64,000 nt of DNA from Rhodoflexus caldus (lineage in GTDB: Bacteria > Bacteroidota > Bacteroidia > Cytophagales > Thermoflexibacteraceae), in NCBI RefSeq assembly GCF_021206925.1, contig NZ_JAJPRF010000003.1, positions 62,001-126,000 of the forward strand, given 5' to 3'. The notes under the pieces were generated by a model. That model was not told the DNA's origin. It did not search any database and saw only the letters and a list, made by a program, of their open reading frames with translations. Shown in pieces: positions 1-64,000 of this stretch; position 1 is the first letter of the stretch, and every line of letters begins with the position of its first letter. Made by a program: the position numbers and the translations under genes.

Positions 1-144
1 ATTGAGTGTTTCCGGACGTGAGTTTACGAAGTTATCGCATGAGATAACCTCATATTTGCCTTGTTGCAACAGTGCAATAACTGTGTGCGAGCCTATGTAG
101 CCACATCCTCCGGTTACGAGGATGGCAGGTTTTGATGCTGTCAT
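1..144 (-). CDS. galE: UDP-glucose 4-epimerase, N-terminal fragment (cut by window edge)
   Basis: Only the first 48 codons are inside the window; the gene continues beyond base 1. They encode the start of an NAD-binding Rossmann fold: [11 protein letters not shown] at residues 11-21, followed by the acidic end of strand beta-2 (SCDNFVNS). This pattern is typical of GalE, which interconverts UDP-glucose and UDP-galactose with bound NAD. The ATG at 144 is the first start after a terminator-like hairpin and is well placed before the glycine motif. Other extended SDR epimerases cannot be excluded because the catalytic YxxxK lies outside the window. Confidence 0.8.
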
Positions 145-162
145 GGAATCATTCAAAAAAAA

Positions 163-191
163 TGAAGTGCCGCCACACAGGGGGCACTTCA
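163..191 (-). terminator. Hairpin terminator after the TlpA-like gene
   Basis: A 9-bp perfect stem (163-171 with 183-191) is followed on the minus strand by a run of eight T. It sits 22 bases past the stop of the thioredoxin lipoprotein gene and before galE, so the two leftward genes are probably separate transcripts. Confidence 0.7.
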
Positions 192-212
192 CAAATATAA
201 TCATCAGCGATT

Positions 213-1316
213 TTATTTCAGTAATTCGGTAAGGCGGTCTTCCAATGCCTGCCCGCGGAGGTTTTTATCTATGATGATGCCGTTTTTGTCTAACAGCACC
301 GTCATGGGGATACCCTGAATGCGATAAAGCGGTACAACGGATGATTGCCAGAATTTCAGGTCGGAAACATGAGTCCAAGTCAGCCCGTCGTCTTTGATGG
401 CTTTGAGCCACTGGTCTCTTTCCTTGTCCAACGAAACGCCGAATATTTCAAAATCTTTTCCTTTGAACCTGTTGTACATGCGCACTACGTTCGGGTTTTC
501 GCGGCGGCAGGGGCCACACCACGAAGCCCAGAAGTCAATGAGCACGTATTTGCCGCGCAGCGAGGAGAGCCTGATTTCTTTTCCTTCGGGGTCGTTCAGT
601 GCAATTTCGGGGGCGGGTTGTCCAATGGCGGTTTTGCTGATTTGTTCTAATCGCTTGCCAAAATCAACCACATACTCCGAAGTAGGATGCGCCTGTGCAA
701 GTTTTTGGTGGATTTGCTGCAAAAAAGCTATTTCTTTATCGGCATCGAGCGCACCTGCCACCACAATAGACACAATGGAAGAAGGATTTTGTTCTATCAT
801 TTGCTTGGCTTTGCCGATAGCATCGGCAGAAAGTGACTGATAGGCTTCCATCAGTTGCTCTTGCGTCAATTGCCCGTTTACTGCCAAAGCCTGTACGCTG
901 TCGGCCTTTCTGCGGAAAGATTGCTCCAACCCGTAAAAACGCAGCAAATAGTCGGTGTCGGGCGAGCCGCTTACTTTAAATGTGCCATTGGTTTGCCCGG
1001 CCGCTTCCACCTTTATTATTGCGGGTTGCGTAATTACCAAATCTCCGAATTGTGTATTGTACACATTCAGCGAATAGAAACCGGGAGATTCTACTTTTAC
1101 TTCCATGCGAAACTTACCGTTGTCATCGGGCTTGACCGAATCTACGGGGACAGCTTTTTCCAACCCTTGCCTGCTCAGATAAACCATTTTACCGGGTTGC
1201 GGATTGGCAATTGTTCCTTCAATAACTGTTACTTCCGCATGTGTATTTTCAGCAGCATTTTGGCAGGCTGCAAGTGCTGCTCCGAACAGTAAAAGGAAAA
1301 CAGTTTTGCGATTCAT
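213..1316 (-). CDS. TlpA-family thioredoxin-like lipoprotein
   Basis: A predicted 367-residue periplasm-facing lipoprotein: the signal peptide ends in a lipobox with Cys18 (FGAALAAC). The N-terminal half (about 25-210) resembles the DUF4369 region that precedes many Bacteroidota thioredoxins. The C-terminal half (about 227-367) is a TlpA/AhpC-type thioredoxin fold with active site WCGPC at 266-270 inside [14 protein letters not shown]. Such proteins reduce or isomerise periplasmic disulfides or supply electrons for cytochrome maturation; the substrate is unknown. The open frame continues 13 codons upstream, but the ATG at 1316 directly precedes the signal peptide and is preferred. A -7-like element lies at 1343-1350. 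It is divergent from mfd. Confidence 0.88.
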
Positions 1317-1342
1317 CGCTAAAATTAAATTTAAGACAGCAT

Positions 1343-1350
1343 CAAAAATA
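1343..1350 (-). promoter_or_regulatory. Candidate -7 promoter element of the TlpA-like gene
   Basis: TATTTTTG on the minus strand matches the Bacteroidota -7 consensus TAnnTTTG and lies 26 bases upstream of the ATG at 1316. No convincing -33 TTTG is seen at the usual spacing. Confidence 0.4.
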
Positions 1351-1455
1351 GGCAAAAAGCACCCGCTTACAGGTGGTTGCCGACCGATTTTGGATTATTT
1401 AACATTGATTGCCGGCATCTGTAAGATTGGGAGTTCCTCTCTGCCCAATCTTTCC

Positions 1456-1463
1456 TAACTTTG
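1456..1463 (+). promoter_or_regulatory. -7 element of mfd, four bases before ATG
   Basis: TAACTTTG matches TAnnTTTG. Only four bases (CCCT) separate it from the mfd ATG, so transcription should begin at or next to the start codon. There is no ribosome-binding site. Confidence 0.5.
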
Positions 1464-1467
1464 CCCT

Positions 1468-4400
1468 ATGACTGCACAAGAGTTGTTGGGGCTGTATGCC
1501 AACGATGCGTTTATTCAAAATATCGCCCATCAGATTAACCGAACGGGTACGGGAACTATACCACTGCGCGGCCTTACGGGCAGTCAGGACGCGGTTATTG
1601 CTGCAACACTCTATAAAATCAATCCGCAGCCGCAATTGTTTTTGCTGCACGATAAGGAAGAAGCCTACTACTTTTTTAATGACCTTCAAAACCTGCTGAA
1701 AGACCAGTTGCGCCCCGGGCAGGAAATATTGTTTTTTCCTACGTCCTACAAGCGGCCTTATCAGTTTCAGGAAGTTGATAACGCAAATATTTTACAGCGG
1801 GCAGAGGTACTGAACCGCATCAACCAGACCAAAAACTACCTGCAAGGGGAAATCATTGTGAGTTACCCCGAAGCAATGACCGAAAAAGTAATCAACAAGC
1901 GCTCGCTTGTAGAAAATACCTTTCTGGTGAAAATAGGGGAGAAAATCAACGGCGAATTTGTTGCCGAACTGCTGCACAGCTACGATTTTGAGCGCACGGA
2001 TTTTGTCTATGAACCCGGGCAGTTTGCCGTTCGCGGTGGTATCATAGACGTATTCAGCTATGCCGGCGACCTGCCCTATCGAATAGAATTGTTTGGCGAT
2101 GAGGTGGAAAGCATCCGCACATTTGACCCCGTTACGCAACTTTCGGTAGCACAGGTACAGTCCATTGCAATCATCCCCAACGTGCAAACCAAACTGCTGC
2201 ACGAAACTCGGGAGCCGTTTCTGAAATTTATTCCCAAAAACACTCGCATTTGGGTGAAAGACTTGGCTCTTACCTTGGAGGTTTTGCGCAAATATTTTGA
2301 CAAAGCCACACAAGATTTTGCCGAAATAGTATCGGGCAGCGACATCCAACTGGTTGCCAAACCTGCTGACCTTTTTGAAACCGCAGAGAATTTTAAAGAA
2401 GCCCTTCAGTCTTTTGCTGTGTTGGAATTTGGCAAACGATTTACAAGCAAGCACAAAGCCATAGAATTCAGCAGCAAACCGCAACCCTCGTTTAACAAAG
2501 ATTTCACGCTGATTGCCAAACACTTAGACGAAAATCAACTGCGCGGCATTACCAACGTGCTGGTAGCAGAACAGCATCGGCAATTGGAGCGGCTTCGTAC
2601 TATTTTTGAGGAAATAGACCCGCAATTGCGTTTCCAAACGCTGCATTTGGCACTGCGCGAAGGCTTTTGCGATGAACTCCTGCAAATAGCCTGCTATACC
2701 GACCATCAGTTGTTTGAGCGTTTCCACCGCTACAAAGCCAAAGAGCGATTCTCTAAGTCGCAGGCCATGACCATCCGCGAACTGAAATCGCTGCAAATAG
2801 GCGACTACGTAACCCACGTGGACTATGGGGTAGGGCGATTTGCGGGGTTAGAAAAAGTAGAATCTAACGGCAAAGTGCAGGAATCCATCCGACTAGTCTA
2901 TCGGGACGACGATATTTTATACATTTCCATTCATTCGCTGCACAAAATTGCCAAATATACAGGCAAAGACGGTGCCACACCTCCGCTGAGCAAACTCGGC
3001 TCGCCGGAGTGGGAAAACAAAAAGAAGAATGTCAAAAAGAAAGTTCGCGACATTGCCAAGGAGTTAATAAAACTCTATGCCAAGCGCAAAGCCGCACCGG
3101 GGTTTGCTTTTTCCAAAGACAATTATTTGCAAATTGAACTGGAAACCTCATTTCTGTATGAGGATACGCCCGACCAAGCAAAAGCTGCCGCCGCCGTTAA
3201 GGCAGACATGGAACAGCCCTACCCGATGGACAGGCTCGTTTGCGGCGATGTGGGCTTCGGCAAAACCGAGGTGGCCATTCGTGCAGCCTTTAAAGCTGCC
3301 ATTGACGGCAAACAGGTTGCCGTATTGGTGCCAACAACCGTACTGGCTATGCAGCACTACAAAACTTTCAGCGAACGCCTGAAAAATTTCCCTGTGCGCG
3401 TGGAATACATCAACCGCTTTAAATCTGCCAAAGAAATTAAAGCAACCCTGCAAAACCTTGCCGAAGGTAAAATTGACATTCTGATTGGTACGCACCGCAT
3501 TGTGAGCCAAGACGTCAAATTCAAGGATTTGGGCTTACTGATTATAGATGAAGAGCAAAAGTTTGGTGTAAAAACCAAAGACCGTCTCAAAGAAATGCGC
3601 GTCAATGTGGATGTGCTCACACTTTCGGCAACACCGATTCCGCGCACTTTGCAGTTTTCGCTCATGGGCGCGCGCGACCTTTCCATTATCACCACGCCGC
3701 CGCCCAATCGCCAGCCCGTTACTACCGAAATTCACGTGTTCAAAGAAGAGCTCATCCGCGATGCAATCAGCTATGAGTTGCAACGCGGCGGACAGGTGTT
3801 TTTCGTACACAACCGCATCGGCGATATTGAAGAAATTGCCAATATTATTCTGCGGCTTGTACCCGATGCCCGCATTGGCATTGCGCACGGGCAAATGGAC
3901 GGCAAAAAATTAGAAGCCGTGATGATGAAGTTCATTGAGGGTGAGTATGACGTGCTGGTTTCTACCAACATTATTGAAAGCGGCTTGGACATTCCCAATG
4001 CCAACACCATTATCATCAATCGGGCACATACTTACGGGCTTTCCGACCTGCACCAGATGCGCGGCCGCGTCGGGCGCTCCAACCGCAAAGCCTTCTGCTA
4101 CCTGCTTACGCCGCTGATGAGCGGCCTTACGGCAGATTCACGCAAGCGTTTGCAGGTGCTGGAAGAATTCAGCGATTTGGGAGATGGCTTCAAAGTGGCC
4201 ATGCGCGACTTAGACATCCGCGGCGCAGGCGACCTGCTGGGGGCAGAGCAAAGCGGCTTCATTACCGACATCGGCTTTGAAATGTACCATCAGATTCTGG
4301 ATGAAGCCATTCAGGAACTGAAAGAAACTGAATTCCGCGAGCTGTTTGAGCGCGAGCTGTCGCTGAAACAAGAGGATTTCGTGAAAGACTGCACCATTGA

Positions 4401-4842
4401 AACCGACTTTGAAATCATTATACCCGACACGTACGTTTCGGGCATCAGCGAGCGGCTACGCCTCTACACGCAAACAGACAGTATCAAAACCGAGGAGGAA
4501 TTAGAGCAATTCCGCCAGTCGCTGATAGACCGCTTTGGCCCCATGCCGCGCTCAGTATGGGACTTGCTGCGTACCGTTCAACTGCGCTGGCTGGCGCAAA
4601 AAATGGGTTTTGAAAAAATTACGCTCAAAGGCGGTACGCTCAAAGGTTATTTCCTCAATAAGGAATCCTATTTTCAGGGCGAAATTTTCGGGCAGATTAT
4701 TCGCTATGCCACACGCAACCCCAAAAACTGCCGCCTGAAAGAAACCAACAAAGGCCCTGTGCTGATTATAGAAAACATCACCGATGTGGAAAAGGCTATG
4801 CAGGTGATGGAAGATATGACAGGGAAATTACAGGAAGCATAG
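1468..4842 (+). CDS. mfd: Transcription-repair coupling factor Mfd
   Basis: A 1124-residue superfamily 2 translocase that pushes stalled RNA polymerase off damaged DNA and recruits UvrA. Visible in order: a UvrB-like N-terminal module (about 1-400), an RNA-polymerase-interacting CarD/RID domain starting near 440 (QIGDYVTHVDYG), a RecG-like motor with Walker A GDVGFGKTE near 594-602 and DEEQ near 694, SAT motif LSATPIPRT, the QMRGRVGRS motif VI, and a C-terminal TRCF domain (about 980-1090). The length is normal for the family and no frame break is seen. It is convergent with the FAD oxidoreductase gene, with a 54-base gap. The -7 element four bases upstream suggests a leaderless transcript. 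Confidence 0.97.
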   Translation: MTAQELLGLYANDAFIQNIAHQINRTGTGTIPLRGLTGSQDAVIAATLYKINPQPQLFLLHDKEEAYYFFNDLQNLLKDQLRPGQEILFFPTSYKRPYQFQEVDNANILQRAEVLNRINQTKNYLQGEIIVSYPEAMTEKVINKRSLVENTFLVKIGEKINGEFVAELLHSYDFERTDFVYEPGQFAVRGGIIDVFSYAGDLPYRIELFGDEVESIRTFDPVTQLSVAQVQSIAIIPNVQTKLLHETREPFLKFIPKNTRIWVKDLALTLEVLRKYFDKATQDFAEIVSGSDIQLVAKPADLFETAENFKEALQSFAVLEFGKRFTSKHKAIEFSSKPQPSFNKDFTLIAKHLDENQLRGITNVLVAEQHRQLERLRTIFEEIDPQLRFQTLHLALREGFCDELLQIACYTDHQLFERFHRYKAKERFSKSQAMTIRELKSLQIGDYVTHVDYGVGRFAGLEKVESNGKVQESIRLVYRDDDILYISIHSLHKIAKYTGKDGATPPLSKLGSPEWENKKKNVKKKVRDIAKELIKLYAKRKAAPGFAFSKDNYLQIELETSFLYEDTPDQAKAAAAVKADMEQPYPMDRLVCGDVGFGKTEVAIRAAFKAAIDGKQVAVLVPTTVLAMQHYKTFSERLKNFPVRVEYINRFKSAKEIKATLQNLAEGKIDILIGTHRIVSQDVKFKDLGLLIIDEEQKFGVKTKDRLKEMRVNVDVLTLSATPIPRTLQFSLMGARDLSIITTPPPNRQPVTTEIHVFKEELIRDAISYELQRGGQVFFVHNRIGDIEEIANIILRLVPDARIGIAHGQMDGKKLEAVMMKFIEGEYDVLVSTNIIESGLDIPNANTIIINRAHTYGLSDLHQMRGRVGRSNRKAFCYLLTPLMSGLTADSRKRLQVLEEFSDLGDGFKVAMRDLDIRGAGDLLGAEQSGFITDIGFEMYHQILDEAIQELKETEFRELFERELSLKQEDFVKDCTIETDFEIIIPDTYVSGISERLRLYTQTDSIKTEEELEQFRQSLIDRFGPMPRSVWDLLRTVQLRWLAQKMGFEKITLKGGTLKGYFLNKESYFQGEIFGQIIRYATRNPKNCRLKETNKGPVLIIENITDVEKAMQVMEDMTGKLQEA

Positions 4843-4896
4843 CTTCAGGCCTGATAGTCGCATTTCCACACCGCTTGATAAAAACTTGTTTCGGTA

Positions 4897-6030
4897 TCAG
4901 GCACGCATCAGTTCCGCAAGGCTGTTACCAATCATAGAACCGATGGCGACCCCCATGCCACCCATGCGCACCCCCAAAAATACCTGCGGCAGCGTAGGGT
5001 GGGGCTGAACAATCGGCTGTTTGTTCGGCCCGAATGCCATAATACCTGCCCACCGCATGGCAATTCGGAAATCTGTATCGGGCAAGATAACACGGCGCAA
5101 CTTTTCCTCCAACAAATTCATAATCAGTGGCGTAACTTCAAATTTTGTGGTGGTTTCACCCGCAAAATCGGCATTGCGCCCTCCTCCGAACAGCACGCAA
5201 TTGCCTACGTTGCGGAAGTAATAGTACCCCTCGTCCATGTGAAACGCACCACGAAAAGGCAAATTCGGGATAGGTTCGGTAATGAGTACCTGCCCGCGGC
5301 CAGGGCGCACATCCAATTCGGGGAATAATTCACGGGCAAAAGCATTGGTGCAAACGGCCACCTTTTCAGATTGAAAATCAATACTTTGCGGTAATGTTTG
5401 GCATGAAATTACAATTTTCCCCTGTTGTTCATGCAGTTCACGCACTTCACAACCCGTTACAATGTGTACTCCGCGTTCCGCTGCATATTGCCAGAGGCTT
5501 TTCATCATTTGCCCTGTATGCAGCATTCCTTCTAAGCAGTTGAAAACCAATGCTTTGCTGTGTTGATGACAAAAGCCGAACTCGCGAATTTTATCGTTAT
5601 GCAATGTGAATATCTTTTGCTTGAAGAGCTTGAACAGCATGAAATTAACGGCTTCCAAATGTTGCAGGCTGTTCAACTCCTGTTCACCGATGAGTTCATA
5701 GCCGCCGACAGGCTCATAGCCGATGCGCTCGTCGCCAAGCCTTTGACGCAGCCGAAGCAGCCCTTTCCATCGCAACTCTACCAGTGCGAGCATTTCCTCT
5801 TCGGACATGGTTTGCAGGTCGGCCAGCAGTTCGGTCAGGCTACCGAAGCAGGCAAAACCCGCATTTTTGGAGCTTGCTCCCGTAGGCAATGCACCGCGTT
5901 CAATCAATAAAATGCGCTTGTCGGGTTGGCTTTCTGCCAGCGCTGCGGCGGTTGAAAGCCCGACAATTCCTCCGCCGATTACTGCGTAGTCGTAATCGGT
6001 AAATGATGCTTTTTCCCAAAAACTCAGCAT
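4897..6030 (-). CDS. FAD-dependent amine/amino-acid oxidoreductase (DAO family)
   Basis: A 377-residue DAO-fold flavoprotein. The dinucleotide-binding motif YAVIGGGIVGLSTA is at 14-27, followed by an acidic end of strand two (LLIERG) and the GASSKNAGFA substrate/flavin loop usual in glycine oxidase-like and YgaF/L-2-hydroxyglutarate-like enzymes. The C-terminal RWAGIMAFGPNKQPIV segment is the FAD-closing region. Substrate cannot be read from sequence; an amine, D-amino acid or 2-hydroxy acid is possible. It starts two bases after the stop of the TPR gene, so the two are almost certainly co-transcribed. Confidence 0.85.
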   Translation of the reverse strand: MLSFWEKASFTDYDYAVIGGGIVGLSTAAALAESQPDKRILLIERGALPTGASSKNAGFACFGSLTELLADLQTMSEEEMLALVELRWKGLLRLRQRLGDERIGYEPVGGYELIGEQELNSLQHLEAVNFMLFKLFKQKIFTLHNDKIREFGFCHQHSKALVFNCLEGMLHTGQMMKSLWQYAAERGVHIVTGCEVRELHEQQGKIVISCQTLPQSIDFQSEKVAVCTNAFARELFPELDVRPGRGQVLITEPIPNLPFRGAFHMDEGYYYFRNVGNCVLFGGGRNADFAGETTTKFEVTPLIMNLLEEKLRRVILPDTDFRIAMRWAGIMAFGPNKQPIVQPHPTLPQVFLGVRMGGMGVAIGSMIGNSLAELMRA

Positions 6031-6032
6031 TG

Positions 6033-7862
6033 TCAGTTTACGTTATCTCCGCGCAAAGTACGGAAACGGCGGCGAGCTTCCGCTGTGTAGATGCTTCCTT
6101 TGTATTTTATCAGTACGTCCTGATAGAGTTGCATGGCCGTTGCTTTGTCTTTCAGGTTTTCTTCCTGAATTTTTGCCATTGTGAATAAGGCATCGTCTGC
6201 CAGAATATCATCGCCGTATTCTTCCACAATTTTTTTCAGCCGGTCTATTGCCTGCCCAAACTGACCGCGTTTCAAATAAATATTGGCCTGTGCCCAATAA
6301 ATTTCATCGGTCAGCGAATGGTTAGGGTAGGTGAGGAGCATTTTATCGTATCGGGCAAGTGCTTCGTCAAATTTATTTTGAAATACCAGCAATTCAATGG
6401 CCGAAAACTCGCGAAGGGTAGTTTCGGCTGTATCCAATTCCAGATTGTCTCCAATTAGCAGTGAAAGTTGCATGGCATCATTGGCAATTTCACGCGAGGT
6501 AGCTTCTTTGAGCACGTCCAGATATTCTTTGGCAAACTCAAAATCGCCTTTAAAATAGGAGAGGCGGGCATTGCGCAACTTTGCCAACTGTCCGATGTTG
6601 GTATTTTTTTCGGCTTTTTCAACTTGGGCATAGAACAGCGTGCTTTCCCAAGGTTCGCCTTTGAGCAGGTAAATATCTCCCAAATCCAATTTTGCCTGCG
6701 CGATAATATCGCGTTTATTGGCTATTGCAGGCGAAATTACAATCTGTTCCAATACTTTAATGGCAGTATCTTTATTGTCTAAATAGAAAGCCTGCAACAG
6801 TGCCATGCTTCGGGCAGCCTCGGCGGTGGACTCCCGTAAGCCCACTTCTGTAAGCATTTTGGTATAATCATTTACCAATTGTCTGATTTTCACCATATCA
6901 ACGGGAAAGGTATTTTTAATTACCTCTTCACGCGATTTAATCAACATTCTGCGCGCCACAGGATAGAGGTCGCCGGAGGGGTAGCGCTCTATCATATATT
7001 CAAAAATTTTAATGGCATTCTGAAAGTCTTTGTTCTCAACGGCAATCATGCCAAGGTCGTAAAGCCCCATGCCTTCTAATTTTTTGCGGCGGTCAATGGC
7101 TTTTGCCTGCACCAATGCTTTGCCAAACTCTTTGAGTTGTATGTAGTACCAAAGCATCATTTCATTATAGACGATTTGGTCGGGGTACTTTTGCAAATAG
7201 CGTATCAGAATACCTTCCATTTTGGCGAAAGCATCTTCATCCCGAATGCGGGATTGCAACACGCTTTGCACGTAATCCAATTGCCGTTCGCCTTCGGTGA
7301 GCAACTCCATGTATTCCTCAATCATTTTATCTACTTTGCCCGAAAGCGAGTAAAGCACCGCCAACTCATAAATAAACTTATCATTGCCGTTTTTCCGGCC
7401 AATCAGATAGAGTTGCTCGGCGTAGTCAAACAGGTTGGCATTAATGAAATAGCGAGCTGCATACTTAATCAGGTTGTCATCTTTTCGCACGGCAGCAATG
7501 AAGGATTCAAAGTGCTTTTGTGCTTCCTCACGCCGCCCCATCAGCCCCAGCACAACGCCGTAGTCCACATTGAACAAGCCTTCGGTCGGGTAGGCTTTCA
7601 CTTGCCGGCGCAGATATTTTTCGGCTTCGTCCAATTGCTGCAATTTCAGCATTGCATCCAAATAGTTTTTATGTATCTCATATACATACTGCTTATTGCG
7701 CGCCAATTTGGAGTAGATAGTCAAGGCCTTTTCAAACTCGCCATTTGTATAATATTCGTTGGCGAGTTCCAACTCATCTTGTGCCTGTGCTTGCAGCAGA
7801 AATCCTAATACGCAAACGAGCGGTAATAACCATTTTTTTGCGTTGTTCACTACATAAAGCAT
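6033..7862 (-). CDS. Secreted TPR-repeat protein
   Basis: About 609 residues with an N-terminal signal peptide (LLPLVCVLGFLLQAQAQ) and many tetratricopeptide-like helical pairs across the length, e.g. ANEYYTNGEFEKALTIYSK near the start and YWAQANIYLKRGQFGQAIDR near the C-terminus. It is presumably a periplasmic scaffold; the function is unknown. The frame can be opened at a TTG at 7868, but the ATG at 7862 is preferred. It is upstream gene of a two-gene operon with the FAD oxidoreductase. Bacteroidota often have large TPR proteins of this kind near cell-envelope genes. Confidence 0.82.
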   Translation of the reverse strand: MLYVVNNAKKWLLPLVCVLGFLLQAQAQDELELANEYYTNGEFEKALTIYSKLARNKQYVYEIHKNYLDAMLKLQQLDEAEKYLRRQVKAYPTEGLFNVDYGVVLGLMGRREEAQKHFESFIAAVRKDDNLIKYAARYFINANLFDYAEQLYLIGRKNGNDKFIYELAVLYSLSGKVDKMIEEYMELLTEGERQLDYVQSVLQSRIRDEDAFAKMEGILIRYLQKYPDQIVYNEMMLWYYIQLKEFGKALVQAKAIDRRKKLEGMGLYDLGMIAVENKDFQNAIKIFEYMIERYPSGDLYPVARRMLIKSREEVIKNTFPVDMVKIRQLVNDYTKMLTEVGLRESTAEAARSMALLQAFYLDNKDTAIKVLEQIVISPAIANKRDIIAQAKLDLGDIYLLKGEPWESTLFYAQVEKAEKNTNIGQLAKLRNARLSYFKGDFEFAKEYLDVLKEATSREIANDAMQLSLLIGDNLELDTAETTLREFSAIELLVFQNKFDEALARYDKMLLTYPNHSLTDEIYWAQANIYLKRGQFGQAIDRLKKIVEEYGDDILADDALFTMAKIQEENLKDKATAMQLYQDVLIKYKGSIYTAEARRRFRTLRGDNVN

Positions 7863-8234
7863 ATACAAATAATTCTAATTGATTTTAATAATTAATTGAG
7901 GTTTATTGTTGAGCCGTGTATTAGTTGAATGGCCCTCGCTTTTGCCGTACTGTTCATTGCATTTTAATTATCTGAATAGGTAGTTCATCATAAAATGTAC
8001 ACTAACCGTGTTGTTATTAGCAAGTTAGCTTATTTATTCAACGAATTATTCAAATGTGAAGTTCGCTGTTCATCTTTTTAAATTTGGTGGCACACGTGAA
8101 TAACCATTGTGGAAGGATGAATAAATCATGGCAAGTCGTGTATAGCAAAACAGGTATCACCTGCCTTTTTCACAGATGATACCTGTTTGTTCATGCCTGT
8201 ACACTATGCTGTTCAAGATTTGTTCAAGGGAAAC
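7863..8234. other. Intergenic region, 372 bases
   Basis: AT-rich spacer between the TPR gene start and the 3' end of the Ig-like lipoprotein gene. It presumably contains the TPR operon promoter, though no full TTTG/TAnnTTTG pair was found. A 12-bp inverted repeat near the right end is described separately. No ORF, tRNA or structured RNA was recognised. Confidence 0.6.
8147..8189 (-). terminator. Long-loop inverted repeat after the Ig-like lipoprotein gene
   Basis: AAACAGGTATCA (8148-8159) pairs perfectly with TGATACCTGTTT (8177-8188) across a 17-base loop; the minus strand continues with a short T run. It lies 46 bases past the stop of the leftward gene, so it probably terminates the mnmG operon. 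Confidence 0.55.
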
Positions 8235-9914
8235 TTATTTGGGCGCGCGTACAGGAATTTGTTCTTTACTTGTGTCTATAATATTGTCTTCGTAGTCCCA
8301 CTTGGGTTTTACTTTGATGACTTCGCCAAAAACATAAACAGGCTCGGGGAGAATCCCTTTGGAAGGGTTGCCCGCATCCCATTTACCGTTGTTGTTCAGG
8401 TCTCCGATAATGCGAATGCGTTTATCTCCCGGGGTAACATATTCAAACTTGAAGTTCTTCGTATTGAATAGCTCTTGCTCTACGCTGAATTTGTCGGAGG
8501 TGAGCTGCACAATAAAATGCGGATAGTCGGTTCGTACCTCTCCGCTGATGGTAGCCAAGTCGTTGGGGTCGCGCTCTTTGTAACTGATTTCTTTGCCTTT
8601 CAATGTATCGGACTCTACGGAAATGAAAGCGTTTTTCCCGATTTTCATTTTGAATTCTTTGACGTTCTTGCCCAAATCTTTTTGGATGGTAAGTCGTGTA
8701 AAATTGGGATTCCAAGAGTAGTCTGCGGGCGTAAGTTTCTGCTTTTTGAGTGTATCTTTATTTGTAAAGACCTGATAATCAATGCTATCCATAGTAAATT
8801 CGCTAACGGGTTTATTAAAAACCAATTCAAATTTGAGCTTATGAATAGCCGGAGTAACCAAAGCTCCGCCTGCGGGAAATTCTTTGACCTCAAAGGGTGC
8901 TTTGCGGACATTTTTTTCTTTGGATACATCTGCAAAATAGACATTGAGCGTATCCGTAATGCGGTTCCCGGCCGAGTCTTGTGCAGTTAAATAGATTTTA
9001 CTGCTGTCGCCTATGTTATAGGCTTCGGTGCGGAAAAATCGGATAGCATCGTTCTCGATCATCCATCGGGTTTTATTTGCAAAGTCTGCGTCAGCATACT
9101 GTACCTCTGACATCTGCAAACCTTTATTGAATTTGACCTCGTAATATTGACGCACGGCGCGCGCCTGTGTACGGCGAAAAGGACGGGTATCGTATCGTAC
9201 CGTTTGCAGATTGACTATTCTGAAAGAGCGATTGACTAAATCAACCGGTACGGAGTCCATGCCGATTGCTTCTTGTGTGTTGTTGTAAATCAAATCGCTT
9301 TTAGTGCCTTCCTGCAAAGCATAAATTTTGTAGCGGTCGGGTTTAATATTTTTCAGATGGAACTTGCCCAAAGAGTCGGTTCTGGTTTGGTAAAGCGGCT
9401 TATGCTTGAAAATATCTAAGGTATCGTTCAGGCGGTAGAGTAGTACAGAGGCCTTGATTTCCGGCTGACCGGTTTGCAGTTGGGTTACTCTACCGCTGAT
9501 ATTTGCCGTATCTATTTGTTCTCCTGTACTGAAAGCGATGCGCAGATTTTCCGCTTTGTTGCGCTCATTTACATCTTGTACGGTTTCACCGAAGTCAAGC
9601 ACATAGGTAGTTTGTGGCTCGAAGGGTTCTTCAAATATCAGTGTCAGAATATTTTTATTGAGTTTAAACTCATAATCACCTTTGATGGTAGGCGTGATAA
9701 TGAGCCCTGATTTCAGGCTTTTCAGCTCAATATATTCATCAAATGCTAACTTAATAATTTTGCCGTTGAACTGTACACTTTGGTCTTTGGGGATACTGAA
9801 TAGCAATTGCGGCGGCGTTTCATCTTTGGGGCCGCCTGAGGGCGGAGTACCCATGTTGGCACATGCAGCCAGCAGACACAACATGAATACTCCGATAATA
9901 ATTTTTTGTAACAT
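8235..9914 (-). CDS. Ig-like (Big_5 type) lipoprotein
   Basis: 559 residues. The signal peptide has a lipobox ending at Cys18 (MLCLLAAC), so the protein is probably lipid-anchored. The mature N-terminus PPSGGPKDETPPQL is followed by an SbsA/Big_5 Ig-like domain (about 30-130, ending in LRIAFSTG); a carboxypeptidase-regulatory-like beta domain (about 135-200) and further beta-rich segments follow. This architecture is common in Bacteroidota and lacks an assigned function. It starts three bases after the mnmG stop, so it is translated from the same message. Confidence 0.8.
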   Translation of the reverse strand: MLQKIIIGVFMLCLLAACANMGTPPSGGPKDETPPQLLFSIPKDQSVQFNGKIIKLAFDEYIELKSLKSGLIITPTIKGDYEFKLNKNILTLIFEEPFEPQTTYVLDFGETVQDVNERNKAENLRIAFSTGEQIDTANISGRVTQLQTGQPEIKASVLLYRLNDTLDIFKHKPLYQTRTDSLGKFHLKNIKPDRYKIYALQEGTKSDLIYNNTQEAIGMDSVPVDLVNRSFRIVNLQTVRYDTRPFRRTQARAVRQYYEVKFNKGLQMSEVQYADADFANKTRWMIENDAIRFFRTEAYNIGDSSKIYLTAQDSAGNRITDTLNVYFADVSKEKNVRKAPFEVKEFPAGGALVTPAIHKLKFELVFNKPVSEFTMDSIDYQVFTNKDTLKKQKLTPADYSWNPNFTRLTIQKDLGKNVKEFKMKIGKNAFISVESDTLKGKEISYKERDPNDLATISGEVRTDYPHFIVQLTSDKFSVEQELFNTKNFKFEYVTPGDKRIRIIGDLNNNGKWDAGNPSKGILPEPVYVFGEVIKVKPKWDYEDNIIDTSKEQIPVRAPK

Positions 9915-9917
9915 GAG

Positions 9918-11780
9918 TTATTTGTCTAAATAGACCATTATAATGGATATATCCGCAGGAGAAATACCACTGATACGCGAAGCCTGTCCCAAGGTTTGGG
10001 GGCGCATACGGCTCAATTTTTCACGAGCTTCGTTAGAGAGTGCCTTTATTTCCTGATAGTTGAGTGTTGGGTGCAATTTAATATTGTCTAAGTTGCTTAA
10101 ACGCACGGCAACACGTTCTTCTTTTTCAATGTATGTATCGTATTTAATCAGGATTTCTGCTTGCTCCACTGCTTCGGGAGTATATTTTTTGAGCTCTTCG
10201 CCTATTTCTCTGTCTATTTGCGCCAGTTGTTGCAGCGTAATTTCAGGGCGTTTCACAATTTGTTCTGCCTTAATTTTTTGCGTCAGTAGTGCAGAGCCAA
10301 GCGCTTGCAATCCGCCATTGACTTCTTCCGGAGCTACGCCTTTTTGTTTCAGGTATTGCAACACCTTTTCCGTGTCGCTTTTTTTGCGCAGCATATTCCG
10401 GTAGCGTTGTTCGTCGGCAAGCCCTAATTGATAACCTTTTTCGGTAAGACGCAAATCGGCATTGTCCTGTCTAAGCAAGATGCGGTACTCTGCGCGGGAG
10501 GTAAACATGCGGTAAGGTTCTTCGGTGCCTTTATTTACCAAATCATCTATCAGTACGCCGATGTATGCTTCCGAGCGTTGTAATATAAAAGGTTCTTTTT
10601 CAAAAACTTTGTTGTATGCATTGATACCGGCAATCAGTCCTTGACAGGCTGCTTCTTCATAGCCTGTCGTTCCGTTAATTTGTCCGGCGAAATAGAGGTT
10701 TTCTACCAATCTTGTTTCCAGCGTTAGTTTAAGCTGTGTTGGCGGAAAATAGTCATACTCAATAGCGTAGCCGGGGCGGAACATTTTTGCATTTTCAAAG
10801 CCGGGTATCATCCGCAGGGCTTTGTATTGAACGTCTTCGGGTAATGACGTAGAAAAGCCATTTACATATACCTCTACTGTTTCCCAGCCTTCGGGTTCTA
10901 CAAATATCTGATGGCGGTCGCGTTCGGCAAAACGATTGACCTTATCTTCAATAGAGGGGCAGTAGCGCGGCCCGATGGACTGTATGGTACCATTGAACAT
11001 TGGCGAGCGGTCAAAACCGGAGGCCAGTGTGCTGTGCACTTGTGGATTGGTATAAGTAATATAGCAACTTCTTTGGTTGAGAAGGGGCGGAGTGTCTGTA
11101 TAAGAGAATTTACCTGCCGGTTCATCGCCTTTTTGCTCTTCCATGGCTGCATAGTTGAGGGTGCGCCCATCTACGCGCGGAGGTGTGCCGGTTTTCATTC
11201 TTCCTGCCTCGAAACCAAGACTTACCAACTGTTCGGTAATACCAAACGCTGCTTTTTCACCGGTTCTTCCTCCACCAAACTGTTTTTCACCAATATGGAT
11301 AAGCCCATTGAGGAAAGTACCATTCGTCAGAATTACTGCTTTTGCCTCAAAAGTAATACCGATACCTGTTTTTATTCCTTTAACTCTCCCCTGTTCTACT
11401 ACCAGTCCTGTAACCATTTCCTGCCAGAAATCTACATTGGGATTTTGTTCCAATGCCAGCCGCCAAGCTTCTGCAAACCTCATGCGGTCGCTTTGCGCAC
11501 GCGGACTCCACATGGCAGGCCCTTTGGAGCGATTGAGCATCCGAAATTGAATCATGGTTTTGTCGGTAATAATTCCCGACATACCACCCAGTGCATCAAT
11601 TTCGCGTACGATTTGCCCTTTGGCAACTCCCCCCATGGCCGGGTTGCAACTCATTTGGGCAATCGTTTGCATATTCATGGTTGCAAGCAATACTTTTGCG
11701 CCCATGGTAGCTGCTGCATAAGCTGCCTCACAACCGGCATGGCCTGCTCCTACTACTATGATGTCATATTTTGGATACAT
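9918..11780 (-). CDS. mnmG: tRNA uridine-5-carboxymethylaminomethyl modification enzyme MnmG (GidA)
   Basis: 620 residues, the standard length. FAD-binding motif [12 protein letters not shown] is at 8-19, and the family signatures [13 protein letters not shown] and GGRTGE-type loops are present, with the C-terminal helical domain ending in [12 protein letters not shown]. Together with MnmE and 5,10-methylene-THF it modifies U34 of several tRNAs. The gene is often close to the replication origin; here two parS-type sites lie just upstream. A -7 element TAATTTTG is at 11803-11810. The downstream Ig-like lipoprotein gene is separated by only three bases. Confidence 0.97.
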
Positions 11781-11802
11781 CGCTGATTCTGTTTTGATTA
11801 CA

Positions 11803-11810
11803 CAAAATTA
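11803..11810 (-). promoter_or_regulatory. Candidate -7 element of mnmG
   Basis: TAATTTTG on the minus strand, 22 bases before the mnmG ATG, matches TAnnTTTG. No -33 TTTG at normal spacing. Confidence 0.45.
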
Positions 11811-12073
11811 GCATATAATCTGATAAGTAAGCAGTTACAACAAATAGCATCTTTGCCATAAGCAACCAATGTGCAAAGTTTTATATCCTTATTCTACGGA
11901 AGCTCTGTTTTAAGAGGAAATCGTATCACACAACTGCGCGGATTTTATCAGCCGATATGAGTCAATACTGCTTGGGATGTTTATAAATAAATAAATCCGA
12001 ATAAACTCACGGCATTATCCGCATTCAAAAAAGGAATCTAATAAGGGAGTGAGCAGTTTAAACTGACTTTTCA

Positions 12074-12163
12074 AATTTACCGCCAAGCCCGCTGAGTGTT
12101 TTTATGATAAATCTTTTCTTTGTGCACACTGCGGTTAAACCTTTGCGCACTCCGCGGTAAAAA
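12074..12163. repeat. Two facing copies of a dispersed GCGGTAAA repeat
   Basis: A leftward copy (12074-12100, TTTACCGCCAAGCCCGCTGA) faces a fuller rightward copy (12113-12163, with TTTGTGCACACTGCGGTTAA and CTTTGCGCACTCCGCGGTAA). The same unit recurs at 42472-42498 and 54012-54112. Confidence 0.6.
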
Positions 12164-12215
12164 GGAACGTGTTAATCTGCTCACCTGCTTAAAGTTAGCT
12201 GCTTACTTAAACAAT

Positions 12216-12247
12216 CAAGGTAATGTTCCACGTGGAACATTACCTTG
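12216..12247. promoter_or_regulatory. parS-type site 1 inside a 32-bp perfect palindrome
   Basis: The core TGTTCCACGTGGAACA (12224-12239) equals the 16-bp ParB-binding consensus used by several phyla. The dyad continues perfectly on both sides to 12216 and 12247. Sites like this load ParB for chromosome segregation. No parA or parB is in the window. Confidence 0.82.
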
Positions 12248-12303
12248 GATTAGTTTTTATAAGGATTGATTCGGTTTTTATATTAAAGCGATAAAATGCG
12301 TCT

Positions 12304-12319
12304 TGTTCCACGTGGAACA
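12304..12319. promoter_or_regulatory. parS-type site 2, abutting the ybeY stop codon
   Basis: A second perfect TGTTCCACGTGGAACA, 80 bases from the first (start to start). It touches the stop codon of ybeY. Here the dyad does not extend beyond 16 bp. Confidence 0.82.
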
Positions 12320-12808
12320 TTAATTTTCTTGATTCATGGCTGCAGCGGCTTTGGCTTCTGCAGCAGCTTTCAGCATATTATCTAAAATTTGAAGACAGTT
12401 ATCTTCTTCTTTACGCATAATTTTTTGGTCGCTGGCATTTTTGTCTTTAAATCCGCATAAGTGAAGTACACCATGTATCATTACGCGTGCTAATTCGTTC
12501 AGCATTTCTTTGTTGTATTTCTGCGCATTTTCAGTAACGCGTTCTATACTAATGAAAACATCGCCTGAAATTTCGTTGGAACCCGGTTCTGAATTATCAA
12601 AAGTAATAATATCAGTTAGAGTGTCGTGGTTCAGATACTGCATATTGATGCTATGCAGGTAATGGTCGGAACAGAAAATGTAGTTTAGTTCACCGACTTT
12701 TTTGTTGTACACATTTTCAACCATATGAGCCACCCATTCTTTGTAAACCTTTTTGGATGGCAGTTTGAAAATGATGTTTTCTGTGAAGAAATGCACTTTT
12801 TTACTCAT
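12320..12808 (-). CDS. ybeY: Endoribonuclease YbeY (16S rRNA maturation)
   Basis: 162 residues. YbeY is a metal-dependent RNase for 16S rRNA 3'-end maturation and ribosome quality control. The motif HGVLHLCGFKDKN begins at His112; His112 and His116 match the first two zinc ligands, but the third canonical His position is Asp122. The upstream TDIITFDN block (65-72) is also conserved. An Ala/Glu-rich tail follows. It is the last gene of an operon with the anti-sigma ATPase (45-base gap) and the DUF4175 protein; its stop codon abuts a parS-type site. Confidence 0.9.
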   Translation of the reverse strand: MSKKVHFFTENIIFKLPSKKVYKEWVAHMVENVYNKKVGELNYIFCSDHYLHSINMQYLNHDTLTDIITFDNSEPGSNEISGDVFISIERVTENAQKYNKEMLNELARVMIHGVLHLCGFKDKNASDQKIMRKEEDNCLQILDNMLKAAAEAKAAAAMNQEN

Positions 12809-12853
12809 GTCGTTGAGAATTTTGGGTTTTGATAATAAAAGTAGTAGGTAGTT

Positions 12854-13258
12854 TTAGGTCAAATAAAATGTCAGGTTTACTTGGCTGCCTTGCGATAGAA
12901 ATTCAACTTCATCGGCAAGGTGTTTAATGATAAATATTCCTCGCCCACCGGGTTGCAGTAGGTTCTCCGGTGCAGTAGGGTCTGGCAGGTTGTTATAGTT
13001 AAAACCTTTTCCTTCGTCTTTAATGGAAAAGGATATTTTTTTGTCGTCTATGTGCATGGATAAATCAACCAGCTTCTTATGGTCTGAGCGGTTGCCATGG
13101 ATGATAGCATTATTAACCGATTCTGTTACGGCAATCATGATGTTGCCATAGATATCATCATTGATATGCAGTTGTTCTTTCAGCTCTTCTATAAACTGTT
13201 CTACCACTCTGACATTTTCAGGTATAGAAGGTATGCGTAGCTGTTGTACTGCGTTCAT
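12854..13258 (-). CDS. RsbW/SpoIIAB-type ATP-binding regulator (anti-sigma kinase fold)
   Basis: 134 residues forming one GHKL/HATPase domain: N-box VTESVNNAIIHGN (44-56), G1 box DEGKGF and G2 box GGRGIFIIKHLADE. Stand-alone domains of this type act as serine kinases or anti-sigma factors that bind a sigma or an STAS anti-anti-sigma partner. No STAS protein or PP2C phosphatase is adjacent, so the target must be elsewhere. It lies 29 bases after the DUF4175 gene and 45 bases before ybeY, suggesting one operon. Confidence 0.85.
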   Translation of the reverse strand: MNAVQQLRIPSIPENVRVVEQFIEELKEQLHINDDIYGNIMIAVTESVNNAIIHGNRSDHKKLVDLSMHIDDKKISFSIKDEGKGFNYNNLPDPTAPENLLQPGGRGIFIIKHLADEVEFLSQGSQVNLTFYLT

Positions 13259-13287
13259 AGTTATTTTTCGGTTAAGCGAAGAAATTA

Positions 13288-16200
13288 TTAATTGTTGACT
13301 TGCGCTGATTCATTTATTTTTTTGAAATACTCATTGACCTCTTGCTTATAATAAGGATTCAATGAGGGTGGAACTGTTTTAAGTAGTTCTATTTGTTTGG
13401 TTTTTTCTTTCAGATATTCGTTGTAAGAACCGGGAGCGGTTTTGTTTTTATCTTTCGCACGTTCTGCCTCGCGCTGCTCATCTTGCTCCCGCTCGCGTAA
13501 AGCTTTTTCCGATTCAAGTAGACGGGTCATAATTTCTTTTTGACGCTTGATTAAATCTTGTGTAAGCCTGCGGTTTACCAAGTCTTCTTCTGTTTTTTCC
13601 ATTTCTTCCAACAGTTTGGCGATATCTCCCCCACCGCCGTCTTTCCCGTTTTCTTTCTGTCCCTTTTTGTCTGTGGGTTTTCCTTCCGTGGCTTTGCGCA
13701 AGGCTCTGCGGATGAGCTCCTGCTGGGCTGCAAGTTTAGCCAATTGTTCGGACATCTCTTTGCCCGACTTACCGCTTTTCATCAGCTCTTGTATTTGCTG
13801 GTTGAGCGATTGTTGCATTTCGCTCATGTTTTGTTGCTGGCGGTCTTTTCGCTTTTTATTCACTAATTGCATACCGCCCATTTGTTGACCCATTTGCTGC
13901 TGCATTTGATGCAACACATCGTCAAGCATAAGCGCCAAGTTGTTAATGCTCCGCATGGCAAATTGTTGCTTGCCTGCTGCTATGTTGTTGTGGCGTTTTT
14001 TTATTTCTTCCAAACTTTGGTTGATATAGTCATTCATTTCGCTTACTTCGCGTGTAACGAACGACTTAATCTGAAATACGCGCTTAGAAAGTGCTATCAG
14101 GCTGTCTTCTACGATTTTTGCGTTGTCTTTAATTTTCAACTGCTGCTGTCCTAACTCTACAAATCGGGGGTCTTCCTGTCTGACACCTTTAAATTGTGTC
14201 ATCAGGCTTTCTTGGTCAAAGGATAGTTTTACAAGGTTCTCTAATATTTGGCGCAAGGCATTGTAGTCTTCTACCTGTTGTTTAGCTTCGGCAGACTGCT
14301 GCATTTGCTGCATCTTTTGGCTCATTTGCTGCATCTTTTGCGCTGCATTGCGCTGCGATTCGGATGCTTTCTGATTTTGCTTTTGTTCTAACTGTTGGAT
14401 ACTTTCTTTTTGTTTTTGTTCAACTTGTTTTTGGTCATTTTTTAAGTCCTCCATTTGATTTTGTTGCTCCTGCTTTTGCAGTTCTTTTGCCAAATCTTCT
14501 ATTTGTTTGAGGTCTTTTTGTTGTTGTTCAAATTTTTGATTGAGTTCTTCCTGTTTCTCTTTTAATTCTTGTTGTGAAAGGCTGTTTTCTTTTGTTTGTT
14601 CGGCTAATTCTTTTTGTTCTTTGCTGAGTTCTTGCAGGTTGTTAATGGCTTCTTTGGTTTTTTGTTCCATTTGCAGTTTTTTGAACATTTCGAGTGCGCG
14701 GTCTAATTCGCGAGCCATATTTTTCTCGCGTTTTTCCATTTCTTCAAGAATGTTCTGCAAATTATTTGGGTTTTGGAGTTCTTGTTGCAAAAGTTTGTTG
14801 AGCTCGTCATATAGCTTTTTACTTTCTTCATCCAACAACTCCTCCATCAATTGATTGAGTTGCTCGGCTTTCTCGGCAATTTCGCGGTCTCTTTCGCCAA
14901 AGCGCTCTTGTTTGCGATTCAGAATCTCATTTTCCTTTTGCAGTTGCTGAATTTCTTTGGTCAGTTCCTCGCGGCGCTTAATCAGTTCTTCCAGTGCTTG
15001 TTTGTCTTGCCAGTTGAGTTTCTTTTTGCCTTTCAGTCTGTCTTGTAATTCATTCAGGCTTTTTTTGAGTTCTTCGGCTTTTTGGAGTGCTTTTTCTATT
15101 TGGTTTTTAGCTGAGGAAGCCGATTTTTCAAGTTCTTTTGCAAATTCTTGTTTATCCGGAATGCTAAATTCTTGTACACTTGTTTTACTGCTTTTAGCAC
15201 CGTTTACACCGTCATTGTCCCATACCTGCACAAAGTACTCGAGCTTGTCTCCTTGCGAAAGCCCGAAATTCTCAATGTTGAACTCTTGATAATATCCTTG
15301 GCTAATCAGATTCGGATTAAAATTGATTTTGATGCTATTGTATTGATTATCAGGGTTTTTTCCTTTTTTCAGCACTCTATACTTTAATTCCAGTCGGCTG
15401 ATACCGTAATCGTCGGATATGTTGCCGGCAACTATGACAAAGTTGTAGAGGGCGGTATCTTTCAGTTGATTGAGATTAATGGTCGGATATTCATCGGGTA
15501 TAACATTTAAGAAGTACTCAATCACATCCTTATTTTGGCTGTACCGATTTTTTAATTGTATGGTATATGGGGCAGATTGAATGGCTTTTTTAGTGAATTC
15601 AAAAGCATTGTTCCCGTTTTTGTTAGCCGGCATTAAACTGTCCGACTGAAATTTGACAAAGAGTTGCTCTGTTTGTTGGGTATTAAAAACCCATCTGATA
15701 ATTGTTCCTTGCGGGACTATCAGGTTGCCTGTATTAGTGAGTTTTTCATCGGGTTTTCCCAAATACGCAGGATAGTCGAGAAACGCAGTGAAATTACTCA
15801 TGTTAGGGCGCTCTTGTAACTTCAATAAATAGTCCTTGGAACTGAAGCCCGAAGCCTCTATGGAGAAAGGTATGTCTTTTTGTACGTTTTTAAAAGTGAA
15901 TGTAAACTTATTGGCTGCGGCTTTATCCATTTTAATTCTTCTGTCTCCATAGAGCACATAGGCCTCCGACGGAATGGCCGTGCCAGTCAATTCTACCTCG
16001 AGCCGAAAGTCTTCATTTTTAAATACAACTAATTGATTTTCAGGTACTTGAAAGGTGAAAGGTGCTTTTGGGACAAAAGTTTTGGAATAGTAAATCAGGC
16101 GCGGGGTTGTCTCTGTAAAAAGTTGTGGAATAATTGCGGCAAGTAAAAGCAAAACTAAAACGGGGGGCAACACATATCGCAAGTAGCGTTTGTTTTGTGT

Positions 16201-16662
16201 GTAGTCTATAGCAGCCCGAAAGTCTATGGGTGATATAGCTTGTGCTTTTTGTTCAATGCTTGCCGTAATTAAGTCGGTTTGTGAGGCGCTGAGTTGTCCT
16301 AATTGCAGAATATTGAGCAGTCGGTCGCTTACTTCGGGAAAATATTTGCCTATTTGAACGGCAGCTTCTTCGTTGGTCAGCGGGCGATTGAGATTGAATA
16401 ATTTCAGTATCGGAATCAATATCCATTGGTAGGTTGCAAAGCCGGCAAAAGAGAGGAAGGAAAAAAACAAGGTAGCACGCACCCACGAGTTGAAGTTGCC
16501 AACGTACTCGATGCTGTTTACCAACACAAACAACGCAGCCAAAGCACCGGTTGTCAGCATGAGGCCTTTCAGAAGCATATTTTTATAATACTTCTGTTTA
16601 TACGCCTTTAGTTTCTGCTGAATTTGGTCATATAATTTGTTGGCAGACACCATATCCTTCAT
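13288..16662 (-). CDS. DUF4175-type membrane protein with very long coiled coil
   Basis: 1124 residues. Near the N-terminus are two or three membrane segments (about 28-50, 58-78 and 160-180), then beta-rich extracytoplasmic segments (about 190-510), then a Gln/Glu/Lys-rich coiled coil from about 510 to 930 with heptads such as QKMQQMSQKMQQMQQ, and a charged C-terminal region. This matches the Bacteroidota DUF4175 family, whose role is unknown. An envelope or mechanical role is only a guess. It is the first gene of the operon with the anti-sigma ATPase and ybeY. An alternative ATG is at 16653; 16662 is used because the -7 element at 16673-16680 sits just upstream. Confidence 0.75.
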   Translation of the reverse strand: MKDMVSANKLYDQIQQKLKAYKQKYYKNMLLKGLMLTTGALAALFVLVNSIEYVGNFNSWVRATLFFSFLSFAGFATYQWILIPILKLFNLNRPLTNEEAAVQIGKYFPEVSDRLLNILQLGQLSASQTDLITASIEQKAQAISPIDFRAAIDYTQNKRYLRYVLPPVLVLLLLAAIIPQLFTETTPRLIYYSKTFVPKAPFTFQVPENQLVVFKNEDFRLEVELTGTAIPSEAYVLYGDRRIKMDKAAANKFTFTFKNVQKDIPFSIEASGFSSKDYLLKLQERPNMSNFTAFLDYPAYLGKPDEKLTNTGNLIVPQGTIIRWVFNTQQTEQLFVKFQSDSLMPANKNGNNAFEFTKKAIQSAPYTIQLKNRYSQNKDVIEYFLNVIPDEYPTINLNQLKDTALYNFVIVAGNISDDYGISRLELKYRVLKKGKNPDNQYNSIKINFNPNLISQGYYQEFNIENFGLSQGDKLEYFVQVWDNDGVNGAKSSKTSVQEFSIPDKQEFAKELEKSASSAKNQIEKALQKAEELKKSLNELQDRLKGKKKLNWQDKQALEELIKRREELTKEIQQLQKENEILNRKQERFGERDREIAEKAEQLNQLMEELLDEESKKLYDELNKLLQQELQNPNNLQNILEEMEKREKNMARELDRALEMFKKLQMEQKTKEAINNLQELSKEQKELAEQTKENSLSQQELKEKQEELNQKFEQQQKDLKQIEDLAKELQKQEQQNQMEDLKNDQKQVEQKQKESIQQLEQKQNQKASESQRNAAQKMQQMSQKMQQMQQSAEAKQQVEDYNALRQILENLVKLSFDQESLMTQFKGVRQEDPRFVELGQQQLKIKDNAKIVEDSLIALSKRVFQIKSFVTREVSEMNDYINQSLEEIKKRHNNIAAGKQQFAMRSINNLALMLDDVLHQMQQQMGQQMGGMQLVNKKRKDRQQQNMSEMQQSLNQQIQELMKSGKSGKEMSEQLAKLAAQQELIRRALRKATEGKPTDKKGQKENGKDGGGGDIAKLLEEMEKTEEDLVNRRLTQDLIKRQKEIMTRLLESEKALREREQDEQREAERAKDKNKTAPGSYNEYLKEKTKQIELLKTVPPSLNPYYKQEVNEYFKKINESAQVNN

Positions 16663-16672
16663 ACGAAATGTG

Positions 16673-16680
16673 CAAAATTA
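16673..16680 (-). promoter_or_regulatory. Candidate -7 element of the DUF4175 operon
   Basis: TAATTTTG on the minus strand lies 10 bases before the ATG at 16662, predicting a leader of about five bases. Confidence 0.45.
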
Positions 16681-16803
16681 AAGTTGCTTTGACCTGCTGA
16701 AATTTATTGATAAAATTTATAAAATGCACATATCTGCTCAATTTAAGGAGCGAAATTAAATCCTATTTGACTGAAAAAGCCATTACTTGCCAAATTAGTT
16801 CTG

Positions 16804-16811
16804 TAGTTTTG
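16804..16811 (+). promoter_or_regulatory. Candidate -7 element of the SDR gene
   Basis: TAGTTTTG matches TAnnTTTG, 15 bases before the ATG at 16827. No -33 TTTG at the expected distance. Confidence 0.4.
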
Positions 16812-16826
16812 CTTTTTTAACAAATC

Positions 16827-17636
16827 ATGAAAGGAAAAGTTGTTGTCATTACCGGTGGTTCTTCCGGCATTGGAAAGGCACTGGCCGAAGTTTTTGGACG
16901 CAAAGGCTCTCATGTTGTCATTACAGGAAGAGATGTAAATGCGCTGCGAGAAACGGAGCAATACCTTAAAAATCAGGGCATTAGCATAGTTGCTGTTCAG
17001 GCGGATGTTACGCTGCCGGCCGATAATGAGCGCATGGCAAAAGTTGCAATTGAAAAGTTCGGTAAGATAGATATATTAATTAACAATGCCGGTATTTCCA
17101 TGCGGGCACTTTTTGAGGAGGTAGATTTGAACGTTGTTAAAAAGGTGATGGATATTAACTTTTACGGCGTTCTTTATGCTACTCAGGCTTGTCTTCCTTC
17201 CATTATTGCCAATAAAGGTTCCGTAGTAGGTATTTCTTCGATTGCAGGCTATCGCGGGTTGCCCGGCCGAACGGGATATTCTGCTTCCAAGTTTGCTTTA
17301 CAGGGCTTTTTGGAGGTTCTGCGCACGGAAATGATACCTAAGGGCGTGCATGTGCTGACGGCCTGTCCCGGTTTTACAGCCTCTAATATTCGGATGCGCT
17401 CTTTGACAAAAGACGGCAGCCCGCAGGGAGAGTCCCCGCGCGATGAGTCCAAAATGATGAGTGCAGAGGAATGTGCGGAGCATATTTACAACGCTGTTGT
17501 AAAGCGCAAAAAAATACTGATACTCACGCTGGTGGGTAAACTGACGGTATTTATGAACAAATGGTTTCCCGGATGGATGGACACCATTGTGATGAAGTAC
17601 ATGGCTCAGGAAGCCAATGCTCCGCTCAAAGGTTGA
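16827..17636 (+). CDS. Short-chain dehydrogenase/reductase
   Basis: 269 residues with classical SDR features: TGGSSGIGKAL at 9-19, NNAG after strand four, and catalytic YSASK with Tyr151 and Lys155. The longer C-terminus, with a hydrophobic/amphipathic stretch (LTLVGKLTVFMNKWFPGWMD), resembles SDRs that act on lipid-like substrates such as 3-ketosphinganine or ketoacyl reductases, but the substrate is not decidable. It is divergent from the DUF4175 operon and followed by the phosphate transporter in the same direction after 92 bases; the latter has its own -7-like element. Confidence 0.9.
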   Translation: MKGKVVVITGGSSGIGKALAEVFGRKGSHVVITGRDVNALRETEQYLKNQGISIVAVQADVTLPADNERMAKVAIEKFGKIDILINNAGISMRALFEEVDLNVVKKVMDINFYGVLYATQACLPSIIANKGSVVGISSIAGYRGLPGRTGYSASKFALQGFLEVLRTEMIPKGVHVLTACPGFTASNIRMRSLTKDGSPQGESPRDESKMMSAEECAEHIYNAVVKRKKILILTLVGKLTVFMNKWFPGWMDTIVMKYMAQEANAPLKG

Positions 17637-17674
17637 TTTAACAAAACGTTCATATCTCTTACCAAAAAGAAATA

Positions 17675-17682
17675 TAGCTTTG
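17675..17682 (+). promoter_or_regulatory. Candidate -7 element of the phosphate transporter gene
   Basis: TAGCTTTG matches TAnnTTTG, 46 bases before the ATG at 17729. No clear -33 box. Confidence 0.35.
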
Positions 17683-17728
17683 AGGTAAGTTTTTCAGTTG
17701 GTATCGGCTGTGTGCAAACCTCATTTTT

Positions 17729-19138
17729 ATGTTTGGACTCGAATTTTCTCTGGCAATAGTATTAGCCCTTTGCATACTTTGTGCCCTCGTTTTTGAATTT
17801 ATTAACGGCTTCCACGATACGGCTAATGCGGTTGCCACTGTAATTTACACAAATTCTTTGCGGCCTGTTCCGGCGGTTGTATGGTCTGGTGTGTGGAATT
17901 TTATTGGTGTATTGACAGGCGGTATTTCCGTGGCAATGGCTATTATCAATATTTTACCGATTGATACGATTCTGGATACAGACGTAGGCCACAGCGTTGC
18001 GTTGGTGCTGGCTATTTTGCTGACTGCCATTTTCTGGAATCTGGGCACATGGTATCTCGGATTGCCTTGTTCCAGCTCGCATACGTTAATTGGTTCTATC
18101 ATTGGCGCGGGGTTTGGCTATTCGCTGCTGAATGCGGATGTGGCAACCAGTGCGGTAAACTGGGGGGAGGCGCAAAAAATAGGCATGGCATTGCTGTTTT
18201 CGCCTCTGCTTGGCTTCGGCTTAACGGTTTTCTTAATGTTTTTACTGCGCTTTGTATTTCAGGCCGACAATAAAATTTTTAAAGAACCGCCCAAAGGCGA
18301 AGCACCTCCTTGGTGGATTCGCACCATCTTAATTCTGACCTGCACCGGTGTGAGCTACTCTCACGGCTCCAATGACGGCCAAAAAGGGATAGGTTTGGTA
18401 ATGTTGGTGCTGGTAAGTTTTGCACCTGTTTACTTTGCACTCGATGTGAGCAAAGACAGCGCTGAATTGGGCAAAGGCCTTGCGCATTTTCAGCAAACCG
18501 TTCGGCAAATAGATTTGCACGAGCTGGCAAAAAGCGACAGTGCCAAACTTGCTTCCATCAACGGAAAGCTGACATGGATGCAAGGTGAGCTTACTAAATA
18601 CGGTTCTTTGGAAAATTTGCCACAGAACGAACGGTTCGAGTTTCGCAAGTCCATCCTATTGGCAGAAAAGTTTTTCCGCGATGCAGAAAAGAACAATATG
18701 CCCGGTATCAGCAAAGAGCAATTGGCTTCCGTAAAGGCCGATATGAAGCTGATTACCCCATTTACCAATTATGCACCTGTATGGGTAATTCTTGCCGTAG
18801 CGCTGTCGCTGGGTTTAGGAACCATGGTAGGTTGGAAACGAATTGTAGTTACCATTGGCGAAAAAATAGGTAAACAACACCTGACCTATGCGCAAGGTGC
18901 AAGTGCCGAGATGGTAGCCGCCGGAACCATCGGGCTGGCATCTGCGCTGGGGCTTTCCGTAAGCACTACGCAAGTGCTTTCTTCGGGCATTGCGGGTTCT
19001 ATGGTAGCTTCCAACGGCCTTAAAAACCTGCAAGGAGGAACTATTAAAAACATTCTGATTGCTTGGCTGCTTACCTTTCCGGTGTGTATGGCAGGCGCAG
19101 GAACTTTGTTCCTGATAATCAGATGGTTTATAGATTAG
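17729..19138 (+). CDS. pitA: Inorganic phosphate transporter, PiT family
   Basis: 469 residues, multi-spanning. The two inverted PiT signature blocks are visible: GFHDTANAVATVIYTNSL in the first half and the SHGSNDGQKGIG block in the second, plus CSSSHTLIGSIIGAG. These proteins bring in phosphate with a cation (H+ or Na+) across the inner membrane. A soluble charged segment of about 110 residues (about 240-345) interrupts the two membrane halves, as is common in Bacteroidota PiT. No PhoU-like DUF47 partner gene is adjacent. The transcript ends at a strong hairpin. Confidence 0.92.
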   Translation: MFGLEFSLAIVLALCILCALVFEFINGFHDTANAVATVIYTNSLRPVPAVVWSGVWNFIGVLTGGISVAMAIINILPIDTILDTDVGHSVALVLAILLTAIFWNLGTWYLGLPCSSSHTLIGSIIGAGFGYSLLNADVATSAVNWGEAQKIGMALLFSPLLGFGLTVFLMFLLRFVFQADNKIFKEPPKGEAPPWWIRTILILTCTGVSYSHGSNDGQKGIGLVMLVLVSFAPVYFALDVSKDSAELGKGLAHFQQTVRQIDLHELAKSDSAKLASINGKLTWMQGELTKYGSLENLPQNERFEFRKSILLAEKFFRDAEKNNMPGISKEQLASVKADMKLITPFTNYAPVWVILAVALSLGLGTMVGWKRIVVTIGEKIGKQHLTYAQGASAEMVAAGTIGLASALGLSVSTTQVLSSGIAGSMVASNGLKNLQGGTIKNILIAWLLTFPVCMAGAGTLFLIIRWFID

Positions 19139-19160
19139 CCTTTAAAAACCGCAAAATACG

Positions 19161-19196
19161 GCTGCTCAAACTTGTCTGTTTGGGCAGCTTTTTTTA
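19161..19196 (+). terminator. Intrinsic terminator after the phosphate transporter
   Basis: GCTGCTCAAAC (19161-19171) pairs with GTTTGGGCAGC (19178-19188), with one G-T pair, followed by a run of seven or more T. Confidence 0.85.
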
Positions 19197-19312
19197 TCTT
19201 CAACAATGGAAAATGAAGACCGCAACCTAAGGTTTTTGGGTGTATTTTTGCTCATTACTTTAGTTGTATCGTGCTGCCTTAATCCCCAAAATCTGAGTGG
19301 CAAGCCTCACTT

Positions 19313-19328
19313 TCACTATATACTGTTA
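19313..19328. promoter_or_regulatory. Possible NrdR box upstream of nrdA
   Basis: TCACTATATACTGTTA matches 12 of 16 positions of the NrdR consensus (ACACWATATATWGTGT). It lies 32 bases before the nrdA ATG. Only one box was found, whereas NrdR usually binds tandem boxes, so this is weak. Confidence 0.3.
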
Positions 19329-19359
19329 CAGCTTAATGTATTAATTATCACCTATCAAT

Positions 19360-21825
19360 ATGCTTGTTACCAAACGCAACGGGACAACCGAAACCGTCAG
19401 AATCGAGAAAATTACGGCTCGTATTGAAAAGCTTTGCTATGGGCTGGACATGAACCATGTGGATGTATTCCAGATTACACAGCGCGTTATACAGGGAATG
19501 TATGACAAAATAACAACAGTAGAGCTGGACAATCTGGCAGCAGAAACAGCGGCTTCCATGACAACCCGCCACCCTGACTATGCGGTACTTGCCGCCCGTA
19601 TTGCGATTTCCAATTTGCACAAAGAAACCAGTAAGTCTTTTTCAAGTACTGTTAAAAGACTTTACAACTACATTGACCCCAAAACAGGCGAAAATGCAGC
19701 GCTGATTTCCAAAGAGGTTTACGAGGTAGTTCGGAACAATGCGGCACTTTTAGATTCTGTCATTATCTACGACCGCGATTTTAACTACGATTATTTCGGA
19801 TTTAAAACGCTGGAACGCTCCTACCTGTTGCGCATGGATGGCAAAGTAGTGGAGCGCCCGCAGCATATGCTGATGCGTGTGGCCATCGGTATCCACATGA
19901 ACGATATTGAGGCGGCCATCGAGACCTACAACTTGATGTCGGAAAAGTGGTTTACCCACGCTACGCCGACGCTATTCAACGCCGGTACGCCAAAACCGCA
20001 ACTCTCATCTTGCTTCCTGCTAACCATGCAAGAAGACAGCGTGGACGGCATTTACGATACATTGAAGCAATGTGCTAAAATTTCACAGTCTGCCGGAGGT
20101 ATCGGCTTGAGCATTCACAATATCCGCGCTACGGGAAGCTATATTAAAGGAACGAACGGTACATCTAACGGTATTGTGCCGATGCTCCGCGTATTTAATG
20201 ATACAGCCCGTTATATTGACCAAGGAGGCGGCAAGCGAAAAGGTGCTTTTGCTGTTTATTTGGAGCCTTGGCACGCTGATATATTTGACTTTTTGCAACT
20301 CAAAAAAAACCATGGCAAAGAAGAACTCCGTGCCCGCGACTTGTTCTATGCCTTGTGGATACCCGACCTGTTCATGAAGCGCGTAGAGGCAGATGAAGAA
20401 TGGTCGCTTTTCTGCCCCAATGAAGCCCCCGGCTTGGCCGATTGCTACGGAGAAGAATTTGAGCGCCTTTATGAACGGTATGAGCGCGAAGGCCGTGCCC
20501 GCAAAGTTGTGCGTGCGCAGGATTTGTGGTTTGAAATATTGGAAGCACAGACCGAAACCGGTGTGCCTTATATGCTCTACAAAGACCATTGCAACCGCAA
20601 AAGCAACCAGAAAAACTTGGGTACTATCAAGTCCAGCAACCTGTGTACGGAGATTATAGAATATACCTCTAAGGACGAGGTGGCTGTTTGTAACCTTGCT
20701 TCGCTGGCACTTCCCAAGTTTGTTCATGAAGGCAAATTTGACCATCAGAAACTCTATGAAGTTACCAAAGTAGTAACGCGCAACCTGAATAAGGTAATAG
20801 ACATCAACTACTATCCGGTGGAAGAGGCGCGCCGCTCCAACATGCGCCACCGCCCGATTGGCTTGGGGGTACAGGGTTTGGCCGATGTGTTCATCATGCT
20901 GCGTATGCCGTTTGATTCGGAAGAAGCCCGCGGCCTGAACAGAGATATTTTTGAAACTATCTACTACGCTGCCGTAGAAGCCTCTATGGAACTTGCTCAG
21001 AAATACGGCACTTACGAAACCTATCAGGGGTCGCCCATGTCGCAAGGCTTGTTCCAGTTCGATATGTGGGGCGTAACGCCGTCTTCCGGCCGCTGGGACT
21101 GGGAGGGGCTTCGCAAAAAAGTGCTGGAGTACGGTGTGCGCAATTCGTTGCTGGTAGCACCCATGCCTACGGCTTCTACATCCCAAATTTTGGGCAATAA
21201 CGAGTGTTTTGAGCCTTATACTTCCAATATCTATACGCGCCGCGTGCTTTCAGGAGAGTTTATTGTGGTGAATAAACACCTGATGAAAGACCTGATTCGC
21301 CTTGGTTTGTGGAATGAAACCATGAAAAACATGATTATTCAGGCCAACGGTTCCATCCAGCAGATTCCGGGCATTCCGCAAAACCTGAAAGATATTTACC
21401 GCACGGTGTGGGAGATTTCGCAGAAGGCTATTATTGAAATGGCAGCCGACCGAGGCCCTTATATTTGCCAAAGCCAAAGCCTGAATATCCATATTCAAGA
21501 GCCTAATTTCGGCAAACTGACTTCTATGCACTTTTATGCATGGAAGAAAGGCCTGAAAACCGGTATGTACTATCTGCGTACACGTCCCGCTGCCGATGCC
21601 ATTAAGTTTACGGTGGACAAGGCTATGCTACAGCAGGTGCAGGGGCAATTGGAGAGTGTAGCAGCCGGACAACCTGTTACTACTACTTTTTACGAGAAAA
21701 AGTCCGTACCGACGGAGATGCTGCGCGCCACTCCTGCCACAACTAAGGAAGACTACGAGCAAAAGCGTCAGGATATGTCCTGCTCGTTAGACGACCCCGA
21801 GGGTTGTGAAGCATGCAGCGCATAG
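19360..21825 (+). CDS. nrdA: Ribonucleoside-diphosphate reductase, large subunit (class I)
   Basis: 821 residues. It reduces ribonucleotides to deoxyribonucleotides together with a radical-bearing NrdB. An ATP-cone regulatory domain occupies about 1-95 ([18 protein letters not shown]). The barrel carries Cys218 (SSCFLL), the NLCTEI motif with Cys429 and Glu431, and the finger-loop serine/threonine block PMPTAS. The C-terminal tail ends CEACSA, the redox-active pair reduced by thioredoxin. The small subunit gene is not adjacent: the next gene is leftward and unrelated. A short ORF starting at 19206 overlaps the start and looks spurious. Confidence 0.96.
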
Positions 21826-21849
21826 ACACTTGCTCAATAAAAAAACTAT

Positions 21850-21890
21850 AAACCCCGAAGAAAAGCATCGCTTCTTCGGGGTTTATTTTT
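21850..21890. terminator. Bidirectional terminator between nrdA and the beta-propeller gene
   Basis: A 13-bp perfect stem (21850-21862 with 21872-21884) is followed by T-rich sequence on the plus strand and an A-rich run on its left side. It can serve both convergent genes. Confidence 0.85.
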
Positions 21891-21924
21891 ATGGTAAATA
21901 CCTGTCTGTCAGATGCAGATAGAC

Positions 21925-23160
21925 TTACTGCTTCACGTCGCCGTTTTTGGATATTTTTACCACTAAATGGTCGGTAGTTTCGCCTTCATTGTAGCCGGCA
22001 ATAATAAAGTCGCCGTTTACATCTTCTGCAATACCGTAGGCGCGCTGGTCGCCGTTGCCACCAATAGTTTTTCGCCACAGGGTTTTGCCCTGGTCGTCGA
22101 GGAGCATAACAAAGGCGTTATTCCCTTCTTTACTTGTATTTTCATTGTTGGCATCAGGTACGAATATATCCACATACCCTGCTACAACAATTTTACCGTC
22201 CTTTGTAGCCAATACGTCTAAGGCTTCGTCGGTGCTGGTGGTGCCCGTTGTGGTTTCCCATACCTTTGTACCTTTCGCATCGGTCTTTACAACCCATATA
22301 TCGTGGCTGCCCTCTTTGGCAAAGGAGTAGGTATAACCGGCAAGTACAAATCCGCCGTCCTGTGTTTGAGCAATGGCATTGGCTTGTTCACCCATTTTGC
22401 CGCCATAGGTTTGTTCCCATGTTTTGAGGCCTTCTTTGTCAAGAGCTATCAGCCAGAAGTTCCAAGCCAGTTTACCTTGGTGGCGCACTTCTTTGCTGCC
22501 GACAATCATAAAACCGCCTTCTTTGGTGGCAATCACCTGTGCGCCCATTTCGCTATTATTAGGCAGCCCGAACTCACGTTTCCATGCCAAATCGCCTTTT
22601 TCGTTGGTTTTGATAAGTATGATATCCGATTTTCCGGTTGTGATTTTAGTGGCATTGGCAAGAATTACGAAACTTCCGTCTTCCAATTGAATAACGGAAC
22701 GGGCTTCATCAATGCTGTCATCATCACCAAATATTTTTGCCCATTGGCGGTCGCCGTTTTTGTCTAATTTGATAGCCCATACGTCTTTCATGTCAGGGCC
22801 GCCACCATAGGAATCGGAAGAGCCGACTACCATAAAGCCACCATCGCGGGTTTCGCAAAGGGCGAAGGCTTCTTCTGTTTCCTGACCGCCATAGTTTTTG
22901 TCCCACACAACAGAACCGTTATTGTCTAACTTGACAATATTGAAGTTCATATCCATTGAGCCAACACCATAGGAATTAGACCTTCCGGCTACGACCACTC
23001 CGCCACCGGATTTCAGCGCCACAATGTCAGCGGATGCATCGTAATTTTTACCGCCAAAAACTTTGTAAAAGGCCGCCAATTGTTGCGGGCTGTTCAACAG
23101 AACATGCCACGGATTGGGAGAACTCAGCAGCATCAAAGCAAGTAAAACTATTGGCTTCAT
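21925..23160 (-). CDS. Secreted beta-propeller-like repeat protein
   Basis: 411 residues with an N-terminal hydrophobic signal (IVLLALMLLSSPNPW). About seven repeats of roughly 50 residues follow, each carrying GGFxxxG near the start and a segment like DIWVVKTDAKGTKVWETT (VVKxDxxGxxxW). This pattern is known from Bacteroidota extracellular propeller proteins. No enzyme motif and no type IX secretion C-terminal domain were seen. Export to the periplasm or outside is likely; the function is unknown. It is convergent with nrdA. Confidence 0.75.
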   Translation of the reverse strand: MKPIVLLALMLLSSPNPWHVLLNSPQQLAAFYKVFGGKNYDASADIVALKSGGGVVVAGRSNSYGVGSMDMNFNIVKLDNNGSVVWDKNYGGQETEEAFALCETRDGGFMVVGSSDSYGGGPDMKDVWAIKLDKNGDRQWAKIFGDDDSIDEARSVIQLEDGSFVILANATKITTGKSDIILIKTNEKGDLAWKREFGLPNNSEMGAQVIATKEGGFMIVGSKEVRHQGKLAWNFWLIALDKEGLKTWEQTYGGKMGEQANAIAQTQDGGFVLAGYTYSFAKEGSHDIWVVKTDAKGTKVWETTTGTTSTDEALDVLATKDGKIVVAGYVDIFVPDANNENTSKEGNNAFVMLLDDQGKTLWRKTIGGNGDQRAYGIAEDVNGDFIIAGYNEGETTDHLVVKISKNGDVKQ

Positions 23161-23263
23161 AAAGGATAGATTGTTCTGATGTTCAAACTATTAATGCGAT
23201 AATCGGGAAAATATTGTGTGTTGATAAGGATGTAATAACTTCACAGGAAAATCCTTCGCAAAA

Positions 23264-23917
23264 ATGGTGTCAAAATCGCTGTGTTATTCACTTTTGGGGC
23301 AAAACTTTCATCTGTTGCCCGAAAAAGCTATCTTTTGGGAGGAAGAACAAACACTGATTTTGTCTGATATTCACTTGGGTAAAGCCGGCCATTTCCGAAA
23401 GTCGGGGTTTGCCATACCGCAAGGTGTTCACCTGCACGACTTGGTTACGCTGGAAAGCATCATTGAACGCTGGCAGCCTGCAAAAGTACTGATTATCGGG
23501 GACTTATTTCATAGCGAATGGAATGCGGAGTGGTTACTTTTTTCCGATTGGCTCGAGCAGTTTACATCTGTTCGGTGGGTACTTGTCAAAGGGAATCATG
23601 ATATTTTGCCTGCCGCTGCCTATCGGTTGAGTTGCCTGCAAATCGTAGCCGATAAATGGGAGAGTTATCCTTTTGTTTTTACCCATGAGCCTGTTGAGCC
23701 GGCGGGCGAATGGTATAACATTAGTGGGCATATCCATCCTGCCGTGCGCCTAACGGGGCGGGGGCGACAACATTTGGTATTGCCTTGTTTTTACTTTGGC
23801 TGCCGCAATGGCATTTTACCTGCGTTCGGCAAATTTACCGGTATGGCAACCATTCAGGCAAAAACAGGTGACACGGTATTTGTGATAAGCGCCGGCGGCG
23901 TAACCCGCGTCTGTTAA
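23264..23917 (+). CDS. pdeM: PdeM-like metallophosphoesterase (ligase-associated DNA damage response family)
   Basis: 217 residues with a calcineurin-type phosphoesterase fold: SDIHLGKAGHFRKSG (24-48 region), GDLFHSEWN, GNHD, and the late SGHIHPAV motif supplying metal ligands. The SDIHLGKxxxFRxxG start and length match PdeM, an endonuclease/phosphoesterase usually encoded with an ATP-dependent DNA ligase, Lhr helicase and a second nuclease. None of those partners is adjacent. The stop is 21 bases before gldG, which has its own -7-like element. Confidence 0.82.
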   Translation: MVSKSLCYSLLGQNFHLLPEKAIFWEEEQTLILSDIHLGKAGHFRKSGFAIPQGVHLHDLVTLESIIERWQPAKVLIIGDLFHSEWNAEWLLFSDWLEQFTSVRWVLVKGNHDILPAAAYRLSCLQIVADKWESYPFVFTHEPVEPAGEWYNISGHIHPAVRLTGRGRQHLVLPCFYFGCRNGILPAFGKFTGMATIQAKTGDTVFVISAGGVTRVC

Positions 23918-23925
23918 AATCAGCA

Positions 23926-23933
23926 TAACTTTG
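23926..23933 (+). promoter_or_regulatory. -7-like element five bases before gldG
   Basis: TAACTTTG matches TAnnTTTG and is separated from the gldG ATG by five bases. It could produce a leaderless gldG transcript starting inside the pdeM-gldG gap. Confidence 0.42.
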
Positions 23934-23938
23934 CAACT

Positions 23939-25630
23939 ATGGAAAACCGCGAAATCCGCAAATGGGAAGACATCCTGCAATGGGTAGCCGTTGCATTGGG
24001 ACTTTTGTGTATCAACCTGTTTATCAGTAGCTTTTTCTTTCGGCTTGATTTGACAGAAGACAAACGCTATTCCATTGCGCCCGGCACCCGCCAATTGCTC
24101 GAGAATCTGGACAACAACATCTACGTAGAAATATACTTGGCCGGCGAGCTGAATGCCGGATTTAAACGCCTGCAAGCTGCCATTCGGGAAACACTGGAAG
24201 AATTTAACGCTTACAGCAACAATAAAGTCCAATATCGGTTTATTGACCCCGAGTCGGCAGGCAACCCTGAGCAGCGCGGTGCGTTCCAGCGAGAACTGAT
24301 TAATGCGGGCATTCAGCCGACTAACTTGTTTGAAAACGTGGATGGTAAGCGGATTCAACGCCTGATTTTCCCCGGTGCGATTGTTCGTTCGGGTACGCGA
24401 CAGGGAGCGGTTAATCTGCTCAAAGGCAATTTGGCAGCCTCGGCACAAGAGCGGCTCAACCAATCGGTAGAAAGTGTAGAGTTTGAACTTGCCAATGCCA
24501 TCAAAAAAGTTACCCGACAACAAAAACCCCGCATAGCGCTTATTCAAGGACATTCGGAGCTTAACAGCCTGCCCATAGGAGACCTCAAACTGAGCATGGA
24601 TGAACATTTCATTACCGAAGAAGTCCGATTGGATAATGACAGTGCGCTGGCAAACTATCAGGCGGCTGTTATTATTCAACCGAAAGTGCCTTATACCGAA
24701 GCGGAAAAATTTCGTTTAGACCAATTCATTATGCGCGGCGGCAAAGCGCTGTTCATGCTGGATATGGTACAGATGAACTTAGACAGTATTGCCATTGGCG
24801 GCGCTTATGCTTTCGGCTACGATTTAAATCTGGACGATATGCTGTTCCGCTATGGGGTACGTGCCAATATGGATTTGGTTCAGGATATGCAAATGGGTAC
24901 GGTTATCGTCAATGTGGGGCAGTTTGGCAATGCTCCTAACCTGCAACCTGTTCCGTGGCCGTATTACGTATTGGCCAATCAGTTTGGTAAACACCCGATT
25001 ACCCGCAACCTGAATGCGGTTTATACCAAGTTTACGGGCAGTATAGATACGGTCAAATCCAAAGGAGAGGTCAAAAAAATTCCTTTGCTGATGACCAACC
25101 AGTATTCCCGTATTCGCCGTGCACCTACGATTGTGAGCTTAGACGAGCTGAAAAATGATATGGAGCCTGCCAAGTTTAATCAAAGCCATATTCCGTTGGC
25201 TTACTTGCTGGAAGGCCGTTTTCATTCGCTTTTCCGCAATCGGTTTGCACCCGAAGGCATTGCCGAAGGAACAAAAGTGATTCAAGAAAGCGTTCCTACG
25301 CAAGTGGCAATTATTGCTGACGGCGATGTGGCGGTGAATGAACTAGACCGCCGCTCTCAGCAGCCGCTGCCGCTCGGCTTTGACCCTGTTACCAAGCAGA
25401 CTTTTTCCAACAAAGACCTGATTATGAATACTTTACTGTACTTCACTGATGAAGATGGACTGCTCGAGGCAAGGTTGAAGGAAGTGCGTATTCGCCCATT
25501 GGATAAAATCCGTTTGACGGATGAGAAAACGCAATGGCAGGCATTGAATCTTGTTTTACCGTTACTGCTGACAGCCGCTTTGGGGGGGATGTGGTACTAT
25601 GTACGCAAAAAACGCTATGAGAAAGTTTAA
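23939..25630 (+). CDS. gldG: Gliding-motility ABC transporter auxiliary protein GldG
   Basis: 563 residues. It has an N-terminal membrane segment (about 15-34), a large extracytoplasmic region starting with the conserved DLTEDKRYSIAPGTRQLL block, and a C-terminal anchor at 537-555. This matches GldG, which forms a putative ABC complex with GldF (permease) and GldA (ATPase) required for gliding in flavobacteria. Here gldF is not adjacent: upstream is pdeM, downstream a TPR lipoprotein. The related eukaryotic/bacterial ABC-associated IFT52-like fold is the known relative. The start is supported by the adjacent -7-like element. Confidence 0.88.
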   Translation: MENREIRKWEDILQWVAVALGLLCINLFISSFFFRLDLTEDKRYSIAPGTRQLLENLDNNIYVEIYLAGELNAGFKRLQAAIRETLEEFNAYSNNKVQYRFIDPESAGNPEQRGAFQRELINAGIQPTNLFENVDGKRIQRLIFPGAIVRSGTRQGAVNLLKGNLAASAQERLNQSVESVEFELANAIKKVTRQQKPRIALIQGHSELNSLPIGDLKLSMDEHFITEEVRLDNDSALANYQAAVIIQPKVPYTEAEKFRLDQFIMRGGKALFMLDMVQMNLDSIAIGGAYAFGYDLNLDDMLFRYGVRANMDLVQDMQMGTVIVNVGQFGNAPNLQPVPWPYYVLANQFGKHPITRNLNAVYTKFTGSIDTVKSKGEVKKIPLLMTNQYSRIRRAPTIVSLDELKNDMEPAKFNQSHIPLAYLLEGRFHSLFRNRFAPEGIAEGTKVIQESVPTQVAIIADGDVAVNELDRRSQQPLPLGFDPVTKQTFSNKDLIMNTLLYFTDEDGLLEARLKEVRIRPLDKIRLTDEKTQWQALNLVLPLLLTAALGGMWYYVRKKRYEKV

Positions 25631-26780
25631 GGGGCTTAATTTTTTAGGGCTATTGTTGTGGATGGCTTTGCTTTGTTGGCAATGCACGCCACAGGAAGAC
25701 AATCAGCCCATGCCGCCCTTGCCCGATGCGACCAATAACAATACCGACAAAAAAATCGCTTATCTCTCCAAACTTATTCAGGACAATCAGGCCAATGCAG
25801 AGGTTTTTTACCAACGTGCCACGCTGAATTTGTCTATCGGCAAAGAGAATCTGGCCTTGATTGATATTGACCGTGCGCTGGCACTTAAAAACAATGAACC
25901 CAACTACTATTGGGTGCGTGCATTGGCCTTAGACCAAAGGTCGGATTTTGCAGGTGCACTGACGGCTGCGCGCAAGGCCGAAAATATGAATTTGGAGAAG
26001 GGCATACAGCCTGCCCCGAACACCTTTAAATTGATGGGCAAATGGCATTATCTGCAAAAAGATACTGCCGCTGCCCGTCGCTACCTCGTTGCTGCGCAGC
26101 AATCTTTCCCCGACCATGCCGAAGTGTACTACTACTTAGGCTTGCTGAGTAAAGATGCCGGCGACTCTGTACGCACTGTCGGCAATCTGCGGACTGCCAT
26201 TGGTTTGCAACCTAACTATCCCGAAGCCTACGCGGCTTTGATAGATTTCTACAAAAAACGCGGCAGTCGTCGCTGGGCTACTGCCGTTGCCGCAGAAGCC
26301 GTAGAGCAATGCCCCAATCAGCCCAAACTCATGGAGGCCTATGCCGATATGCTTATGCTTGGGGAGGAGCGCGAAGCAGCCGCCATGCAATGGTATCAGC
26401 GGGCAGCCGACCTGCAACCCGACAATTGGCGGTTGCACTACATCGTTGGGATGTACCACCAGCGCGAGCGACACTACAACGAAGCGGAGAAATACCTGAA
26501 AAATGCGCTTGCCAATAAGCCGGACTTGGAAAAAGCCCTGTACAGCTTGGGAACGATTTACGAATACCAGCGCAAAAACCTGCCCGATGCTTTGGCACAA
26601 TACGAACTTGCGGCCAAAATTACGCCCTACGATACAACCGTTACCTATTCGGTGCGGCGCGTGAAAAAGAAAATTGCTTACGAAGAATACAAGCAATCGC
26701 CGCAATACATACTTGACCAAATGCGCAAACGCAAGGAGGAAGAGGCCGCCCGACTGCTGCAACAACAACAGAATCAGTAA
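25617..26780 (+). CDS. TPR-repeat lipoprotein
   Basis: 387 residues. The signal peptide has a lipobox ending LLCWQC, with Cys at residue 23. At least six TPR units follow, e.g. AEVFYQRATLNLSIGKENLA and KALYSLGTIYEYQRKNLPDA. The chosen ATG at 25617 overlaps the last codons of gldG by 14 bases, so translation is likely coupled; a frame opening at 25599 is also possible but lies inside gldG coding sequence before the signal peptide. The location suggests a link to the GldG complex, but that is inference from position only. Confidence 0.8.
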   Translation: MRKFKGLNFLGLLLWMALLCWQCTPQEDNQPMPPLPDATNNNTDKKIAYLSKLIQDNQANAEVFYQRATLNLSIGKENLALIDIDRALALKNNEPNYYWVRALALDQRSDFAGALTAARKAENMNLEKGIQPAPNTFKLMGKWHYLQKDTAAARRYLVAAQQSFPDHAEVYYYLGLLSKDAGDSVRTVGNLRTAIGLQPNYPEAYAALIDFYKKRGSRRWATAVAAEAVEQCPNQPKLMEAYADMLMLGEEREAAAMQWYQRAADLQPDNWRLHYIVGMYHQRERHYNEAEKYLKNALANKPDLEKALYSLGTIYEYQRKNLPDALAQYELAAKITPYDTTVTYSVRRVKKKIAYEEYKQSPQYILDQMRKRKEEEAARLLQQQQNQ

Positions 26781-26809
26781 GCCAAGTTTGAGATTTTAAA
26801 TCCCCTATC

Positions 26810-28303
26810 CTACATCCACGCCTTCAACACCGACTTTTGCACTTTGCCCATCGCATTGCGCGGCAGTTCGTCCACAACATGCCATTCGGTCGGTTGTTTG
26901 TAGGGCGCTAACTGTGTTTTGAGCCATTGCTGAACGTCGGGGAGCGCCGCGGGGTCGGTAAGTACCACAAAAGCCGCTGCCTGTTCGCCCTTTTCGGGGT
27001 GCGGCAAGCCGACAACCGCACAGGCTTGCACGGCAGGATGTGCCAAAATCGTATCCTCAATTTCTAAGGCAGAAACCTTATAGCCGCTGATTTTCAGAAT
27101 GTCAGCCGAAAGCCGCCCCATGATTTTGTAGTTGCCGTCCGCATCGCGTTGTGCCATATCGCCCGTGCGAAACCAGCCGTCGGGGGTGAAACTTTGTGCC
27201 GTTGCTTCGGGGCGTTGCCAATAAGCCCGGAACAGCGTCGGGCTTTTCACCTGAATTTCGCCCATGGCTTCGGCAGCGGTCTGAACTTCGCCGTTTTCAT
27301 TCACCAAGCGCACCGATACGCCCGGTAGCGGCTTGCCGACAAAACCCGCCTTGCGCTCACCTGCCAGCGGGTTGGAAATAGCCATACCGATTTCGGTCAT
27401 GCCGTAGCGTTCCAGCAGGAAATGCCCCGTGATTTCCTGCCAGCGTTGCAGCACGGGCACGGGCAGCGCCGCCGAGCCCGATACCATCAGGCGCAACTTG
27501 TAGGCTGCCGCCGAATATTCGGCTTGCACGGTTTGGGGTGCTTGTTCCCAATACTGAATCAGCCGCTGATAGACCGTCGGGACAGCCATAAACAGCGTCG
27601 CCGAAGGTTGTTTAAACCATTCCCATACTTCCGCCGCATCAAATTTGTTTCGCAAAAGGCAGTGCGCACCGTTCCAAAGTGCACAGCAAAGGATGTTTAT
27701 CAAGCCGTGGACGTGGTGCAGCGGCAATATGTTCAGGATTTCATCGTCCGCCTGCCATGCCCATGCATCGGAAAGCGATTGTATTTGCGCCGCAATACTT
27801 GCGTGCGTATGCACCGCACCTTTGGGTTTGCCCGTTGTGCCGCTGGTGTAAATCATTAGCGCGGGCGAGTGCTCATCAACGGCACAGGGGGCTGCGGGCT
27901 TTTCCGCCGATTGCTGCGCGGCAAAATCGGCTTGCACAACAATTGCAGGCGGATGAGGCAACATCGCCGCCGCTTCGCGAATGCCCGATTCGTATTGCGG
28001 ATGTACCCAAACCTGCGGGCAGCCCGTATCAGAAAGCACATAAGTCCACTCTGCGGGCGGATGCGTAACGCACAGCGGCACGGCAATTCCCCCCGACTGC
28101 CATATGCCAAGCAGCACCGCCGCGTAATCAAAAGACGAGGGATAGAGGAAGCAAATCGGCCGGCCTGTTACATCGCCCAAGCGGCTGCTGACCGTATCGG
28201 CTGCCGTTGCAAGTTGTGCATAGGTGTAAGTGCCTTGTGTATCGCTCAACGCCTGCCTTTCGGCAAACTGCCGCAATCGGGAAAAAAATTGGAGGGGTTG
28301 CAT
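26810..28303 (-). CDS. Acyl-CoA synthetase (AMP-forming), malonyl-/fatty-acyl-CoA ligase type
   Basis: 497 residues of the ANL superfamily. The P-loop-like motif MIYTSGTTGKPKG begins at about residue 150; ERYGMTEIGMA, TGDMAQRD and the C-terminal PRNAMGKVQKS lysine motif follow. It activates a carboxylate to an acyl-AMP and then to an acyl-CoA. Size and the RYGMTEIGM region are like MatB/ACSF3-type malonyl- or methylmalonyl-CoA ligases, but the substrate is uncertain. GC content is visibly higher than in most neighbours. It is divergent from the FAN1-like gene, with promoter elements at 28331-28362. Confidence 0.87.
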   Translation of the reverse strand: MQPLQFFSRLRQFAERQALSDTQGTYTYAQLATAADTVSSRLGDVTGRPICFLYPSSFDYAAVLLGIWQSGGIAVPLCVTHPPAEWTYVLSDTGCPQVWVHPQYESGIREAAAMLPHPPAIVVQADFAAQQSAEKPAAPCAVDEHSPALMIYTSGTTGKPKGAVHTHASIAAQIQSLSDAWAWQADDEILNILPLHHVHGLINILCCALWNGAHCLLRNKFDAAEVWEWFKQPSATLFMAVPTVYQRLIQYWEQAPQTVQAEYSAAAYKLRLMVSGSAALPVPVLQRWQEITGHFLLERYGMTEIGMAISNPLAGERKAGFVGKPLPGVSVRLVNENGEVQTAAEAMGEIQVKSPTLFRAYWQRPEATAQSFTPDGWFRTGDMAQRDADGNYKIMGRLSADILKISGYKVSALEIEDTILAHPAVQACAVVGLPHPEKGEQAAAFVVLTDPAALPDVQQWLKTQLAPYKQPTEWHVVDELPRNAMGKVQKSVLKAWM

Positions 28304-28330
28304 ATGGTGGTATTTTGGCTATGGTAGCTG

Positions 28331-28362
28331 CAAAACTATTTTGAGTTGCGTGTTCAGTCAAA
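28331..28362 (-). promoter_or_regulatory. Bacteroidota-type promoter of the acyl-CoA synthetase gene
   Basis: On the minus strand, TTTG (28362-28359) is followed after 20 bases by TAGTTTTG (28338-28331), matching -33 TTTG and -7 TAnnTTTG. The ATG lies 27 bases beyond the -7 element. Confidence 0.6.
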
Positions 28363-28380
28363 CAAAAGCACGCATCATTG

Positions 28381-28388
28381 TATTTTTG
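28381..28388 (+). promoter_or_regulatory. -7-like element six bases before the FAN1-like gene
   Basis: TATTTTTG matches TAnnTTTG and ends six bases before the ATG at 28395. No matching -33 box. Confidence 0.42.
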
Positions 28389-28394
28389 CCCACA

Positions 28395-30056
28395 ATGGAT
28401 GCGCCGAAAAATACGCCCGAGTTGCCGCCCGATTACTACCTGCATTATTTCCGCTATGTGCTGGATTTTGTCGGGCAGCGCTATGCCGATTTTGCCGATG
28501 AAGCAGCACGGCAGTTTGAGGCAACTTTTCGGGCACTTTCCTACGAGGCGCAGTGCCTCTATGTGCGGATAGCCAACCGAAAGCCCGTTTTTTTCCTGCC
28601 CGAAGACCTGCATTACCCCGAAATCGGCGACCTAGCGGCAGCACTGGAAGAATTGCACAAAAACAAGTTGATTGAGCGCGTCATGCCGCTTGCCATCGCC
28701 GATGAGTTGCTGCGTGCCGAGGCATTGGAAAGCCTGACCAAAGCACAATTGGAACAACTTTGCGCCACCCTTGACGAGCCGCCGCCGTTTGCGCCCAAAA
28801 AAGCCCGCAAAGCCGACTTGCTGAATTTTTTACACGGTTGGCAGGGCAATTTTCAGCCGCATTTTGAATTGATTTGGCAGATTTCGGAGCGGGAAGTTGC
28901 CTTCTGGAAGTTCCTGTTTTTCGGCAATCTGGAACAGGAAAATATGTCGCAATTTGTCATCCGCGACTTGGGCAATGCACAGTTTCATGATTGGGACGAA
29001 ACGCAGCTTTCTGCGCTTGCACATTCCGCACAGGAAGCACAGGAGCATTTTGCTGTGCATTGGAACTACCGCTTTTTTAAGCGATTGGTGCAATACAGCG
29101 TTCCGCCGCAGGCTGTTTTTGAATGGTTTGATGCCTTGCCTAAGCCTTCGTTTTCATTTCCTGTTTTTGATAAATTTTGCTTGCGGCTTGGCGAGTGGTT
29201 AGAAAAAAACAAACTGCCCGATGAGGCGCTGGCAGTTTACCAATACACCGAAAAGCCGCCATCCCGCGAGCGTCGGGTGCGCATTCTGCACCGCCGTGGC
29301 GATACCGACGAGGCGCTGGCACTTTGCCTTGTAGTAGCAGAAAACCCGCAAACAGCCGATGAACAACTGTTTGCACAGGATTTTATCCGCCGACACACAC
29401 AGGGCAAAGGCACTTTCCGCAAAACCGTAACGGAGCAGTTGCTCAATGCGCCTGCCATCACAGTAGATGCAGGGCACAAAAATTATGTGGAGGGCGGAGT
29501 TGTGCGCCATTATCTGGAACAGGGTTTCTGTGCTGTCCACAGCGAAAACTACGTGTGGCGCGGGCTCTTCGGGCTGATGTTGTGGGAGGTGATGTATGAC
29601 AGTCCGCAGTTTGTTCACCACCCTTTGCAGCGCCACCCGACCGACTTGTTTCATACCGATTTTTACCGCCACAGGCAAGCTGCGATTCATACGCAACTCA
29701 ACCGCTTTACCGACAGTGCTGCGGCATGGGCTTATGCGGAACAGGTTTATCGGCAGCAGGAAGGCATGGTCAATGCTTTTATCGGCTGGCACGAGGCTTT
29801 GTTGCCGTTGGCGGAATTGTACTTTTCCCGTATGAGCTGGGAGCAAATCCGCGAGGTACTGCTGCAAATTGCCCGCCACCCGAAGGAAAATGCACGCGGC
29901 TTCCCCGATTTAACGGTGTGGAGCGAAACCGACTTTTTCTTTGTGGAAGTCAAATCGGAAAATGACCAACTTTCGGCGCAGCAGTATTTCTGGCTGCAAT
30001 ATTTCAATCGGCTGCAAATTCCTGCGCAAATTTTGCGGGTTTGCTTTTCGGCATAG
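28395..30056 (+). CDS. FAN1-like VRR-NUC nuclease
   Basis: 553 residues. The C-terminus is a VRR-NUC domain of the PD-(D/E)xK fold: GFPDLTVW at 502-509 with Asp505, and VEVKSENDQLS with Glu518 and Lys520. Upstream are helical/TPR-like and SAP-like segments (SLTKAQLEQLCATLD near 110-125), the arrangement of FAN1, a structure-specific nuclease that removes interstrand crosslinks and flaps. The open frame extends 55 codons upstream through the divergent promoter; the ATG at 28395 is preferred because the conserved protein and a -7 element begin there. GC content is high, like the neighbouring synthetase. Confidence 0.85.
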   Translation: MDAPKNTPELPPDYYLHYFRYVLDFVGQRYADFADEAARQFEATFRALSYEAQCLYVRIANRKPVFFLPEDLHYPEIGDLAAALEELHKNKLIERVMPLAIADELLRAEALESLTKAQLEQLCATLDEPPPFAPKKARKADLLNFLHGWQGNFQPHFELIWQISEREVAFWKFLFFGNLEQENMSQFVIRDLGNAQFHDWDETQLSALAHSAQEAQEHFAVHWNYRFFKRLVQYSVPPQAVFEWFDALPKPSFSFPVFDKFCLRLGEWLEKNKLPDEALAVYQYTEKPPSRERRVRILHRRGDTDEALALCLVVAENPQTADEQLFAQDFIRRHTQGKGTFRKTVTEQLLNAPAITVDAGHKNYVEGGVVRHYLEQGFCAVHSENYVWRGLFGLMLWEVMYDSPQFVHHPLQRHPTDLFHTDFYRHRQAAIHTQLNRFTDSAAAWAYAEQVYRQQEGMVNAFIGWHEALLPLAELYFSRMSWEQIREVLLQIARHPKENARGFPDLTVWSETDFFFVEVKSENDQLSAQQYFWLQYFNRLQIPAQILRVCFSA

Positions 30057-30128
30057 TCTAATTGACGGCTTTGTCGTACTTTTGTGGCTGTATTTCAATT
30101 TTTTACATTACCACACATCATTTTTTCG

Positions 30129-30136
30129 TAATTTTG
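30129..30136 (+). promoter_or_regulatory. -7 element of trhO, four bases before ATG
   Basis: TAATTTTG then CCTT then ATG, the same spacing as at mfd. It predicts a leaderless or nearly leaderless message. Confidence 0.48.
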
Positions 30137-30140
30137 CCTT

Positions 30141-31127
30141 ATGGAACAAGCCTATAATATCCTTCTGTACTATTGCTATACGCAGATAGAAGACCCCGAA
30201 ACTTTCAGGGACGAGCATCATGAATTGTGCTTGTCGCTCAATCTGCGCGGGCGCATCATTGTGGCTGCCGAAGGGCTGAACGGAACAGTTTCCGGCCTGA
30301 AAGCAGATACGGAACGCTACATGGAAGCAGTAAAGGCTGACCCCCGTTTTGCTCATATTGATTTCAAAGTTGAGCCTTACCACAAACATTCTTTTGCCAA
30401 GTTGCATGTGCGCGTAAAACCCGAAATTGTTCATTCCGATTTGCACCACATCAACCCGAATCAAAGAACAGGCATTCACCTTTCGCCTGCCGAGTTTAAA
30501 AAACTCAAAGATGCGGAAGATGTGGTGATTCTGGACGTTCGGTCAAACTACGAACACGCGGTAGGTAAGTTCAAAAATGCCGTTACGCTGGATATTGAAA
30601 ACTTCCGCGATTTCCCGCAAAAAATCAGTGAGTTAGAGCAGTACAAAGGCAAGAAAATCATAACCTACTGCACGGGCGGCATCAAATGCGAGAAGGCAAG
30701 TGCCTTTTTGTTGGAACAAGGCTTTGAAAACGTGTATCAGTTGCACGGCGGCATTATCAAATACGCCATTGAGGAGGGCGGCGAAGACTTTGAAGGCAAA
30801 TGCTACGTATTTGACGGGCGCGTGATAGCGGACGTGAATAAGGTAAATCCCAAAGTGATTTCTACCTGCTACGTTTGCGGCACAGCGTGCGACCGCATGG
30901 TCAATTGCGCCAATCCGGACTGCAACGTTCACGTACCGATTTGCGAAAAATGCGGTTGGGAAATGGAAGGTGCTTGTTCGGCAGAGTGCAAGTCGCACCC
31001 CAAAAAACGCCCTTACGACGGCACTGGATACTACGTGAAGGAGTCTAACGGGTACAACCCCTTCCTAAATGCCAAACGGGCTAAGAAAAACCAATCCGCT
31101 GCCAACTGCCTTACCGAAGAGGTCTGA
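30141..31127 (+). CDS. trhO: tRNA uridine(34) hydroxylase TrhO (rhodanese family)
   Basis: 328 residues. TrhO (YceA) uses O2 to hydroxylate U34 of tRNAs, leading to mo5U/cmo5U-type modification. An N-terminal acylphosphatase-like domain (about 1-95) precedes a rhodanese domain (about 120-215) with the active-site loop YCTGGIKCEKA, whose first Cys is residue 177. A Cys-rich C-terminal segment with several CxxC pairs follows (TCYVCGTACDRMVNCANPDC), as in the long bacterial forms. It is monocistronic, ending at the hairpin at 31153. Confidence 0.93.
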   Translation: MEQAYNILLYYCYTQIEDPETFRDEHHELCLSLNLRGRIIVAAEGLNGTVSGLKADTERYMEAVKADPRFAHIDFKVEPYHKHSFAKLHVRVKPEIVHSDLHHINPNQRTGIHLSPAEFKKLKDAEDVVILDVRSNYEHAVGKFKNAVTLDIENFRDFPQKISELEQYKGKKIITYCTGGIKCEKASAFLLEQGFENVYQLHGGIIKYAIEEGGEDFEGKCYVFDGRVIADVNKVNPKVISTCYVCGTACDRMVNCANPDCNVHVPICEKCGWEMEGACSAECKSHPKKRPYDGTGYYVKESNGYNPFLNAKRAKKNQSAANCLTEEV

Positions 31128-31152
31128 AATCAGTTTTCATAAAGCAATGAAT

Positions 31153-31182
31153 GCCATCCCATGATTTACGGGATGGCTTTTT
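31153..31182 (+). terminator. Intrinsic terminator of trhO
   Basis: GCCATCCC (31153-31160) pairs with GGGATGGC (31170-31177), followed by five T. It sits 25 bases past the trhO stop. Confidence 0.8.
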
Positions 31183-31208
31183 GTTTGGGCATATGCGCTT
31201 TTAAATTT

Positions 31209-32663
31209 CTAAAAATCGGTCATCAGGTTGAAGAAAAAACCTCTGTCTCCTTCCCTGTTTAAAGCATACTCAAAACGCAGCACGGAGGTATTATACAGTA
31301 CAAGGTCTAAACCTGCACCTGCACCTGCCAGCCATCGGTTGGTCAGCCGTTTGTTTTCCATGCTTACATAAGGATTATCCACATAGCCTGCATCGGCAAA
31401 AGTTTTCAGATAAACTGCTATCGGAATAGATTTGAACTGCTCCAATGGAATTACATCGCGCAGGAAGTGGTCATTGGCAAATACCCGCCAGCGCAGCGTA
31501 TTTTTCCAGACACCATAGCGAGGCCCGTCAACTACGTATAAATCGTAGCCGCGCACGAAAGTACCACTGTAGCCAAAACCTCGCATTTCGGCAAAAGGCA
31601 CACGCAGCGGAAAAATCAGTTGCCCGCGCAGGCTGGTTGATAAATAGAGAGGTTTGGCCAATTGCAGAAATCGGGCGTAAATAATTTTAAAGTCAAACAG
31701 ATTCAAATCATCGGCAGCGCTTAATCCTTTTTGCAGTGCCGTAATTTGTAAATACCGGCCTTTCAGCGGATAGTTCGCCATATCGCGCAGGTCGCGGTTG
31801 AAAACGTAGGCAATCTCAAAATAGCGCTGTCGGTTAGCACCATTCAGGAAATACTCGGGGTTCAGGCGTACAATGGTATCGGCGATGTGGTGGTTGTGAT
31901 AGCGCAACTCGAAAAAATGCGTATTGTAAAATTGGCTGCGTTTAAAAATGGCAATATCGGCCGTAAAGCGGCTGCGCAAAATTTCTTCCGAACGCACAAA
32001 CACAAGTCGGTTATCGGCTGTGCCATAGGCCAGATTTTTATTGTTGTCATACAAAAACCGGAAATTCATACCGGTTGTCTGTTTTTTATCTAAATAAGGA
32101 ATGTTGTATTCCAGTTCAAACTTGCGGGTAAATCCTAATTGAAAAGTCAGTTTCAAATCTTCATTTCTGCCTCGCACATTTTGCTGAGAGAATCGAATGC
32201 CATAAATCAGGCGGTCTAAATCGCGTCCGCGCTGTTGCCACCATTCATTAAAATTTCGGTCGGCAAGTTCTATGTAAGGGATGGGATACACATACCATTT
32301 TTCGGTTACAGTCACTATCAGGTCTATGGTATCGCCCGCTACGGGAAAATAAAATACTTCTGCCAGCACAAACAGATTGGTGTTGAATATTTTACTGGCC
32401 TCTTTTTGCAAGGTGGTCTGGATATTATGCTTAGCGATTTTATCGCCCGGTTTGTAGGCCAATTCCCGCAGGATAATGCGGTCAATAGTGCGTTTGTTGC
32501 AATCTACGAATACGTCTCTAATCAGGAAACTGTCTGAATCGGCTAAACTGTCGGTAACGGTTGGGTATCTTTCAAATGGGGGCAAACTACTGTCAGCCCA
32601 AAGTTGATGTACTCCCAAAAAACAACTTAAACCGACTGTTAATAGTAAAATAATGCGCCTCAT
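31209..32663 (-). CDS. Omp85/BamA-superfamily outer-membrane protein
   Basis: 484 residues. A signal peptide (about 1-23) is followed by one POTRA-like domain (about 45-120: IRDVFVDCNKRTIDRIILREL, then LIVTVTEKWYVYP) and a C-terminal D15/Omp85 barrel ending in Phe (FFFNLMTDF). The conserved barrel motif GFGYSGTFVRGYD resembles the GxxxxRGY lid-lock element. With a single POTRA it is shorter than BamA (five POTRA) and more like a TamA-, FhaC- or patatin-associated barrel. No partner gene is adjacent. It probably inserts or exports proteins or lipids at the outer membrane; the substrate is unknown. Confidence 0.83.
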   Translation of the reverse strand: MRRIILLLTVGLSCFLGVHQLWADSSLPPFERYPTVTDSLADSDSFLIRDVFVDCNKRTIDRIILRELAYKPGDKIAKHNIQTTLQKEASKIFNTNLFVLAEVFYFPVAGDTIDLIVTVTEKWYVYPIPYIELADRNFNEWWQQRGRDLDRLIYGIRFSQQNVRGRNEDLKLTFQLGFTRKFELEYNIPYLDKKQTTGMNFRFLYDNNKNLAYGTADNRLVFVRSEEILRSRFTADIAIFKRSQFYNTHFFELRYHNHHIADTIVRLNPEYFLNGANRQRYFEIAYVFNRDLRDMANYPLKGRYLQITALQKGLSAADDLNLFDFKIIYARFLQLAKPLYLSTSLRGQLIFPLRVPFAEMRGFGYSGTFVRGYDLYVVDGPRYGVWKNTLRWRVFANDHFLRDVIPLEQFKSIPIAVYLKTFADAGYVDNPYVSMENKRLTNRWLAGAGAGLDLVLYNTSVLRFEYALNREGDRGFFFNLMTDF

Positions 32664-32781
32664 CTGAATTTATGGACATACTCTGCACAAATTTGCATAC
32701 TTTTATTTCCTTGCGGGGAAGAATTAAGAATAATTAACCCGCGGGTTTTGTGTTAATAATAGTGAAAAAAGAGAAGGCCAT

Positions 32782-33492
32782 ATGTTTCGCTCTAAGTTTA
32801 TAATAGCTGTTGCTGCGATGGGCTTATCGTTAGCTGCTTGTGATACAAAGCCGTTAGAGCCGCTGAATCCGCAAGAAGGCACGGAATATTTTCCGCTGGA
32901 AAAAGGGCGATTTGTGTCCTATAATGTCAGGCAAACCAATTACAGGCTGAACCAACCGCCTGAGGTCATTACTTTTCAGTTAAAAGAAGTCATCAGCGAA
33001 CCCTACATAACCCCTGCCGGCGAGCAGGCATGGCGCGTGGTTCGCTATCGCCGTGCCGACGGCAGACAAAATTGGGAAATTATTAACGTTTGGACGGCGC
33101 GAAAAACAGCGACCTTTGCCATGAGAACCGAAGAAAATATCCCTTATTTGCGTCTTGTTTTTCCTGTTCGGGTAGATAAAACATGGAACGGCAACCAGTA
33201 CAATACGCTCAGCCGTGAAAATTACCGCATTACCGATATTGGCAGTCGCTATTTGGTAGACGGAAGACCATACAATGAAACCCTTACAGTTTTACAACGT
33301 AACGATTCTACGCTTGTGGGCAAAGACAAACGCATGGAAGTATATGCTCCTGATATCGGGCTTATTTACCGCATTTCAGAGCAGGTGGCCTACTGCCAAG
33401 ACAGGACGCAAAACTGTGTCGGTCGGGCAATTATTGAAAGCGGCACCATTACAGAACAGCGCATTTTTGACAGCGGCATAGAGCGCAACTAA
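32782..33492 (+). CDS. Lipoprotein of unknown function
   Basis: 236 residues. The signal peptide ends in LSLAAC, with Cys at residue 19, so it is a predicted lipoprotein. The mature part is beta-rich with no recognised catalytic motif (GTEYFPLEKGRFVSYNVRQ at the start). It is 16 bases upstream of ppx/gppA in the same direction, so co-transcription is likely. Similar small lipoproteins of Bacteroidota often start with a TEYFPLxxGxxxxY pattern; the family role is not known to me. Confidence 0.75.
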   Translation: MFRSKFIIAVAAMGLSLAACDTKPLEPLNPQEGTEYFPLEKGRFVSYNVRQTNYRLNQPPEVITFQLKEVISEPYITPAGEQAWRVVRYRRADGRQNWEIINVWTARKTATFAMRTEENIPYLRLVFPVRVDKTWNGNQYNTLSRENYRITDIGSRYLVDGRPYNETLTVLQRNDSTLVGKDKRMEVYAPDIGLIYRISEQVAYCQDRTQNCVGRAIIESGTITEQRIFDSGIERN

Positions 33493-33508
33493 CCAATATT
33501 ATTCAGAC

Positions 33509-34429
33509 ATGAGAATTGCAGCCATAGATTTAGGAACCAATCAGTTTCATTTGCTGGTGGCAGAGCAAACTGCCGAAGGAAAGTTTGATATTTTAGCCAA
33601 AGAAGACCGTTTTGTACGGCTTGGCGAAGGAGGGATTAACGATTCCCTAATTGTTTCAGATGCCATTGAGCGCGCACTTGGCGCAATGCACGACTTTCAG
33701 GCAATCATCCGCCAACACGAGTGTCAAAAAGTAGGTGCAGTGGCTACAAGCGCCGTGCGAAATGCCAAAAACGGTGAAATGCTCATCAACCGCATTGCCG
33801 AAGCCACAGGTATTCAAGTAGAAGTGATTGACGGCAACCGCGAAGCCGAACTGATTTACGAAGGCATCCGCGCAACCGTTCCCATAGATGAACTCTCGCT
33901 GATTGCAGATATCGGCGGCGGCAGTGTAGAATTTGTGATTTGCAATGCCGAAAAAATCCTTTGGAAAGGAAGTTTTGAAATAGGTGCACAGCGTTTATTT
34001 TATCGCTTTCATACCATAGACCCTATTCCTGCCGAAAATGTAGTTGCATTGAACCAGTATCTCTCGCGCACGCTACAACCCCTTGCCGAAGCGATAGAAC
34101 AATATCATCCGACTACGATTATCGGCTCGTCGGGCTCTTTTAGCACACTCTACAAACTGTATGCAGGTTTAGAGGGCATCGGCTACGAAAAAAATCGGCC
34201 TGAATACGAACTGCCCGTAGAAGGATATTACAGGGTACACAAGCAATTATTGCTGAAAAATCGGATGGAACGCAGCGAAATGCCGGGTATGAGGCCGGAA
34301 AGAAAAGACATGATTGTTACGGCTTCCTGTGTTGTTTATTTCCTTGTGCGTTTGTTACATTCAGAAAAAATACGGGTGGTTTCGGCTTCTCTTCGCGAGG
34401 GTTTGCTTGCCTCGCTTGCACACGAATAA
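33509..34429 (+). CDS. ppx: Exopolyphosphatase / guanosine pentaphosphate phosphatase family
   Basis: 306 residues, the short Ppx/GppA form with one ASKHA ATPase-like domain and no extra C-terminal HD module. The phosphate-1 motif AAIDLGTNQFHLLVAE is at 3-18 and the phosphate-2 motif ADIGGGSVEFVI near 133-144. The family hydrolyses polyphosphate or pppGpp; which one is not decidable here. It sits between the lipoprotein (16-base gap) and recF (75-base gap), all rightward. Confidence 0.9.
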   Translation: MRIAAIDLGTNQFHLLVAEQTAEGKFDILAKEDRFVRLGEGGINDSLIVSDAIERALGAMHDFQAIIRQHECQKVGAVATSAVRNAKNGEMLINRIAEATGIQVEVIDGNREAELIYEGIRATVPIDELSLIADIGGGSVEFVICNAEKILWKGSFEIGAQRLFYRFHTIDPIPAENVVALNQYLSRTLQPLAEAIEQYHPTTIIGSSGSFSTLYKLYAGLEGIGYEKNRPEYELPVEGYYRVHKQLLLKNRMERSEMPGMRPERKDMIVTASCVVYFLVRLLHSEKIRVVSASLREGLLASLAHE

Positions 34430-34504
34430 AAAATTAAGATTTCCCGATTGTACAAAGCGGTTCACACAAAACATTACAAAAAATATCTGTACACAAATTG
34501 CAAA

Positions 34505-35584
34505 ATGCACCTGAGGGAATTACAACTGCGCAATTTTAAAAATTACGAAGAAGCAATTTTTACTTTTTCACCCGGCATCAACGGAATTGTAGGAAAAAAC
34601 GGAGCAGGAAAAACCAATTTGCTGGATGCCATTTATTATTTGTGCATGACCAAAAGTGCATTTCAAAATACAGACCAAGCCAATTGGAGATTCGGCGAAA
34701 CTTTTTTTACGATAGAAGGCACAATAGAGCACGGCGATGTTCCCGTACATCTGCATCTGAGTTTCAGCCGCGAGCGCGGTAAAGTTTTAAAACTCAATAA
34801 AAAAGCATATACCAAAATCAGTGAGCACGTGGGCAAATTCCCCTGCGTGCTCATCACCCCCAACGACAGCGACCTTGTGCGCGAGGGCAGCGAACTGCGC
34901 CGCCGCTTTTTTGATACAATCCTCTGCCAACTCAACAAGGTTTATTTGGAGCAACTGATGCGCTACAACAGGCTGCTGCAACAGCGCAACAGCTTGCTCA
35001 AACAAATTGCCGAGCGGCGGCAAGACGTTTCCATGCTGGAAATTTACGATGAGCAATTGGCCTCGCCTGCGCACTTCATTGCAGAGGAACGCGCCAAGTT
35101 TACCGAAAAATTTTTGCCTGTTTTTCTGGAAAATTACCGGCTCATCAGCCGTTCCAATGAAGTTGTTTCTTTAACATATCAGTCGGCATTGAATGAAACT
35201 TTATCTTTTGTGGCACTGATGCAACAAAATCAGTCCAAAGATTTAGCCTTACAATACACTTCACAAGGTATCCATCGCGATGATTTTATTTTTGAAATCA
35301 ACGGCAATCCGCTGAAGAAATTTGCTTCGCAGGGGCAACAAAAATCTTATACCGTTGCTTTGCGACTGGCACAATTTGAAATTTTAACGCAACAATCAGG
35401 TGTCAAGCCGTTACTCTTGTTAGATGATATTTTTGATAAGTTGGATGATGAGCGAATTACACAACTGATGTTGCTCATGTCGGGCGGAAGGTTTGGGCAG
35501 GTGTTCATCACCGATGCACGCCCCGAACGCACCGAAAAACTGTTTTACAACGACGGCATTCCGATTCACATGATTCGGATATAA
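34505..35584 (+). CDS. recF: DNA replication and repair protein RecF
   Basis: 359 residues. RecF is an SMC-like ATPase that loads RecA at gaps through RecOR. Walker A GKNGAGKT at 30-37, signature FASQGQQKSYTVALRLAQFE and Walker B LLLLDDIFDKLD are all present. The ATG at 34505 directly precedes MHLRELQLRNFKNYEEA, the conserved beginning; the frame opens 19 codons earlier but those residues are unlike RecF. recF is often near dnaN/dnaA at the origin; here its neighbours are ppx and a coiled-coil protein. Confidence 0.95.
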   Translation: MHLRELQLRNFKNYEEAIFTFSPGINGIVGKNGAGKTNLLDAIYYLCMTKSAFQNTDQANWRFGETFFTIEGTIEHGDVPVHLHLSFSRERGKVLKLNKKAYTKISEHVGKFPCVLITPNDSDLVREGSELRRRFFDTILCQLNKVYLEQLMRYNRLLQQRNSLLKQIAERRQDVSMLEIYDEQLASPAHFIAEERAKFTEKFLPVFLENYRLISRSNEVVSLTYQSALNETLSFVALMQQNQSKDLALQYTSQGIHRDDFIFEINGNPLKKFASQGQQKSYTVALRLAQFEILTQQSGVKPLLLLDDIFDKLDDERITQLMLLMSGGRFGQVFITDARPERTEKLFYNDGIPIHMIRI

Positions 35585-35608
35585 ATTCAGATGATGTACC
35601 CGAATTAA

Positions 35609-35641
35609 AAATCCGACAGGTACAGCCAACCTGTCGGATTT
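35609..35641. terminator. Palindromic terminator between recF and the coiled-coil protein
   Basis: AAATCCGACAGGT (35609-35621) pairs perfectly with ACCTGTCGGATTT (35629-35641), with T-rich flank. It serves convergent genes and belongs to a family of related palindromes (36718, 45711, 54178). Confidence 0.8.
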
Positions 35642-35686
35642 GTTTTATTGTTGAATTTGTAAAATCCGTATTTTGAGAAATTAAAA

Positions 35687-36160
35687 TTAAAGCAGTGTAT
35701 AAGCAACTTTTCTTGAACCTTCTACTTTTTCAGAGGCAACTTTGTTTTGTTTTTTCATTTCCGACAGAACGCGGTACACATTGGTGCCTACTTTTTGTGC
35801 ATAGCTTTCGTCCAATCCTTGGCTTTCTATGATTTTATTTTGAATATCGGCTATTTCCAGCGATGCGCCCGCAGCTTCTTGCAGGGCTTTCAATACCAAA
35901 CCTTCATAATCCAATTTGAGATAGCTGCTTGCTTTGCGCTTGCCCGCTGCCGAGGCAGCCTTAGGGCCGCGTTTTTTGCCGCCTTTTTCTGCCGTTTCAG
36001 GCTTTTTTTTCAGTTCGCTGTTGAGTTCACTGATTTCTGCATCAATTTCTTTAATCTGACTTTGCAGCGCCTTGATTTGCTCTTGAAGTTTAGCTTTTTT
36101 TTCTTCGTAGGCTTTTATGATAACCGGATACATTTCCGGCGTAATGGTGATGGTTTTCAT
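35687..36160 (-). CDS. Small coiled-coil protein with basic linker and winged-helix-like end
   Basis: 157 residues, not assigned to a known function. An N-terminal coiled coil (about 15-52: KLQEQIKALQSQIKEIDAE) is followed by a Lys/Ala/Gly-rich basic segment (about 53-75, GKKRGPKAASAAGKRK) and a C-terminal helical domain of about 80 residues (LKLDYEGLVLKALQEAAGA to SRKVAYTLL) that looks like a winged helix. Together these suggest DNA or RNA binding, perhaps nucleoid-associated; this is inference. It is convergent with recF. Confidence 0.65.
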   Translation of the reverse strand: MKTITITPEMYPVIIKAYEEKKAKLQEQIKALQSQIKEIDAEISELNSELKKKPETAEKGGKKRGPKAASAAGKRKASSYLKLDYEGLVLKALQEAAGASLEIADIQNKIIESQGLDESYAQKVGTNVYRVLSEMKKQNKVASEKVEGSRKVAYTLL

Positions 36161-36261
36161 AAATTCACACGTTTAAATTTTGGGGATAATATGCAATATT
36201 AAAAATTAAAACCGAATTGCGAAAAAAATGTTATGAATACTGAAACCCGTTTTTAAAAATC

Positions 36262-36699
36262 ATGCGATTTGTTATTTGTACGGATGTGAGTGCCGACCTG
36301 CAAAAAGTTTGGGCAAACTTTAATGAAAATCTTTTTCAGGCACTTGCGCCGCCTTTTCCGCCCATTAATTTATTGCGATTTGACGGCTCTCTGAAAAATG
36401 ATGAAGTACATCTGGAACTTAATTTTTTACTTTTCAAACAAGTTTGGATTAGCAAAATTACCGAGCAGGCAGCCAAAGAAAATGAAATCTATTTTGTGGA
36501 TGAAGGAATCAAACTGCCTTTTTTTCTGGGCTATTGGCGGCACAAACATTTAATGCAGGCACTGCCCGAGGGCGGCACGCGTATTACGGATGACATCACG
36601 TTTGAAGCACCCGTCAAAGCGTTGAGTTGGCTGCTGTTCCCTGCCCTGTATTTGCAGTTTTTGTATCGGAAGCCTGTTTACAAACGGTATTTCAAATAG
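36262..36699 (+). CDS. SRPBCC/START-like ligand-binding protein
   Basis: 145 residues, one START/SRPBCC-like alpha-beta domain: N-terminal FVICTDVSADLQKVWANFN, a central beta segment and the C-terminal helix VKALSWLLFPALYLQFLYRKPVYKRYF. Small proteins of this type bind hydrophobic ligands or act as cyclase-like or ribosome-associated factors; no ligand can be named. The C-terminus has aromatic/basic residues that could touch a membrane. It is convergent with the following lipoprotein gene, separated by a hairpin terminator. Confidence 0.65.
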   Translation: MRFVICTDVSADLQKVWANFNENLFQALAPPFPPINLLRFDGSLKNDEVHLELNFLLFKQVWISKITEQAAKENEIYFVDEGIKLPFFLGYWRHKHLMQALPEGGTRITDDITFEAPVKALSWLLFPALYLQFLYRKPVYKRYFK

Positions 36700-36717
36700 A
36701 TTGGCATCAATAAAATG

Positions 36718-36754
36718 AAAACCCGACAAGTTCAGCAGACCTGTCGGGTTTTTT
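36718..36754. terminator. Palindromic terminator after the SRPBCC gene
   Basis: AAAACCCGACAAGT (36718-36731) pairs with ACCTGTCGGGTTTT (36739-36752) except for one base, then more T. It is shared by two convergent genes and related in sequence to the palindromes at 35609 and 45711. Confidence 0.8.
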
Positions 36755-36780
36755 CGGTTACACGCCGATTACAATATGCG

Positions 36781-37281
36781 CTAATTCACTTTTGTATAAA
36801 CGGTTTCTTTTTCGTAGAAGAAACTCAACTTGTCGTTTTCCTGAATGAAATTGCGCAGTGCTGCCGAATTATCAAACTTTTCGCGCACATTTTCGGTAAC
36901 GGGCAGCAGTGTAATTTTATTGCCGTTGGCAGATTGCAATTTAAAAATCAGAAAATCTGCATTAGGTACGGGGTTGGTTCCTTGGCGCGTCATTTTTACG
37001 TTGAGAAAAGTCAAATCGCCGATGGTTGAAGTATGCGCCACATAGGTTTTGCGCTCTACTGCACCTTCTATTTTGTGTGTATGTTCCACAATTTGATAGA
37101 TATTTTCATCAGCTTTTGAAATTTCATAAAAATCTTTTCCCGCAACATCTACCTTCCATTTGCCGAGCCATTCTTCTTTTACCGGCTGGTTGGGTTCATC
37201 CACCGGCACGGGCGATTGGTAAGGGCAGGCGGTGCAAAAAAACAAAAGGGCGAGTAAACCAAACAAACTGAACTTTTTCAT
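36781..37281 (-). CDS. Small lipoprotein of unknown function
   Basis: 166 residues. A signal peptide ends in LLALLFFCTAC, with the lipobox Cys at residue 19. The rest is a beta-rich domain (EEWLGKWKVDVAGKDFYEIS onward) that looks like a small lipocalin-like fold, but no functional residue was recognised. It stands alone between convergent and divergent neighbours; the M16 peptidase gene is upstream in the same direction. Confidence 0.7.
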   Translation of the reverse strand: MKKFSLFGLLALLFFCTACPYQSPVPVDEPNQPVKEEWLGKWKVDVAGKDFYEISKADENIYQIVEHTHKIEGAVERKTYVAHTSTIGDLTFLNVKMTRQGTNPVPNADFLIFKLQSANGNKITLLPVTENVREKFDNSAALRNFIQENDKLSFFYEKETVYTKVN

Positions 37282-37332
37282 GGTCGTTATTAAAATTTAG
37301 TTATAGTGAAAAGTGCAATTGCCAAGCCAAAA

Positions 37333-38574
37333 TTATTTGTTTTTGGCGTGGTAATACAAAGTTGAACAATTTTCGGGGCGCAGCACCTGTTGTGCTACTT
37401 GGCGGATATCGGCGGCAGTAACTGCCTGAATTTTATCCGCCTCTTGGTTAATCAGGTCAGGGTTGCCCAGAACGGCAGCATAAGCCAGTCCCATGGCGCG
37501 GTTCAGCACTTCCATTTCACCGAAAATAAGTGTAGATTCTGCCTGATTTTTCACTTTTTGCAGCTCACTTTCGGCAAGCAAATCCGCTTGGACTTCGGCT
37601 ATTACTTCGCCAATGGCTTGGTCTGCCTCTTCCAAACTCACGCCTTGTGCGGGTTTAGCCGAAACGGTGAACAGCCCGTTGTCTATGCTACCCAAAATGC
37701 TGGCACTTACCGAAGTGAGCATGCGCCGTTCTTCCACTAATTTGTGGTACAGCCTTGAAGATTTGCTGCGCCCCAGCACGTCGCTCAACAGGTCGGTGGC
37801 GTAGTATTCGGGTGCGAGGCGGTCGCACATGTGCCACACTTTGTAGAGCGCACTTACGGGCACATCTGCCTCTACGTGTTCGCTGCGGGCTTCGGTCTGT
37901 TGTGGTTCGCGGGGCAACTGCCGCTTGGGAACATCGCCCGCGGGAATAGGGCTGAACCACTTGTCGGCAAGGCGCTTCACCTGTTCGGTTGTGGTATTGC
38001 CCGCTACGACCAGAATGGCATTGTTGGGGCGGTAGTATTTGAAGAAAAATTCCTTTACATCGTCCATCGTAGCGTTTTCTATGTGGGAAATATCCTTCCC
38101 GATAGTTGCCCATTGGTAGGGGTGCACCTTGTATGCCATCGGACGCAGCCGCAGCCAAACATCGCCGTAGGGTTGGTTCAGGTAGCGCTGTTTATATTCT
38201 TCAATCACCACTTTGCGCTGCACTTCCAATACTTCGGGGTTGAAACTGAGCGACAACATGCGGTCAGACTCTAACCAAAAGCCCGTTTCAATGTTTTGCG
38301 CCGGCAGCGTGAGGTAATAGTTGGTAATATCGGCGCTGGTGAAGGCGTTGTTTTCGCCGCCTACCCTTTGCAGCGGTTCATCGTATTGCGGAATGTTGGC
38401 AGAGCCGCCAAACATGAGGTGCTCAAACAGGTGCGCAAATCCGGTTTTGTCGGGGCGTTCATCCCGCGAGCCGACATCGTACAACAGGTTCAGCGCTACC
38501 GTCGGAACAAAGTGGTCTTCGTGCACAAACACCCGCAGACCATTGTCTAATACAAATGAGTTGTAGTGAATCAT
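37333..38574 (-). CDS. M16-family zinc peptidase
   Basis: 413 residues, a single-chain M16B-type subunit. The inverted zinc motif HLFEH gives His48, Glu51 and His52, with a distal Glu in the helix near EEYKQRYLNQ. The second half (about 215-413) is the M16 C-terminal domain. Such proteins degrade short peptides and often act as pairs; no second M16 gene is adjacent. A TTG at 38580 could open the frame six bases earlier, but that TTG belongs to a -7 element; the ATG at 38574 is preferred. Confidence 0.9.
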   Translation of the reverse strand: MIHYNSFVLDNGLRVFVHEDHFVPTVALNLLYDVGSRDERPDKTGFAHLFEHLMFGGSANIPQYDEPLQRVGGENNAFTSADITNYYLTLPAQNIETGFWLESDRMLSLSFNPEVLEVQRKVVIEEYKQRYLNQPYGDVWLRLRPMAYKVHPYQWATIGKDISHIENATMDDVKEFFFKYYRPNNAILVVAGNTTTEQVKRLADKWFSPIPAGDVPKRQLPREPQQTEARSEHVEADVPVSALYKVWHMCDRLAPEYYATDLLSDVLGRSKSSRLYHKLVEERRMLTSVSASILGSIDNGLFTVSAKPAQGVSLEEADQAIGEVIAEVQADLLAESELQKVKNQAESTLIFGEMEVLNRAMGLAYAAVLGNPDLINQEADKIQAVTAADIRQVAQQVLRPENCSTLYYHAKNK

Positions 38575-38577
38575 ATA

Positions 38578-38585
38578 CAAAGTTA
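38578..38585 (-). promoter_or_regulatory. -7 element three bases before the M16 peptidase ATG
   Basis: TAACTTTG on the minus strand followed by TAT then ATG. It supports the ATG at 38574 and a leaderless message. Confidence 0.48.
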
Positions 38586-38937
38586 AGCAATGCCGTGCCT
38601 ACGACATCTAAATCTAACAACGTTTTGATACTGATGCAACCAGTGTTCACGCGTATTAGCCGTCAAAATCCGCGTACTTAATTAAGCCGTCTAAATCACA
38701 AGTATGTAAAGTCCGCCTACAGGGCTTTCAGCCGCTGACGGGGATGATAATCCAGCGATCTTTAGACCCTGACAGTAGTTAAAAAACAATGTTCATTTTG
38801 CTCACTTACCCATTGCTTTTGAATTTGCTTATGCGTTGAACGCCGCCACAAATTTCCCCGCAAAACTTATAGCTTTTTCCAACCGCTTTCCATAAATTTG
38901 TTATGTATGCATACTATTTTGGAAAAACGGGAAAATT
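38586..38937. other. 352-base intergenic region before the acyl-CoA dehydrogenase
   Basis: Divergent gap between the M16 peptidase and the acyl-CoA dehydrogenase. A short near-palindrome around ATGTATGCATAC sits near 38902-38914, close to the dehydrogenase start, and could be part of its promoter. No ORF, RNA gene or terminator was recognised. Confidence 0.5.
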
Positions 38938-40740
38938 ATGGCTAAACACTATGCAAGTATCCGCAATGCGAAGTTCTTGACGCATGAGGTACACGACTTA
39001 TCCGCGCTGACCAAGCACGAATATTTTGCACATCACGACCGCGAGTCTTTTGATATGATGATAGATGCTGCCTTCCAATTGGCAGACACGCATCTGTTCC
39101 CCTACTTCGCTGATATGGACAGGAACGAACCCGAGTTGAAAGACGGCGTAGTGAAGGTGCACCCCCAAGTGAAAAACATTATTCGCGCAATGGCAGAGGG
39201 CGGCTGGATTAATGCCACCGTTCCTTTGGAACAAGGCGGTATGCAGTTGCCCGAATCTATCAACGCGCTGGGGCAGTTTATTTTTCAGGCTGCCAATAAC
39301 AGCGCCATGCCGTTTACGGGGCTGACTGCGGGCGCTGCCAACCTCATCCGCACCTTTGGCAACGACTTCCTGAAACAGACCTACATGGAACGCATGTATT
39401 CGGGCGAGTGGCAGGGCACAATGGCACTCACCGAACCACAGGCAGGCAGTTCTCTTTCCGATATTGTAACCACTGCCGAACCTGCCGAAGACGGCATGTA
39501 CAAAATCAAAGGACAGAAAATTTTCATTTCCGCAGGCGATTTGGACGCGGTGGATAACGTCGTGCACCTGCTGCTGGCACGCATCAAAGGCGCACCTGCG
39601 GGAACGAAGGGCATTTCGCTGTTCGTTGTGCCCAAAAAGCGCGTAGTAAACGGCACATTGGTTGATAACGACGTACTGCCCGCAGGCGTTTACCACAAAA
39701 TGGGGCAAAAAGCCACGCCTGCCATGCACCTGATGATGGGTGAAAACGACAACTGCTACGGCTACCTTGTTGGCGAACCCAACAAAGGGCTTTCCTACAT
39801 GTTCCAAATGATGAACGAAGCCCGCATTTTGGTAGGCATTACAGCCGCTGCCATTGCTTCGGCGGCTTATCATGCCTCGTTGGAATATGCCAAAGAGCGC
39901 CCGCAGGGTCGGCGTTTGAACGAAAAGAACCCGCTCAATCCGCCGACGCTGATTATCAATCACCCCGACGTGAAGCGGTTGCTGTTGTTCCAAAAGGCTG
40001 TGGTGGAAGGTTCGCTCAGTTTGCTGTTAGAAACAGCTAAATATGCCGATTTGGCGCACATTACCCAAGGCGAAGAAAAGGAAAATAACCTGCTCATGCT
40101 GGAACTGCTCACCCCAATTGCCAAAACCTATCCTTCCGAGGCAGGTATTGCATCGGTAAGCGCAGGTTTGCAGTGTTTGGGCGGTTACGGTTTCTGTAAA
40201 GACTTCCCCTTAGAGCAACTCTACCGCGACATTCGCATCACGGCAATTTACGAAGGCACAACTGCCATTCAGTCGCTGGACTTGCTGGGGCGCAAACTGA
40301 CCATGCAAAACGGCAAAGCGGGCGTACTCTACATGCAAACCGTTGCCAAAACCGTTCAGGAAGCTGCTACTTACGACGCGCTGAAAAAATATGCAGGCAT
40401 TATGGAAAGCCAGATGCGCAACCTGCAAAAAGTTACCGCCCACCTGATGGGGCTTGCCCAAAAAGGCGATGCCGAACTGTTCCTTGCCGATGCGACGCTC
40501 TACATGGAACTGTTCAGCCTCAACGCCATTGCTTGGCAGTGGCTTAAACAAGGCATTGCAGCCCACAAAGCATTAGTTGTAGGCGGATTGAGCGAAGACG
40601 AAACCGCCTTCTACGAAAGCAAATTGCAGGCGATGAAGTACTTCTTCCACTACGAAATCCCGAAAGCGCAAGGACTCAGCACCCGCCTGACCGACAGCGA
40701 AATCATCACCATTGCGCAGGATAAGGAAGTGCTGGTGTAA
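38938..40740 (+). CDS. Acyl-CoA dehydrogenase, long form (DmdC-like)
   Basis: 600 residues, larger than the usual 380-residue enzymes. The N-terminal, middle and C-terminal ACAD domains are seen (MALTEPQAGSSLSDI near the FAD site, CLGGYGFCKDFPLEQLYRD with IYEGTTAIQSLDLLGRK for FAD/active site). A C-terminal extension of about 120 residues follows. This layout matches the DmdC / 3-methylmercaptopropionyl-CoA dehydrogenase-like family, often general acyl-CoA dehydrogenases in Bacteroidota. It oxidises an acyl-CoA to enoyl-CoA and passes electrons to ETF; the true substrate is unknown. Confidence 0.92.
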   Translation: MAKHYASIRNAKFLTHEVHDLSALTKHEYFAHHDRESFDMMIDAAFQLADTHLFPYFADMDRNEPELKDGVVKVHPQVKNIIRAMAEGGWINATVPLEQGGMQLPESINALGQFIFQAANNSAMPFTGLTAGAANLIRTFGNDFLKQTYMERMYSGEWQGTMALTEPQAGSSLSDIVTTAEPAEDGMYKIKGQKIFISAGDLDAVDNVVHLLLARIKGAPAGTKGISLFVVPKKRVVNGTLVDNDVLPAGVYHKMGQKATPAMHLMMGENDNCYGYLVGEPNKGLSYMFQMMNEARILVGITAAAIASAAYHASLEYAKERPQGRRLNEKNPLNPPTLIINHPDVKRLLLFQKAVVEGSLSLLLETAKYADLAHITQGEEKENNLLMLELLTPIAKTYPSEAGIASVSAGLQCLGGYGFCKDFPLEQLYRDIRITAIYEGTTAIQSLDLLGRKLTMQNGKAGVLYMQTVAKTVQEAATYDALKKYAGIMESQMRNLQKVTAHLMGLAQKGDAELFLADATLYMELFSLNAIAWQWLKQGIAAHKALVVGGLSEDETAFYESKLQAMKYFFHYEIPKAQGLSTRLTDSEIITIAQDKEVLV

Positions 40741-40756
40741 TTCGCTGATTTAGCCG

Positions 40757-40808
40757 ACAGGCATAGGTTTTCAGGAAAAACTTCCGGAAAGCCTATGCCT
40801 GTTTTTTA
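40757..40808 (+). terminator. Strong terminator after the acyl-CoA dehydrogenase
   Basis: ACAGGCATAGG (40757-40767) pairs with CCTATGCCTGT (40792-40802), extended inward by further A-T pairs, and is followed by six T. Confidence 0.8.
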
Positions 40809-40833
40809 TCGGAAGCAGAGGTGATGCCATGTA

Positions 40834-41628
40834 CTATTGAGGTTCTGCACCAAAACTTGCAGCCAATGTTGTTATTTGCTGCACGATGGTTTGCTGTTGG
40901 GATGTTAAGTGTCTGATGAGCCTATGCAGGGCTTCTTTTACAAATGGCGTTTGTTTGGCTTTTGTCTGCTGTTGAAAACTTTTTATCATGGCGTGGCAAT
41001 CATGCCATTTGCCTAATAGTTCTTGCAGTTCGGCAATTTTCTCTGGCTGCCATGGGGCGGTTGTAAAACCCGTACAGGCAGTAAGGTAGTTGTGGACTTT
41101 CAGTTGCTTTCTGACTTCGTGCCAATCGGCGGCTTTTTCCTGCAGGTGCTTGATTTTTTGCAACAACTTGTGGCTTTTGCGCTGCATCCACTCTTTGACT
41201 CTCTTTTTGTCCAATTGTGCCAAACAGGCAGAGAGTTTGTGTGCCAGCTGCCCAATGCGGTGCAGCACGTTGTCATTGATAAGTTGCCGAAATTCAGCTT
41301 TTTGAGCAGTTTCCGTTTCTTCCAACTGCAACAACAGCAACGTTGCCCCGTCGTCTTCGGGTAAGACAGATTGAATAAATGCGGATTCTATTTGCTTTTC
41401 GCGGATGACGCCTGCACTTTTGAAAACTTGGCGCAAGGGGTGGCGATATTTTTTGGACGGCAGGCAGTTGGGGTTCAACTTTCCGACAAGCACCATTACA
41501 GCTCTGATTTTTTTGATTTCTACCCGCAGCAAATGAAAGGTCTCCGGCTCAAACTCCGGCGGCGGCAACTGCAAAATTGCCATGAGTTTTTCTTTGCGTT
41601 GTTCCATATAGGCAACCGCTTTTTTCAT
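40834..41628 (-). CDS. CHAD-domain protein
   Basis: 264 residues. An all-helical CHAD domain covers most of the chain: FHLLRVEIKKIRAVMVL at about 32-48 and paired basic helices such as WMQRKSHKLLQKIKHLQ, with regularly spaced His, Arg and Lys. CHAD domains bind inorganic polyphosphate. No VTC, CYTH or Ppk partner is adjacent, though a Ppx/GppA protein is about 6.4 kb away and a phosphate transporter is in the window. The ATG at 41628 is used; one at 41607 (MEQRK) is possible. It is convergent with the acyl-CoA dehydrogenase. Confidence 0.8.
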   Translation of the reverse strand: MKKAVAYMEQRKEKLMAILQLPPPEFEPETFHLLRVEIKKIRAVMVLVGKLNPNCLPSKKYRHPLRQVFKSAGVIREKQIESAFIQSVLPEDDGATLLLLQLEETETAQKAEFRQLINDNVLHRIGQLAHKLSACLAQLDKKRVKEWMQRKSHKLLQKIKHLQEKAADWHEVRKQLKVHNYLTACTGFTTAPWQPEKIAELQELLGKWHDCHAMIKSFQQQTKAKQTPFVKEALHRLIRHLTSQQQTIVQQITTLAASFGAEPQ

Positions 41629-41660
41629 ACGTCGCCGTGGGGTTGGTGTGTTTCGTAAAT

Positions 41661-42440
41661 TTACGCATTCATCTCAAATATTTGCACCCCGTCGGGCAGC
41701 AGGAGGATGACCCACCGCCCGTTCATCACAAAAAACACATCCTCGGCAAAGCCTTTTGCTTGCTGGGCAAGGGTTGCCTGTGCTATCGTTTTACCCGTTG
41801 TCGCTTCACAAGCCAGCCATTGCAGCCCTTTAGCCGTATCGCAGGCAAAAAGCATGTAGCGGTCGTTTTCCAAATAGTGAACGGATGAAAGCGGTTTTTC
41901 GCCCATTAGCCCTTTTAAATAATCAGCAATCACCTCAAAATGAGGTGATTGCTTGTCATAAATAGCGGGCGTACTAATCTTTTGGGTTGATATGTTTTCT
42001 TTGTTGTCAGCGTCAGGCTGCCATGTCTGCCCTGTATTTGGGTCAAGGCGGCGGCGCACAATTTCGCCCTGTTCTATCCTGTACGTATGCAAGGTGCGGT
42101 CGGTAACTTCGGTCAGGTAGTCGTCGGGTTGTTGCCAGCACAGCGATGCGGTTGCCATTTCCCAAGCCCAAATGCCGCGCGGGTCAGGGTAGCGGTTGCC
42201 TTGTTGTTGATACAATAACAACAAATCCGAAGTCAAACCTGCCAAGTGATAAGTCAGCGGCTGTTCGGACGGTTGCCAATCGTCTATCAGTAAACTGCCA
42301 TCGCTGAGATTTAGTACGCTGAATGCCACGCCATCGGGTTTGCGAAACTCCATCGCCAGCAAATCGGGCATATTTTCAGGGTTGCAAGCGATGCGAAACA
42401 GGCGCATTTCCGGATAGCGGTATTCCAAATATTCGGTCAT
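41661..42440 (-). CDS. DUF4905-like protein of unknown function
   Basis: 259 residues, no signal peptide. Beta-rich, with a periodic VLNLSDGSLLIDDW / IWAWEMATASLCW / EATTGKTIAQATL pattern that resembles blades of a propeller; it fits the Bacteroidota DUF4905 family, a recognition I could not verify. The frame could open at a TTG at 42446, but that is inside a -7 element, so the ATG at 42440 is chosen. Divergence and close packing with the CHAD gene (32-base gap, same direction) suggest co-transcription with CHAD. Confidence 0.6.
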   Translation of the reverse strand: MTEYLEYRYPEMRLFRIACNPENMPDLLAMEFRKPDGVAFSVLNLSDGSLLIDDWQPSEQPLTYHLAGLTSDLLLLYQQQGNRYPDPRGIWAWEMATASLCWQQPDDYLTEVTDRTLHTYRIEQGEIVRRRLDPNTGQTWQPDADNKENISTQKISTPAIYDKQSPHFEVIADYLKGLMGEKPLSSVHYLENDRYMLFACDTAKGLQWLACEATTGKTIAQATLAQQAKGFAEDVFFVMNGRWVILLLPDGVQIFEMNA

Positions 42441-42443
42441 GTG

Positions 42444-42451
42444 CAAAAGTA
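42444..42451 (-). promoter_or_regulatory. -7 element three bases before the DUF4905-like gene
   Basis: TACTTTTG on the minus strand is followed by CAC and ATG. It fixes the start at 42440 and predicts a leaderless transcript. Confidence 0.48.
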
Positions 42452-42471
42452 GTATTCTTAACGACTGAAAT

Positions 42472-42498
42472 TTTTACCGCAAAGTACGCCGAGTGAAA
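42472..42498 (-). repeat. Dispersed GCGGTAAA repeat, short copy
   Basis: TTTTACCGCAAAGTACGCCG is a partial copy of the unit also present at 12074-12163 and 54012-54112. It lies between the barrel gene and the DUF4905-like gene. Confidence 0.5.
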
Positions 42499-42511
42499 GT
42501 TGTTATTCACC

Positions 42512-43444
42512 TTACCTGCCGAAAACCACGCCGAAACTAACGGGGGTCAGCTCGGGACCTCTGCCTGCTGCAAAAAGCGTGCTTAGGTCGTAATTGAGAA
42601 AAGTGCGCAAGCCCAGCACTTCTGCCTCTGCCCGCAGCCCGTAGCGCCATTGGTTCAGCCCGTAACCGCCATGCTCACGCGGACGGAATTTCTGACCGTT
42701 GAGCGTGTAAACTTGCCGCGTATAACTGTCTAACCGATAGCCGACGTAGCCGCCTACGGCAATGGCATTTTTATGAGTGCCAATGTCAATCATGAAAGGA
42801 ACGTTCAGGTGCGCTACGGTGAGTTTGCCTTTGCGCAAGGGCTGTGCGGCAGGTTCAAAAACCGCACCCTGCGGCGTATTTTGCAGCGTTACGTCGCCGT
42901 CAAACATGAAATTGTGCCAAGAAACATTCGCTCCCGTAATGAGGCGCACTCTTTTGGTGAGGCGAGCATTAAAACTTCCGCCCAATGCCACATAGCGCGA
43001 ACCTATGGGGCTTAAATCGTAGGGCATGCCGTTGGGTATGCTGCCGTTTTGCAGGTAGTTGTTCAACCCTAATTCCAAATCCACATCGCCGTAGATGCGT
43101 TGGAAAGGCTTTTCGCGCTTTGGTTTTTTATCGGGCTGTTGTTCCGATGCGGGCTTTTCGGTTTGTACCGAAAACGAAACGTTGTCCAGCGTAAAAGTCG
43201 TGTCGCGGCTGACCGAATCCATTACGGCAATTTTTTGCAGCAAGCTGTTGATATCCAGCGTTTTGAGCTTTTCGCGGTCAGCTTTATCGGCAATGAACAG
43301 CACGATTTTACTCTTGCCGTACTTAATAACGACGGTATCGTCTTTGATTTCGTCATGAAGTTTCCCCGCCGTAAAAGCATGAGCGGGCAGGCTGCCTAAC
43401 AGCAAAAATGGAAGCAGCCAGAAGAGATGTGATAAAGTTTTCAT
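42512..43444 (-). CDS. PorT-like outer-membrane beta-barrel protein
   Basis: 310 residues with a signal peptide (LLPFLLLGSLPAHA). The N-terminal half has a short charged periplasmic region containing KIVLFIADKADREKLKT; the C-terminal half (about 120-310) alternates hydrophobic and polar residues as in eight-stranded barrels and ends in FGVVFGR. It is the third gene of the sigma/anti-sigma operon, seven bases after the anti-sigma stop codon region, so it may be a target or sensor of that sigma system. The function is unknown. Confidence 0.7.
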   Translation of the reverse strand: MKTLSHLFWLLPFLLLGSLPAHAFTAGKLHDEIKDDTVVIKYGKSKIVLFIADKADREKLKTLDINSLLQKIAVMDSVSRDTTFTLDNVSFSVQTEKPASEQQPDKKPKREKPFQRIYGDVDLELGLNNYLQNGSIPNGMPYDLSPIGSRYVALGGSFNARLTKRVRLITGANVSWHNFMFDGDVTLQNTPQGAVFEPAAQPLRKGKLTVAHLNVPFMIDIGTHKNAIAVGGYVGYRLDSYTRQVYTLNGQKFRPREHGGYGLNQWRYGLRAEAEVLGLRTFLNYDLSTLFAAGRGPELTPVSFGVVFGR

Positions 43445-43450
43445 ACGTTG

Positions 43451-44230
43451 CTACTCTTGTGTTTTGCGCTTGTTTTTCTTTTTGAAAAGGCTGTCGGTCG
43501 GGATGCCGAATATGCGCGTTTCCACACGCGGTTCTGCGGTGTCTTTCACCGTCGGCTTGCCGTTGAGCCGCTTCCAGAGGCGTTTCAGGTGGCTTTCTTC
43601 TACCGCTTCAGCAGCAGGTGCATCGGCGGATGGGCTGCCTTTGGCTGATGATTCATTGCCTAACCTGATGAATACTTCCAACGGCAATTGTTCCTCTTGG
43701 GTAGCCGTTTCCTTTGGCTCAATGGCAGGCTGCAACGGCTCAACTGTTTGTTCCTGACGGTTTGCCATTGTCTCTGCCTGTTGTTTACCGGTATGAACAG
43801 GCGGTGCAATGGTTGGTTGCTGTTGCCTTCTGTCAGGGATTGCGGCTGTTATACCTGCCGATTGCGCTTGCGGCACTTCCTCCTTTGCCTTTTCACGGGT
43901 AAGATGCGGAAGCACTTGGGAAGGTTGCTTCGCGTTTTCAAATTTTTCTGCGGAAACTTCTGTCGCTGTCGGGCTGCTTTCTGCCGATGCGTTGTCGGTG
44001 CGTGTGATGTACCAATAGCCGCTACCCGTTGCCATTGCTGCCACCAATGCCGCCGCTGCCGTCCACCAAATCCAGCCTCTGCGCTTGTCGCCGTTTTGGT
44101 TCAAGCGTGCCATTTCCGCCTGCCATTTTTGATGTGCCGAAGCCGAAGCCTCTGCCTCATAGTTGGCAAGTGCCTTGCGGAACAGTTCATCTACCGCGTT
44201 TTTGTCGTTGAAATCGGGCGTGGTTTTCAT
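43451..44230 (-). CDS. Probable membrane-anchored anti-sigma factor
   Basis: 259 residues. A cytoplasmic N-terminal part (about 1-55, DFNDKNAVDELFRKALANYE) is followed by one membrane segment near 57-77 (GWIWWTAAAALVAAMATGSG) and a Pro/Gln/Glu-rich periplasmic tail. The start overlaps the sigma stop by four bases (ATGA), so translation is coupled. This position and topology fit an anti-sigma that holds the ECF sigma at the membrane. There is no ASD zinc-binding motif (HxxxCxxC), so this assignment is inference from topology and context. Confidence 0.7.
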   Translation of the reverse strand: MKTTPDFNDKNAVDELFRKALANYEAEASASAHQKWQAEMARLNQNGDKRRGWIWWTAAAALVAAMATGSGYWYITRTDNASAESSPTATEVSAEKFENAKQPSQVLPHLTREKAKEEVPQAQSAGITAAIPDRRQQQPTIAPPVHTGKQQAETMANRQEQTVEPLQPAIEPKETATQEEQLPLEVFIRLGNESSAKGSPSADAPAAEAVEESHLKRLWKRLNGKPTVKDTAEPRVETRIFGIPTDSLFKKKNKRKTQE

Positions 44231-44805
44231 GATACTTTCGGGCTTGACAGGGTTACGGTATTTTCAAGGGCGGCAATTCGCGCTTTGAGCATGTTGCGGG
44301 CACGGTTCAGTTGCGACTTTGAGGTGCTTTCCGAAATGCCCAACATATCGGCAATTTCCTGATGGCTGTAACCTTCAATGGCATAGAGGTTAAAAACCGT
44401 TCGGTAGCCTGCGGGCAGTTGCTGCACCAGTGCGAGCAGTTCTTCGGTGTGCAGGGCTGCATCGGCTTGGCTGTCCGACTCATGGTAGCCGTCTGCCTCT
44501 TCTATGTCGGTTTGGTGTTTGCCTGCCTTTTTTCTGAGCATTGCCAGCGCTTCATTGACCACAATTTGACGCACCCAGCCTTCAAAACTGCCCTGATGGT
44601 TAAAGGTATGCAAATGCCGAAAAACTTTCACCATACCCGCAATCATGGCATCTTCGGCTTCGTGGCGGTCGGGCAAATAGCGCAGACAAACGCCCAGCAT
44701 ACGGCTGCTGAATCGCTTGTAGAGCCATTCTTGCGCAGCTTGCTTGCCTTTGAGGCAGTCTGCTATGGCTGTTTGTTCGTCGTATTTTTTGGCAGAGCCA
44801 AACAT
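44227..44805 (-). CDS. ECF-type RNA polymerase sigma factor
   Basis: 192 residues with sigma-70 region 2 (LYKRFSSRMLGVCLRYLPDRHEAEDAM) and region 4 (LPAGYRTVFNLYAIEGYSHQEIADMLGISESTSKSQLNRARNML). It directs RNA polymerase to specific promoters, probably released by the anti-sigma encoded next. The ATG at 44805 begins MFGSAKKYDEQ, next to the conserved domain; a GTG at 44886 would add 27 residues unlike the family. It is the first gene of a three-gene operon (sigma, anti-sigma, barrel). Confidence 0.88.
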   Translation of the reverse strand: MFGSAKKYDEQTAIADCLKGKQAAQEWLYKRFSSRMLGVCLRYLPDRHEAEDAMIAGMVKVFRHLHTFNHQGSFEGWVRQIVVNEALAMLRKKAGKHQTDIEEADGYHESDSQADAALHTEELLALVQQLPAGYRTVFNLYAIEGYSHQEIADMLGISESTSKSQLNRARNMLKARIAALENTVTLSSPKVS

Positions 44806-44901
44806 CGGTCGGTCGGTTTCCGACGATAAGATGTAAAAGGCGGCGGAAAGGTTGCTTGCAAGGGCGGAAAAACTTTGCCTCGGCACAAAACTGTAACCAA
44901 C

Positions 44902-45693
44902 TCAAAATAACTCTGTTTTTGCCGCTTCGTCTGCCATTTCCTCAGAGGCTTTGTCGCCAAGGTAAGACTTGATGGCAAAGTGCATGATGTACAGCAAAGG
45001 AATCATGATAAGGGCAATGGCAAATTTGTAGATGTAGTTGATGATGCCGACGGAAACCACTTGCTCAAACGTCCATCGTGGGTTGCCGAATACGTAGAAC
45101 GCAATGCCCAATACGATGAAACTGTCAATCAGTTGGCTTACCAAGGTTGAGCCTGTTGCCCGCAGCCAGATGATGCGGCTGCCCGTCAGGCGGCGAATCC
45201 ACTGGAACGTAACGGCATCCAGCAACTGCCCGACCAAAAACGCCACCAATGAACCGATGATAATGCCCAAACTTTGCAGAAAAATGCGGTTGAAGGCTTC
45301 GTCAATATTCAGTGGGTTGCCTGCGCTGTCGGTGCTGTTGATGCTCAACCAAAAATCGGCGGGGGTAAGTTGCGTAGCGGCGTAAATCATCAGAAACGCA
45401 TAGCTGATAAAGGCTGCGGTGAGCAGGGAAATTTTGCGCACACCTGCCTTGCCGAAGTATTCGTTGATAATATCGCTGGTGATGAACACCACAGGCCACA
45501 ACACCACACCTGCCGTCAAATTAAAATCCAGCACAAAATCGCCTAAAAGAGGGATTTGCGCAGGTGGAAAATCCAAGGTTTTTTCCAGCGAAAAAATTTT
45601 GGTGCCTACCATTTCGGCAACCAAGGCGTTGGTCAAAAAAAGTCCGCTGAGGACAAAAAACAGGGTGTTTTTCTTCTGTTGCAGTTGGGTCAT
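44902..45693 (-). CDS. yhhQ: Queuosine-precursor transporter (YhhQ family)
   Basis: 263 residues with about six membrane segments. The family motif FITSDIINEYFGKAGVRK (FxxxDxxxExxGxxxAR-type) occurs near 68-84, and LVSQLIDSFIVL is the second conserved element. YhhQ/QPTR imports queuosine precursors (preQ0/preQ1/queuine) across the inner membrane. No queuosine biosynthesis genes lie nearby. It ends shortly before the sigma gene start and begins after a palindrome at 45711-45741. Confidence 0.88.
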   Translation of the reverse strand: MTQLQQKKNTLFFVLSGLFLTNALVAEMVGTKIFSLEKTLDFPPAQIPLLGDFVLDFNLTAGVVLWPVVFITSDIINEYFGKAGVRKISLLTAAFISYAFLMIYAATQLTPADFWLSINSTDSAGNPLNIDEAFNRIFLQSLGIIIGSLVAFLVGQLLDAVTFQWIRRLTGSRIIWLRATGSTLVSQLIDSFIVLGIAFYVFGNPRWTFEQVVSVGIINYIYKFAIALIMIPLLYIMHFAIKSYLGDKASEEMADEAAKTELF

Positions 45694-45710
45694 AGCCTAA
45701 TTCCATGAGA

Positions 45711-45741
45711 AACCCGACGGGTTTTCAAAATCCGTCGGGTT
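45711..45741. terminator. Palindromic terminator after the RidA gene
   Basis: AACCCGACGG (45711-45720) pairs with CCGTCGGGTT (45732-45741). It is a member of the CCTGTCGG-like palindrome family and lies at the 3' end of the anchored RidA gene. Confidence 0.65.
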
Positions 45742-45767
45742 ATGTAAAATCTGTATTTTGCTGCTGC

Positions 45768-46310
45768 CTATTGCGCTACGGCAATGCAGGAAATTTCCAC
45801 GCCTACGTCTTTGGGCAGGCGGGCTACCTGTACCGTTTCGCGGGCAGGGAAATGTGAAGTAAAATATTGCCCGTAGATATTGTTCACGGTAGCAAAGTCG
45901 TTCATGTCGCGCAGGAAGATGGTACACTTCACCACGTTGCGGAAGCCCATACCTGCTTCGTGCAAAATGAACTCTAAATTGCGCATCACCTGATGGGTTT
46001 CAGAGGCAATGTCTTCTGTTACCATTTCGCCTGTTTCGCGATTGATGGCTATTTGACCTGACACATAAAGCGTATTGCCTGCGCGCACTGCCTGATTGTA
46101 AGGCCCGATAGGTTCAGGGGCGCGGTCGCTGTTGATGATTTGATGCATGGCTGTTGATTGGTTTTTGGTTGCCAAAGATAAAGTATCGGATGAGATTTTT
46201 ACTGTTTCGGCGGGCTGACGGTGGTCTAAGTTGAACATCAGGTATAGAAGTACGCCCAAAACGACCAGCAGCATAAAAGCAGAAATAAAAAGCAGGTTGG
46301 TTTTATTCAT
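45768..46310 (-). CDS. ridA: RidA-family protein with N-terminal membrane anchor
   Basis: 180 residues. The C-terminal 126 residues form a full Rid (YjgF/YER057c/UK114) domain: GPYNQAVRAGNTLYVSGQIA and the Arg-containing VKCTIFLRDMNDFATVN and ARETVQVARLP blocks, including the substrate-binding Arg. Canonical RidA removes reactive enamine/imine intermediates. Before it, residues 6-26 (LLFISAFMLLVVLGVLLYLMF) are a clear membrane segment and a linker follows. The ATG at 46310 overlaps the upstream DUF4136 gene by eight bases. A second ATG at 46148 would give a soluble 126-residue protein, so both forms may be made. Confidence 0.85.
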   Translation of the reverse strand: MNKTNLLFISAFMLLVVLGVLLYLMFNLDHRQPAETVKISSDTLSLATKNQSTAMHQIINSDRAPEPIGPYNQAVRAGNTLYVSGQIAINRETGEMVTEDIASETHQVMRNLEFILHEAGMGFRNVVKCTIFLRDMNDFATVNNIYGQYFTSHFPARETVQVARLPKDVGVEISCIAVAQ

Positions 46311-46923
46311 TGTTTTCTCTGTCAGAATTGTTTCGCGCGCGCTCATCGTAAGGGAAGCCTTCAGCAAGGAAGCGATAGCGGTCAAAAATAGCACGAACGG
46401 GACGTTTCAGCATTTTTTCGCTGGCAAAAAGTGCATTGCCAAAGATACCCGAAGCGTAACCTTGCCAAACGGTGCGCTGTTGTTTGCCGTCAAAAAACAG
46501 GATAAGCAGGGTGCCTTGCCGCAGGTTGTACTTAATGGGGTCGTATTTTTCCTTTTCGTCTTCGTAGCGCACCCATTCTTCAATATCGGGTTGGTTGAAG
46601 CCCGTAAAACGCAAGTCGTCAAAGAAGATGCGGTAAGAAACCAGCAGGTCGGGTTTTTTATCGGTTTGTTTGTAGCCAATTAAGCCCATGCGAAAGCGGA
46701 TTTCATCTTCAATAATGCGGCTTTGCGGGTCGTCTTCCAATCGGTTGGGGTTCATATCTTTCACAAAGTCAAAAGACTTGTACTTTTTGAATTTACCATG
46801 ATAGCTGTAGTCAGACTCTACTTTGAGTTTTTGCGAAGTAGAGCAATTGGTAAAGGAGAGCGCAACTGTCATCAGCACGGCAGCGCAGGTAAAAGTTCGG
46901 AAAAGATTCATCAATCGCTGCAT
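46303..46923 (-). CDS. DUF4136 lipoprotein
   Basis: 206 residues. A signal peptide (to about 27) has a lipobox FTNCS with Cys near 27. The domain YKSFDFVKDM... and PDLLVSYRIFFDD match the DUF4136 family, found as lipoproteins in many Gram-negative bacteria, with unknown function. The end overlaps the anchored RidA start by eight bases, so translation is coupled. It is the upstream gene of that pair. Confidence 0.78.
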   Translation of the reverse strand: MQRLMNLFRTFTCAAVLMTVALSFTNCSTSQKLKVESDYSYHGKFKKYKSFDFVKDMNPNRLEDDPQSRIIEDEIRFRMGLIGYKQTDKKPDLLVSYRIFFDDLRFTGFNQPDIEEWVRYEDEKEKYDPIKYNLRQGTLLILFFDGKQQRTVWQGYASGIFGNALFASEKMLKRPVRAIFDRYRFLAEGFPYDERARNNSDRENNE

Positions 46924-47292
46924 ACGTTTCAGGATAGATTGGATGGGAAAAACAGGAAAGACGTTTGTTGTTGAAAGAAACAGATTGGCATAAGCCTTTG
47001 ATAATCATAAAACTAAGTGAAAAAAGTTTGCTTTGCAAAAAAATAAATAAGGAATGTGTCATTCGTTTTTGTTGCAAACAGGATGACTTCATGTGGCAGT
47101 AAACCGATGTTTTGAGCAGACCCTGCCGGTGCAATTCGGATGGTTAGCAAAAAATACGGCAAAAGTTAAGCAGTTCGGCAACTGAAAGCGCACGACATAA
47201 GCATGCCAATTGCGACAGATAGCACAGATGAACGCGGCTAAGATGTTTTGGGCAGAGAAAAACGAAATTCTGCATCCGAATTTTTTCAATTA
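46924..47292. other. 369-base intergenic region with degenerate repeat
   Basis: Spacer between the DUF4136 gene start and the terminator of the next leftward gene. Around 47212-47240 the segment CACAGATGAACGCGGCTAAG looks like a worn copy of a common dispersed bacterial repeat. No ORF, RNA or clear promoter was seen. Confidence 0.5.
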
Positions 47293-47324
47293 AAAAAGGC
47301 CATCGTTTGAAAGATGACCTTTTT
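47293..47324 (-). terminator. Terminator of the pyrophosphatase-like gene
   Basis: AAAAAGGCCATC (47293-47304) pairs with GATGACCTTTTT (47313-47324) with one mismatch; the minus strand ends in a T run. It lies 19 bases past the stop at 47343. Confidence 0.75.
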
Positions 47325-47342
47325 AAGTTGAGCGAATTGGGG

Positions 47343-48530
47343 TTAAACTATTTCCGATGTATTCATTTTGTTACTTTTTCTAATAAGCGCGGCCATGGGT
47401 GGAGAAAGCAGGCGCAACTTGCGCTTGGCGCCATCGGTCAGGTATTGCACTTGCTCGGTGAGCATTGAGTTGGCAACAGTTAGCTTACCTGTACCAAGGT
47501 TAGATACTGTTCCTAAAACAGCCAGCGAGGTTCCGTAAATCCCTCCGTTCATATACGCATAAATCAGTGCGGCTATCATAAGCAGCGTAGGTAAATACGC
47601 CATCACATGATTAACCGATACATGCAAAAATACATTGTAAACAATCTGTCGTGCGGGACGATTGAGCAAATACTCCATGTAGCGTTTGGCTGCTGTTTGG
47701 TAAATTTTCTCCAAACTGCCCGCTATATAACCTGCGGCAATAGCTATCCACCAAAGGCGCGCCAACTGGCCGGCGGTATATTCTCTGCCGTTTTTCACCC
47801 AGTTGGCAGGGAAGACGGTTTCAACCAGCCATTGTGCCAGCAGCATGAGTAATAAGGCCGCTGCAAGGCCTGCCGCCAATGTGAGCAAACCTTGACGGTT
47901 GCTGCGATTATCGGTCAGGTATGCCGGTAAAAGCGCAATACAAACACTGCCAATGCCATAAATCAATGGTACAAAAACAGGTGCATATGCAAGGCGTGTT
48001 GTTTGAAAGGCGCTGACGTTTATGAGTGTGATTCCCAGAAAAGCGGCTGCCACTACTGCGGCGGCAAAAATGTGGATGTATTCCTGCTCAATGGCGAAGT
48101 GAGGCTTTACATTGGCTGAACGGTGTTCCAGAAGCAAATTAGCCAGCAACCACGTAACCGAAGTACCTGCTGCAAAGCCCAAAGAGGCATAAGCAAAAGA
48201 GGTAAAAACCGAATCTTCACCGGTTGCGGTAAGGAATTGCCATACGACGGCAAGCGTAAAACCAAGTGAAGCCAGTAAAGGAGTACCTAACGATACGATA
48301 GGACGCGGGATAAAAAGCAACTGCCACCATTTTTGAACAGTAACAGACGTTGGCAGCATCCGCGTGAAAACGACAACCAAAAGTGCTTGTGTTAAACCGA
48401 TAACCACTGCCCGTTGAATGGCCGAAAGAGCGATTTCAAAATACAAAATACTGAAAGCAGCAGCGGTAAGGATGAAAAGAGGGGCAAAATTGCGTTGAAT
48501 GATGTACTTAAAACTACAACTGGGTAACAT
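47343..48530 (-). CDS. Polytopic membrane protein, distant C-terminal relative of membrane pyrophosphatase (uncertain)
   Basis: 395 residues from the ATG at 48530 (the frame also opens at 48572, before a less plausible start). Many membrane segments. Near the end, residues 286-346 resemble in order the late part of proton-translocating pyrophosphatases: EYLLNRPARQIV (cf. TEYYTS..PVR.IA), a hydrophobic helix with PTLLMIAALIYAY, and GGIYGTSLAVLGTVSNLG (cf. GLYGIALAAVGMLSTLG). The catalytic Asp-rich loops of the full enzyme (about 700 residues) are absent, so it would be a degenerate or divergent homologue. This is inference; a generic membrane protein cannot be excluded. Confidence 0.5.
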   Translation of the reverse strand: MLPSCSFKYIIQRNFAPLFILTAAAFSILYFEIALSAIQRAVVIGLTQALLVVVFTRMLPTSVTVQKWWQLLFIPRPIVSLGTPLLASLGFTLAVVWQFLTATGEDSVFTSFAYASLGFAAGTSVTWLLANLLLEHRSANVKPHFAIEQEYIHIFAAAVVAAAFLGITLINVSAFQTTRLAYAPVFVPLIYGIGSVCIALLPAYLTDNRSNRQGLLTLAAGLAAALLLMLLAQWLVETVFPANWVKNGREYTAGQLARLWWIAIAAGYIAGSLEKIYQTAAKRYMEYLLNRPARQIVYNVFLHVSVNHVMAYLPTLLMIAALIYAYMNGGIYGTSLAVLGTVSNLGTGKLTVANSMLTEQVQYLTDGAKRKLRLLSPPMAALIRKSNKMNTSEIV

Positions 48531-48893
48531 GAAGGTTTTGTTTGGTACAACCATGCAGCGGGTACAGACCATAGACTGTAACCCGAAGGCTGAGGGCTTT
48601 CCTCAACAAAGCCAACTAATTGTTTGTCAGTTAGTTAAGCTTTCCTTGTTTAACTGCACCAGACAAGAAAATCATCTTTTGCAGAAAAACATAACTGCAA
48701 AGCTAATAGTTTTTCCCCCATTTCCAAATTTATCGGCCTGAAAACAGCATATAAACAAAATGCCCGCTCGCAAAAAGCAAGCGGACACATGAAAAAAATC
48801 GGGTTTGAAAAGTCAGTAAAAATCGGGTTATCTTATTAAGCGGGTTAGAATGATGAGCAGAAGTAAAATTAAATTCACCGATGAACGGGTTGG
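48531..48893. other. Region upstream of the pyrophosphatase-like gene with three hairpins
   Basis: 363 bases between the membrane-protein ATG and the sigma-factor stop. On the minus strand, three hairpins follow each other: 48636-48614 (TTAGTT/AACTAA type), 48605-48591 (TGAGG/CCTCA) and 48584-48560 (GGGTTACAG with CTGTACCC, one bulge). They could form a structured leader of the membrane-protein mRNA. No known riboswitch class was recognised. The short frame from 48572 is read through this leader. Confidence 0.45.
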
Positions 48894-49496
48894 TTAAGCC
48901 GCCAAGTATTCTGCTGCCACACCGTTTTTCTCCATCGCGCGGCGTAGGTTCAGCAACGCATAACGCATACGTCCCAGTGCGGTATTGATGCTTACGTTGG
49001 TAACATCGGCAATTTCCTGAAAACTCATTTTCATGTAATGACGCATCATCAGCACTTCTTTCTGATTTTCAGGCAGCAGATGAATATAGCTTTTCAGTTG
49101 GCGGAATGTCTCGGACTGAATCTGAGTAGTTTCAATAGAGGCTTCTGACAGTTCAATGGTATTGTAAAGTGCAGAACCTTCTTTAATGCGCATATTAGGA
49201 TAACGCTTTTGCTTGCGGAAAAAGTCAATTGCCATATTGCGGGCAATGCGCGCAATCCAAGGTAAAAACTTGCCCTCGTCATTATAGCGGTCAGAGCGAA
49301 TAGTGTCCAGCGCTTTAATCATGGTTTCCTGTAGCAGGTCTTCGGCTGTTTCCGCGTCTTTCACGATGTTGTAGATAACGGCAAGCAAACGCTGACGATG
49401 ACGGCTGAAAAGTAGGTTAAAGGCGTTCTCGTTGCCGTTGCGGAAACTAACTACTAATTCGCTGTCATTGGCGGAGGTGAGGGCTACAGTTTTCAT
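48894..49496 (-). CDS. ECF-type RNA polymerase sigma factor, stand-alone
   Basis: 200 residues. Region 2 (LFSRHRQRLLAVIYNIVKDAETAEDLLQETMIKALD) and region 4 (LPENQKEVLMMRHYMKMSFQEIADVTNVSINTALGRMRYALLNLRR) are well conserved. Unlike the other sigma gene in the window it has no anti-sigma neighbour; it may be a regulated general ECF of Cytophagales. A consensus promoter (49558-49588) and an about 56-base leader precede it. The downstream gene on the same strand is the membrane protein. Confidence 0.9.
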   Translation of the reverse strand: MKTVALTSANDSELVVSFRNGNENAFNLLFSRHRQRLLAVIYNIVKDAETAEDLLQETMIKALDTIRSDRYNDEGKFLPWIARIARNMAIDFFRKQKRYPNMRIKEGSALYNTIELSEASIETTQIQSETFRQLKSYIHLLPENQKEVLMMRHYMKMSFQEIADVTNVSINTALGRMRYALLNLRRAMEKNGVAAEYLAA

Positions 49497-49800
49497 GGCG
49501 CTTCAAAGTTTAGTATTGATTTGAATTTGTCTTCGGTGAAATGTTTGATTTCTTAGACAAAGGTAGTAATACAATCGATAAAACCAAAGTCGCCGATAAA
49601 AATTTACCGATTGCCGAAAGACTTATTTGGCGCTTCGCCAATACTTTGTTACTGTATGTAATTGATAATTAAGGTATTATATTTAAAATTATAACGCGTT
49701 TCATGTAAGTTTTGTGTAAGTAAATCTATTGTATTAATTGCTTGTTTTTAACATTTTTTAACTATTTGTTGGCTGATTGCTTGATTTTTTTCGGTGAAAA
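49497..49800. other. AT-rich region upstream of the stand-alone sigma factor
   Basis: 304 bases, very AT-rich. It holds the sigma-factor promoter at 49558-49588. Nothing else was recognised between that and the terminator at 49801. Confidence 0.6.
49558..49588 (-). promoter_or_regulatory. Consensus promoter of the stand-alone sigma factor gene
   Basis: On the minus strand, TTTG (49588-49585) is followed after 19 bases by TACCTTTG (49565-49558): both elements match the Bacteroidota consensus at ideal spacing. The predicted transcript start is near 49552, giving a leader of about 56 bases. Confidence 0.65.
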
Positions 49801-49839
49801 AACAAAAAAGCACCCCTGTTCAGCGGGTGCTTTTTTGTT
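49801..49839 (-). terminator. Strong terminator after the DUF5606-like gene
   Basis: A 15-bp perfect stem (49801-49815 with 49825-49839) with A/T-rich outer arms. It lies 18 bases past the stop of the leftward gene at 49858 and ends its operon. Confidence 0.85.
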
Positions 49840-49857
49840 TTCGTCGATGAAAATATA

Positions 49858-50277
49858 TTATTCGTCGATGGTTTTGGGTGCTTCTTCGGCTAAAAATAAA
49901 TCCGGTTCGTGCTTGGACAGAATATTGAACCAAGTGATGAGCTTTTTAATATCGGAAGCATAAACCTTTTCACGGTCAAAGTCCGGCAGAATTTCAGCCA
50001 GAAAAGCCGTCAGTTCTTGCGCAGGAGCATTTGGCGAAGGGATTTCGCCCTGCCATTGATGCATGGAACGGAACACATCGGCCAGTGGCACGCTGCCCTC
50101 CGCATTGTAAGCATAAATGGCTACTTCTTTCAATACGGAAACTCGGCTGTTCATACCAACGGCAAAGCGTGTACGCTTCTCATCAATGCTTTCCAGAATA
50201 ACTCCTGTACGTGTCGGTTTAATTACGCGATAGAGGCCGGGCTTTCCTGCCACGGCTGCAATATTGGTCAGATTCAT
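49858..50277 (-). CDS. DUF5606-like protein
   Basis: 139 residues, no signal peptide. The N-terminal half (LTNIAAVAGKPGLYRVIKPTRTGVILESID) looks like a small beta-barrel and the C-terminal half is helical (DREKVYASDIKKLITWFNIL). It matches the Bacteroidota-restricted DUF5606 family, whose function is unknown. It is the last gene of a leftward run hydratase, engB, this gene (48-base gap from engB), so cotranscription is likely. Confidence 0.68.
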   Translation of the reverse strand: MNLTNIAAVAGKPGLYRVIKPTRTGVILESIDEKRTRFAVGMNSRVSVLKEVAIYAYNAEGSVPLADVFRSMHQWQGEIPSPNAPAQELTAFLAEILPDFDREKVYASDIKKLITWFNILSKHEPDLFLAEEAPKTIDE

Positions 50278-50325
50278 GGTGTTGATTTTTGCTTGAAATA
50301 AGGCAGCACGTAAATGAGCAGGCTG

Positions 50326-50934
50326 CTATTTATTTTGTTTCGATAATTGATTCAATGACTCGATGTAGGACAGAATCTCCTCGCGCCCCTGCCCCGTTTC
50401 GGAAGAACTGATAAATAAGGGCGGCATTTCTGCCCAATATTGTAGGGTAAGTTCGGTATAGTGCGCCACAGCTTTGGCTGCTGCAGTCTTTGATAGCTTA
50501 TCGGCTTTGGTGAAAATCATGGCAAACGGCAGTTGTTGCTCCAACATCCAACCCATAAAATCCATGTCATTGGTTTGCGGCTCGTGCCGAATGTCAATCA
50601 GTACAAACGTGCAAACCAGATTGCTGCGCTGTTGCAGGTATTTTTCAATCATTGCAGAAAAGCGCACACGACTGGCTTGGCTCACTTTGGCATAGCCGTA
50701 ACCGGGCAAATCGACCAAATACCAGTTATCGTTAATGATAAAATGATTGATGACCTGCGTTTTGCCGGGTGTGGCTGAGGTTTTTGCCAGCCCTTTGCGG
50801 GCAGTCAGCATGTTAATGAGTGATGACTTGCCTACGTTAGACCTGCCAATAAAAGCGTATTCGGGCAAATGCCCTGACGGACACTTGGCTACTTCCGAAT
50901 TGCTGCTGACGAATTTGGCACTGTGAATTTGCAC
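50326..50934 (-). CDS. engB: Ribosome-biogenesis GTPase EngB (YihA)
   Basis: 202 residues. An Era-like GTPase with Walker A GRSNVGKS at 30-37, DLPGYGYA (G3) and TKADK (G4), standard for EngB/YsxC, which helps assemble the 50S subunit. The start codon is GTG at 50934. It is preferred because TAACTTTG ends four bases before it (50939-50946), the same spacing as at mfd and trhO. The hydratase gene is 31 bases upstream and DUF5606 48 bases downstream. Confidence 0.93.
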   Translation of the reverse strand: MQIHSAKFVSSNSEVAKCPSGHLPEYAFIGRSNVGKSSLINMLTARKGLAKTSATPGKTQVINHFIINDNWYLVDLPGYGYAKVSQASRVRFSAMIEKYLQQRSNLVCTFVLIDIRHEPQTNDMDFMGWMLEQQLPFAMIFTKADKLSKTAAAKAVAHYTELTLQYWAEMPPLFISSSETGQGREEILSYIESLNQLSKQNK

Positions 50935-50938
50935 GGCG

Positions 50939-50946
50939 CAAAGTTA
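50939..50946 (-). promoter_or_regulatory. -7 element four bases before engB
   Basis: TAACTTTG followed by CGCC and GTG on the minus strand. It implies that engB can be transcribed separately and translated without a leader. Confidence 0.45.
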
Positions 50947-50965
50947 GGACATTCTGCCGTATGTG

Positions 50966-51745
50966 CTATCGTCCGGTAAACTTTGCCTCGCGCTTCTCTA
51001 AGAATGCCTGTGTGCCTTCTTTGAAATCGTGCGTTTGGCAGCAGGCAGCAAAGGCTTCGGCCTCCACTTCGTAGCCGTCTATGGGCAGAAAGGCAGCATC
51101 GGCAGCGCGGATGGTTTGTGCAACGGCTACGGGGCCTTTCTTCATAATTTTATGCAGAATTTCACGGCTTTTTTCCAAAAGGGCTTCCTGTGAGGCGGTT
51201 ACATGGTTCACTAAACCCAATTGCAGGGCTTCGGCTGCGCTAATCATATCGGCAGTGAGCATGAGTTCAAGTGCTTTGCCGCGGCCGATTAAACGACTGA
51301 GGCGCTGCGTACCGCCGTAGCCCGGGATAATGCCTAAGTTTACCTCCGGCTGGCCGAATTTGGCATTTTCAACGGCTACGCGCATGTGGCAAGCCATCGC
51401 AAGCTCGCAACCGCCACCCAATGCAAAACCATTTACTGCTGCAATAACAGGTTTGCCACAGGTTTCTATCATGCGGAAAATATGCTGTCCTTTTACGGCA
51501 AAAGCACGTGCCTGTTCTGCATCTAAATTGGTGATTTCGGAAATGTCGGCACCTGCTACAAATGCCTTGTCGCCGGCACCTGTCAGTATAACGGCGCGTA
51601 TAGATTCATCGGTTTGCACTAACTGAAAGGCGGCCTCAATTTCCTGCATCGTGCGGATGTTAAGCGCATTGCGCTTTTCAGGGCGATTGATGGTGATGGT
51701 CAGGATGCCGTTTTCATTCACCAGCAAAAGGTTCTCAAACATCAT
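50966..51745 (-). CDS. Enoyl-CoA hydratase/isomerase family
   Basis: 259 residues, a crotonase-fold protein. The oxyanion-hole region HIFRMIETCGKPVIAAVNGFALGGGCELAMACHMRVA is typical, with catalytic Glu residues around ENAKFGQPEVNLGIIPGYGGTQRL, matching true enoyl-CoA hydratases. It adds water to trans-2-enoyl-CoA in beta-oxidation or related pathways. The acyl-CoA dehydrogenase and CoA synthetase of this window could be pathway partners, though they are not adjacent. Starts with two consecutive Met codons; ATG at 51745 is used. Confidence 0.92.
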   Translation of the reverse strand: MMFENLLLVNENGILTITINRPEKRNALNIRTMQEIEAAFQLVQTDESIRAVILTGAGDKAFVAGADISEITNLDAEQARAFAVKGQHIFRMIETCGKPVIAAVNGFALGGGCELAMACHMRVAVENAKFGQPEVNLGIIPGYGGTQRLSRLIGRGKALELMLTADMISAAEALQLGLVNHVTASQEALLEKSREILHKIMKKGPVAVAQTIRAADAAFLPIDGYEVEAEAFAACCQTHDFKEGTQAFLEKREAKFTGR

Positions 51746-51815
51746 ATCAGTAAAAAATCGGTAGTTACGAGCAGCAAGTTATGGATTTGCTTATATTTAC
51801 CCAAACGAATAAGGT

Positions 51816-52517
51816 ATGGAACTTTCAAATAAGACCGCCCGGGAAATTTATTATGAAATAAAAGCCAATCCGCAGCGGGCTAAATTTGGTTTTGGTAAGC
51901 GCCCTGCCATTGTCAATATTGATTTGCAGCGTGCTTACACCGATACGGCAACTTTTAAAACCGCCTACGAAACCGACCCGCGACAAATTGAATACATCAA
52001 CGAAATTAACCGCATTGCCCGTAGTAAAAATATCCCTGTCATATTCACCTATGTAGCCTATATGGACAGCGGCGAAGATGCAGGCGTATGGGGAACGCGC
52101 ACCAATACACCCGATTCGCTGCAAAACATCAAATTCGGCTCGGAGCGCGCCGAGTTTGACAAACGGTTGGTTGTGGATGCCAAAAGCGACGTAATTTATT
52201 GCAAAAAAATGCCTTCGCCGTTTTTTGAAACACCGCTTGGCTCGCTGCTGACATGGCATCAGGTAGATACCGTAATTATTACGGGAGGCAGCACTTCGGG
52301 CTGTGTGCGTGCTGCGGCTGTGGACAGCCTTTCGCGAGGGTATCGCACCATTGTCCCCGAAGAATGTGTGGCCGACAAGCACGAAAGTTATCACTTTGCC
52401 AACCTGACCGATATGCTGCTCAAATATGCCGATGTAGAGCCGGTGCAGGCGGTGATAGACTACTTGAACAGGCTACCCGTTTTGGAAAAGCGCATCAATG
52501 AGTTTTTAAATCGCTGA
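51816..52517 (+). CDS. Isochorismatase-like hydrolase (N-carbamoylsarcosine amidase type)
   Basis: 233 residues with a cysteine-hydrolase fold. The triad is visible: Asp36 (VNIDLQRAY), Lys at 130 or 131 (CKKMPSPFFETPL), and Cys163 in GSTSGCVRAA. This matches N-carbamoylsarcosine/ureidoacrylate-type amidohydrolases. The next gene, 60 bases downstream in the same direction, is a PuuE-like deacetylase, so both may act on a purine/pyrimidine or hydantoin-type compound; the substrate is inference. Confidence 0.85.
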   Translation: MELSNKTAREIYYEIKANPQRAKFGFGKRPAIVNIDLQRAYTDTATFKTAYETDPRQIEYINEINRIARSKNIPVIFTYVAYMDSGEDAGVWGTRTNTPDSLQNIKFGSERAEFDKRLVVDAKSDVIYCKKMPSPFFETPLGSLLTWHQVDTVIITGGSTSGCVRAAAVDSLSRGYRTIVPEECVADKHESYHFANLTDMLLKYADVEPVQAVIDYLNRLPVLEKRINEFLNR

Positions 52518-52577
52518 TAGTCAAAATAGCTAAAGTCTCAATCAACATATACCCGTTCACTGTCAATCTTATTTTTT

Positions 52578-53477
52578 ATGCTACGCGACCCTGAACTGTA
52601 CAGCTACTGGCCTTACCAAAACCGCCCGAAAATCCGTTGGAAAAACGGGGCAAAAATTGCTTTTTGGGTAGCGCCCAATATTGAGTTTTATGAGTTAGAC
52701 CCGCCGCAAAACCCCATGCGCAAGCCTTGGGCAAGGCCGCACCCTGATGTGCGCGGCTACTCCATGCGCGACTACGGCAACCGCGTCGGGCATTACCGCA
52801 TGATGGAGGTGATGGACAAATACGGCGTGCGTGGCAGCGTGTCGCTGTCGGTAGCCATGTGCCAGCATCACCCCGAAATTATTCAGGCCTGCGTAGAGCG
52901 CAACTGGGAGTTTTTTTCGCACGGCATCTACAATACGCGTTATACCTACGGAATGAGCGAAGAGCAAGAGCGCGCAATTATTCAGGATTCATTCCGAACT
53001 GTTCGCGAAGCTACGGGGCAAACCATTAAAGGATGGCTTGCACCTGCACTGACACATACGGAGCGCACCTTTGACCTGATTGCAGAAGCCGGTATTATCT
53101 ACACCTGCGATTTGTTTCAGGATGACCAGCCACAACCACTGAAAGTCCGTTCGGGTAAGCTGATTTCAATGCCTTACTCGTTGGAAGTGAACGATGTGAT
53201 TTGCTACAACAGCTATTTTCAAAGCCCGCGCCACTATGCCGACGTGTTGAAGCGGCAGTTTGACACACTGTATCGCGAAGGAGAGGAAAGCGGCACTGTC
53301 ATGTGTATTCCGCTTCATGCCTATTTGGTAGGGCATCCGCACCGCATCAAACCGTTTGAGGAGGCACTTGCTTACATTACTTCACACCCCGATGTGTGGG
53401 TTACTACTGCTGCCGAAATAGCGGAGTATTACTACGAACACTATTATGATATTGTGCTTCAAGCAATTGAGGCATAA
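52578..53477 (+). CDS. Polysaccharide-deacetylase-like protein (PuuE/allantoinase-like)
   Basis: 299 residues. NodB-type fold: a central SHGIYNTRYTYG block and GWLAPALTHTERTFDLIAEAGIIYTCD match the PuuE-like (allantoinase) subgroup. The usual metal motif TFDDG is missing in the first block, and the HxxH region is SHGIYN, so chemistry may differ from peptidoglycan deacetylases. Downstream is the terminator at 53480. Pairing with an isochorismatase-like hydrolase points to amide-bond or cyclic-ureide breakdown rather than polysaccharide work. Confidence 0.75.
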   Translation: MLRDPELYSYWPYQNRPKIRWKNGAKIAFWVAPNIEFYELDPPQNPMRKPWARPHPDVRGYSMRDYGNRVGHYRMMEVMDKYGVRGSVSLSVAMCQHHPEIIQACVERNWEFFSHGIYNTRYTYGMSEEQERAIIQDSFRTVREATGQTIKGWLAPALTHTERTFDLIAEAGIIYTCDLFQDDQPQPLKVRSGKLISMPYSLEVNDVICYNSYFQSPRHYADVLKRQFDTLYREGEESGTVMCIPLHAYLVGHPHRIKPFEEALAYITSHPDVWVTTAAEIAEYYYEHYYDIVLQAIEA

Positions 53478-53479
53478 AA

Positions 53480-53510
53480 AAGGCAGCTCAATCGGGCTGC
53501 CTTCGTTTTT
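53480..53510. terminator. Bidirectional terminator after the PuuE-like gene
   Basis: AAGGCAGC (53480-53487) pairs with GCTGCCTT (53496-53503), with A-rich and T-rich flanks. It separates convergent genes. Confidence 0.8.
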
Positions 53511-53988
53511 ATTTCTTTTTCGGAATCCACGCCCAGAGCATTTCGCAGACAATGGGCTGCTCGCCGCTTTCATCGGTTACGGTAACAGGCACGTAGAGTT
53601 CACCTTTGGGTGTATTGCGAATCATTTCCTGTTGCTCGGGAGTCAGCGTAGCAACGGCGCGCATAGCCCCTTGCGAGCGCCTCACAAAATCCGATTTGAT
53701 GGATTTGATAAGTGGAAGGCGGTCATCGGGGACGTTCATACCGACGACCATGCCTGTTGCGGTTTCGGCCAGCAAAATCATGGCTGCTGCATGAATCTGC
53801 CCGATGTGGTTGCCTGTTTTGCGGCGGTTTTTCAGGTGCAGAACCACCTCATTTTCAGTCAGTTTTTCAAAATGAATACCGGCAGTACCCACTAAGGGAA
53901 CAGCGCGACCGACTGCCCATGAAAGTACCCACTTGGGGTATTTGCTTAAACGTTTGGCATAAGTCGCCAGACGATTGGTTGAAGACAT
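53509..53988 (-). CDS. DUF4442 hotdog-fold protein
   Basis: 159 residues. Sequence such as VVLHLKNRRKTGNHIGQIHAAAMILLAETATGM is typical of the DUF4442 family, related to hotdog-fold acyl-CoA thioesterases (PaaI-like). A catalytic Asp/Glu pair is not clearly seen; the role is probably thioesterase-like. Monocistronic and convergent with the PuuE-like gene. Confidence 0.75.
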   Translation of the reverse strand: MSSTNRLATYAKRLSKYPKWVLSWAVGRAVPLVGTAGIHFEKLTENEVVLHLKNRRKTGNHIGQIHAAAMILLAETATGMVVGMNVPDDRLPLIKSIKSDFVRRSQGAMRAVATLTPEQQEMIRNTPKGELYVPVTVTDESGEQPIVCEMLWAWIPKKK

Positions 53989-54011
53989 AGTACTACAATA
54001 TCAATTGCTAA

Positions 54012-54112
54012 AATTCTTTGTGTTCTCTGTGGTAAACCTTTGCGCCTTTTGCGGTAAAAAAGACAAACCGCAGTGTATGCCAAGGCTCAAACGCAAAATG
54101 CACAGAGGTGCA
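54012..54112. repeat. Dispersed GCGGTAAA repeat with facing degenerate copy
   Basis: TTTGTGTTCTCTGTGGTAAA and CCTTTGCGCCTTTTGCGGTA (54018-54057) are followed from 54065 by a reversed degenerate copy (AAACCGCAGTGTATGCCAAG). The unit matches copies at 12074-12163 and 42472-42498. Confidence 0.6.
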
Positions 54113-54177
54113 TCAGCAGCTAATGAAAGCGCAAGAGGTTTGCGAAAAATGTTTCATGTAAATTGCTGAAAAACAAA

Positions 54178-54220
54178 TATTTACACCTGACAGGCTTCCC
54201 AAACCTGTCAGGTGTAAATA
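54178..54220. terminator. 17-bp perfect palindromic terminator after the symporter gene
   Basis: The arm 54178-54194 pairs perfectly with 54204-54220, core ACCTGACAGG/CCTGTCAGGT, four bases past the stop of the leftward sodium symporter gene. It is the longest member of the palindrome family. Confidence 0.75.
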
Positions 54221-54223
54221 CAA

Positions 54224-55864
54224 CTACCAGAAAATGATATACAGCGCGGCAATCGCTCCGGCAATCAGCATGGCGCCAATGTTGAAAGTGGTGCTGGTAC
54301 GCAAGAGTGCAGCATCAACGGTAATGCCCTTCGGATTGTCTTTGCTGCGGCTGTCCATCAGGCTGATGATGATGATGCCGGCTGCCAGCACGAGGAAAAC
54401 AACCCCCATGCGGTCAATGAAGGGCAGCGCAGGCAGCAATTGTTTCAGCAGTGCCGACAGCGGGATGGTTGTAATGGCTGCAAACAGGGCAGCATTGGCG
54501 GTGGTGCGTTTCCAGAAGAAACCGAACAAGAAAATTGCCACAACCCCCGGCGATACAAAGCCTGTATATTCCTGAATAAATTGGAAGGCTTGGTCTAACG
54601 CGCCCAAGGCCGGTGCAACAATTGCCGCAATGGCAAAGGCAGCAAGTGCAACAATGCGTCCCGTTTTCACCAGATTGGCCTCCGATGCCTTTGGATTGAT
54701 AAAGTTTTTATACAAATCCATGGTGAAAATAGTAGCGGTACTGTTGGCCATAGAGGCAAGCGATGAAACGATGGCTGCCGCCAATGCCGCAAAAGCCACG
54801 CCTTTGAGTCCTACGGGTAACAGGTTTAGCAATGCGGGGTAGGCTTTGTCAGATTTGACAATACCTGTTGCTGCGTCGGTCATGGCAGTGGTGAAAGTGC
54901 CTGCGCCGCCTTCCTGCATTACAACCACGTAAGCCGCAATGCCCGGAACAACCACAATCAGCGGCATGAGCAGTTTCAGGAAACCTGCGAAGATGACACC
55001 TTTTTGCGCTTCGTCTAAACTTTTAGCGGCCAGTGCGCGCTGTGTGATGTATTGGTTGCAGCCCCAGTAGTTCAGGTTGGCAATCCACATGCCGCCAATG
55101 AGTACGCTCAAACCGGGCAAGTCCAAATATGCGTCTTTTTTACCACCCGAACCGTCGGGAATCATCATTTGCCCTTCAGAGAAAATCATGTGGAAATGTT
55201 CGGGAGCTTTTTGGCGCAATGCTGCCAGTCCTGCCAATACGTCGCCACCGCCTACGAGGTCAAGCGCGAGATAGGTGGTGGCCAGGCCACCCGCAACCAG
55301 AAACACGACCTGCACTACATCCGTCCATGCAACCGCCATCAAACCTCCATAGATGGAATACACAATCGCTAAGGCCGAAAGTCCGATAACGGCGTAAATC
55401 ATGGGTACATCCAACACTGTATGCAGCGTAAGCGCGCCCAGATAAAGCACGGAAGTCAGGTTTACAAACACGTAAACCAACAGCCAGAAAACGGCCATTG
55501 TGGTTCGCACGCGGCTGTCATAGCGCGATTCCAGAAACTGCGGCATGGTGTAGATGCCTGTTTTGAGGAAGACGGGCAAGAAGAACTTACCTACGACCAA
55601 CAGCGTAGCAGCAGCCATCCACTCATAGGTAGAAATGGCAAGCCCCATCGCAAAACCCGACCCCGACATGCCGATAAACTGCTCGGCAGAGATGTTGGAG
55701 GCAATCAGCGATGCGCCAATAGCCCACCATGGCAACGACTGGCTTGCCAGAAAGTAGTCTTTAGAATCTTTTTCGTGCCCTTTCTTTTCGCGTGATACCC
55801 ACAGACCGATAGCTATAATAGTGATGCAATAGCCGATAAAAACGATGTAATCAAGTTGTGTCAT
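54224..55864 (-). CDS. Sodium/solute symporter (SSS family, SGLT-like)
   Basis: 546 residues with about 13-14 membrane segments. The family is sodium:sugar/solute symport; TIYGGLMAVAWTDVVQ-type motif (SIYGGLMAVAWTDVVQ near 165-180) and GxxANISAEQFIGMSGSGFAMG early are typical. Sugar or other small solute is likely. The gene stands alone; its 3' end has the palindromic terminator at 54178. Upstream is an imperfect palindrome (55945-55990) and the heme gene cluster. Confidence 0.88.
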   Translation of the reverse strand: MTQLDYIVFIGYCITIIAIGLWVSREKKGHEKDSKDYFLASQSLPWWAIGASLIASNISAEQFIGMSGSGFAMGLAISTYEWMAAATLLVVGKFFLPVFLKTGIYTMPQFLESRYDSRVRTTMAVFWLLVYVFVNLTSVLYLGALTLHTVLDVPMIYAVIGLSALAIVYSIYGGLMAVAWTDVVQVVFLVAGGLATTYLALDLVGGGDVLAGLAALRQKAPEHFHMIFSEGQMMIPDGSGGKKDAYLDLPGLSVLIGGMWIANLNYWGCNQYITQRALAAKSLDEAQKGVIFAGFLKLLMPLIVVVPGIAAYVVVMQEGGAGTFTTAMTDAATGIVKSDKAYPALLNLLPVGLKGVAFAALAAAIVSSLASMANSTATIFTMDLYKNFINPKASEANLVKTGRIVALAAFAIAAIVAPALGALDQAFQFIQEYTGFVSPGVVAIFLFGFFWKRTTANAALFAAITTIPLSALLKQLLPALPFIDRMGVVFLVLAAGIIIISLMDSRSKDNPKGITVDAALLRTSTTFNIGAMLIAGAIAALYIIFW

Positions 55865-55944
55865 AGCCTGATGTGAAGTTGAAACGTTTTTTCATTTCTG
55901 TACTTCACAACAATACGAACTTTTCATTTGGGAGACAAATCTCG

Positions 55945-55990
55945 TTGCCACAAGTACACAAGAATACAAATGCTTGTGCAATTGTGGCAA
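55945..55990. terminator. 18-bp imperfect palindrome after hmuS
   Basis: TTGCCACAAGTACACAAG (55945-55962) pairs with 55973-55990 at 15 of 18 positions. It lies seven bases past the hmuS stop and about 80 bases before the symporter start. It may terminate the heme operon or act as an operator for the symporter. Confidence 0.5.
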
Positions 55991-55996
55991 GTAATA

Positions 55997-57034
55997 CTAT
56001 ACGAACAAGGGCTGTGCTTCCTGCGCCACAATATCGCGCCAAAGTTGCTGTTCAGGGATGCCGGGCTTGCGCTTACCAAACATGAGGATGATATTTTGCC
56101 CTGCTGCGTCGTATAGCTCAACACCCGTAACGATGCCGTCTTCGGTGGGTTTGAGCACTACCCATGCCGAAGCAACGTGTTGGTCTTTCAGGTGTAGGTT
56201 AAATTCGGGGTCAAGTACGTTGAACCAACCGTTCATCGGCACAATATTGCGCGCAAGCCCCGTATGGATTTGAATGCAACCGCGATTGCCCGCAAAAATC
56301 ATAATCGGGCATTGCTGTTCGGATACGGCAGCGAATACCCGCTTGACCTGTTCTATGGAAATTTCCCACGCATAGCCTTCGGGGGCTAAACGCAGCCCTT
56401 GTGTGCGGCTGACTTTGTACTTTTTCAATATGCCGAAAAATTCGTGCGTGTCTTTCATGTTGAGCCATGCCTTGCGGAATCCGACGATGTCAATCGTTTC
56501 ATCGGGTTGCGGGGCTTCGGGTGCAGGGTACGGAATTATTTCCATAGGTGCGTAGGGGGCTGCGGCGCGGTATTTTTCTGCCAATGCTTCAAATGCTTCG
56601 CGGTCGCTTTTTTCGGTCAGGTAAATTTTATGCACTGCCTCGCCGCTTTTGTCAAAAAATTGTAGACTCAGGCGTTCGTTTTCATTCACGGCAAAGCCGA
56701 ATGCCCAGTGCATCATGAACAGGCGCAGGTCAATATCATCGCCCAAGACCAACCCTACGTGATTATCAAAAGAAACGTTTTCATAAACGCCTTTACGCTC
56801 ATGCACAACATGGTCGTTGCGGGTAAGTGCCATCACATAGCCTAATGAAGGTACATCTTTGAGTATTTCGCGGAAGTCGCCTTGCAGGCGCACGGCAGTT
56901 TCCCCAATGCCGCAGGCGACCAATTCGGCTTCACTTACGCCTAATTGTTTTGCCGCTTCGCGAATGCGGACTTTCGGGTGAGCAGCCTTGAAGGCTTCGT
57001 AGCGTTCTTTGAGGTTTTTCAGAATGGTTTGCAT
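55997..57034 (-). CDS. hmuS: Heme-degrading/heme-handling protein HmuS (HemS family)
   Basis: 345 residues from the ATG at 57034 (MQTILKNLKERYEAFKAAHP); a longer frame from 57100 lacks support. Two tandem HemS/ChuX repeats are seen (about 30-165 and 205-335: VRLQGDFREILKDVPSLGYVMALTRND and the later SRTQGLRLAPEGYAWEI). HemS-type proteins bind heme in the cytoplasm and in many species degrade it to release iron. It is the last gene of the leftward hmuTUVS operon, 43 bases after hmuV. Confidence 0.88.
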   Translation of the reverse strand: MQTILKNLKERYEAFKAAHPKVRIREAAKQLGVSEAELVACGIGETAVRLQGDFREILKDVPSLGYVMALTRNDHVVHERKGVYENVSFDNHVGLVLGDDIDLRLFMMHWAFGFAVNENERLSLQFFDKSGEAVHKIYLTEKSDREAFEALAEKYRAAAPYAPMEIIPYPAPEAPQPDETIDIVGFRKAWLNMKDTHEFFGILKKYKVSRTQGLRLAPEGYAWEISIEQVKRVFAAVSEQQCPIMIFAGNRGCIQIHTGLARNIVPMNGWFNVLDPEFNLHLKDQHVASAWVVLKPTEDGIVTGVELYDAAGQNIILMFGKRKPGIPEQQLWRDIVAQEAQPLFV

Positions 57035-57077
57035 AACGTTTGAGGGGGTTAAATGATAAATGATGATGAAATCTTTT

Positions 57078-57929
57078 TTATGGTACATCATGCAGGACAT
57101 ACCCTGTCCCTACATATGACTGCCTGTGTACATGCACAATGAACGGGCAGCCTGATTCGGGATGCTGCATCAAATTGACTTCTACCCCGAATACGCGGTG
57201 AATATTTTCACAAGTCATGACCTCTTGCGGGCTGCCTGCCGCTATGACCTTACCTTTTTTGAGCATAATCAGATGGTCGGCGTACTGTGCGGCAAGGTTC
57301 AAATCGTGCAGTACTGCCACCACGCAATAGCCTTTTTGTGCCAATCGGCGGGCAAGGTCTAAGGTGTGGTATTGATGCAGCAGGTCTAAACCCGTAATCG
57401 GTTCGTCCAAAAAAAGATATTTTGGCGTATCAACAGGCGACTGCGGGTTGTGCAATTCTCTGCTGTCGGTAATTTGCGCCAGCACACGCGCCAATTGCAC
57501 GCGCTGTTGTTCACCGCCGGAAAGCGTTTGATAGGTCCTGCCTTTCAAATGCTGCGTACCTGTCTGTTGCATGGCAAAATCAACAATTGCACGGTCGGTC
57601 GGGGTCGGATGCCCGTTGAAATGCGGATAGCGTCCCATTAGTACCAATTCTTCGCATACAAATGGCAGTGAAAGTTGCTGTTGTTGCGAAAGCACGGCAC
57701 GCATTTGTGCCATTTGCATTGCCGAAAAACTGTTCAACGGCTTGCCGTGAAAATACACGCTGCCCTGCTGCAAGGGATAGTCGCGGCAAAGCACTTTGAG
57801 CAAGGTAGATTTACCTGCACCGTTAGCACCGACAATGGCAGTGAAAGCACCTGCGCGGGCTTCCAGCGAAACATCGGACAGCAACTGTTTTGCCCCGATT
57901 CGGTAGCTGAGATGTGAAACCTGAATCAT
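57078..57929 (-). CDS. hmuV: Heme ABC transporter ATP-binding protein HmuV
   Basis: 283 residues. Walker A GANGAGKST at 34-42, LSGGEQQRVQLARVL signature, Walker B FLDEPITGLD. It powers heme import through HmuU. The frame also opens at 57965, but the ATG at 57929 overlaps the hmuU stop as ATGA, and MIQVSHLSYR is the usual start; it is preferred. It lies between hmuU and hmuS. Confidence 0.92.
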   Translation of the reverse strand: MIQVSHLSYRIGAKQLLSDVSLEARAGAFTAIVGANGAGKSTLLKVLCRDYPLQQGSVYFHGKPLNSFSAMQMAQMRAVLSQQQQLSLPFVCEELVLMGRYPHFNGHPTPTDRAIVDFAMQQTGTQHLKGRTYQTLSGGEQQRVQLARVLAQITDSRELHNPQSPVDTPKYLFLDEPITGLDLLHQYHTLDLARRLAQKGYCVVAVLHDLNLAAQYADHLIMLKKGKVIAAGSPQEVMTCENIHRVFGVEVNLMQHPESGCPFIVHVHRQSYVGTGYVLHDVP

Positions 57930-58963
57930 ACGGTCATGCGGCGTTTTTCTTTTATCAGAATCCAAAGGAAAAAGGGCGTACCAAGCATCGCAGTGATGAT
58001 ACCGATGGGCAATTCGGAAGGCGCAACCGCCGTGCGCGAAATCAAATCGGACGTGGTCAGGACGGCAGCACCCAGTAGCGCCGAAGCGGGCAGAATCAGT
58101 TTATGGTCTGCCCCTGCAAACAGGCGCAGCAAGTGCGGAATCACCAGCCCGATAAAGCCGATAGTTCCGGCAACTGCAACCGATGCACCCACTGCCATGG
58201 TTGCCCACAAAATGACTTGGCGTTTGAGCGATTTGACATCAATGCCCAAATACGCCGCTTCGCTTTCGCCTAATGCCAGCGCATTGAGGGCTTTTGAAAG
58301 GCGCGGCAGTGCAATCATCGGCAGCAGCACGAACGGCGCGACGGCGGCTACGCTTTCCCAACTTGCCCCGCCCAAACTACCCAAACCCCAGAATACGATG
58401 CTGCGCAATTGTGCATCGGTGGCGGTGTAGGTCAGTAGCCCCGTAAGTGCCCCCGCAAGTGCGTTAATGGCAATACCTGCCAGCAACATAGTAGCGATAA
58501 CGGCTTTGCCGCCCGTTTTGGAAAGTCGGTAAACGGTCAGCGTGGTTATCACCGCACCGCCAAAGGCAAAGACCGACAGCGCATAGAATCCCAATAGTCC
58601 CGAGAGAGCGGTAAACACCTTGATTTCCAGTACAATCATTACAACGGCAAAAAGCGAAGCACCGGCAGAAACGCCAATCAGTCCCGGGTCTGCCAGCGGG
58701 TTGCGAAACAAGCCTTGCATGGAAGCCCCTGCCACTGCCAATGAAGCCCCTACCAATACGCCCAATAACACACGCGGCAGGCGAATAATCCAAAAAACGG
58801 CATCTTGTTGCGGCTCAAACCCGACAGCTTCGCCGCCAAAGCGATGGCTGACGATTGCCAACAGTTCGCGCCAGCCAATAGAAACCGCCCCGATGCACAC
58901 CGAGCAAACGACTACTGCCAACAATAAGGCAATCAGTACCGAAATAATAAGCGTTTGTTTCAT
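57926..58963 (-). CDS. hmuU: Heme ABC transporter permease HmuU
   Basis: 345 residues of the FecCD family with about ten membrane helices. Blocks LPRVLLGVLVGASLAVAGASMQ and IGFIGLVIPHLLRLFAGADH are typical for BtuC-like permeases that import siderophores, heme or cobalamin. Context with HmuT, HmuV, HmuS, HmuR and HmuY identifies the cargo as heme. The end overlaps hmuV by four bases and the start is two bases past hmuT, so the genes are translationally coupled. Confidence 0.92.
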   Translation of the reverse strand: MKQTLIISVLIALLLAVVVCSVCIGAVSIGWRELLAIVSHRFGGEAVGFEPQQDAVFWIIRLPRVLLGVLVGASLAVAGASMQGLFRNPLADPGLIGVSAGASLFAVVMIVLEIKVFTALSGLLGFYALSVFAFGGAVITTLTVYRLSKTGGKAVIATMLLAGIAINALAGALTGLLTYTATDAQLRSIVFWGLGSLGGASWESVAAVAPFVLLPMIALPRLSKALNALALGESEAAYLGIDVKSLKRQVILWATMAVGASVAVAGTIGFIGLVIPHLLRLFAGADHKLILPASALLGAAVLTTSDLISRTAVAPSELPIGIITAMLGTPFFLWILIKEKRRMTV

Positions 58964-58965
58964 AG

Positions 58966-59790
58966 TCAGCGGATTTTATCGGCTAATTCCTGCAAGGCTT
59001 TGCCTAATCGCGGACTAAATCCGGTGAGCAGTTGCCCGTCCATTTCTACAATCTTGCGGTTTTTGCCTGCATTGGTTTGGGCAACACCCTGCACCTGCAA
59101 CAACCCGTTGATACCACCCAAACTTTGCAAGCCGCTGCTAAACAGCAAAATCACGTCGGGGTTTGCCTGCAACAGCGATTCGGCTGTCAACGGTTTGAAG
59201 TCGTTGAAGTCGTTGGCGGCATTTTCACCGCCTGCCATTTCTATTGCCTGCGCTACACTTGTATTCTTACCCGCAACCATCAGCGAGCCTGCCCCGCGTG
59301 CATAAATGAAGAGTACTTTTTTCCGTGTAGCGGGTTTTTTGAGCGCGGCTACTTCTTTGCCTACCCGTTCGGCAAGGGCATTGCCTTGCGCGGCAAGATT
59401 AAAATCTGCCGCCACTTGTCGGATGAGTTTTTGCGTGCCTTGCAGCGAATATTCCTGTTCGTAAAGCAGTGTTTTAATGCCTGCGGCTTTCAGTTGTTGT
59501 TCCAATGCGGGGGACAATTGGCTGCGGATGCCGACAAAAACGGTCGGGCGCAATGCCAAAATACCTTCTGCCGATATATTACGGTTATGCCCGATTTTGG
59601 GGACTTTTTGCAGACTTTCGGGATAAGTGCTTGTTACATCCACGCCCGCAATATTTTTTTCCAACCCGAGTTCACACAGTATTTCACTAATGGTGCCGCT
59701 TGCCGAGACAATCCGTTCGCCGTTGGTCTGTGCCTGTATTAGGTTAATCAGGCAGCTTATCAGTAAGATTTGAAGAATGAATTGACGCAT
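58966..59790 (-). CDS. hmuT: Heme ABC transporter substrate-binding protein HmuT
   Basis: 274 residues with a signal peptide (ILLISCLINLIQAQ). A class III periplasmic binding protein: GTISEILCELGLEKNIAGVDVTST and the central long helix ending AAQGNALAERVGKEVAALKK, followed by a second lobe with LLQANPDVILLFSSG. It carries heme from the receptor to HmuU. It is the first gene of the leftward operon and faces the heme operator and divergent promoter at 59823-59902. Confidence 0.9.
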   Translation of the reverse strand: MRQFILQILLISCLINLIQAQTNGERIVSASGTISEILCELGLEKNIAGVDVTSTYPESLQKVPKIGHNRNISAEGILALRPTVFVGIRSQLSPALEQQLKAAGIKTLLYEQEYSLQGTQKLIRQVAADFNLAAQGNALAERVGKEVAALKKPATRKKVLFIYARGAGSLMVAGKNTSVAQAIEMAGGENAANDFNDFKPLTAESLLQANPDVILLFSSGLQSLGGINGLLQVQGVAQTNAGKNRKIVEMDGQLLTGFSPRLGKALQELADKIR

Positions 59791-59822
59791 AGTGTTTTTC
59801 GTTGCAAGTGATTTTTGATGCG

Positions 59823-59854
59823 CAAATATTGAGCTTATTTAGACTAAATCCAAA
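59823..59854 (-). promoter_or_regulatory. Leftward promoter of hmuTUVS
   Basis: On the minus strand TTTG (59854-59851) is followed after 20 bases by AATATTTG (59830-59823), one mismatch from TAnnTTTG. Its position is mirror-symmetric to the hmuR promoter around the operator. Confidence 0.6.
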
Positions 59855-59887
59855 TAATTATCGCCAATTATTTGGAATCATTCTAAA
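59838..59887. promoter_or_regulatory. 50-base dyad operator between hmuT and hmuR
   Basis: 20 of 25 base pairs are symmetric around 59862.5. The inner part is an 11-bp perfect inverted repeat (59849-59859 with 59866-59876, six-base loop) and the outer part TTTAGA / TCTAAA (59838-59843 with 59882-59887). Both -33 elements lie inside it, so a bound repressor should block both promoters. An iron- or heme-responsive Fur or DtxR-type regulator is probable; the identity is inferred. Confidence 0.72.
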
Positions 59888-59902
59888 CAAGCCATAGGTT
59901 TG
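59871..59902 (+). promoter_or_regulatory. Rightward promoter of hmuR
   Basis: TTTG at 59871-59874 and TAGGTTTG at 59895-59902 (spacer 20) match the Bacteroidota -33/-7 consensus exactly. The ATG is 22 bases further. Confidence 0.68.
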
Positions 59903-59924
59903 CAGCGTCAAACAGACCTCAAAC

Positions 59925-62009
59925 ATGAAAAGAATATGTACCATAAAATTTATCAGTGCGCTGATAATCAGTCAGATGCAGGCTCATGCGCAAAGTGACA
60001 GCCTGAAAATGCGCGAGTTGGATGAATTGGTCATCACCGCTACCCGTACCGAAAAGATGGTTTCGGCTCTGCCCATGCCCGTTACCGTTGTTTCACAGAA
60101 GCAGATACAACAGATGGGCAGTTTGCGGCTGAACGAGGTTTTGCAGGAACAAACCGGACTTGCCATTGTCAATAATCACGGGCAGGGTTTGCAGGTACAG
60201 GGGTTCAATCCCGAATACACGCTGATTTTGATTGACGGCGAGCCGCTCATCGGGCGCACAGCCGGAACATTGGAACTTTCGCGAGTGGCAGTAGGCAATA
60301 TCAAGCAAATTGAAATCGTCAAAGGTCCGAGTTCAAGCCTCTATGGTTCGGAAGCACTGGCAGGCGTGGTAAACATCATTACGGAAAACCCCACAGCCAA
60401 TCGCGCTGCTTTTTCCGCACGCTACGGCAGCAATCGCACGTTGGATTTAACCTCTAATCTGCAATGGAAGAAAGAGCGTACCTCTGCTTCGTTGTTCCTC
60501 AATCGGTACAGCACGGCGGGTTATGACCTTACGCCCCAAACTTTCGGGCAAACCGTTGAACCGTTTCACAACTACACGTTGCAAGCCAAAGCCGAACATC
60601 GCTTTTCCGATGCGTGGCGGCTCAGCTTTTCGGGGCGTTACTTTGCCGAACGGCAAACCGATAACTTCAATGTCGGCTCTGCACAAACGCCCGACTTGGT
60701 CAGCGGCGAAGGCAGCATTAAAGACCTGAATCTCAACCCCGTTCTGCATTTTAAGCCTTCGGGCAATTTCAGCGGGCGCATCAGCTTGTATCATTCCCGA
60801 TACCGCACCGATGCGGCAAGCCGCCACCTGAGCGACGGCAAACCGTTTGACGAAAGTTTCTTCAACCAAACTTTTCTGCGTCCCGAAACCCAGCTCATTT
60901 GGCTGTTTTCACCCAAGCACAATACTACTTTCGGCGCGGGCATGGTGCAGGAAAGCGTTGAGGCAACCCGTTACACGCAACGGCAGCAGTTCCACACCAT
61001 TTATGCCTTTGCCCAACACGAGTGGCTGCCTACCGAAAAATGGCACATCATCGCGGGCGGACGTTTTGACAACCATAGTGTGTATGGTTCGCAATTCAGC
61101 CCCAAACTTTCGGCGCAGTATCAACTGACCCCGAAAATTGCCCTTCGGGCATCGGGCGGTGTGGGCTTCAAAGCACCCGATTTTCGGCAATTGTACCTGA
61201 ATTTTGTCAATACTGCCGCGGGCTATTCAGTGTTTGGAACAGAGGAAGTCAGCCGCCTGATTCAAGAATTGCAGGCACAGGGGCAAATCGGTGAAGTGTT
61301 TTTCAATCCCGAAACGGCAGGCAGTTTGCGAGCCGAGCGTTCACTTTCGTGGAACTTCGGCGGCAAATGGAATGCTTCCGAACAAACGTTGATTAATGTC
61401 AATTTCTTCCGCAACGACATTCGCGATTTGATTGAATCGCAGGTGTTTGCGCGACGCACCAACGGACAGAATATTTTCAGCTACCGCAACCTGAGCCGCG
61501 TATTTACGCAAGGCATGGAACTGGACGCTTCGCAACAAATTTCCGATTACCTCTGCATTTCGGCAGGCTATCAGTTGCTGTTCACGGGCGACAAATCGGT
61601 AATTGAACGGATTGACAAGGGCGAAATTTTCCGCCGCGACCCCGTTACGCTCATCACAAGCCGCCTGAGCCGCAGCGACTACGGCGGACTGTTCGGACGC
61701 AGCCGCCACATGGCAAACGCCAAAATATTCTACGAAAACAAAGCCAAAGGTTGGACTGCCAACTTGCGTGCCGTCTGGCGCGGACGCTACGGACTTGGCG
61801 ACCGCAACGGAAATCTGGTATTAGACGATGCTTCAGAATACGTAAACGGCTTTGTAACCCTGAACGTCGCAGCAAGCAAAACTTTCTTCGGCGAAAAACT
61901 CAGGCTGCAAGTCGGGGCAGACAATCTGCTCAATTTTACCGACCCGACGGCGATTCCCAACATGCCCGGGCGACTATTGTGGACAAGTCTTCATTTCCAA
62001 ATCCGATAA
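59925..62009 (+). CDS. hmuR: TonB-dependent heme receptor HmuR-like
   Basis: 694 residues. A signal peptide, then a TonB box-like LDELVITATRTEKM, a plug domain (about 40-150, ALPMPVTVVSQKQIQQMGSL ... IEIVKGPSSSLYGSEALAGVVNIITE) and a 22-strand barrel with the region GFKAPDFRQLYLNF; the C-terminus ends in LHFQIR. It brings heme across the outer membrane with TonB energy. The cargo is inferred from neighbours HmuY and HmuTUVS. It begins the rightward operon and shares the operator with hmuT. Confidence 0.92.
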   Translation: MKRICTIKFISALIISQMQAHAQSDSLKMRELDELVITATRTEKMVSALPMPVTVVSQKQIQQMGSLRLNEVLQEQTGLAIVNNHGQGLQVQGFNPEYTLILIDGEPLIGRTAGTLELSRVAVGNIKQIEIVKGPSSSLYGSEALAGVVNIITENPTANRAAFSARYGSNRTLDLTSNLQWKKERTSASLFLNRYSTAGYDLTPQTFGQTVEPFHNYTLQAKAEHRFSDAWRLSFSGRYFAERQTDNFNVGSAQTPDLVSGEGSIKDLNLNPVLHFKPSGNFSGRISLYHSRYRTDAASRHLSDGKPFDESFFNQTFLRPETQLIWLFSPKHNTTFGAGMVQESVEATRYTQRQQFHTIYAFAQHEWLPTEKWHIIAGGRFDNHSVYGSQFSPKLSAQYQLTPKIALRASGGVGFKAPDFRQLYLNFVNTAAGYSVFGTEEVSRLIQELQAQGQIGEVFFNPETAGSLRAERSLSWNFGGKWNASEQTLINVNFFRNDIRDLIESQVFARRTNGQNIFSYRNLSRVFTQGMELDASQQISDYLCISAGYQLLFTGDKSVIERIDKGEIFRRDPVTLITSRLSRSDYGGLFGRSRHMANAKIFYENKAKGWTANLRAVWRGRYGLGDRNGNLVLDDASEYVNGFVTLNVAASKTFFGEKLRLQVGADNLLNFTDPTAIPNMPGRLLWTSLHFQIR

Positions 62010-62033
62010 ACTCAACCGACAAACAAACTTGCC

Positions 62034-62363
62034 ATGTGCACCGGTTACATTCTGTTTCATCACGAGTCGGGCTTTGCCGCCTATTGCCAAAAGTGCGGCT
62101 GCGTGCGGTTTGCTTTCGGAACAACCGCCGTTTATTTCACCGAGTCTCAGTTCAGGTTGTTTTGCGAGTACATCTTGGATTTTTACCCGCACTACGACCC
62201 TGCGAGCCTGATGAAAAACGTGTGGATTCCTTTGGGCGAGCAAAATACTTACCTGATTCTCAGCGGGAAAGAATTACATCGGCTCAAAAAATCGCTGCGC
62301 ATCGCATTAAACAGGCTGCATATCCGCCGACTTGTTGAAACGGCATGTGAACAACTCAACTGA
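62034..62363 (+). CDS. Small Cys-containing protein in the heme operon
   Basis: 109 residues, no signal peptide. The Cys pattern CxxCGC (AAYCQKCGCVRFAFG) near 18-23 could bind metal or heme. It lies 24 bases after hmuR and 70 bases before hmuY, so it is part of the operon. I think it belongs to a DUF6686-like family, but cannot confirm. A regulatory, heme-trafficking or redox role is inference. Confidence 0.68.
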   Translation: MCTGYILFHHESGFAAYCQKCGCVRFAFGTTAVYFTESQFRLFCEYILDFYPHYDPASLMKNVWIPLGEQNTYLILSGKELHRLKKSLRIALNRLHIRRLVETACEQLN

Positions 62364-62433
62364 CGGATTTCATCAAATCCGCCGTCTGCTTTTCAAAATT
62401 CCAAATTTCAAACAAACCCAAACCTTTTTTACC

Positions 62434-63063
62434 ATGAAAAACTTCACAGTTTTAATTGCCTGCGCAGTACTGTTGCTGCCTGCGCTCACATCTTGTAAAG
62501 ATGACAACGTAAACCCCGTACAACCCGTTGTTACGCAAACCGTGCGCGACTTGCCCGCCGACCCCGTTACTATTGACCCTGCTACGGGCAGACCTCTGGG
62601 CGGCACGAATCGCTTCACGCTGTACAGTCTGCGCGAAAACCGCATCATTGCCAATTCGGACAGTGCCACCAACAAATGGGACATCGGTTTCAGAGGCACA
62701 ACCCTGATTGTCAACGGCGGGGCTATTCGCAGCGGACAAGGCGGCGCGTACATCTTCACGGGACTTTTTGACGAACTGAAAGAAATTCCTGCAACGGCAG
62801 AGTTCCGCACCGACCAAAGCCCGAGCAATCTTGCCATCCCGAACGCTTCGGGGCAGGGCTGGTACAACTACAATTCGCAAACACACCTGATTACGCCTAT
62901 TCCCGGACGGGTGATTGTGCTGCGCACGGGCGATGGAAAATTTGCCAAAATGGAAATTTTGAGCTATTACAAAGGCGCACCTGCCGTGCCAAGCTCAACT
63001 TCCGAGTCGCGTTATTACACCTTCCGATTCAGTTTTCAACCCGACGGCAGCCGCAAGTTTTAA
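62434..63063 (+). CDS. hmuY: Heme-binding lipoprotein HmuY
   Basis: 209 residues, chosen from the ATG at 62434 where the signal peptide MKNFTVLIACAVLLLPALTSC (lipobox Cys21) begins; a longer frame from 62332 overlaps the previous gene. KWDIGFRGTTLIVNGG, KMEILSYYKG and RYYTFRFSFQ are hallmark segments of HmuY, which binds heme at the cell surface and hands it to HmuR in Porphyromonas. Which residues contact heme here (Met, His or other) was not resolved. It is the third gene of the operon. Confidence 0.88.
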   Translation: MKNFTVLIACAVLLLPALTSCKDDNVNPVQPVVTQTVRDLPADPVTIDPATGRPLGGTNRFTLYSLRENRIIANSDSATNKWDIGFRGTTLIVNGGAIRSGQGGAYIFTGLFDELKEIPATAEFRTDQSPSNLAIPNASGQGWYNYNSQTHLITPIPGRVIVLRTGDGKFAKMEILSYYKGAPAVPSSTSESRYYTFRFSFQPDGSRKF

Positions 63064-63120
63064 ACCTTCATGTTGCTATATCTGAATGCTGAGACATCGT
63101 AATAGTCTTGTGTAAAATTG

Positions 63121-63153
63121 AAACAGCCTCCGGTTACTGGTTGGAGGCTGTTT
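63121..63153. terminator. Bidirectional terminator after hmuY
   Basis: AAACAGCCTCC (63121-63131) pairs perfectly with GGAGGCTGTTT (63143-63153). It separates hmuY from the convergent secreted protein gene. Confidence 0.8.
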
Positions 63154-63185
63154 GCTTTATTAGCTTTTATGTTTTGCCGAGCAGC

Positions 63186-63974
63186 CTAATTTTTGTATCC
63201 CGCCTGATTGAGCAGTGAGTTATAAAAGGCAATGGAGGCTGCCAATTGTTGAGGATTGTCAAAATCTGGTTTGTGCTCTTCTAAATAGGCCTCAAACCCT
63301 TGTTGCGGAGGCAGCGCTTTCAATAGGCTTTTGCGGTTCTTTTTAAGTTTTATCAGCGACTTATCGGGCGCTACCAGATAGTACTCCACGTGCGAGGTGA
63401 ATTTATCGTAATAGCGCCCCGTGCTTTGGGCTTTGCCGATGTCAGATGCTAAGAATCCGCGGGTATGATACGCCAGCAGGCCATATGCGCCCTCGTGCAG
63501 CACTTCGCAGAATCGGGGCGCATTTTTATCGCCTACGGGAAAGCGTTTAAAAATGTGTTTGTTTTTTTGCAGCGTGTCGTCCATAACGAAATACTCCACT
63601 GCCGTAGCATCCACAATCAGCGAATCGCCCGTGTCTTTGCGCCATATCATCAGTTCTTGTGCCTGATACACGTCTAACTTGGCAGGGATATTTTTTACCA
63701 CATAGCCGTCCTTCATATGGATGTTGGTCGGCATCCATTGCGGGAATACGTAGGGCGAACCTTCATAGCCTTTGGCACGGTTGTCAAAGGTGCGCATCAT
63801 CATGTTGGTGCCGCGGTTCAGCGTGCCGTCGTTGCTAAACAGTTTGCGCAAATCGTTGTCTAAACTGATTGCCTGAACAGCTTGCTTGCCTTGCTCGGGT
63901 TTGTTTTGTGCATATCCGCTACTTGCCGACAATATACCAAGTGCTGCTATGAGCGTTAAAAAATAGCCTTTCAT
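63186..63974 (-). CDS. Secreted protein of unknown function
   Basis: 262 residues. A signal peptide (FLTLIAALGILSASSGYAQ) predicts export. The mature chain contains no recognised enzyme or binding motif; segments such as FPQWMPTNIHMKDGYVVKNI and VEYYLVAPDKSLIKLKKNRKSLLK are like uncharacterised Bacteroidota secreted proteins of similar size. It is convergent with hmuY and its upstream region continues past the window. Confidence 0.7.
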   Translation of the reverse strand: MKGYFLTLIAALGILSASSGYAQNKPEQGKQAVQAISLDNDLRKLFSNDGTLNRGTNMMMRTFDNRAKGYEGSPYVFPQWMPTNIHMKDGYVVKNIPAKLDVYQAQELMIWRKDTGDSLIVDATAVEYFVMDDTLQKNKHIFKRFPVGDKNAPRFCEVLHEGAYGLLAYHTRGFLASDIGKAQSTGRYYDKFTSHVEYYLVAPDKSLIKLKKNRKSLLKALPPQQGFEAYLEEHKPDFDNPQQLAASIAFYNSLLNQAGYKN

Positions 63975-64000
63975 ACAAATTGTTTTTCAGATAGTTGCAA

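Follow-up and report, generated by a model that had tools for sequence, protein, structure and literature searches.

We consider it likely, at a probability of about 0.8, that two Fur dimers, one per promoter, occupy two predicted Fur operators in the divergent heme-uptake region between hmuT and hmuR. This reading builds on what was observed of the sequence, the promoters, the family of boxes, its conservation, the genes that carry it and its co-occurrence with Fur. The features of the region are listed below; positions are those of the window, i.e. the whole 64-kb stretch of DNA analysed.

55997..57100, - strand: hmuS/hutX-like heme-handling protein (HemS and ChuX_HutX domains)
57078..57965, - strand: hmuV, heme ABC transporter ATPase (NF010068 above cut-off)
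57926..58963, - strand: hmuU, FecCD-type permease
58966..59790, - strand: hmuT, ABC transporter binding protein (Peripla_BP_2; best NCBIfam model heme-binding IsdE, below cut-off)
59823..59854, - strand: hmuT promoter (-33 TTTG at 59851-59854, 20-bp spacer, -7 AATATTTG at 59823-59830)
59838..59854, no strand: left Fur box (predicted), TTTAGACTAAATCCAAA, 3 mismatches to TTTAGAATNATTCTAAA, within the hmuT promoter
59855..59870, no strand: centre between the boxes, 16 bp, AT-rich (15 bp in both congeners)
59871..59887, no strand: right Fur box (predicted), TTTGGAATCATTCTAAA, 1 mismatch to TTTAGAATNATTCTAAA, within the hmuR promoter
59871..59902, + strand: hmuR promoter (-33 TTTG at 59871-59874, 20-bp spacer, -7 TAGGTTTG at 59895-59902)
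59925..62009, + strand: hmuR, TonB-dependent receptor (heme receptor by context)
62034..62363, + strand: DUF6686 protein, between hmuR and the HmuY-family gene
62434..63063, + strand: HmuY-family protein (start 62332 in the ORF list; ATG at 62434 inferred)

Boxes and promoters between hmuT and hmuR

The gap between hmuT and hmuR is 134 bp long and AT-rich (GC 0.34). The original prediction placed a dyad here, and its extent is confirmed: between 59838 and 59887, 20 out of 25 pairs are complementary, which is the top score among all 50-bp positions of the window; none of 5000 sequences simulated for the 134-bp gap with a first-order Markov model reached it. Two boxes account for the arms described earlier: the outer TTTAGA arms form their outer half-sites, the inner TCCAAA/TTTGGA their inner ones; the box consensus is TTTAGA-N5-TCTAAA (17 bp), with 6/8 self-pairs in the left box and 7/8 in the right one. 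The pairs of the dyad are shared between the box-to-box mirror (14/17) and the inner spacer (6/8). Because each box is itself palindromic and the pair is mirrored, a long dyad results without further constraint, and most of the dyad follows from this pairing. Four other 50-bp stretches of the window have 18-19 out of 25 dyad pairs (at 12207, 40755, 47284 and 55943); the one at 55943, between hmuS and a sodium symporter gene, may be a terminator.

Sigma-A promoters of Bacteroidota have a -33 TTTG about 19-21 bp from the -7 element, for which PMC9723704 states the consensus TAnnTTTG. The pattern TTTG-N19..21-NANNTTTG matches at 59823-59854 (- strand) and at 59871-59902 (+ strand), both with a spacing of 20, so that the proposed mirror-image divergent promoters are supported in both directions. 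The rightward promoter is complete and also fits the full TANNTTTG consensus (found seven times in the window, against a mean of 1.51 in shuffled sequence). The leftward -7, AATATTTG, is without the first T of TAnnTTTG and is weak if judged alone (the relaxed pattern has 17 matches vs 8.9 expected); both congeners keep this position, as AATCTTTG. In each box the inner TTTG doubles as the -33 of the promoter facing outward, with the -7 of that promoter 20 bp away, and each 17-bp box begins at the -33 of its own promoter and fills most of the -33/-7 spacer. The boxes thus overlap both promoters, a position compatible with a repressor, as had been suggested.

The genes form two operons, hmuT-U-V-S leftward of the dyad and hmuR, DUF6686 and the HmuY-family gene rightward. 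HmuT, HmuU and HmuR match transporter families, all below the NCBIfam cut-offs (for HmuR, 174.9 bits for a vitamin B12 receptor model vs 140.6 bits for the heme model), and HmuV alone exceeds an NCBIfam heme cut-off; HemS/ChuX and HmuY Pfam domains are present in the two operons. The heme gene names and the heme substrate, reasonable as they are, come mostly from context. Among named records, HmuT is closest to proteins from Bernardetiaceae (92% identical) and a Cytophagales MAG (89%).

Recurrence of the box in relatives and across genomes

Relatives with the same gene order were expected to keep the dyad, and two congeners and one other genus do so. The two congeners (loci L020 and L021) retain both boxes and both promoters, flanked by hmuT and hmuR orthologues, although the flanks have diverged. 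The congeners have the right box without any change, the left box varies in them (TTTAGACTAATTACAAA and TTTAGACTAATTCCAAA), L020 has an altered inner half-site, and the centre is one base shorter in both, so the 16 bp seen here are no fixed spacer. G008, from another genus of the same family, has a box pair at a spacing of 31, with hmuS-T-U-V on one side and hmuR-HmuY on the other. In these four genomes 18-20 of 24-25 dyad pairs are complementary, and the box spacings of 33, 32 and 31 bp correspond to 3.14, 3.05 and 2.95 helical turns. At three Olivibacter loci the region separating hmuT from a divergent gene holds two boxes, at a distance of 128 bp. Because the spacing varies among 33, 32 and 31 bp, and is 128 bp in Olivibacter, we prefer two boxes on one face to a rigid 50-bp operator. 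Congener G001 lacks a close hmuT, its best match being 26% identical. Among 49 hmu loci of the genome collection, eight have a box at two or fewer mismatches (control 0) and 41 do not; many of the 49 have a different gene order upstream of hmuT.

The genome itself (G000) has 11 sites matching TTTAGAMTNAKTCTAAA at two or fewer mismatches (four for the reversed control), and the four congeners together have 40 (19 reversed). Nine of the 11 precede genes for heme, iron uptake, cytochromes or Fe-S proteins: hmuR, hmuT, a multi-heme cytochrome c, an ABC binding protein (SBP_bac_6/8-type, presumably carrying ferric iron), a TonB receptor, sufB, sufC, nfu and aconitase; the other two are inside ORFs. 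The dyad had been suggested as something to look for before other iron genes: single boxes were indeed found there, but near the seven other targets no second site was found within 3 mismatches. At the aconitase site a 49-aa ORF intervenes, beginning 37 bp after the box. This ORF (L018:1555-1701, + strand; contig C3 near 326964) encodes seven Cys, is conserved in congener G003 (L130) and has no Pfam or NCBIfam match.

Out of the 40 congener sites, 26 belong to the nine target groups and 14 do not; among the latter, one (L113) precedes another TonB-receptor-type gene, others are near genes for a transposase and an M1 peptidase, a 2-oxoacid dehydrogenase E2, DUF5916, a Cache/HAMP sensor, CHU_C and an inositol phosphatase, and the rest are inside ORFs. 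For the reversed pattern 16 out of 19 sites were fetched, of which eight are intergenic, and none of the eight genes scanned beside seven of these is an iron gene (they encode sugar transporters, of one gene type at three loci, as well as PAS/GAF/Cache sensors, enoyl-CoA hydratase and ThuA). At three or fewer mismatches the genome shows no excess (23 sites vs 22 reversed), and many genomes of the order likewise have none over the control at a loose threshold (e.g. 7 vs 25 in G006). As such loose genome-wide counts are uninformative, we give weight to position, gene identity and conservation.

The position of the box relative to the promoter is clear at hmuR and hmuT and is a reading of alignments at six more targets; at the cytochrome c gene the promoter is ambiguous. 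At hmuR, hmuT, sufC and the aconitase region the start of the box is close to -33 (the latter two with TTTA in place of TTTG); at sufB the box overlaps the -33 region from the upstream side, and at the genes for the binding protein, the TonB receptor and Nfu it comes after the -7; the ORF lists place the binding-protein and nfu boxes inside early-start ORFs, for which a later ATG is the probable start. All these positions are compatible with a repressor.

One site was taken from each of 30 out of 59 genomes of the order, and 27 of the 30 loci are intergenic. Among 18 loci with at least one downstream neighbour scanned, ten have a gene for a cytochrome c, a TonB receptor, a heme oxygenase, PepSY_TM or a glutamyl-tRNA reductase, and eight do not. 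TonB receptors are common in Bacteroidota, so their presence near boxes is weak evidence.

A sufB match was found in 54 of the 59 genomes, of which 50 were surveyed (G028, G053, G054 and G060 had fragmentary or remote matches and were left out). The sufB box (three or fewer mismatches) is found in 36/44 genomes with a strong Fur match (PF01475 at E 1e-22 or better) and in 1/6 without (Fisher p 0.003, which overstates independence, as three of the six Fur-less genomes are from one family and G043 is 84% complete); the reversed control gives 2/44. Outside the order, the box precedes sufB in one of 28 genomes (28 examined of 45 with a sufB match). Of the eight Fur-bearing genomes that have no sufB box, three are small genomes of family f7.

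Candidate regulator

Two Fur-family proteins of the genome are above the Pfam cut-off. The longer one (165 aa; G000:C2:262043-262399) is nearest to Fur models, yet under their equivalog cut-offs. The original prediction named a Fur/DtxR regulator of iron type: the iron type stands and Fur remains, while no DtxR-family protein of the genome is above the family cut-off. The two sub-threshold DtxR HTH hits are small proteins (L003 and L004, on contigs C9 and C4), which read as putative ArsR-type proteins. Operators of other families were set aside for want of an encoded protein: a DtxR/IdeR/MntR operator for the reason just given; an IscR/RirA operator, as the genome has no Rrf2 match (the same search was positive in 13/14 controls); and an Irr/ICE regulon, as the long Fur scores 37.1 and 36.4 bits on Irr models with cut-offs of 170 and 150.

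The comparison of genomes points to the long Fur as the candidate. In G014 and G041 the only Fur-family match is of the long type and the sufB box is retained, whereas G043 (84% complete) has a short-type match only and no sufB box; the candidate is drawn from this contrast, despite G024, G036, G051 and G065, each with a single Fur match and no sufB box. Orthology of PF01475 matches to the long Fur was checked for the aligned rows only.

These rows are L001:1426-1923 and its orthologues among L183-L234; the count of 31 does not include E. coli Fur, the short paralogue or L209, which is another paralogue, and no sequence came from L201. All 31 rows keep the E. coli residues H33, E81, H88, D89, H90 and H125, all have Gln at H87, and at E108 they have Gln (19), His (10), Gly (1) or Tyr (1); these are metal-ligand positions of E. 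coli Fur. At E. coli Arg57, within the helix that reads the DNA, all 31 rows have Asn, and we take the numbering of Magnetospirillum Fur to be equal at this residue. In Magnetospirillum, Arg57 of Fur contacts a conserved guanine (PMC4506495). The replacements of H87, E108 and Arg57, along with the control of heme import and iron-using genes, suggest a further reading that we regard as rather unlikely: the long Fur of this order may be a re-tooled sensor of heme or another iron form, not of free Fe2+ alone, acting via an Irr-like box and so a functional parallel to Irr, independently reached.

Known operators and other explanations

One of the closest known systems is that of Riemerella anatipestifer, of the same phylum, with a ATTTAGAATTATTCTAAAT box, which the boxes here resemble, and hmuR as a target. 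In PMC5609570, the predicted Fur box is given as 5'-ATTTAGAATTATTCTAAAT-3' (the abstract, unlike the results, gives an E. coli-type box), and purified Fur bound four promoters by EMSA, including that of hmuR; one of the four has a poor box in Table 5. According to Table 4 of that paper, hmuR and hmuY go up when iron is restricted (WT-Fe/WT+Fe values of 7.89 and 6.71) and, with iron, in the fur mutant (fur mutant/WT values of 2.64 and 2.56). Both genes still respond to iron in that mutant (8.44 and 7.69), which shows that Fur is one switch there but not the sole one. sufB and NifU have positive ratios in the iron-response table and are outside the direct Fur list (PMC5609570). The boxes of hmuR and RAYM_06185 in Table 5 share a start coordinate and are complementary in sequence, i.e. 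one shared box is listed, whereas there are two here, one per promoter, before hmuT and hmuR.

The classical Fur box of Enterobacteria and Bacillus has the 7-1-7 form TGATAATnATTATCA. It has the same inverted-repeat geometry and AAT-N-ATT core as the box here, but its outer bases are TGAT/ATCA instead of TTAG/CTAA, and the Arg57 of E. coli Fur is the Asn of the long Fur in 31/31 rows. The ICE box of alpha-proteobacterial Irr has nearly the same letters as the box here, and heme and Fe-S genes are among the targets here. The Irr models are not matched, however, and, as Irr represses under iron limitation (PMC3413700, PMC7540006), heme uptake would need the opposite sign. The 19-bp form of the E. 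coli Fur box is given in PMC4506495. PgFur/Har of Porphyromonas gingivalis, a Bacteroidota relative of Fur, binds the hmu promoter (PMC6613475); PMC4222909 describes it as being without the HxH metal motif, which the Fur here keeps (H88, H90). We recognised no description of a Cytophagales Fur box among the papers listed by the literature searches, most of which were judged from their listings.

A match to the box, an encoded Fur, a regulon of iron, heme and Fe-S genes and overlap with promoters, as expected of a Bacteroidota Fur operator, were all found. For binding, repression, the iron signal and cooperativity we infer the following mechanism. When iron is sufficient, metal-bound long Fur would bind each box as a dimer, and Fur on both boxes would keep RNA polymerase from either promoter; iron scarcity would free the two operons, hmuTUVS and hmuR-DUF6686-hmuY, at the same time. 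Boxes 31-33 bp apart (about three helical turns) would place the dimers on roughly the same face, as judged from this spacing, and the two dimers may assist each other. Most likely the same iron signal can switch both operons off. Several observations are against this reading: the 3 mismatches of the left box and the imperfect -7 beside it; G020 (a single contig, 98% complete), in which boxes precede sufB (3 mismatches) and a cytochrome c gene while no Fur was found even at E 10; the eight Fur genomes without the sufB box; the lack of an excess of sites at three or fewer mismatches in the genome itself; the single sufB box among 28 genomes outside the order; and the iron response that persists in the Riemerella fur mutant.

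In the original prediction one regulator, bound at one centre of the whole 50-bp dyad, closes both promoters at once. In favour of it are the dyad of 18-20 out of 24-25 pairs in four genomes and the AT-rich centre, which adds six of eight symmetric pairs here; but a dyad of this kind is automatic with two self-palindromic boxes, the centre differs by 1 bp in the congeners, the inner half-site is altered in L020, the seven other targets of the genome have no nearby second site within 3 mismatches, and the Olivibacter boxes are 128 bp apart. The sequence instead parses as two boxes, one per promoter, at a variable spacing, and we give the single centre very little chance. Long inverted repeats between genes are often terminators, and the palindrome might act merely at the RNA level or as a structure (a terminator or hairpin). 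The genes diverge from it, so no transcript end is expected there, both promoters are directed outward, and the same boxes recur singly at other promoters; this explanation we practically dismiss.

The reader of the boxes could also be a different regulator of the iron or redox kind (Irr-like, PerR-like, Rrf2 or DtxR), or Fur together with a second iron-responsive regulator. The likeness to the ICE box, the targets suf, nfu and cytochrome c (in relatives also hemA and heme oxygenase), a recognition helix in the long Fur that is not E. coli-like, the boxes of G020 and the Riemerella iron response that outlasts the loss of fur all fit this explanation. It is nevertheless improbable in our judgement: Rrf2 is absent, DtxR is below the cut-off, the long Fur reaches 37 and 36 bits on Irr models that demand 170 and 150, the box is kept with a lone long-type Fur (G014, G041) and missing with the short type only (G043), and binding to a promoter that carries this motif is reported for a Bacteroidota Fur (PMC5609570).

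The two Fur operators proposed here are of a Fur-box type already known; new are another order and the doubled layout, which is tidy but largely expected. The locus shows that doubling a palindromic box is enough to produce a long palindrome that looks like an operator. For Cytophagales it supplies a concrete Fur operator consensus that can be tested; a box described from a single duck pathogen thereby reaches a further order of the phylum, and one motif links heme import with the control of sufB, sufC, nfu and cytochrome c.
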